A stretch of 32,056 nt of DNA from Candidatus Zixiibacteriota bacterium (GTDB lineage Bacteria; Zixibacteria; MSB-5A5; UBA10806; 4484-95). Each line of letters begins with the position of its first letter. The stretch's first letter is position 1. The DNA is taken from assembly GCA_012517955.1 (NCBI GenBank), contig JAAYTW010000057.1, positions 1-32,056 of the forward strand, given 5' to 3'. A program made the translations under genes and the position numbers. The notes beneath the pieces were generated by a model. That model searched no databases. It saw nothing but the letters and a program-made list of their open reading frames with translations, and was not told where the DNA came from. Below, piece by piece: positions 1 to 32,056 of this stretch.

Positions 1-2
1 TC

Positions 3-548
3 AAATTACGATTACAAGCACCCGATTTCACGACCGCAAATCGTTTGGCCGAAGCTATTATCGCCAAATTCCCGAATTCGGGCGCGGCGGCTATGGATGA
101 AGCCAACGTTCATGTTAACTTACCGGATACTATACAAAGCAGCGGCGATGTGGTAAAATTTTTGGCCTCAATTGAAAATTTGGAAATCGTTCCTGATGTG
201 CCGGCCAGGGTCGTTATCAACGAGAAAACCGGCACTATCGTCGCAGGTGAACATGTTACGATTTCATCCGTGATGTTGGCACATGGAAATCTCAATATTG
301 AAATAAAAGCGACGCCGCTGGTTTCACAACCGGAGCCTTTCTCGCAGGGAAATACCGTTCTCACCCGCGATTCTCAAGTCAGCGTACAACCGGAATCCGC
401 CCGAATAATCTATATGGAACAGCAAGCCAATATAGGCGATTTATCGAAAGCTCTTAATGAAATCGGCGCCTCGCCAAGAGACATCATCGCCATTTTCCAG
501 GCTTTGCGGACCGCCGGCGCGTTGCGGGCTGAACTTGTTATTATGTGA
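3..548 (+). CDS. flgI: Flagellar P-ring protein FlgI, C-terminal part (truncated by window edge)
   Basis: Open frame enters from the left edge (LRLQAPDFTTANRLAEAIIAKFPNSG...) and ends in GDLSKALNEIGASPRDIIAIFQALRTAGALRAELVIM, typical of the FlgI C-terminus; followed by flgJ. Confidence 0.93.
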   Translation, partial: KLRLQAPDFTTANRLAEAIIAKFPNSGAAAMDEANVHVNLPDTIQSSGDVVKFLASIENLEIVPDVPARVVINEKTGTIVAGEHVTISSVMLAHGNLNIEIKATPLVSQPEPFSQGNTVLTRDSQVSVQPESARIIYMEQQANIGDLSKALNEIGASPRDIIAIFQALRTAGALRAELVIM

Positions 549-551
549 GGA

Positions 552-1544
552 ATGATGAAAATATCCGTCATCGATAAACAAATTCCCATCGAAAAGACCG
601 GCAAAACCTCTAAAGCCGAGCAGGAAATCAAACTGCTTAAACTTAAAAAAGCCTGCCAGGATTTTGAGTCGATTTTTATCTACTACATGCTTAAATCGAT
701 GCGCACGTCCGATTAGAAGACAAATCTATTTGGTAAAGGGCTGGGGTCAGATATTTTTATGCAGATGTTCGATGAGGGGCTTGCCGATAAAATGGCGGCC
801 TCCGGACAGCTTAATATCGCCGGCGCCATGTTTTCGAAATACGCCGCGATGGTGGGGGGCGAAAACAATCCAGTATCTCAATCGCTAAAACCCCGCGGAG
901 GCGGTATTGAACGCGTATCCAGAGAGGCAACATCGTCTCAGACCGTGTCATCTACTAATGAGGTTAAATCGGTTGAAATAAGTCGTGTCATCCCCGATCC
1001 GCAATTGGCGGTTCCCGATACTAAAATGACATCGCCGCCCGTTTCAATCGACGCGCCGCGAGCGGATGCCACCGCTGTCGCGGACAAATATTTTATCGGT
1101 TCACCGACCGTGTCGAATAAAACCGCCAGGATGAAGGCCAAAGTCGACCAGTATGATGATATTATCGCCGATGCCGCTTCCGCAAATAAAGTCGATCCGA
1201 ACCTCGTGAAAGCCGTGATTCTGCAAGAATCAGGGGGTAACCCGAGGGCGATCTCGGCCAAAGGCGCCAAGGGATTAATGCAGATTATGGACGCGACAGC
1301 CAAAATGCTTGGAGTAACCGATCCTTTTGATATAAAGCAAAATATCGAGGGCGGGGTTAAGTATCTGGCGCAGCTCATCAATAAATTCGAGGGGAATATC
1401 CAAAAAGCGTTGGCCGCTTATAACGCCGGACCGGCGGCCGTTCAAAAATATGATGGTGTCCCACCGTACGACGAAACCACCGATTTCGTAAATTCCGTGA
1501 TGTCGCATTTAAATGGGTTATTAAATTTCGATAAATCCCGATAA
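552..1544 (+). CDS. flgJ: FlgJ-type protein: N-terminal rod-binding domain + C-terminal SLT lytic transglycosylase domain; interrupted by in-frame TAG at 714-716
   Basis: Same reading frame before and after the TAG: ...KKACQDFESIFIYYMLKSMRTSD*KTNLFGKGLGSDIFMQMFDEGLADKMA... (rod-binding domain), then VDPNLVKAVILQESGGNPRAISAKGAKGLMQIM...ALAAYNAGPAAVQKYDGVPPYDET (SLT domain). The ORF track only shows 759-1544. Confidence 0.85.
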
Positions 1545-1549
1545 AAATA

Positions 1550-2047
1550 GTGATGGCAAATGTTATGGATGAAATAGCAGGAATCTTAAATCAGGAACTG
1601 GATGCTTTTAACCGTTTTCTCGTTTTGCTGGATGACCAGAATCGGCAAATCGCCAAAAACGATATCGAGGCTTTAACCAAAACCAACGCCGATCTTGACT
1701 TGTTAAGCAACCAAGTCAGCGACCTCGAACGCTATCGGCAGGCTTTGACTCAGGAGCTTTCTCGTCAGCTTAAACTCGAAAAAGATAACCCTACGCTTAA
1801 CGATTTGGTTAGCAGACTTGACGGGATTTCATCCGAGAGGTTACGCGCTCTTCGGCAGGCGATACTTGAAGTCCATAAGAAAATCGCCGAGAAAAGCCGG
1901 CGTAATAAATTCTTGATTGATAAATCGCGATTTCTAATAGCCGAATCGATGAAGATTATGAGCAATCGGCCGGCGGCGACTTATGAAAGACCCCGCCCGG
2001 AAAAAATAGAAAGCGGCAATGGTTGTCTGGTAAACCGCTCGGCTTAA
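1550..2047 (+). CDS. flgN: FlgN-like flagellar chaperone
   Basis: All-helical 165 aa, located between flgJ and flgK, pattern ILNQELDAFNRFLVLLDDQNRQIAKNDIEAL...; start likely ATG 1553 or GTG 1550. Confidence 0.7.
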   Translation: MMANVMDEIAGILNQELDAFNRFLVLLDDQNRQIAKNDIEALTKTNADLDLLSNQVSDLERYRQALTQELSRQLKLEKDNPTLNDLVSRLDGISSERLRALRQAILEVHKKIAEKSRRNKFLIDKSRFLIAESMKIMSNRPAATYERPRPEKIESGNGCLVNRSA

Positions 2048-2059
2048 AAGGGGTATTTG

Positions 2060-3454
2060 ATGTACGGAATTAATATTGGCTTTGAAATTGGGAAAAGAGC
2101 CCTATTGGCTCAGCAATATTCGCTTAATTTAACCGGACATAATATCGCCAACGTTAATACGCCCGGATTTACCAGGCAACAGGCGATACTAAGCTCAAGC
2201 CGTCCATTTGTCAGCGCTGCCGGGATATTCGGCACGGGCGTCGATGTAGTCGACGTAAGGCATTTGCGTTCTATATTCCTTGACGAACAGTACCGCCAGG
2301 AAACCCAGAATTTGGGAAAATGGCAAATGCTTTCCAGCAGTTGGAGTCAAATCGAGACCATTTATATGGAACCTTCAGACAGCGGTTTTTCGACGGTACT
2401 CGATAATTTTTGGAGCGCCTGGAGCGATCTCGCGGCAAGTCCGGACGATCAAGCCGCCAGAGTGGCGGTAAGGGAACAGGCGACTTTGTTGACTAACGCG
2501 TTCCATCATTTCGCCACCCAACTAAGCGATTATCAAAAATCTTTGGATGATGATATAGATAAGCGCATTTCACAGATTAACCAAATTGGAGCCCAAATTG
2601 CCAATCTCAATTCCCAAATTGCCTCCACCGAGCTCAATGGTAATATCGCCAATGACCTACGTGATACCCGGGATTACTTAATAGATGAATTATCGCAATA
2701 TGTCAACGTCCAGGTCATCGAAAAACCTACCGGAGAAGTATCGGTATTGATTGGAGCCATGCAATTTGTTGACGGCATCAACGTGTATGACCTCGAAACG
2801 ACCGTAAAAGGGTCGGGCGCTAATATAGTCCATACCATTCAGTTCAAAAATTCGAAGGTCAAACCTGATATCGAATCGGGCGAATTATCGGCATTGATTG
2901 ATCTTCGCGATAATATCGTGCCCGATAGGATAAGAGAGCTCGACCAAATGGCGGTCACCCTGGTTAGGAGCTTGAATGAAATCCATCGGCGCGGAATCGG
3001 TTTGGATGGTAAAACGGGACAAGACTTCTTCAAGGCTACTGTAACCGGAGCCGCCGATATCAATCTCGATGACGCTATTATAGAAGATGTAGCGCATATT
3101 GCGGCTTCTTTAAACGGCGAGGCCGGCGATAATACGATTGCCCTCGAAATTGCAGGCCTGCGCTCCAATTTGACAATGAACGGCGGCACGGCGACTTTCG
3201 GCGATTATTATAACGCTATTGTCGGAATAGTCGGCGTCCGGGCCAAAGAAGCATCCGATTTAGCCCAAAATCAACAGACCTTGCTTAATCATATCGATGA
3301 AAACAGGCAATCTTTGGAAGGCGTTTCTCTTGATGAAGAAACGACGAATATGCTGAAATATCAACATGCGTATCAAGCGGCGGCCAGGGTCATTACGACA
3401 ATGGATGAGGCTTTGAACACGGTTATAAATAACATGGGTTTGGTCGGACGTTAA
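2060..3454 (+). CDS. flgK: Flagellar hook-associated protein 1 FlgK
   Basis: N-term GFEIGKRALLAQQYSLNLTGHNIANVNTPGFTRQQ and C-term SLDEETTNMLKYQHAYQAAARVITTMDEALNTVINNMG are diagnostic for FlgK. Confidence 0.96.
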   Translation: MYGINIGFEIGKRALLAQQYSLNLTGHNIANVNTPGFTRQQAILSSSRPFVSAAGIFGTGVDVVDVRHLRSIFLDEQYRQETQNLGKWQMLSSSWSQIETIYMEPSDSGFSTVLDNFWSAWSDLAASPDDQAARVAVREQATLLTNAFHHFATQLSDYQKSLDDDIDKRISQINQIGAQIANLNSQIASTELNGNIANDLRDTRDYLIDELSQYVNVQVIEKPTGEVSVLIGAMQFVDGINVYDLETTVKGSGANIVHTIQFKNSKVKPDIESGELSALIDLRDNIVPDRIRELDQMAVTLVRSLNEIHRRGIGLDGKTGQDFFKATVTGAADINLDDAIIEDVAHIAASLNGEAGDNTIALEIAGLRSNLTMNGGTATFGDYYNAIVGIVGVRAKEASDLAQNQQTLLNHIDENRQSLEGVSLDEETTNMLKYQHAYQAAARVITTMDEALNTVINNMGLVGR

Positions 3455-3483
3455 GCCGGGTATTTTTGACTTAGAGGTGTATT

Positions 3484-3723
3484 GTGTTAATCCTGACAAG
3501 GAAGTTGGGTGAATCGATTACAATAGGTGATAATATAAAAATCACCGTTTTGGGTATTAATGGAAAACAGGTGAAATTGGGAATCCTGGCTCCCGATAAG
3601 GTATCGGTTCATAGAGAAGAAATTTACAATAGAATACAGGAAGAAAATAAACAGGCTTCACTGGCTTTGAAAGAAGATTTGCTTGAGGTGGCCAGAATAC
3701 TGAAAGCGAGAAAGTCGAAATAA
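3484..3723 (+). CDS. csrA: Carbon storage regulator / translational regulator CsrA
   Basis: GTG start; [55 protein letters not shown] is canonical CsrA. Confidence 0.98.
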
Positions 3724-3774
3724 GACGATTCGCATCAGAGAAGGTCGCCCAAGAAATATCGGCAAAGGAATAGT

Positions 3775-5694
3775 ATGCGAATTACCAATAAAATGATAAA
3801 CAGCCGCGTACTTGCCAATCTGTCAAGCGCGGCCGAACGCTATATAAAACTGCAAACCGAATCTTCTTCGGGCAAACGAATCAATAAACCATCCGATGAC
3901 CCTCTTGGCATCACCAAGGATTTAAATTTTAGATCGCGTTTATCCGATGTATCACAGTTCCAAACCAATTTAAGTCACGCCCAATCATGGCTGGCTTTCA
4001 GCGATTTGGCGCTCAATAGTATAGATGAATTTATCACTGAGGCCAAAGACCTGGCCACCCAGCTGGGCAACGACACGTATGACGAAAACGCCAGAATCGC
4101 CGGCGCGACCCAGGCCCGCGAATTATTCAACAGCATCATAGATTCGGCCAATTCACAATACCGAAATAAATATATATTTTCCGGGTCCAAGACAAATCTC
4201 CCGCCTATACTCACAAACTCAATTGGAGTTGTATATCAAGGCGATAACCAGGCTCTTAATATAGAGACCGACCTTAAGTCATATCTTCAAGTCAACGCCA
4301 TCGGAAGCGATTTCTTGACAAAACCGGTAATCACCCTCGGCGATGGTTTTGATTTAAATCCCGGAATTCAGCCTAACATGTGGCTGTCAGAATTGAACGC
4401 GGGAAAAGGTGTCCAGATGGGCAACGGCCATTTTATTATCAATACCATAAACGGACGTTACGATATTGATATCTCGACGGCCAAAAATATACGCCAAGTG
4501 CTTGACCAAATAAACGCGGCCGCGATACCCAATTTCACGGCCTCGATATCTGAAAACGGCAACAGCCTTCAATTTAAAGATACTACGGCCAATCAGATTA
4601 CCAATACGACTCCGCTGGCGCTCCTTCATAAAGGTCAGGGTATATCGCAATCGCCAGGCACGTTCGTAATCAGGACTTCGGACAGCGTCCTATCAGTAAC
4701 GATAGATGTTTCCGGGGCTATGACGATGGGCGACGTGATTAATACGATAAATAATTCCTTAGCCGCCGGAGGAATCGCAAACGTTACGGCATCTATTGAC
4801 CCAATCGAAAATCGTATTGTTCTTTCCGATTCAAATGCCGCGCCTTTAAATCTCGTTATCGAAGAGTCGAGTTCCAATAGCACTACCGCGGCGGAACTGG
4901 GAATAAAAGGGGAGATGCTTGGTTCGAAAATCGGCGAAAAATTGGAGCCAAATCATATTTTGGTTACCGAAGCGGTCGACGGGCAGACTCTGGCACAGGA
5001 TCTCGGTATCCTTAAAGGAACCGAGTTTGAAGCGATTATCGGTGATGACATGAATCCCCGATTGACCTATTTTACCAAGATTTCATCTCTAAATAATAAC
5101 AGCGGGATTGAACTAGGCAAGATTCGTATCACCAATGGATTCGATTATGCCGATGTCGATCTTGCTCCCTTAAACGCGAATCCCGACGCCACGATAATGG
5201 ATTTGATTGACCTGATAAATCGTTCGGGCGTAAATGTTTCGGCTTATATAAATGATGACCGTACCGGTATTATAGTCAAATCGAAATATAATGACAGGTC
5301 ATTGATGATTACTGAAGCCGATTCCGGCAGAACTGCGAGCGCGCTCGGTATATTCGGATCTCCGGATCTTCTGGGGAACATGTTGATTTTGGAAAAAGCT
5401 CTGTCACGAAATAAAACCGAAGAAATTTCGGCCACTCAGGTAGTATTCAACAAGGCTCTTGATCAAGTCCTAACCGTCCGTTCCCAAATCGGTTCGCGAG
5501 TGGTCCGCGCCGAGTCGACCGGCGATAAATTACTTAACCTGCAGACCCAGGTGACCAAACAGCTTTCGGAAGTAGAAGACGCGGATATTATAAAGGTCGT
5601 GACCGATCTCGCGACTGCCGAAACGATTTATCAAACGTCTCTGGCGTCCGCGGCAAGGATTATGCAGCAATCGCTTTTGGATTTTTTACAATAG
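3775..5694 (+). CDS. flgL: Flagellar hook-associated protein 3 FlgL, enlarged (639 aa)
   Basis: N-term MRITNKMINSRVLANLSSAAERYIKLQTESSSGKRINKPSDDPLG and C-term TDLATAETIYQTSLASAARIMQQSLLDFLQ; long central insertion with Flagellin_IN-like segments. Confidence 0.93.
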   Translation: MRITNKMINSRVLANLSSAAERYIKLQTESSSGKRINKPSDDPLGITKDLNFRSRLSDVSQFQTNLSHAQSWLAFSDLALNSIDEFITEAKDLATQLGNDTYDENARIAGATQARELFNSIIDSANSQYRNKYIFSGSKTNLPPILTNSIGVVYQGDNQALNIETDLKSYLQVNAIGSDFLTKPVITLGDGFDLNPGIQPNMWLSELNAGKGVQMGNGHFIINTINGRYDIDISTAKNIRQVLDQINAAAIPNFTASISENGNSLQFKDTTANQITNTTPLALLHKGQGISQSPGTFVIRTSDSVLSVTIDVSGAMTMGDVINTINNSLAAGGIANVTASIDPIENRIVLSDSNAAPLNLVIEESSSNSTTAAELGIKGEMLGSKIGEKLEPNHILVTEAVDGQTLAQDLGILKGTEFEAIIGDDMNPRLTYFTKISSLNNNSGIELGKIRITNGFDYADVDLAPLNANPDATIMDLIDLINRSGVNVSAYINDDRTGIIVKSKYNDRSLMITEADSGRTASALGIFGSPDLLGNMLILEKALSRNKTEEISATQVVFNKALDQVLTVRSQIGSRVVRAESTGDKLLNLQTQVTKQLSEVEDADIIKVVTDLATAETIYQTSLASAARIMQQSLLDFLQ

Positions 5695-5703
5695 GAGGGA
5701 CAA

Positions 5704-6156
5704 TTGCCCCATTTTAACACGGTCAAGTTCGGTAAGATCCAATACAGCGAATCCGATGTCATTACATTCGTGAGAGCAATTCTTGGTTTTGAAGATTTGC
5801 GAAGGTACGTGATAATTACGCGTCCCGAATCGGATCCTTTCAAATGGCTGCAATCTCTGGAGGACCCTAATGTCGCTTTCGTGATTGTCGAACCGCGCCT
5901 GATACTTGATAATTACATTGTGGAATTAAGCCAGCATGATATCAAGCAACTGCATGGCTCCCAGCAGCTAAACGACTATAAGATATTCGTCATAATGACC
6001 GTCCCTAAAGGGCATCCCGAAAAAATATCCGTCAATCTTCAGGGGCCGTTGATAATAAATATAAAAAACATGAAAGCCATCCAGATGGTTTTGAATAATC
6101 CAGATTACGATATCCGTTTCAGTCTTTTTAAAAATCAGCCAACGGTAACGACATGA
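5704..6156 (+). CDS. fliW: Flagellar assembly factor FliW
   Basis: VITFVRAILGFEDLRRYVII...DPFKWLQSLEDPNVAFVIVEPRLI...YKIFVIMTVPKG...SVNLQGPLIINIKNMKAIQMVLNNPDYDIRFSL is typical FliW; TTG start likely. Confidence 0.95.
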   Translation: MPHFNTVKFGKIQYSESDVITFVRAILGFEDLRRYVIITRPESDPFKWLQSLEDPNVAFVIVEPRLILDNYIVELSQHDIKQLHGSQQLNDYKIFVIMTVPKGHPEKISVNLQGPLIINIKNMKAIQMVLNNPDYDIRFSLFKNQPTVTT

Positions 6157-6160
6157 TTAA

Positions 6161-6889
6161 TTGATATTGATGAATATCCAAAGAGCCTCTTTAAACGATT
6201 ACCTAATAAGCTATAAGGGGCATGGAATGATCGAACATGCCTCTAAAACCAATTCTATAGGTCACGTTGTCAATCATGAGCGCAGACATCTTGCCCAGTT
6301 CGAAAGCCGTGCCCGGGCCCGCAATCTCGATATTATTAAGGAAGATATTTCGATATGCTATAAAATCATCGACAATAAAATAGTGGCCGTTGCCGGCAAG
6401 GCATCCCTGATTGCCCGCGCCCAAAACCCCACCCAAAATCAAATGACCCAATCAGACTCCATCGATATTAATGAACCGGCGTCTCCTATGAGCGCCGAAA
6501 GCGAAAAAGAGTCGATAAACGACATCGACCGATTAGTTAATCGGATAGAAGCCGCCTTAGTCACGATAAATAATCGGCTCGAAGGGCTTTCTGATAACGA
6601 AAGCGAAAAACGATTCGATAAATCGGCCGATAAGACCAGGCTGGAAACAAAAAGAGAACGACTGGAATCAAAACTGAATGAATTGAAATCGAAGAAACTT
6701 GAAATAACTCAAAAGGAAATACTTGGCAGTCTGGCCGAATTGATGGCCGACGCGTCGAACCTTATCAAAGCTATTTATACCGCTAAAAGCGGTAATGAAA
6801 ACCAACGTTATTCCGATAAATATTCTAAGATTGAAGTTCCCGATTATCCGACGCAGTACACCGGATTAATGATGGACGCGACGATTTAG
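6161..6889 (+). CDS. Uncharacterised protein with HExxH motif (possibly related to SprA/'putative metalloprotease CJM1_0395'-type proteins) and a C-terminal coiled coil
   Basis: NHERRHLAQFESRARARNLDIIKEDISICYKIIDNKIVAVAGKAS: HExxH followed by a V(A/G)G-type segment; long charged helix 'KTRLETKRERLESKLNELKSKKLEI'. Confidence 0.6.
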   Translation: MILMNIQRASLNDYLISYKGHGMIEHASKTNSIGHVVNHERRHLAQFESRARARNLDIIKEDISICYKIIDNKIVAVAGKASLIARAQNPTQNQMTQSDSIDINEPASPMSAESEKESINDIDRLVNRIEAALVTINNRLEGLSDNESEKRFDKSADKTRLETKRERLESKLNELKSKKLEITQKEILGSLAELMADASNLIKAIYTAKSGNENQRYSDKYSKIEVPDYPTQYTGLMMDATI

Positions 6890-6917
6890 ATATCAAATTC
6901 CGCGCGAGGTAATAAAA

Positions 6918-8585
6918 ATGACGAATGATGATGTAATGTTTGATGAGAATTATTCCGTTCTCGAAGATGCTTTCAAAATGGTTGAACATGGCGAATATGA
7001 AATCGCCGCCGCCATGCTCGAAAAATATCTACAATCATCTCCAGGCGATATCGACGCTATTCATTTGATGGGCGCAACCCAAGCTAAGATGGGGAATATC
7101 GATAGGGCGGAGAGCCTTTTTAAAAAAGAGCTGGAGATAAATCCCAACCGCCCCGATGCTTTTTATAATCTGGGCCTGATTCATATACAACAAAACCGCA
7201 TCGCCGAGGCCATAAACGATTACGAAAATGTTATCAAATTGAAACCGGCAGATAATCAGGCTTTGAACGATTTGGGCGTGCTATATATGTCGCAGGGGGA
7301 CAAGGTCAATGGAGAACGACTGTTATCTCAGGCTCTAAAATCTGACCCGACATATAAAGACGCGTTTTTAAATCTATTTGAAATACTATGGAAGCAGAAT
7401 AGATATAATGAGGCGGTCGAACACGTTTATGATTTCCTTACCGCGCTTGTTCCCCAAAGTGCGTCTCAACAGCCGCCGGTGGATTCGAACCCAACCGTCG
7501 AGCAACCAGCGCCATCAATCACGATTAAGCACAAAGCGCCGGCGATAATTAAATTAAGCCAGTCCGAAAAGCTTGATATTTTCGAGAAACACGTTCCCGA
7601 AAGCCTTCGTGCCAAAAAAACCGGAATGAATATGGCTATTATCGCCGATTTCAATATAGCCGGGCAACTGACGCAATTGTTTAGATTGATAAACGAAAAG
7701 ACGATTCATAGAGCGAGATGTATAATCGTCCACGATGATTACTTATCTTACGACAAAGACCTGGTGTTGTCTGATAATAAACCGGATGATTTCGAAACCG
7801 CTTTGAAGATAATCGAAAACGCCGATTTCTATCATATCGGTCGTTTCCCGGTCAAAATTGGAGACCTTGACCTGGCCGATTATCTGCGGCCGGATAACGC
7901 GGTGATTCAGTATTTTGGCAGCGATTTACGCAATGACGGATTTAATATCTATAACTGGCATAAATCAAACCGCATAGTCGGTCTATCCGCCTGGGATTAC
8001 ACAATGCTAAAAGACTCGCCGTTTTTCTACCATATCAACATGATGTTCGATGCCTCCCGCGTTAAGCGGGCTCCTTATCCCGAGGGAACGCTTAAAATCG
8101 TCCATCCAACTACTAATAGAAATATAAAGAAAACCGAATTGTTTTTAAACACGATTGACAGACTTCGCCGCGAAGGATGCGATATTGAACCGGTTCTAAT
8201 TGAGCATAAAACCAATCAGGAATGTCTTGATTTGAAATCACAGGCGCATTTGACTTATGACCAAATTTCGGTCGGCATTTATGGGGTCTCGGCGATTGAA
8301 TCGATGGCGGCAGGGCATGTCGTTTTTGGCGGAATCTCAAATTTCGCTGCCAGTTATCATCCAGATAACCCGATAGTCTGGGTTACCGAAAACAGCCTGG
8401 CCCAGCGAATAAAATATTTTGTGGAACATCGCGAGCAGATTCCAGATCGCGGTCAGGCCGGCATAGACTGGGTAAAGATGCATCATGACCCCATGAAAAT
8501 ACTCTGTCAGCATCTTTATATGTACGATTTTATTAAGCATGGCCATCGTTTTTTAGAGGAATCCGATGCCCAATTGATGAGGTAA
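6918..8585 (+). CDS. TPR protein fused to a glycosyltransferase-like (GT-B-type) domain
   Basis: N-terminal TPR units (e.g. RPDAFYNLGLIHIQQNRIAEAINDYENVIKLKPADNQALNDLGVLYMSQGD); C-terminal region with glycosyltransferase-like features (IIADFNIAGQLTQLFRLIN..., ...YDQISVGIYGVSAIESMAAGHVVFGGIS). Confidence 0.72.
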   Translation: MTNDDVMFDENYSVLEDAFKMVEHGEYEIAAAMLEKYLQSSPGDIDAIHLMGATQAKMGNIDRAESLFKKELEINPNRPDAFYNLGLIHIQQNRIAEAINDYENVIKLKPADNQALNDLGVLYMSQGDKVNGERLLSQALKSDPTYKDAFLNLFEILWKQNRYNEAVEHVYDFLTALVPQSASQQPPVDSNPTVEQPAPSITIKHKAPAIIKLSQSEKLDIFEKHVPESLRAKKTGMNMAIIADFNIAGQLTQLFRLINEKTIHRARCIIVHDDYLSYDKDLVLSDNKPDDFETALKIIENADFYHIGRFPVKIGDLDLADYLRPDNAVIQYFGSDLRNDGFNIYNWHKSNRIVGLSAWDYTMLKDSPFFYHINMMFDASRVKRAPYPEGTLKIVHPTTNRNIKKTELFLNTIDRLRREGCDIEPVLIEHKTNQECLDLKSQAHLTYDQISVGIYGVSAIESMAAGHVVFGGISNFAASYHPDNPIVWVTENSLAQRIKYFVEHREQIPDRGQAGIDWVKMHHDPMKILCQHLYMYDFIKHGHRFLEESDAQLMR

Positions 8586-8589
8586 CGAT

Positions 8590-9582
8590 ATGATAGAGAA
8601 TAAAAAAATATTCATTACGGGAGGCGCCGGATTTATCGGAACCTCCATCGTCGGCCGATTGGTGGATGCCAATGAGATTATTATTTATGATAATCTGTCT
8701 CGTAACAGCCTTAAAGATGCCTATTTTAAAAATCATCATAACCTGAAAGTAATTAGAGGCGATATCCTTGATTATGAGAACCTGGCGCGTCAAATGAAAG
8801 GCGCGGATATAATAATCCATCTGGCGGCCGTGGCTGGAATCGATACCGTGATTAAAAGCCCGATTACCACAATGAAAGTCAATTTGCTTGGCACATACAA
8901 CGTCCTGGAGGCGGCCAGCGCCTTGTCCAAACTCGATCGCTTAGTCGAATTTTCAACATCCGAAGTATTCGGCTCCTACGCTTTCAGGTCAGAAGAAAAT
9001 GACAGCACAGCCTTGGGTGCCGTCGGCAACGCTCGATGGACTTACGCCGTAAGCAAATTGGCGGGGGAGCATCTTGCTTACAGCTATTATTCCGAACGCC
9101 AATTGCCGACGGTATCAATTCGCCCATTTAATATTTATGGGCCCGGTCAGGTCGGCGAAGGCGCGATACATCATTTTATAACGCGCGCCTTACGAAACCA
9201 GTTTTTGACCATACACGGCGACGGCGACCAAATTCGTTCTTGGTGCTATATCGATGATTTGCTCGATGGGGTGATGCTGGCGCTGGAAAAACCCGAAGCC
9301 GTCGGTAATAGTTTCAATATCGGCAATCCGCGCGGCACAATAACTATCAACGGTCTGGCGATGGCCGTTGTGAGGGTGACCTATTCAAAATCAAAAATCG
9401 TCTATGTTCCCAAACATTTTGCTGATGTCGAATTGCGCATTCCTAATATCGACAAAGCGAAACGCCTTCTTGGTTACGAACCGAAAATAGACCTTGAGGA
9501 AGGGCTTAGACGAACGGCCACTTGGTACTATGGAAAAATCAACGGTAATAAAGCTAATAAGGCCGCGACTTTCTCAATCTGA
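8590..9582 (+). CDS. NAD-dependent epimerase/dehydratase (extended SDR, nucleotide-sugar)
   Basis: FITGGAGFIGTSIVGRL Rossmann motif, YAVSKLAGEHLAYSYY (YxxxK), RPFNIYGPGQVGEGAIHHFITRAL. Confidence 0.93.
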   Translation: MIENKKIFITGGAGFIGTSIVGRLVDANEIIIYDNLSRNSLKDAYFKNHHNLKVIRGDILDYENLARQMKGADIIIHLAAVAGIDTVIKSPITTMKVNLLGTYNVLEAASALSKLDRLVEFSTSEVFGSYAFRSEENDSTALGAVGNARWTYAVSKLAGEHLAYSYYSERQLPTVSIRPFNIYGPGQVGEGAIHHFITRALRNQFLTIHGDGDQIRSWCYIDDLLDGVMLALEKPEAVGNSFNIGNPRGTITINGLAMAVVRVTYSKSKIVYVPKHFADVELRIPNIDKAKRLLGYEPKIDLEEGLRRTATWYYGKINGNKANKAATFSI

Positions 9583-10654
9583 GATTCAGGCGGTCAATCA
9601 GGTCCTTGAAACGGGTATGTTGGTATCGGGACCTGTGGTTCAGCGATTTGAAAACAGCCTGGCCGAATATCTTGGCGTGAAACACGTAATCTGCGTGTCA
9701 TCGGGTACGGCCGCTTTACATCTTTCGTTGCTGGCCGCGGGTATAAAACCGCAAGATGAAGTTATTGTACCCGCTTTCACTTTTCCGGCCACCGCTAATG
9801 TAGTCGAAAATGTGGGCGCCGTTCCCATCTTTGTCGATTGTGGGCTTGACGGTCTTAACCTTGATGTTAATGATATAGAGCGTCATATCGGCCCGCAAAC
9901 AAGGGCAATCATGCCGGTACACGGACTCGGCTTTCCGGCCGATATGGATATTATTAATGATATAGCGGCGAAATATAACCTTACCGTGATAGAGGATGCC
10001 GCTTGTGCCCTTGGGTCACGTTATAAGAATAGACTTTGCGGGACGATAGGTGATATTGGCGCGTTTAGTTTTCACCCGCGGAAACTATTAACGACCGGCG
10101 AGGGAGGGGCGATAGTCGTTAAAGATGAGATTACGGCAAGTTTAGTGAAAAGCCTGCGTAATCACGGCTATGATGACGGCGATTATCGTTATGCCGGATA
10201 TAATTATCGTATGACCGATTTTCAGGCCGCTATGGGTTTGTCGCAATTAGATTCATACGCGGAATATCTTGAGGAAAGAAAGAAACTTGCTCATGAACTT
10301 GCCCTTTTACTGGGAAGGTTTCATTGGCTGGAGGTAATCAAACCTGAAATCGGAACCGAGCCGAATTGCCAGACTTTTGTCGTCAGATTAGCCGAGGATA
10401 TCGACAGAAAATCGCTGCTTAATTTCTTGGCCTCAAGAAATATCGAAGCCACCATTGGTACGTATTGCGTGCCGATGACTCATTATTATCGGGTCCGTTA
10501 TGGCTATCGGGCTGAGGAGTTTCCAAAATCCTATGATTCTTATAATCGCCTGGTATCGCTACCGCTTTATCACGGTATGAAACCGATTGAAATGGTTATC
10601 ATATTCGAGGCCCTTAAAGACTTTACGATAGAAATGGTAAAGGAACTGGTCTGA
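9530..10654 (+). CDS. DegT/DnrJ/EryC1/StrS family PLP-dependent sugar aminotransferase
   Basis: VSSGTAALHLSLLAAGIKPQDEVIVPAFTFPATANVV, VIEDAACALGSRYKNRLCGTIGDIGAFSFHPRKLLTTGEGGAIV (PLP-Lys), NYRMTDFQAAMGLSQLD. Start chosen at ATG 9530 to align with the family N-terminus; the ORF track extends to 9494. Confidence 0.94.
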   Translation: MEKSTVIKLIRPRLSQSEIQAVNQVLETGMLVSGPVVQRFENSLAEYLGVKHVICVSSGTAALHLSLLAAGIKPQDEVIVPAFTFPATANVVENVGAVPIFVDCGLDGLNLDVNDIERHIGPQTRAIMPVHGLGFPADMDIINDIAAKYNLTVIEDAACALGSRYKNRLCGTIGDIGAFSFHPRKLLTTGEGGAIVVKDEITASLVKSLRNHGYDDGDYRYAGYNYRMTDFQAAMGLSQLDSYAEYLEERKKLAHELALLLGRFHWLEVIKPEIGTEPNCQTFVVRLAEDIDRKSLLNFLASRNIEATIGTYCVPMTHYYRVRYGYRAEEFPKSYDSYNRLVSLPLYHGMKPIEMVIIFEALKDFTIEMVKELV

Positions 10655-11586
10655 TGCATAAAATAGCGATTGCCGGAAACACGTCTTTAGCATATTACTG
10701 CGCCCAAAAATTGTGTCGAAGTGGAGCGCCGGTAGATATCATATTCTATCCGAAAAAGGGCAACGCCGATTTGTACGATGCGGTGGATTTTTCGCCGCTG
10801 GCGGGCGAATTCAGAATTTGTCGGGAGGGGTTACCTCTTTCAAAAGACAAAATGGATTTTCCCCAGATTGATATCTTGATAAAGCTTGAATGGCCGGAAA
10901 AGCTCAGAATTCCGATTGTCCCTAACTTGGGGACTTTAAGCGTCAACCTTAATGGGCAGTATGCCGGCGGTCAAATACTTGATGTCGCGGCCGCTCTCTA
11001 TTTAGGAAACTCGGAATTTTCCTTCCAATTATTGGGGAAAAGTAAGAGCGGGTCCGAATCCGTTATCGGTCAATCAATGATTACTATCAACATTTTTGAC
11101 GATGTCAGGTCGCTGAAATCGAAAGCGGCCGTTATTACCGCCCGAATGCTTCTCGAGAATATTGCGGCGCTCAATCAATCGGGGTCATGGATTGTGGCTC
11201 CAGATTCGCCCAGTATATTAAAAACCGCCATCAATAGGACTATCGATTGGAACAAAGATTCTATTTCGATTCACAATCAAGTGCGTTCACTGACTCACCC
11301 AGGGCAAGGCGCAATCACCGAATGCGAAGGCGCCCGACTTTATGTTTGGCACGGCCATCCTTATGACGTTTCGGGCAACATCTATGGCGCGGCCCAACCC
11401 GGCACTATCCTCGATAGCACCGAAGAATTGGGCGTAGTTGTGCAAACCGCAAAGGGCGCTTTCCTCGTGACGAAAATACAACCAGCGGGCGCGCCCGAAT
11501 TGCCGGCCTGGATCTGGGCCTCCGATTATCATATCCAAACCGGCGATATTTTTACTTGGCCGGAGGAAATACTGATTAACGTGTGA
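10654..11586 (+). CDS. Methionyl-tRNA formyltransferase-like (Fmt/ArnA fold) protein, catalytic motif degenerate
   Basis: C-term IHNQVRSLTHPGQGAITECEGARLYVWHGHPYD...PGTILDSTEELGVVVQTAKGAFLVTKIQPAG resembles the Fmt C-terminal domain; N-domain LGTLSVNLNGQYAGGQILDVAAALYLG aligns with the NxHxSLLPxYRG region. Confidence 0.7.
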   Translation: MHKIAIAGNTSLAYYCAQKLCRSGAPVDIIFYPKKGNADLYDAVDFSPLAGEFRICREGLPLSKDKMDFPQIDILIKLEWPEKLRIPIVPNLGTLSVNLNGQYAGGQILDVAAALYLGNSEFSFQLLGKSKSGSESVIGQSMITINIFDDVRSLKSKAAVITARMLLENIAALNQSGSWIVAPDSPSILKTAINRTIDWNKDSISIHNQVRSLTHPGQGAITECEGARLYVWHGHPYDVSGNIYGAAQPGTILDSTEELGVVVQTAKGAFLVTKIQPAGAPELPAWIWASDYHIQTGDIFTWPEEILINV

Positions 11587-11592
11587 GCTTAT

Positions 11593-11802
11593 ATGCGTAA
11601 AAACAGAAAATCTATTAGAATTAAAACATTTCCTGAGCTAACGCAATTTATTCGAGGACAGGAGTATCAAGACACTATATTTCCGGAATCGCAAATCTCG
11701 ATTCCTGGAGTCGGTAGGCTTAGGACTGGCACGTATCATCAGAGCTCCCACGATACCAATGTGCCCAAAAGGCCTAAGCCTGAATTAATAAATCAAAAAT
11801 AA
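11593..11802 (+). CDS. Small hypothetical protein (69 aa)
   Basis: ORF fits between two convincingly coding genes on the same strand; no recognisable domain. Confidence 0.4.
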   Translation: MRKNRKSIRIKTFPELTQFIRGQEYQDTIFPESQISIPGVGRLRTGTYHQSSHDTNVPKRPKPELINQK

Positions 11803-11833
11803 CAACTGTTGGTTTTAATAAATGGATTTGTCT

Positions 11834-12370
11834 ATGAGCAAATGGAAATCACATGGTCCGGGTTTGGAGTTTCTTTCTAAATTGGCCTGGATAGGAAAGA
11901 ATGTTATCATCGAAGATGGAGTACGGATATTTTTCCCCGAAAAAGTCGAAATCGGCGATGATGTATATATCGGCCATAATACTATTTTGAAGGGATATTT
12001 CGATCAACGTCTCATAATTGGAAGCGGCGCCTGGATTGGTCCGCAATGTTTTATTTATGCCGCCGGCGGGATTACAATCGGTCAGAATGTCGGAATTGGT
12101 CCAGGAGTGACGATATTAACATCGGCCCACAAGGACCCACAGGACGATGGGCCTATTCTGCATCAGCCGATTGCTTTTGCTCCCGTTATTCTTGAAGACG
12201 GCTGCGATATCGGCGCCCGGACTACTATTCTGAAAGGTGTTCGCATCGGCAAGGCGGCGCAAATCGGCGCGGGTGCCGTTGTCACTCGCGATATCCCGGA
12301 TTTCGCGGTGGCCGCTGGAGTGCCGGCCAAAGTAATACGTTTCCATCATACTCAAAAGGCGCATGTATAA
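11834..12370 (+). CDS. Left-handed beta-helix (hexapeptide repeat) acyltransferase, probable sugar O/N-acetyltransferase
   Basis: Hexapeptide repeats: VIIEDGVRIFFPEKVEIGDDVYIGHNTILKG...IGSGAWIGPQCFIYAAGGITIGQNVGIGPGVTILTSAHK...IGKAAQIGAGAVVTRDIPDFAVAAGVPAKVIRFH. Start at 11822 also possible. Confidence 0.92.
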   Translation: MSKWKSHGPGLEFLSKLAWIGKNVIIEDGVRIFFPEKVEIGDDVYIGHNTILKGYFDQRLIIGSGAWIGPQCFIYAAGGITIGQNVGIGPGVTILTSAHKDPQDDGPILHQPIAFAPVILEDGCDIGARTTILKGVRIGKAAQIGAGAVVTRDIPDFAVAAGVPAKVIRFHHTQKAHV

Positions 12371-12890
12371 AGATAATTATCGCAAATCGAAGGAATCAGA
12401 TCAAAAATCTGCCGGTAAGATAAAGCCGCTCAGCAAATATGGCTATGCCGATTTCATGCGATTGGCGGCCAATAGCCATAAGGCCGGTAATTATGGCCGG
12501 GCCGTCGATAATTGCCGGCTTGCTGTCGAGATGGCCGAGCGCGCGAAAGATATTAAAAGCATGGCGGACGCGTATGATTTGTGGATTAACGCTCTCATGG
12601 TCGAAAAGAAATATCAAGCAATCAAAAAACTATGCTGCGAGGCCAGGACCAAACTCGGAAATTACCTCGATCTGGTATATTACGAATTTCTTGTAGCCCG
12701 TAATTCCAATGATTCATCAATTGCCAGGAAATTGGCCGCCGAATTTCTTGATATGAAAAGCAAGACAATTAAAAAGAAAAATAGCTGGGGTATCACCAAA
12801 ATTGAATTTGCCGGTGAAATTCAAGAATATTTGAACAATCTGCCTGAACATGAAGAGGATGTCAAAAATAGTATGGGAATGGAAAAATAA
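12363..12890 (+). CDS. Small TPR-like helical protein, paralogous to the N-terminus of the next gene
   Basis: YADFMRLAANSHKAGNYGRAVDNCRLAVEMAE...LWINALMVEKKYQAIKKLCCEARTKLGNYLDLVYYEF aligns with the next protein (see findings). Confidence 0.7.
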   Translation: MYKDNYRKSKESDQKSAGKIKPLSKYGYADFMRLAANSHKAGNYGRAVDNCRLAVEMAERAKDIKSMADAYDLWINALMVEKKYQAIKKLCCEARTKLGNYLDLVYYEFLVARNSNDSSIARKLAAEFLDMKSKTIKKKNSWGITKIEFAGEIQEYLNNLPEHEEDVKNSMGMEK

Positions 12891-12891
12891 T

Positions 12892-15693
12892 ATGTCAAAG
12901 AATACAATGAATAAATCCAAACAAAGCCATGCGGTGAATCATGTCGATTATCTCCGGCGGGCCCAGGAATCATTTGCCCGCGATAATTTTAAGCGGGCCG
13001 CATCCTTCTGTAAAAAGGCGACTGAATTTGAAAGCGGCATCGCCAGACATCAACTGGCACAGATTTATTTTTTGTGGGTTTTATCGCTCATGAAGCTGGA
13101 GGACTACAAAGCTATCGATAAATTAATCCCCAGGGCTGAAAACGCGTTGGGAAAATACCTTGACCTGGCTTTCATGAAAGTAATGGCCGCTTATGGCGAA
13201 CAAAATTATGAACGCGTTATCGCTCTTGTAGACGAATATCAGGCTCTTTATCGTTCAATCGGCGAATCGGAGGACAAATCTCTTTGCCAGAGCAGGGATT
13301 ATATTGATGAGGTTCTCTGGTTGGGCGCCGAATCGGCCGGCAAGCTTTTAAATATCGACAAGGCGGCGGCTCTGATGAAAGAATCGCTTTCTTTTCGGCC
13401 CGACAATCACCCTCATCGCGTGCAATTGGCGACGATGCTGGCCAAAGATGGCCGCGACGAGGAGGCCCTGGCTATTATCGATGAGGGAATCAATCTCTAT
13501 CCCGATGTAATCGCGCTCCAAAACGCCAAGGGATTTATTTATGGCGAAATAGAGAGATACGAAGAAGCCGAAAAGTATTTAAATGATTTGCTCAATCGAT
13601 ATCCCAACGACACCGACGCCCTAAACAACTTGGGTGTTATTTATGATAAGCAGGGATACTATGATCGAGCCAAAAGATATTTTAGGCTTGCTCTCGAAAA
13701 AGAACCCGGTAATCAAACCGCTCGGAACAATCTCGAATATCTCGAAAACACGATTGATGAAACGCCTCAGAAAATCTCAGTGTGTATGATTGTGAAAAAT
13801 GAAGAGAAATTTCTTCCGGGATGTCTCGCGTCGATAAAAGGTCTGGCCGATGAAATCATAGTGGTTGATACCGGTTCCACCGATCGTACTATGGAAATCG
13901 CCCGTGAATATGGCGCTAAAATCTATGAACATCCCTGGCAAAACGATTTCTCGTTGCACCGCAATCAATCGATAGGCTACGCCACCGGCGATTGGATTTT
14001 GATTATTGATGCCGACGAGGAACTTGATCCCAAAGAACACGAAGTCATTCGGTCAGCCGTAAAACGTAAAGATATCGATTCGATATCGTTTGTGGTCTAT
14101 AACAAAATCCAATCCGGGAGAATCGGCTTCTTGAATTCGCACCGCCTGTTTCGCAATCATAAGGGATTCAAGTATTCAGGCATCGTTCATAATCAACTTG
14201 AGGTGACAGGCAAGACTCTAGTCAGTCATCTAAAAATATTCCACCACGGCTATGGTTTATCTGACGAACAGATGAAGAAAAAAGCCGAACGCACCGAAAA
14301 ACTGCTTTTGCAGCAACTTAAAGAAAACCCCGATGCTATATTTCCGCATTTTAATCTGGCGCAGATATATCGGGGAATGGGCGAACCGGCCAAAAGCCTT
14401 GAACATGCCTTGATAACCATAGAAAAACTTGGACCAAACGACCTTGATAGGCGTCATGTGTATGTGATGTCGCTCGATCAGGCTGGTTGCGCGTATATCG
14501 GACTGGGGCGATTCGATGACGCCGAAACGATTTTCAAGCGAGCGTTGGAGTATAAAAGCGATTACCTTGATCCGATGTTCAATCTTGGTTATATGTATAT
14601 GCGGCAGCAACGGTATGATGATGCCGAAGCTATATTCCTTCGCTACTTGAAAACAAGGGAGAGCTATTCGCCCCATAGGGAATGGTTGGGGCTTATTCTT
14701 AACAACTTGAACAGCCAATTCGCTGTTTACTATGGTTTGGGTTTGATTTATTTTTTACGCTCTCAAATCGATACCGCGTTAGCCGTTTTGCAAAAGGCTC
14801 TTGAATACACCGAAGACTTCGAATATCTGCATCATCTGCTTGCTCGTTGTTATCGCCAAAAAGGGCAATTTGCGAAGATTCTTGAACATTGTTCTAAGGC
14901 CATACAATATGGGCACGAGGATGGCGAGATACGTTTATTGGAAGGGGAAGCCTATCTTAATCTTGGGGATGCCGGTTCGGCGCAACATAGTTTCGAAAGG
15001 GCCTTGGAAATTCAACCCAATTTCGAGGAGGCGAAACTTGGGCTTGTCGGAGTGGCTTCTCTTAAAAATAACCCGGCGGAAACCCTGAAAACGATTGACG
15101 AATTTTTAAAATCGTCTCCGTTTTCGCCGCAAGGATTGGCCACGCGGGGTGACCTCCTGTTTGAACTTGGTGATACTTATGGAGCTAAAAAAAGCTACCT
15201 GGAATCGGCCAAGCATGCCCCATACGATTACAAGGTCATAAATAATCTTGGAAACTGCTACCTGAAAGAAAAAAACTTCGCGTCCGCCGAATATTGTTAT
15301 CTCAGCGCCCTTCAGAAAAATCGCAATTTTCTCCCCGGATATCGTAATCTCGCGATTGCCTTGATTAATCAAAATCGAATGACGGATGCCTTAGATTATC
15401 TCGAATTTTACCTTTCCAAGAACCCCAACGACGCTGATATCCATGCGACGATTGCCGATATTTACTATCACTCGAAAAAATACGGCGAGGCGTTGAAATA
15501 CTACGAAAAATATCTAATGTTTTACCCGCAAAACTTGGACGTGATTGTTCGAATCGCCGATTGCTATTTCAATATGAATAAATTTCAGTCGGCTATGATG
15601 GGCTACAAAGTCGTGCTTGAGAAGAACCCTGATCATAAAATCGCCAGACAGCGGTTGGACGAATTGAAGGGGTTTATGCAACCCCATGCCTGA
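12892..15693 (+). CDS. TPR - GT2 glycosyltransferase - TPR multidomain protein
   Basis: Central GT2 domain ISVCMIVKNEEKFLPGCLASIKGLADEIIVVDTGSTDRTMEIAREYGAKIYEHPWQNDFSLHRNQSIGYATGDWILIIDADEEL flanked by many TPR units. Start ATG 12892 preferred over 12850, which lies inside the upstream ORF. Confidence 0.92.
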   Translation: MSKNTMNKSKQSHAVNHVDYLRRAQESFARDNFKRAASFCKKATEFESGIARHQLAQIYFLWVLSLMKLEDYKAIDKLIPRAENALGKYLDLAFMKVMAAYGEQNYERVIALVDEYQALYRSIGESEDKSLCQSRDYIDEVLWLGAESAGKLLNIDKAAALMKESLSFRPDNHPHRVQLATMLAKDGRDEEALAIIDEGINLYPDVIALQNAKGFIYGEIERYEEAEKYLNDLLNRYPNDTDALNNLGVIYDKQGYYDRAKRYFRLALEKEPGNQTARNNLEYLENTIDETPQKISVCMIVKNEEKFLPGCLASIKGLADEIIVVDTGSTDRTMEIAREYGAKIYEHPWQNDFSLHRNQSIGYATGDWILIIDADEELDPKEHEVIRSAVKRKDIDSISFVVYNKIQSGRIGFLNSHRLFRNHKGFKYSGIVHNQLEVTGKTLVSHLKIFHHGYGLSDEQMKKKAERTEKLLLQQLKENPDAIFPHFNLAQIYRGMGEPAKSLEHALITIEKLGPNDLDRRHVYVMSLDQAGCAYIGLGRFDDAETIFKRALEYKSDYLDPMFNLGYMYMRQQRYDDAEAIFLRYLKTRESYSPHREWLGLILNNLNSQFAVYYGLGLIYFLRSQIDTALAVLQKALEYTEDFEYLHHLLARCYRQKGQFAKILEHCSKAIQYGHEDGEIRLLEGEAYLNLGDAGSAQHSFERALEIQPNFEEAKLGLVGVASLKNNPAETLKTIDEFLKSSPFSPQGLATRGDLLFELGDTYGAKKSYLESAKHAPYDYKVINNLGNCYLKEKNFASAEYCYLSALQKNRNFLPGYRNLAIALINQNRMTDALDYLEFYLSKNPNDADIHATIADIYYHSKKYGEALKYYEKYLMFYPQNLDVIVRIADCYFNMNKFQSAMMGYKVVLEKNPDHKIARQRLDELKGFMQPHA

Positions 15694-15732
15694 CAGCGGG
15701 TTGACTGTTCCAAAATTGATCATCGGATATCC

Positions 15733-15759
15733 TAATGATTTTGGGGCTTTTGCCGAAGT
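15733..15759 (+). promoter_or_regulatory. Candidate sigma-28 (FliA/SigD) promoter for flagellin
   Basis: TAATGATT (15733-15740) - 11 nt - GCCGAAGT (15752-15759), compared with consensus TAAAGTTT-N11-GCCGATAA: 6/8 and 5/8 matches with exact spacing, about 150 nt upstream of the flagellin ATG. Confidence 0.6.
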
Positions 15760-15798
15760 ATATACTGAAAACTTCATAGTCGTAAAATGCAGTATAAA

Positions 15799-15900
15799 AC
15801 AAGGAGGTGGGTTAACACAATTCATCCGCAGTAACCAAATAGTAGGATGAGTTATTATCAACTTGCAGACAACGGATGTCTGCATTCACTTTCAAGGAGG
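15799..15900 (+). promoter_or_regulatory. Candidate CsrA-binding leader of flagellin mRNA (several GGA motifs incl. hairpin-loop GGA and SD-overlapping GGA)
   Basis: ACAAGGAGGT at 15799-15808; perfect stem TGCAGACA/TGTCTGCA (15864-15871/15877-15884) with loop ACGGA (15872-15876); SD AAGGAGG at 15894-15900. Confidence 0.6.
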
Positions 15901-15908
15901 AATTCCAA

Positions 15909-18164
15909 ATGGCATTAAGAATTAACCACAACATCTCGGCTTTGGACGCCTGGCGCAATTTGACAAACACAACGCGCAAAATGGGCGTCACGATGGAAAA
16001 GTTGTCTTCAGGTTATCGGGTTAACAGAGCTGCCGATGATCCGGCGGGTCTAGTTATATCCGAGCAGTTCAGAGCGCAGATTGCCGGCTTGAATCGCGCG
16101 GTCCAGAATTCAGAAGGGTCAATCAACATGATTCAGACCGCCGAAGGCGCTCTAAACGAAATCAATAACCTGTTGGTTTCGATGCGTGAACTGGCAATCC
16201 ATGCCTCTAACGAAGGTTTCAACGATACGGACCAGTTAGCAGCTGACCAGGCCGAAATTACCAACGCTATCGCCACAATCACTCGTATTGCCAACAACAC
16301 CCAGTTTGGAACCAAGAAACTGCTCGATGGTTCAGCAGCCAACGTGGCCGCAATCACGACCAGCAATACGACCAGAATGACGTTGACCGATTCTCAGTTG
16401 AAAGCCGGCGTCCATAGCGTAACGGCCGTCAAGTTGACCGAATCGACCGCCACGGTTGATACGACCAGCTTTGGATTGTCATCTCCATCCAGTCCATATA
16501 ATTTGTCTGACGGCGTCCATAACATCGACGTCATCCAGGCTTCCGCCGGCGCCATGAAGATAGGTAACGCCATCAGCGCTCTTGATGCATGGGGCAATGG
16601 TATCTCAATCACCGCCACCGCCGCTTCAATCCGCGAAGCTTATGTGCGCGCGACAACCGGTATGACCACGGTTGCCAACAACGTGCAGCACACGATTAGC
16701 TTCCAGATTAACTATCAAGAAGCGGGTGGAAACCCGGTCGGTATGCAGACCTTGACGATTCGTACCGATGCCGTCGCTTCATCGGCTTTGGCGGCAAATA
16801 TCGTTTCGAAGTTAAATGATGCGATAAACGCCAATACTTATCTTGCCGGTAAAGTCATCGCTACTGTCGATGATAATGCTGGTGCCGCCGATGCGATTCG
16901 CATCCGTTCGACCGGAACCGGCACTCAGTACTCAATCGCCGTTGGCAGCGTAACCGCCACCAACGCCAGTATCAATACTGCGTTGAGCGGGCTTGCTAAT
17001 CAGAACGATCGCGGTCGTTCGGGTAACCAAATATCGATTACCGCCCAGTTCGCGTCCAGCTCAACCCTGGTCGACGCTTTCACAAGAACCAGGACATTCG
17101 CGATTGGCACCGGTACATTCACGACTCTGTCAGCTTTAGCAGCCACGATAAATGCTAAGTTGACATTGGATTCGATATTCGGTACGTACAACGATACCAC
17201 TGCTGGCGAAGCCCAAAAAGTGTATGCTACAGTGGTAACGGCCGGCGGCCTTTCCTACCTGAAGTTCTACACGTCAGACGAGGGCTCCAAGTTCTCGTTG
17301 AAGATAAACGAAACGGGTGGAACGGCCACGTCGCTGAATACAGCTCTTGGATTGACCGTGGACACGATTGCCAATACGGGTACGGACGCTATCGTTCGTT
17401 TTGATGGATATAACAACACCATAAATGACGTTCGTTATTTCTATACGGCGTCGTTGTACAACGAAAGCGTGAACCTGTATACCTCAGATGATACCGAATC
17501 TCGTGGTTCGGTTACTTTCAATCGCGCCATGGCTCAACAGAACGGCGGTATTCTGGTTGGCAATATGCTTCTTACCGTTAAAGCCAGAACCTACAGCGTT
17601 CAGCTGGATGGTGGAGCCGCGACGGTTGTTACCGGCGGACGTAATGCCGTCGTATTCAACTCCCAGAGAGATCAATCAATATCGGTGAATCTCTCGCTGA
17701 AATCGGAAGGCGGGACCGAACAGCTTTATGTCACCGATAGATCGCTGGTGTTCCAGATTGGCGCTAATGTCGGTCAAACAGCAAAAATCGGTCTGGACAA
17801 CCTCTCGGCTGATTATCTCGGTCGCGGTTTATCCAATAACCGTTTCGCAAGCCTGGCGGAGATTGATGTCACCACAGCCGCCGGCGCTCAGGATGCGCAG
17901 TCGGTTATCGATAAGGCCATTGCTGAAGTGACCAATATCCGCGGTAAACTCGGGTCGTTCCAGAAGAATACTCTGGAATCCAACCTGACCAACCTGCGGA
18001 TTGCTGCTCAGAACCTGACATCATCTGAATCAACAATCCGCGATACTGACATGGCCAAGGAGATGTCGGAATTCGTCAGGTATCAAATCCTGATGCAGGC
18101 CGGCACCGCCATGTTGGCTCAAGGTAACCAGGCGCCGCAGGTCGTCTTGTCTTTGTTCCAATAG
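15909..18164 (+). CDS. fliC: Flagellin (large, 751 aa from ATG 15909)
   Basis: MALRINHNISALDAWRNLTNTTRKMGVTMEKLSSGYRVNRAADDPAGLVISEQFRAQIAGLNRAVQNSEGSINMIQTAEGALNEINNLL... and C-term NLRIAAQNLTSSESTIRDTDMAKEMSEFVRYQILMQAGTAMLAQGNQAPQVVLSLF. AAGGAGG is 8 nt upstream of ATG 15909; the ORF-track start at 15876 falls in the leader hairpin. Confidence 0.97.
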   Translation: MALRINHNISALDAWRNLTNTTRKMGVTMEKLSSGYRVNRAADDPAGLVISEQFRAQIAGLNRAVQNSEGSINMIQTAEGALNEINNLLVSMRELAIHASNEGFNDTDQLAADQAEITNAIATITRIANNTQFGTKKLLDGSAANVAAITTSNTTRMTLTDSQLKAGVHSVTAVKLTESTATVDTTSFGLSSPSSPYNLSDGVHNIDVIQASAGAMKIGNAISALDAWGNGISITATAASIREAYVRATTGMTTVANNVQHTISFQINYQEAGGNPVGMQTLTIRTDAVASSALAANIVSKLNDAINANTYLAGKVIATVDDNAGAADAIRIRSTGTGTQYSIAVGSVTATNASINTALSGLANQNDRGRSGNQISITAQFASSSTLVDAFTRTRTFAIGTGTFTTLSALAATINAKLTLDSIFGTYNDTTAGEAQKVYATVVTAGGLSYLKFYTSDEGSKFSLKINETGGTATSLNTALGLTVDTIANTGTDAIVRFDGYNNTINDVRYFYTASLYNESVNLYTSDDTESRGSVTFNRAMAQQNGGILVGNMLLTVKARTYSVQLDGGAATVVTGGRNAVVFNSQRDQSISVNLSLKSEGGTEQLYVTDRSLVFQIGANVGQTAKIGLDNLSADYLGRGLSNNRFASLAEIDVTTAAGAQDAQSVIDKAIAEVTNIRGKLGSFQKNTLESNLTNLRIAAQNLTSSESTIRDTDMAKEMSEFVRYQILMQAGTAMLAQGNQAPQVVLSLFQ

Positions 18165-18174
18165 GAACAATAAA

Positions 18175-18197
18175 GGGAGGGCGATAATCGCCCTCCC
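18175..18197 (+). terminator. Strong GC-rich hairpin after flagellin (terminator/attenuator-like)
   Basis: GGGAGGGCG-ATAAT-CGCCCTCCC, a perfect 9-bp stem 10 nt after the flagellin stop; the 3' U-tract is weak (GATTTG). Confidence 0.6.
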
Positions 18198-18217
18198 GAT
18201 TTGAAAGGGGTATTGCC

Positions 18218-18586
18218 ATGAGTAACGAACAAACTGGAGCTTTGAGCAGCGACATTGCCGTGGATGTTAAAGCGCTTATTACGGGCACTACTACCACGAA
18301 AAATCACGGCGTCGCCAAAGATTCGGGCAATACGGATAAGACGCTTGTAAATCCCGAGAAAATCAGGGAAGCTGTCCAAGATACAGTCGATTATTTCGAG
18401 AAAATCGCGAGAGAAAACCAATTCAATTTGAAATTTTCGATTGATGATAAATCTAATACCGTGATTGTTCAGGTAATCGAAAAGAATTCCGGCAAATTGA
18501 TAAGGCAAATTCCCCCGCAAGAAATCTTGAAATTACGACAAAGAATCAGTGATCTTTTAGGAATGATTTACGATAAGGAAATGTAG
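18218..18586 (+). CDS. flaG: FlaG family flagellar protein
   Basis: LKFSIDDKSNTVIVQVIEKNSGKLIRQIPPQEILKLRQRISDLLGMIYDKEM is the FlaG signature; between flagellin and fliD. Confidence 0.92.
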   Translation: MSNEQTGALSSDIAVDVKALITGTTTTKNHGVAKDSGNTDKTLVNPEKIREAVQDTVDYFEKIARENQFNLKFSIDDKSNTVIVQVIEKNSGKLIRQIPPQEILKLRQRISDLLGMIYDKEM

Positions 18587-18592
18587 GAAACG

Positions 18593-18618
18593 GGGGGGTC
18601 CTTTTCGGGGGACTCCCC
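18593..18618 (+). terminator. GC-rich hairpin after flaG (terminator-like)
   Basis: GGGGGGTCC (18593-18601) pairs with GGACTCCCC (18610-18618), one G-U; loop TTTTCGGG; no strong U-tract. Confidence 0.45.
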
Positions 18619-18646
18619 ATTTATAACAAATAAAAGGATTAGAATT

Positions 18647-20980
18647 ATGGCTTACGCGGGCGCAATAGATGGAATAATCTCCGGTCTTGATACGACCAAG
18701 ATTATTGAAACGATGCTGAAAATAGATCAACAAAAAATCAGCACCTACGAAACCAAGCAGACCGAACAAACCAATAAACTGACCTCCTGGCAATCGATAA
18801 ACGCTTTGCTCTTGGCTTTTAAAACGCAGGCATCGCTATTGGCTAATGATAAACTCTGGTATGCCAAATCGGTTGTATCGTCTGATGAAGATATTATGAC
18901 CGCTACATCATCTACGGACGCGTCAGCCGGCGAATATTATTTTTCCGTTCAACAATTAGCCACAAATAATCAGATAGCCTCGCAGGGATTCAATTTAACC
19001 TCGCAGAGCATCGGCACGGGAACTTTTCAGATAAAACTTGGAAGCGGGGCCACTACAAATATAACTATCGATTCAAGCAATAACACTTTGTCTGGATTAA
19101 AAGACGCTATAAACAATGCCAATGCCGGCGTCACCGCAACTATAATCAGCGATGGTTCTGAAACTAATCAGTACCGAATGATATTAACGGCAAAAGAACC
19201 GGGATTGAAAAACCAAATCAGCGTGACAGCCAATTTAAGCGGGGGTATCGCGCCCGATTTCAGTACGCCCCAATTTGATACCGTTGAAAAACTCGCTTTT
19301 AGCGGCAACTCAACGTCTAACCCGTTATTGTCTCCGGGCGTTACTTATACCGGCGCCGTCAATAAAACCTACACTTTCACAGTGGGCGGCACAGGATTGC
19401 AAACTGTCGGGACGGGCACTATCACTATTGATTGGACCGATGGCACTAACAGCGGCTCATTTGAAGTTACGGCCGCCGACACGAACATAGCCCTTACCGG
19501 TCCGGGCGCCGATGGTCTTTCTCTTCAGTTTTCGCAGGGGACCCTTAACGCGGGTGATACTTTCCAGGTTCAGGCGTTTGCGCCGACTATTCAAAAAGCT
19601 CAAAACGCGATTGTCCGTTTAGGAACGTCCGATTCGGGCAGTTCGCCGATAACTATCTCCTCGTCAACCAATACCATCTCCGATATTATTCAGGGGGTTA
19701 CTCTTAACCTGAAATCGGTTACCGATGCTAATGAAAAAGTAAAAATCAGCGTCTCGGCCGACTATTCTCAAATTAAAAGCCAAATAAACAGCTTCGTTTC
19801 TAAGTTCAATGATTATCAAAAATTCGTGGACGAACAATTTTCATACGAGGAAGGCGGCACGGCTGGAGTATTGCTTGGAGACGGTTCATTATTGAATATG
19901 CACAATGATATTCGCGCTTCGTTGACAACGGCCCTTACCAATCGCTCAGGTTCCATGAGAATGCTTTCTCAGGCGGGTATCAAATTCGACTCTTCCGGTA
20001 AATTAACGTTCGATGAATCGATATTCAACGAAAAAATAGAAAAAAACTTTTCTGATTTGGTGAAATTATTCAAATCCGACGGGACTTCCGATAAATCATA
20101 TATAGAATATGTATCATCTACGGCCGCCACAAAAGTCAGCTCCGAGGGTTACGCCGTCGATATCACTAAAGCCGCGGCTCGTGGTTATTACAGGGGCGTC
20201 ATGATAAATAATCCATCGGTTAGTAACCTAACGATTGATTCGTCTAATAATAAACTCAAAGTAAAAATTAATAACACAATAAGCGAATTGATTACGCTCG
20301 ACTCGAAGATTTACTCTTCGGGAACCGAGTTGGCCCAGGATATCGAGGATGCCATAAACGGAGATTCAAAGTTGGGGTCGCTGGGGGTGGATGTCGAATG
20401 GATGGATAACGGAGATACAGGTTATTTAATTATCTATACCCAAGCCTATGGTTCAAAAGAATCGGTGACGATTGAAAGCGATACTCAAGCGACCGCCCAT
20501 TCGGTTCTTGGGTTGACTGGCGGTGTCGCCCAAGCCGGCGCCGATGTTGAAGGGACGATTAACGGCGAACCGGCTAAAGGCGTCGGCCAGATTCTCACTG
20601 GCAATTCCGGTAATAAAACAACCGATGGCCTCAAGCTTAGAATTACCGCTACTCCCGACCAGATTGTCTCCGGCGCCGAAGGAACGATATATTTTAACAA
20701 AGGAATCGCCGCTCTTATAGACGATAAGTTATCGAGATATACCGATTCGTACAACGGGATAATTAAAGTAAGAACCGATTCACTCCAAAAAACTATTGAT
20801 CGCATCGCCAGCCAAATCGACGAGATGGAAGCGGCGCAAGAACGCAAAAAGGCCTCGCTCTACGAACAGTTCCAAGCCATGGAATCAGCCCTGGCTGAAT
20901 TGCAGGCCACTCAGCAAGAATTGACAGCTTATTTTGGTACGACTTATTCATCGGCGTCCAAGAGCGGCTCATCAAGTTAA
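18647..20980 (+). CDS. fliD: Flagellar filament capping protein FliD (777 aa)
   Basis: IDGIISGLDTTKIIETMLKIDQQKISTYETKQTEQTNKLTSWQSINALLLAFKTQASLL; C-term RIASQIDEMEAAQERKKASLYEQFQAMESALAELQATQQELTAYF. Confidence 0.96.
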   Translation: MAYAGAIDGIISGLDTTKIIETMLKIDQQKISTYETKQTEQTNKLTSWQSINALLLAFKTQASLLANDKLWYAKSVVSSDEDIMTATSSTDASAGEYYFSVQQLATNNQIASQGFNLTSQSIGTGTFQIKLGSGATTNITIDSSNNTLSGLKDAINNANAGVTATIISDGSETNQYRMILTAKEPGLKNQISVTANLSGGIAPDFSTPQFDTVEKLAFSGNSTSNPLLSPGVTYTGAVNKTYTFTVGGTGLQTVGTGTITIDWTDGTNSGSFEVTAADTNIALTGPGADGLSLQFSQGTLNAGDTFQVQAFAPTIQKAQNAIVRLGTSDSGSSPITISSSTNTISDIIQGVTLNLKSVTDANEKVKISVSADYSQIKSQINSFVSKFNDYQKFVDEQFSYEEGGTAGVLLGDGSLLNMHNDIRASLTTALTNRSGSMRMLSQAGIKFDSSGKLTFDESIFNEKIEKNFSDLVKLFKSDGTSDKSYIEYVSSTAATKVSSEGYAVDITKAAARGYYRGVMINNPSVSNLTIDSSNNKLKVKINNTISELITLDSKIYSSGTELAQDIEDAINGDSKLGSLGVDVEWMDNGDTGYLIIYTQAYGSKESVTIESDTQATAHSVLGLTGGVAQAGADVEGTINGEPAKGVGQILTGNSGNKTTDGLKLRITATPDQIVSGAEGTIYFNKGIAALIDDKLSRYTDSYNGIIKVRTDSLQKTIDRIASQIDEMEAAQERKKASLYEQFQAMESALAELQATQQELTAYFGTTYSSASKSGSSS

Positions 20981-20988
20981 GAGGGGAT

Positions 20989-21420
20989 ATGGAAAATCAG
21001 GTGAATGTATATCAACAGATGCATATTTCGGGTTTGAATCAAAAAGAATTAATTGTGATGTTATATTCGGGGGCAATCAGGTTTATTGAACAGGGGAGAG
21101 AATTAATTTTAAAAAAAGATGTTCCGGGAGCGCACGCCAAATTAAACAGTGCCAGGAACATATTTATCCATCTGCTATCCACCCTGAATATGGAAGCTGG
21201 TGGACAGATATCGAAAAAGCTGTTGTCGCTTTACGCGTATTTTATTGAAAAAATAACCATGGCCAATGCGACCAAAAACGTGGCCGAATTAGATGATATA
21301 ATCCCGCTGATACAGGATATAAAGGAAGCCTGGGAAAAAGTCGAATTTGATGAGGCCGCTATAACAGATAAAACGGTGGCTAAACTAGAACCGGCTAAGG
21401 CTTTTATCGCGGAGGTTTAA
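20989..21420 (+). CDS. fliS: Flagellar export chaperone FliS
   Basis: VNVYQQMHISGLNQKELIVMLYSGAIRFIEQGRELILKKDVPGAHAKLNSARNIFIHLLSTLNMEAGG; directly after fliD. Confidence 0.93.
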   Translation: MENQVNVYQQMHISGLNQKELIVMLYSGAIRFIEQGRELILKKDVPGAHAKLNSARNIFIHLLSTLNMEAGGQISKKLLSLYAYFIEKITMANATKNVAELDDIIPLIQDIKEAWEKVEFDEAAITDKTVAKLEPAKAFIAEV

Positions 21421-21813
21421 TTGAACGCGGCAACAGAAAAGAAACTGGGTACGCTGTCTGAAACCGACCATTTTTTAGAAAGTTTTATTAATGACTTGGA
21501 AAATATCGTCAATAATAAGATGGGACCGCTTTGGCAAAGCAAAAATACACGGACCGTTAAAACGGGGGTTGCCAGGTTAATGCTTTTCGAAAAGGAATGG
21601 CGCCGCGCCGACGGCAGTTTAAACAATTATCAAACCAGATTGATTGAAAAGAAATTGTCGCGGGTTAGGCAGCTGATTTCTCAATATATTATGATTCTGG
21701 AAGGCTCTTTATCGATTGTGCGGGAGGAAATAAGCAGAATCAATAAAGCCAAAAAGATAAGGGGGTATCGGTTCAAAGATTCCGTTCGCGTTTCAGGCGG
21801 ACAGCTTTGCTAA
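21421..21813 (+). CDS. Hypothetical helical protein (possible FliT/FlgN-like chaperone by position)
   Basis: TTG start right after the fliS stop; 130 aa, mainly helical; no firm domain match. Confidence 0.5.
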   Translation: MNAATEKKLGTLSETDHFLESFINDLENIVNNKMGPLWQSKNTRTVKTGVARLMLFEKEWRRADGSLNNYQTRLIEKKLSRVRQLISQYIMILEGSLSIVREEISRINKAKKIRGYRFKDSVRVSGGQLC

Positions 21814-21857
21814 TAAAGCGGCGGGATGGAACCGATAATATCACAAAGAGGTGGCAA

Positions 21858-22325
21858 ATGAGGATTGAAGGTTTGGGGCCAATAGGCCAACCGGGGCCAA
21901 AAGATAAGAAAAACGATAAAACGGCCGGACCGGTAAACACGCCGATCGATAAGGTAGATTTAAGTCAGAAAAATAAAAAAACCGGCGAAGCTGGATATGG
22001 CGAAAGCCTTAAAAAAGCTCTAGCCGCCCAGGCCGGCCAATTAGAGAATTCGAACCAAATAAGACAAAGAACCGCTTCAGGATATTATGAGGAAACGGAA
22101 GTACTAAAAACCATTTCCGATAAACTTATCGACAGCGGCGAATTAAAAGATGTTGTAAAAGAATATCAGCAGTTAAGTAAATTAAAGTCAATCCAATCAA
22201 CCGAAAAGCCGATACGCCAGGATAAAGTCGCTGAAGCCAGAAAAAAAATGGAAAATGGATATTATAACGACCCAACCAATTTCGATAGTTTCGCCCAAAA
22301 GATAATCGACCATTTTGGACTATGA
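21858..22325 (+). CDS. flgM: FlgM-like anti-sigma-28 factor with extended linker
   Basis: N-term ...NTPIDKVDLSQ and C-term RQDKVAEARKKMENGYYNDPTNFDSFAQKIIDHFGL match FlgM's two conserved ends; AGAGGTGG RBS before ATG 21858. Confidence 0.7.
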   Translation: MRIEGLGPIGQPGPKDKKNDKTAGPVNTPIDKVDLSQKNKKTGEAGYGESLKKALAAQAGQLENSNQIRQRTASGYYEETEVLKTISDKLIDSGELKDVVKEYQQLSKLKSIQSTEKPIRQDKVAEARKKMENGYYNDPTNFDSFAQKIIDHFGL

Positions 22326-22364
22326 TAGTTCAATAAATCCGGCCCGGCGCTGAAGGGTATTGAT

Positions 22365-23264
22365 ATGAGCGAGATTTCTGTCGCAAATGAGAAGAAAATT
22401 AAACTTATCGTAAATAGAATCCATAATTTACCAACCCCTCCGACTGTATTCGCTCAAGTCAATAAGGTTATCAGCAATCCTAATACTTCGGCTTATCAGA
22501 TAGGCGCGATTATCGCCGAAGATCCGGCGCTCTCTGCCAAAATTCTCAAATTGACAAACTCGGCGTTTTATGGATTGTCTCGCACTGTCACCAGCGTCAA
22601 ACAGGCAATCGTGATTCTTGGGCTGGATGTGGTGAAAAGCCTTGTCTTGTCGGCTTCCGTTTTTGAAACTTTCTCTAAACGAAATATCATTGATAAAGAT
22701 TTTCTTGACCAGTTCTGGCGTCATTCGTTATTAGTGGCATTCATGTCGCGGATTATTTCCAGAACAAAAAATTTCCCATCTTTTCTCGAAGCCGAAGAAT
22801 CATTTTCGGCTGGATTGTTACACGATATCGGAAAACTGGTTATTTTGACTCATCTTCCCGACGAATTCGCTCGTATTAAATCGCTTAGAGAAAAAAATCT
22901 TGAAGTCGCGACCAGCGCTATTGAAGAAGAAGTGCTTGGGTTTGACCACGCGGCGGTCGGCGGTTATCTTTGCCAGAAATGGAACCTACCGGAACATCTG
23001 ACTCGGTCTATTCAGTTGCATCATACTCCTCAAGAAAATTTAGAAAATATCACTACACAGATTATTCATGTATCGGATTATCTTGCCTGGAAATCACAGG
23101 AAACTGAATTAAGCGATAGCAATTATTCTCTAACTATTCCATTATGCGAGCAGTCGTGGAGCATGCTCGGCCTTAACATCGGTCAACAAGAGCAGTTGAT
23201 TCAACTTTTGTTGACCGAATACATGAAAGCCGAGACCTTTATAAAGATGGCTCAAGGCGATTAA
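22365..23264 (+). CDS. HDOD domain protein
   Basis: LPTPPTVFAQVNKVISNPNTSAYQIGAIIAEDPALSAKILKLTNSAFYGLSRTVTSVKQAIVILGLDVVKSLVLSASVFETF; HDIGKLVIL. Confidence 0.93.
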   Translation: MSEISVANEKKIKLIVNRIHNLPTPPTVFAQVNKVISNPNTSAYQIGAIIAEDPALSAKILKLTNSAFYGLSRTVTSVKQAIVILGLDVVKSLVLSASVFETFSKRNIIDKDFLDQFWRHSLLVAFMSRIISRTKNFPSFLEAEESFSAGLLHDIGKLVILTHLPDEFARIKSLREKNLEVATSAIEEEVLGFDHAAVGGYLCQKWNLPEHLTRSIQLHHTPQENLENITTQIIHVSDYLAWKSQETELSDSNYSLTIPLCEQSWSMLGLNIGQQEQLIQLLLTEYMKAETFIKMAQGD

Positions 23265-23626
23265 TGCTTTCAGATTTACCCGATAATCAAAAAAGAATCA
23301 TCCGCGAACTGGTTGACCAGCTTATAGTCAATCACGGAATCCTTCCTGCTCAAGGGACTATTATTGATGGAATTGATTTACCGCGCTACCGCGAGTTGTC
23401 CCGATTTGCATTCAGATATTATAAAATGATTTACACGGGCGCCAGTCCCTTGGACATTGATTTGAACGCCCCTAAAGAAATCATGGAAGCCCAAATATCG
23501 AGCGCTTCCAATACTTGTATCGGTTGTGGCAGACCTTTAGCGGATGATAATTCGATGCCGGTATGCCCCGACTGCCTAAACCAACTCAAGACCGATTACG
23601 ATATTTTAAAAAGCCTGCTTGATTAA
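23264..23626 (+). CDS. Small protein with C-terminal zinc-ribbon motif
   Basis: CIGCGRPLADDNSMPVCPDC (two CxxC knuckles); translationally coupled to the HDOD gene (TAATG overlap at 23262-23266). Confidence 0.7.
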   Translation: MLSDLPDNQKRIIRELVDQLIVNHGILPAQGTIIDGIDLPRYRELSRFAFRYYKMIYTGASPLDIDLNAPKEIMEAQISSASNTCIGCGRPLADDNSMPVCPDCLNQLKTDYDILKSLLD

Positions 23627-23755
23627 GAACCGGTTTCCAGGTAGTTTTATATCCTACATGGCCAAAGCCGATTGGTTATCAAGTTTTTTAGCTTCTTGCC
23701 GAATTTTTAATAAAGGGAACCTTTTAGTGAATTATGAATGTTGGATAATTTTTAC

Positions 23756-23784
23756 TTGACTGATTACCGGTGAATGTGTATCTA
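23756..23784 (+). promoter_or_regulatory. Candidate housekeeping promoter for tRNA-Val
   Basis: TTGACT (23756-23761) - 17 nt - TATCTA (23779-23784); tRNA begins at 23803. Confidence 0.5.
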
Positions 23785-23802
23785 ATCAACTTGTGGAAAG
23801 TC

Positions 23803-23879
23803 GGGCGATTAGCTCAGTTGGTTAGAGTGCTTGCTTGACATGCAAGAGGTCACTGGTTCGATCCCAGTATCGCCCACCA
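23803..23879 (+). tRNA. tRNA-Val, anticodon GAC, CCA encoded
   Basis: GGGCGAT...ATCGCCC acceptor stem, D-arm AGCTCAGTTGGTTAGAGT, anticodon stem CTTGC-TTGACAT-GCAAG (GAC at 23837-23839), GGTTCGATCC T-arm, terminal CCA. Confidence 0.97.
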
Positions 23880-23922
23880 TTGGAATTGAAAAAAATAGCG
23901 ATGAATTTTTGATTTAAAACCA

Positions 23923-23961
23923 AAAACGACCATTCCCTGTACCGACGGGTTGGTCTGTTTT
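23923..23961 (+). terminator. Hairpin + U-tract between tRNA-Val and thrS (terminator or thrS leader element)
   Basis: AAAAC-GACCA-tt-CCC ... GGG-t-TGGTC-t-GTTTT, followed by AATTTAA. Confidence 0.55.
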
Positions 23962-23975
23962 AATTTAATGAGCTT

Positions 23976-25901
23976 ATGAAAATTACTTTTCCTGATAATT
24001 CCAGCAGAGAATACCAACCCGGTATTACCGCCGCCGATATCGCCAAGGATATCAGCCAAGGATTGGCTAAAAGGGCTCTGGCGGCTAAAGTAAATGATGA
24101 GCTCGTCGATTTAAACCGGCCTATCAACCAAGATGCCGGCCTGCGAATAATTACATTCGACGATGAAGAAGGCAAACTTATTTTCTGGCATTCGTCGGCG
24201 CATTTGATGGCGTCGGCTATTATGAGGCTGTTTCCGCAAACCAAGCTGGCGATTGGCCCGGCTGTGCCCGATGATTTCGCCGCCCGTTTTTACTACGATT
24301 TAGACCTTGACCATAAGTTAACCGAAAAGGATCTTGAATTAATAGAAGCCGAAATGGCTAAAATCGTCGCCGAGGACAGACCTTTCGTGCGTTCGGAGAA
24401 ACCCCGCCAGGCGGCTTTGGCTGAATTTAACCGCGATAATGATTTATACAAAGCCGAGATAGCGGGCGAGGTCGAAGGGGAGACCGTTAGTTTTTATACT
24501 CATGGCGACTTTATAGATATGTGCCGCGGCCCGCATGTGCCATCAACGGGAAAAATCAAAGCTTTCAAGCTTTTAAGCGTTGCCGGCGCCTATTGGCGGG
24601 GCGACGAGAAAAATAAGATGTTGCAACGAATTTACGGCGTTTCATTTCCCGACAAACAATTGCTGGCCGAACATCTTGAAAAAATCGAACAGGCCAAACT
24701 TCGCGACCATCGATTGCTTGGCAAGAATCTTGACTTGTTTTCGATTAATGATGAAGTTGGTCCCGGCCTTGTGCTCTGGCACCCAAAAGGCGCTCTGATT
24801 CGGCATATTATCGAGGGATTCTGGAAAGACGCCCATATCGCCAATGGTTATGAATTGGTTTATACTCCCCATATCGCCCGTCTGGAACTGTGGGATAGGT
24901 CGGGGCATTTGGGATTTTATAAAGAAAACATGTTCAAGCCTATAGAAATAGAAAACCAAAACTATCAGCTTAAACCGATGAACTGCCCGTTCCATATTCA
25001 GATATATAAAGCACGCAAACATTCCTATCGTGATTTACCTTACAGATGGGCTGAACTCGGTACCGTCTATCGTTTCGAGCGTTCAGGAGTGCTTCATGGT
25101 TTGCCGCGTGTTCGGGGTTTTACCCAAGATGATGCGCACGTATTTTGTCGCCCCGATCAACTTCAGGATGAACTAATCGGCTTGCTCGATTTTAATTTGT
25201 TTTTTCTTGAAACTTTCGGGTTTGATAAATATAACACATACCTGTCCACCCGTCCGGAACATTCAGTCGGTTCCGACGAGAGTTGGGCAAGGGCCACTGA
25301 AGCCTTGAAAAACGCGTTGGAAAAGCGTGGATTGCCTTATCAAATCGATCCCGGTGAGGGCGTTTTTTATGGTCCTAAAATCGATGTAAAAATAAAAGAT
25401 AACCTTGGTCGTTTTTGGCAGTGTACCACGATTCAGGTCGATTTTAACCTTCCGGAAAAGTTTGATGTCACTTACACGGCTGAAGATGGCAGCGAGAAGC
25501 GCGCGATTATGATTCACAGGGCTTTGTTGGGTTCGATTGAGCGGTTTTTTGGAATTCTCATTGAGCAATACGGCGGGGCTTTCCCGGTTTGGTTAGCCCC
25601 CATTCAGGTTATCATATTGCCGGTTGTCGATGAGGTCAACGATTATGCCGAACACGTCGCCCAAATGTTACGGGGAGCCGCCATCAGGGTGGAAACCGAC
25701 AAGCGAAGCCAGAAAATCGGCTACAAAATTCGGGAAGCCGAAAATTTAAAAATACCGTATATGCTCATAGTCGGCAAGAAAGAAGAAGCAGAGCATACCG
25801 TTTCGGTTCGTCGCCATAAACTCGGCGATATCGGCGTTGTGGCCGTTGAAACCGTTTCGGCTGAAATATTACAGAAGATAAAGACCAAATCATTGGATTA
25901 G
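23976..25901 (+). CDS. thrS: Threonyl-tRNA synthetase
   Basis: TGS domain start MKITFPDNSSREYQPGITAADIAKDIS; YKENMFKPIEIENQNYQLKPMNCPFHIQIYK; FTQDDAHVFCRPDQ; 641 aa. Confidence 0.98.
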   Translation: MKITFPDNSSREYQPGITAADIAKDISQGLAKRALAAKVNDELVDLNRPINQDAGLRIITFDDEEGKLIFWHSSAHLMASAIMRLFPQTKLAIGPAVPDDFAARFYYDLDLDHKLTEKDLELIEAEMAKIVAEDRPFVRSEKPRQAALAEFNRDNDLYKAEIAGEVEGETVSFYTHGDFIDMCRGPHVPSTGKIKAFKLLSVAGAYWRGDEKNKMLQRIYGVSFPDKQLLAEHLEKIEQAKLRDHRLLGKNLDLFSINDEVGPGLVLWHPKGALIRHIIEGFWKDAHIANGYELVYTPHIARLELWDRSGHLGFYKENMFKPIEIENQNYQLKPMNCPFHIQIYKARKHSYRDLPYRWAELGTVYRFERSGVLHGLPRVRGFTQDDAHVFCRPDQLQDELIGLLDFNLFFLETFGFDKYNTYLSTRPEHSVGSDESWARATEALKNALEKRGLPYQIDPGEGVFYGPKIDVKIKDNLGRFWQCTTIQVDFNLPEKFDVTYTAEDGSEKRAIMIHRALLGSIERFFGILIEQYGGAFPVWLAPIQVIILPVVDEVNDYAEHVAQMLRGAAIRVETDKRSQKIGYKIREAENLKIPYMLIVGKKEEAEHTVSVRRHKLGDIGVVAVETVSAEILQKIKTKSLD

Positions 25902-25912
25902 GAGGTGTCTTA

Positions 25913-26446
25913 ATAGTCAAGGAAAGCGATACCCGGGTAAACTTTAAAATCAGAGTACCCGAGGTCAGATTAATTGGCGATGATGGATCGCAGATAGGAA
26001 TTGTTCCGACTCAAAAGGCTTTGGAAATTGCCCGAAGCAAAGGACTCGATTTAGTGGAAGTCGCGCCGACGGTCAAGCCGCCTGTCTGCAAAATTATGGA
26101 TTTTGGCAAATACCTGTACGAACAGGCGAAAAAAGCCAAAATCGCTAAAAAGAAACAGCATACGGTCCATCTCAAGGAAATGCGGTTTAGACCCAAAACG
26201 GAAGAACATGATTACCAGTTCAAGCTTAAACATATCCAAAAATTCCTGGCTGAGGGCAACAAGGTTAAAGTCTTCGTGGAATTTCGCGGCCGGGAATTGG
26301 TACATAAGGAGCTGGGATCAAAGATACTGGAAAGGATAATTGCCGACTTGGCCGATTATGGCACTCCAGAAATGGAGGCTAAGATGGAGGGGCGCAGCCT
26401 GTCGGTGATTTTTATCGCCAAAAAACCAGGAAAGAAAACCGATTAA
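25913..26446 (+). CDS. infC: Translation initiation factor IF-3, probable ATA (AUA) start codon
   Basis: In-frame upstream extension of the 26021 ORF: (I)VKESDTRVNFKIRVPEVRLIGDDGSQIGIVPTQKALEIARSKGLDLVEVAPTVKPPVCKIMDFGKYLYEQ; SD AGGAGG 25900-25905 lies 7 nt before ATA 25913. Confidence 0.93.
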   Translation: MVKESDTRVNFKIRVPEVRLIGDDGSQIGIVPTQKALEIARSKGLDLVEVAPTVKPPVCKIMDFGKYLYEQAKKAKIAKKKQHTVHLKEMRFRPKTEEHDYQFKLKHIQKFLAEGNKVKVFVEFRGRELVHKELGSKILERIIADLADYGTPEMEAKMEGRSLSVIFIAKKPGKKTD

Positions 26447-26479
26447 CTCGGTGGTTTAAAAGGCAAATGTAATATTTTA

Positions 26480-26508
26480 TTGATATTGCGATTAATTTAG
26501 CTTATATT
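26480..26508 (+). promoter_or_regulatory. Candidate internal sigma-70-type promoter upstream of rpmI-rplT
   Basis: TTGATA (26480-26485) - 17 nt - TATATT (26503-26508), in the AT-rich infC-rpmI gap. Confidence 0.6.
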
Positions 26509-26529
26509 GTGGCAAAATTGGAGTAGTTG

Positions 26530-26724
26530 ATGCCGAAAATTAAGACAAATAGATCAGCCGCCAAAAGGTTTAAAAAAACCGGAACTGGTAAAATTAAAAG
26601 ATCTCATTCGTTCACGGGTCATATTTTGACCAAGAGGACGACCAAGCGAAAACGTCATCTTAGAAAATCCACTTTAATCGACAAAGCGGACTTAAAGAGG
26701 GTTAAACGGTTAATTCCATATTAA
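26530..26724 (+). CDS. rpmI: 50S ribosomal protein L35 (bL35)
   Basis: [50 protein letters not shown]. Confidence 0.97.
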
Positions 26725-26745
26725 TGGATAGATTCGGGAGTACTA

Positions 26746-27096
26746 ATGCCTCGAGCAACTAATAATGTGGCGGCCAAAGCGCGCCATAAAAAATACTTGA
26801 AAGCCGCTAAGGGTAACTACGGCGGCCGACGCAAACTATACAGAACAGCCCGAGAAACGGTCAATAAGGGTATGGCATATGCCTACCGCGACCGCCGCAA
26901 TAAAAAAAGGGAATTTCGCCGACTTTGGATTATTAGAATAAATGCCGCAGCCAGGCTTTACGGATTGACATATTCTCGCCTTATGGATGGCCTGAAAAAG
27001 CTTAACGTCAATCTCGACCGTAAAATACTGGCCGATATCGCGGCGCGCGACAGCGAAACTTTCAAACAAATCGCGGAAGCCGTCAAGGCAAGCTGA
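26746..27096 (+). CDS. rplT: 50S ribosomal protein L20 (bL20)
   Basis: [70 protein letters not shown]. Confidence 0.98.
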
Positions 27097-27153
27097 TTCC
27101 GGCAAGTTGATTGGGGCGAACGCCGTTGTTGCGTTTCGTTTGCCCATTTTTAT

Positions 27154-27199
27154 GGCTTTTCCCGGCCGCCAATCGGATTGTTGTGAAAAGCCTTTTGTT
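27154..27199 (+). promoter_or_regulatory. Terminator/attenuator-like hairpin abutting the pheS start codon
   Basis: GGCTTTTC (27154-27161) / GAAAAGCC (27185-27192), perfect 8 bp, followed by TTTTGTT (27193-27199), then ATG 27200. Confidence 0.5.
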
Positions 27200-28213
27200 A
27201 TGAATGATATATTAAATGATATTAAAACATTTGAAGCGGAAGCTATTGCCAGACTGAATTCGGTTTTAGATAAGCAGGCTTTGGATGCGCTTAAGATAGA
27301 ACTTCTCGGACGCAAGGGCAAGCTCGCTGATTTTTCTAAAGCCATCAGTAAAGTTTCCGATGAAATGAGGCCTCAAATAGGAGCGGCCGTCAATCGGCTG
27401 CGGAAATTGTTTGAGGAACATATAGCCTCCAAAGAGCAAACTTTCGCCAGCGCCGTAAAAAAACAAACCATTGACTATACGCTTCCCGTGCGGGCCGATT
27501 TCTTAGGTCATAAGCATCCGCTTTTACAAACTGTCGATGATATTGTCGACATTTTTAAATCGATGGGCTTCGAAATCGCTTCCGGCCCAGATGTCGAAAC
27601 CGATTATTACAATTTCGATGCTCTTAACACCCCCGAAGATCACCCGGCACGCGACCTTTCTGATACGTTCTATTTAAAAAAAGGCGTGCTTTTGCGTACT
27701 CATACTTCGCCGGTGCAAATTCGCACTATGGAAAAACATAAACCGCCGGTTCGTATTATCGCCCCCGGCCGGTGTTATCGTTCGGATTATCCCGATGCTT
27801 CCCATTCGCCGGTATTTTATCAATGCGAGGGGTTATATGTTGATGAAGGCGTCTCTATGGCCGACCTTAAAGGAGTGATTACGGCTTTCGCCCGAACCAT
27901 GTTCGGAAAGGATATTAAAGTGCGTTTTCGTCCGCATTTTTTTCCTTTCACCGAGCCATCGGTCGAATATGATTTTTCCTGTGTGATTTGCGGCGGCAAA
28001 GGATGTCGGGTTTGCAAAAATAACGGCTGGCTGGAGATTTCGGGTGCTGGTATGGTTGACCCGGAAGTTTTTCGCGCCGTCGGATATGATAGCGAAAAAT
28101 ATACCGGATACGCTTTCGGTATGGGAGTCGACAGAATCACGCTGCTGCGTTATCGAATCGATGATATTCGATTATTGTATGAAAACGATGTTAGGTTTAT
28201 CAGGCAGTTCTGA
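27200..28213 (+). CDS. pheS: Phenylalanyl-tRNA synthetase alpha subunit
   Basis: LLGRKGKLADFSKAI...; GFEIASGPDVETDYYNFDALNTPEDHPARDLSDTFYLK...RTHTSPVQIRTM; CVICGGKGCRVCKNNGWLEISGAGMV; GMGVDRITLLRYRIDDIRLLYENDVRF. ATG 27200 fits the family N-terminus better than TTG 27107. Confidence 0.97.
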   Translation: MNDILNDIKTFEAEAIARLNSVLDKQALDALKIELLGRKGKLADFSKAISKVSDEMRPQIGAAVNRLRKLFEEHIASKEQTFASAVKKQTIDYTLPVRADFLGHKHPLLQTVDDIVDIFKSMGFEIASGPDVETDYYNFDALNTPEDHPARDLSDTFYLKKGVLLRTHTSPVQIRTMEKHKPPVRIIAPGRCYRSDYPDASHSPVFYQCEGLYVDEGVSMADLKGVITAFARTMFGKDIKVRFRPHFFPFTEPSVEYDFSCVICGGKGCRVCKNNGWLEISGAGMVDPEVFRAVGYDSEKYTGYAFGMGVDRITLLRYRIDDIRLLYENDVRFIRQF

Positions 28214-30594
28214 TGAAGGTTAGTTATAACTGGCTTAGAGAACTTATTGATTTTGAAGCTGACCATGCTAAATTGGCCGAGCTTTTTACTATGTCCGGCT
28301 CTGAGGTCGAAGCCATCGAACCAAAAGGACAGGAGATTTCGGGCATAGTCAGCGCCAGAATCCTTGAGGTCAATCCACATCCCAACGCCGATAAATTAAC
28401 GCTTTGCCTTATAGATAACGGCAAAGAAAAAATTCGCCTTGTTTGCGGTGCTCCAAACGCGCGCCCCGGTATTAATGTCTTGGTCGGTATGGTTGATTCG
28501 GTCATAGCCGGCGGCAGGCGTCTCGATAAAGTCAAAATTCGCGGCGTTGAATCCTGCGGTATGATTCTGGCCGAAGATGAGCTCGGTATATCCGGCGACC
28601 ACGCCGGTATCATTGAGCTTCCCGATGAAATCAAGCCGGGAACTTCCCTGGAGAAAATTGCTAAACTTGACGATTGGATTTATGAACTTGAAATAACTCC
28701 GAATCGGCCGGATTGCCTATCGCATTATGGGATGGCTAGGGAGATTAAGGCGCTTTTAGGCGGAAGGATAAAATATCCCAAAATTACTATAAACGAGATT
28801 TCGTCTCCAACGGCCGATGAATTGACAATCGAGATTGCCGACCCGCAAGGTTGCCCGCGTTATACCGGGCGTTTGGTGTCTAATGTTAAAGTTGGGCCGT
28901 CGCCCTTGTGGTTAAAATCACGTTTATTTTATCTTGGGATGCGCCCGATTAATAACATTGTCGATATCACCAATTATATCATGCTTGAAACCGGTCAACC
29001 ATTGCATGCTTTTGACTATCGCCATTTTCGGACCAAAAAAGTCGTGGTCAGAAAGGCTGTCGCCGGTGAAAAGTTTATAACATTAGATAATACCGAACGC
29101 TCCTTAACTGAAAACCATCTGCTTATCACGGATGGCGAAAAGGGAATGGCTCTCGCCGGCATTATGGGCGGGCAGAATTCGGAAGTTGCCGCCGATACCA
29201 AGCAGATTCTTTTGGAATCAGCCTATTTTAATCCGGTTGTGATTCGTTACGGAGCCAAAGCGGTCGGTTTATCCACGGAATCATCACAAAGATTCGAACG
29301 GGGCGTGGATATTAATATGGCTCCATTCGCTAATGATAGGGCCTGTCAGTTGATTGCTCAGCTTGCCGACGGTCAGATTCACAAAGGGATAATAGACTGC
29401 TATCCGAAAAAATTCGTGCCGGCCATTATCGAATTTCGTCCCCAGCGCGCCCGTTCCCTTTTGGGTCTGGAAATCCCCAATCCTATTATGAAAGATATAT
29501 TGAACGGGCTTGATATCCCTTATACGGATGGTCCGGTTCTTAAAATCACCCAGCCGTCATTTCGTCCCGACTTGACCCGGGAAGTCGACTTAATCGAGGA
29601 AATCGCGCGTATTCACGGTCTCGATAAAATCCCGGAGTCTTACCGCCCGGGAGGAAGTCTGTTGAAAGAGCCCGATCCATCTTTTAAGATTCGCAATCAA
29701 GTTCGAGCTTTGCTGGTTGGGATGGGGTTCGTCGAGACGTTCCCGCTTACGTTGATTGATTCAGATATGCTTAAAAAGCTTGATAATACTATTGAGGCGA
29801 TGAACTTACAAAACCCATTATCCGAAGAACTGTCTGGACTTCGCCCGGACCTTATCATCACGATGATGAAGACGCTTCGGCATAATATCAACTATGGGAA
29901 TAAAGATATCCGCCTATTTGATATTGGGACCGCTTTCATTCCATCATCGGAAACGCTGCCTGTCGAAAAGGAATTGCTATGTTTGGGCATAACCGGCAAA
30001 ACCAACCCGACAAGTTGGCGCAATCCCGATAAAACGGTTGATTTTTTCAGCTTGAAAGGGATATTAGAAACCTTGTTGTCTCACCTGAATATCAATGAAA
30101 TAGAGCTGATTCCCCAAAATTACCCATATTTTGATACTGATTATTCCTTTACATTAAGCGGCAATCGCAATATATTGGGGCGTATGGGAAAAGTGGCCGC
30201 TGCTGTTGGTAAACAGGCGGGCCTGAAGCAGGAAGTATATATTGCCGAATTGAATATGGCGATGCTTACGAGTTTGGCTTTAGAAGAAAAACACTTTAAA
30301 CCGTTGCCGAAATTTCCCGGTTCTGATAGAGACATCGCGTTAATCGTAGATGAGAATATTCAGGCAGCCGCGATAATGGATTCAATTCGGCAATCGGCCG
30401 GGATTTTGCTCGAAGATTTATTCCCGTTTGACCTTTATCAAGGGCAAAATATCCCGCCAGGCAAGAAAAGCATCGCTTTTAGAATATGTTACAGATGTCC
30501 GGAGCGCACCCTTACTGATGATGAAGTTGATGGTATGACTAAAAATATCATAGATATTCTTGCCAGGGAGTATGGGGCTACGTTGAGGACTTGA
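28213..30594 (+). CDS. pheT: Phenylalanyl-tRNA synthetase beta subunit
   Basis: MKVSYNWLRELIDFE...; tRNA-binding domain VNPHPNADKLTLCLID...VCGAPNAR; C-terminal anticodon-binding domain FPFDLYQGQNIPPGKKSIAFRICYRCPERTLTDDEVD. Confidence 0.98.
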   Translation: MKVSYNWLRELIDFEADHAKLAELFTMSGSEVEAIEPKGQEISGIVSARILEVNPHPNADKLTLCLIDNGKEKIRLVCGAPNARPGINVLVGMVDSVIAGGRRLDKVKIRGVESCGMILAEDELGISGDHAGIIELPDEIKPGTSLEKIAKLDDWIYELEITPNRPDCLSHYGMAREIKALLGGRIKYPKITINEISSPTADELTIEIADPQGCPRYTGRLVSNVKVGPSPLWLKSRLFYLGMRPINNIVDITNYIMLETGQPLHAFDYRHFRTKKVVVRKAVAGEKFITLDNTERSLTENHLLITDGEKGMALAGIMGGQNSEVAADTKQILLESAYFNPVVIRYGAKAVGLSTESSQRFERGVDINMAPFANDRACQLIAQLADGQIHKGIIDCYPKKFVPAIIEFRPQRARSLLGLEIPNPIMKDILNGLDIPYTDGPVLKITQPSFRPDLTREVDLIEEIARIHGLDKIPESYRPGGSLLKEPDPSFKIRNQVRALLVGMGFVETFPLTLIDSDMLKKLDNTIEAMNLQNPLSEELSGLRPDLIITMMKTLRHNINYGNKDIRLFDIGTAFIPSSETLPVEKELLCLGITGKTNPTSWRNPDKTVDFFSLKGILETLLSHLNINEIELIPQNYPYFDTDYSFTLSGNRNILGRMGKVAAAVGKQAGLKQEVYIAELNMAMLTSLALEEKHFKPLPKFPGSDRDIALIVDENIQAAAIMDSIRQSAGILLEDLFPFDLYQGQNIPPGKKSIAFRICYRCPERTLTDDEVDGMTKNIIDILAREYGATLRT

Positions 30595-30618
30595 TAATAA
30601 ACAAGTTTTGAGGCAAAG

Positions 30619-30921
30619 ATGGATGAGATAAATACTGATGGATATATTTTGGCGGAGCTTGATGGGGCCATCAAAGCCACCGCCGATAAAATTACGGAAC
30701 TAAAGGCCGCCAACCGAAAACTTCGAGAAGAAGTTAACGAACTTAAGCGGCTATTAGCCTTAAATGAAAAGAAAGCCGAAAGGCTTAAAGAAGAGCTTGC
30801 CAGTTTGAAATCGGCTGGCGAACAGCAATGGCAGGCCCGAGAAAGGATAGTTAAAGAAAGGCTGATGCGGCTTTCCGCCAAATTGGCCGCTTTTGAAAGA
30901 TTGAATTTATCGAACGGTTAA
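30619..30921 (+). CDS. Small coiled-coil protein upstream of zapA
   Basis: 100 aa, heptad-rich LKAANRKLREEVNELKRLLALNEKKAERLKEELASLKS; same strand, close spacing to pheT and zapA. Confidence 0.65.
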   Translation: MDEINTDGYILAELDGAIKATADKITELKAANRKLREEVNELKRLLALNEKKAERLKEELASLKSAGEQQWQARERIVKERLMRLSAKLAAFERLNLSNG

Positions 30922-30962
30922 CCTTTAATATAGATAAATTGGGGAGGGATCTGCTGATCCCC

Positions 30963-31241
30963 ATGGAAGCAAGAAGCGTAAAGACAAAAATTTTCGGAAC
31001 TGAATATTCACTCAAGGCCGAATCCGGCCATGAAAATATAATTGAGGCAGCCGCGTACGTTGACAAGAAGATGCGGGAAATCTCCGCTCGCGTGCCTGAT
31101 TTACCGGATATCAGGGTGGCGGTATTGACTGCGGTAAACCTTGCGGATGAGTTGTTGCGACTGCGTCAAAAAGTGCCGGATGATATTGCCGAAAGGGCCA
31201 AAGCCCTTACTAAGCTTCTTAATTCCGCGCTGATGGATTAG
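30963..31241 (+). CDS. zapA: Cell division protein ZapA
   Basis: [73 protein letters not shown] region, ATG 30963 preferred to TTG 30939. Confidence 0.88.
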
Positions 31242-31272
31242 CCTCTCTCCGAAGACGCCTAAAGGAGGCGCC

Positions 31273-32056
31273 ATGAACACAATTATTATCCTGATTATAG
31301 CCGCCGCTGCCTTAATCGCGCTTGCTTTCATGTTGGGCATGGTTATGGCGCGCCGCGCCGGCGAGAAAAAAGTGGCCAAAGCTGAAGAACGGGCCGCCAA
31401 AATCGTTGCCGAAGCTGAAAAAGAGGCAGAGGTCCGACGTAAAGAAGCCCTTTTAGAAGCCAAAGACCAATGGTTTAAAGAAAAGGCAAAATTCGAAAAA
31501 GAGATTAACGAAAAACGTAACGAAATCATGAAGCAGGATGCCCGATTGAGAGAACGCGAAATGGCTCTCAATCGAAAGGTTGATTTGCTGAACACAAAAG
31601 AAAAAGATATCGTTACCCGCGACCGAAACATCCAAACCCGCGAACGCGCCATACTCCATAAGGAAAAACAACTGGAAACCTTAATCGCTGAACAAAATGC
31701 CCAGTTGGAAAAAATCGCCGGGATGACCTCAGAAGAAGCCAAAAAGCATTTGATGGAGAATCTTGAGGCCGAAGCCCGCCGCGATGCCGCTCAACTTATA
31801 AAAGAAATTAAGGAAAAAGCCGAACGGGACGCCGAAAAGGAAGCTAAAAATATCATAATTCAGGCTATCCAACGCTGCGCCGCCGATTATACGGTGGAAT
31901 CGTGCGTATCCGTTGTCCAGTTGCCATCGGATGAAATGAAGGGGCGCATAATTGGCCGCGAAGGACGTAATATCCGATCCTTTGAAACCGCCACTGGTAT
32001 CGATGTAATTGTCGACGACACGCCCGAAGCCGTGATTCTATCCGGGTATGATCCAA
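31273..32056 (+). CDS. rny: Ribonuclease Y, N-terminal part (runs off the right edge)
   Basis: [41 protein letters not shown] helix, long coiled coil, then KH domain [45 protein letters not shown]. Absent from the ORF track because no stop is inside the window. Confidence 0.96.

Follow-up and report, generated by a model that had tools for sequence, protein, structure and literature searches.

Flagellin, csrA and fliW in the gene cluster

The window analysed here, a 32,056-nt stretch of Candidatus Zixiibacteriota DNA, carries on its plus strand the gene for a major flagellin of 751 aa at 15909..18164 (PF00669, 1.5e-35; PF00700, 5.3e-22). By consensus scan, a sigma-28 promoter, TAATGATT-N11-GCCGAAGT, was predicted at 15733..15759 on the same strand, and transcription is expected to start near 15766. 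The 5' leader of the flagellin mRNA, delimited by this prediction and by the flagellin start codon, would then be about 143 nt long (15766..15908, plus strand). A predicted promoter is also located upstream of most relatives' leaders, where TAAAGTTT-N11-GCCGATTA-like elements occur at the matching place, 76% of them scoring above the 95th percentile of shuffles, and the same 11-nt spacer is found in most of 75 relatives' leaders. With the predicted start near 15766, all the sites described below would be within the mRNA. A transcription start downstream of the leader hairpin had been named beforehand as an observation that would speak against regulation by CsrA; the predicted start lies upstream of every site.

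Upstream of flagellin the gene order is flgK-csrA-flgL-fliW, and the placing of csrA and fliW in this cluster by the preliminary description was confirmed by matches to PF02599 and PF02623. The csrA gene (3484..3723, plus strand), of which no second copy was found in the genome, encodes a 79-aa protein with a C-terminal extension (PF02599, 1.9e-26, 92 bits). In E. coli CsrA, the RNA-binding residues are L4, V40, V42 and R44, and all four are present in the translation of the window's csrA. Contact with FliW has been mapped in C. jejuni CsrA to V51/N55 (PMC7829508); the window's CsrA carries I51/N55 in addition to its extended C-terminus, and its residues 2-75 align with the FliW-bound CsrA 5dmb_D. 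The fliW gene (5704..6156, plus strand) encodes 150 aa (PF02623, 3.6e-37; 2.4e-17 to FliW of PDB 5dmb/5dmd/5jak). Between fliW and flagellin, the stretch from 6918 to 15693 encodes TPR proteins, a sugar epimerase, a DegT aminotransferase, a formyltransferase-domain protein, a hexapeptide transferase and a TPR-glycosyltransferase, and is likely a flagellin glycosylation cluster.

CsrA was detected in 57 of 58 related genomes and FliW in 52 of the 58, and both genes are present in all 34 genomes with this major flagellin. The argument from co-occurrence is weakened because 13 of 18 relatives without a Flagellin_N match also retain fliW together with csrA, some of these genomes being more than 90% complete (G008, G010, G014, G016, G017, G019, G025, G030, G031, G041, G046, G050 and G057; for example L133, L134 and L135). 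In those genomes, CsrA and FliW may serve a function unrelated to flagellin.

The proximal GGA hairpin and its covariation

Re-reading of the bases reproduced all coordinates given before for the leader elements, base for base. The proximal hairpin, TGCAGACA-ACGGA-TGTCTGCA at 15864..15884 (plus strand), consists of an 8-bp stem and a loop exposing GGA at 15874-15876, and is the main predicted CsrA site. It is followed by the Shine-Dalgarno (SD) sequence AAGGAGG at 15894-15900 and by the flagellin ATG at 15909. The distance from hairpin to SD, previously put at about 20 nt, had to be corrected to 9 nt after the hairpin end. An in-frame ATG within the hairpin (15876) was rejected as the flagellin start since the extension is not kept in the relatives L003-L005. 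Among perfect stems of at least 7 bp with GGA in the loop, this hairpin stands alone on both strands of the whole 32-kb window, the chance expectation on the shuffled plus strand being 0.3 (at least 7 bp) or 0.1 (at least 8 bp); within 160 nt upstream of 27 other gene starts inspected in the window, no GGA-loop stem longer than 5 bp was found. The suggested folding of the leader gave a mixed outcome: the hairpin is near certain, with predicted pairing probabilities of 0.87-1.00 for the inner seven pairs and a loop GGA wholly unpaired, but over its full length the leader folds unexceptionally, barely better than shuffles (z = -1.68; 14 of 200 shuffles equally good). Hairpins selected by CsrA mostly contain four or fewer contiguous base pairs (PMC7652899), and the stem at 15864-15884 exceeds this usual length, which counts against the CsrA reading.

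Conservation, the check proposed for this hairpin, was examined in 75 distinct Zixibacteria leaders of orthologous flagellin genes, taken from the 58 related genomes and a species-level genome collection. In 93% of the leaders, against 38% in shuffles, a GGA lies 28-42 nt ahead of the start codon, and a strict Watson-Crick stem of at least 5 bp surrounds it in 40% against 0.7%; between -43 and -69, in contrast, GGA is underrepresented (32% versus 60% in shuffles). When G-U pairs were allowed and a stem of at least 4 bp was required, a GGA hairpin at -28 to -42 was identified in 57 of the 75 leaders. These 57 hairpins are built from 40 different stem sequences, and 56 of them display the loop ANGGAN, the loop recognised by CsrA/RsmE (PMC7652899). 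Within the window's family the stems TGCAGACA/TGTCTGCA, CAAACA/TGTTTG, GCAAACA/TGTTTGC and CAGACA/TGTCTG all enclose ANGGA, and hairpins of other families include GGGT-AAGGAA-ACCC, GTCGGGC-ATGGATC-GCCTGAC and ATCGGATA-CGGAT-TATCCGAT.

RNAalifold predicted no pairs on a 68-row alignment, probably due to loop lengths that differ between families, and the named stem was counted directly in place of a consensus structure. Over 67 distinct rows, 70 double-changed cells were observed against 37 expected from shuffles, with a covariation score of 0.396 against 0.243 (none of 500 shuffles as high). The score was best at the unslid register and lower in all six slid registers, and on the flagellin tree at least 24 switches from one Watson-Crick pair to another were counted over the six stem pairs. 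Hairpin and loop GGA are thus conserved and covarying among relatives, and on the sequence evidence the proximal site is maintained as structured RNA.

The same comparison bears on two explanations other than CsrA. Lying behind a promoter, the perfect 8-bp arms with their 5-bp spacer could be an operator bound as DNA by a transcription factor, with no RNA element at all; an operator, however, would preserve its arms and leave the spacer free, and this is contradicted because the relatives keep the loop (ANGGAN in 56 of 57, over 40 stems) while the arms vary freely with compensation. The loop is, moreover, strand-specific, and we regard an operator as highly improbable. That the hairpin acts as an intrinsic terminator or attenuator in front of flagellin appears just as implausible. 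A terminator scan did flag the hairpin, which has 5 T in the 8 nt past its stem, but chance alone would yield two such matches over that stretch, and in the relatives the 8 nt behind the stem contain 2.0 T on average, with 5 T reached in only 5%. The tails in the relatives are T-poor, and the combination of a GC-rich stem with a kept U run was not found.

No qualifying hairpin was detected in 18 of the 75 leaders, and four (L061, L067, L093 and L159) have no hairpin at this place. In a small clade (L080, L156 and L157) the hairpin (GGGATAAGGTAATCCC) is retained with the loop AAGGT, GGT replacing GGA, a natural loss of the GGA motif in one clade. When hairpin and SD were combined in a covariance model, it matched 30 places in the 58 genomes, 29 of them the start of this major flagellin; as these are mostly training genomes, the result shows mainly that nothing else in those genomes resembles the hairpin and SD. 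Upstream of the script-assigned starts of 10 paralogous flagellins (about 260-290 aa, one in the window's genome), no GGA hairpin was found. Locus L103 and the Hydrogenedentota locus L106 carry a CGGC-AAGGAC-GCCG hairpin 37-41 nt before the flagellin start, at a similar distance from the SD, which suggests that the module reaches beyond Zixibacteria. No Rfam family matched on five leader loci or in the other Rfam searches made.

SD spacing, distal site and middle elements

The SD, in its context CAAGGAGGAA (15893..15902, plus strand; GGA at 15896-15898), is the second predicted CsrA site. From the loop GGA to the SD GGA the distance is 22 nt, and across the Zixibacteria leaders it is 18-27 nt. 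A CsrA dimer bridges two sites over a range of 10-63 nt with an optimum above 18 nt (PMC7652899), and this spacing would therefore suit bridging by a single dimer. The flagellin leader thus contains at least two GGA sites at bridging distance, one of them on the SD. The sequence CA(A/C)GGAGGA at the SD is invariant in 68 of 68 aligned leaders. The SD context CAAGGAGGA also precedes gap in the same genome, and it is no proof of CsrA binding because gap carries it; for this reason the context TCAAGGAGGA was dropped as a CsrA-specific feature. The gap gene (G000:C282:24603-24661, L121) lies directly behind a phosphofructokinase gene, and with its TCAAGGAGGAAT context is possibly a further CsrA target or merely carries a strong SD.

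The distal site ACAAGGAGGT is located at 15799..15808 (plus strand; GGA at 15803-15805). Its reported match of 9/10 to the CsrA SELEX core ACARGGAUGU was reproduced; as a CsrA site it stands less firmly, for it equally resembles an extended complement of the anti-SD. All 4 genomes in the window's family retain AAGGAGGTG/A between -99 and -106, and an AAGGAGG-like distal element was detected in 55 of the 75 leaders against 15% in shuffles. The distal GGA is predicted to be paired, and at 71 nt from the loop GGA it is outside the bridging range of 10-63 nt. A leader peptide behind this SD-like element was rejected, since only 1 of 60 such elements is followed by ATG, where 14% would be expected; the small ORFs of the window leader were likewise discarded, being not conserved in relatives.

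The distal element leaves room for another explanation, in which the leader acts without CsrA as an element for ribosome loading or mRNA stability, its hairpins stabilising an abundant flagellin mRNA and AAGGAGGTG serving as a standby site for ribosomes. In its favour, AAGGAGGTG matches the anti-SD over a greater length than the real SD of flagellin, and the scarcity of ATG behind elements of this type points the same way. The short second flagellin of the same genome (about 259 aa; G000:C139:1217-1636, L123; other paralogues L124-L132), which has no upstream GGA hairpin, has as its SD ACAAGGAGGTG, the very sequence of the distal site in the leader of the main flagellin, and this identity of AAGGAGGTG with the SD of a paralogue also fits ribosome loading. 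The ANGGAN loops, the SD spacing of 18-27 nt and the extra upstream GGA hairpins are, however, left unexplained, and we consider such an element unlikely as an account of the whole leader. Ribosome loading could be the role of the distal site alone, with CsrA using the remainder. The distal AAGGAGGTG is accordingly listed here as a candidate for either a third CsrA site or a ribosome standby or decoy site.

Between the distal site and the hairpin, the arms ATTCATCC (15820-15827) and GGATGAGT (15845-15852) form a predicted helix at 15820..15852 (plus strand) with pair probabilities of 0.95-1.00. The earlier proposal of this pairing is strongly backed by the predicted fold, but no counterpart was seen in same-family relatives, and the helix would bury its own GGA at 15845-15847. 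It is specific to the window, and was rejected as a general part of the leader on account of its absence from those relatives. A middle motif, ACA(U)NGGANGU, is present in 51 of the 75 leaders; most close relatives of the window are without it. The suggestion of three rather than two sites agrees with the presence of distal AAGGAGGTG/A, hairpin and SD in 4 of 4 genomes of the window's family. Other families of this leader class have more than three, including additional upstream GGA hairpins.

Predicted control of flagellin by CsrA and FliW

The computations here cover the sites with their conservation, covariation and spacing, the match to a promoter, and the occurrence of CsrA and FliW with their key residues. 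Taken with what is established in Bacillus and Campylobacter, these results make it highly probable, in our judgement, that the flagellin leader is repressed by CsrA and relieved by FliW, a CsrA dimer bridging two GGA sites. The CsrA-FliW-flagellin partner switch proposed in the preliminary description is in this respect supported by the conserved sites, the covariation and the predicted upstream start. CsrA binding, repression and relief, as inferred from Bacillus and Campylobacter, would proceed as follows. The flagellin mRNA would begin at the sigma-28 promoter with its leader of about 143 nt, and one CsrA dimer would dock on the proximal loop GGA, span the 22 nt to the SD GGA and, so bridged, block ribosome binding. 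During filament growth, flagellin secretion would free FliW, which would bind the C-terminal helix of CsrA (I51/N55) and so release the mRNA; when flagellin builds up inside the cell, it would trap FliW, and CsrA would repress anew. The distal AAGGAGGTG would most likely recruit a second CsrA dimer or aid in loading the first.

At its core the window leader resembles that of C. jejuni flaA, which is under CsrA-FliW control and has a 45-nt leader with two ANGGA stem-loops, one at the ribosome-binding site, and a GGA spacing of 21 nt against 22 nt here (PMC4894983). Compensatory changes among relatives and, as predicted here, transcription by sigma-28 and FliW as the CsrA antagonist are further features in common (PMC4894983). 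The flaA leader is, however, the shorter one, since most Zixibacteria leaders of this class are roughly 130-230 nt, three to four times its length, and these have a conserved AAGGAGG at the distal position, joined in other families by extra GGA hairpins. B. subtilis hag, in the accounts of it consulted, likewise has a CsrA site on the SD and one upstream, with FliW as antagonist (Yakhnin 2007, Mukherjee 2011; via PMC7652899, PMC6529632); as so described it has two sites, whereas a third conserved candidate is present here. Both flaA and hag are set beside the window leader by description. By this likeness, the leader appears to be a longer variant, with more sites, of the known CsrA-FliW arrangement, new for an uncultured phylum.

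Several GGA hairpins per RNA are also a feature of the CsrB/RsmZ sponge RNAs and of multi-site CsrA leaders; unlike the sponge RNAs, the present element is the leader of an mRNA and runs up to an SD, and for CsrB no RF00018 match was found in the genome. It is conceivable, though we think it rather doubtful, that the leader is a multi-site CsrA platform (distal AAGGAGG, the ACAUNGGANGU site, ANGGAN hairpin and SD) which both represses flagellin and titrates CsrA from other flagellar mRNAs, replacing the role of sponge RNAs.

Control of flagellin by CsrA and FliW, worked out in Bacillus and Campylobacter, would hereby reach an uncultured phylum, the evidence being covariation of base pairs instead of motif matches. 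A new RNA family could be seeded from these 75 leaders, which also form a natural series for studying the number of CsrA sites that a flagellin mRNA needs and whether the mRNA itself buffers CsrA. With such a maintained GGA hairpin just ahead of the SD, the Zixibacteria very probably throttle flagellin production with a CsrA-FliW switch of the kind known from those two genera.
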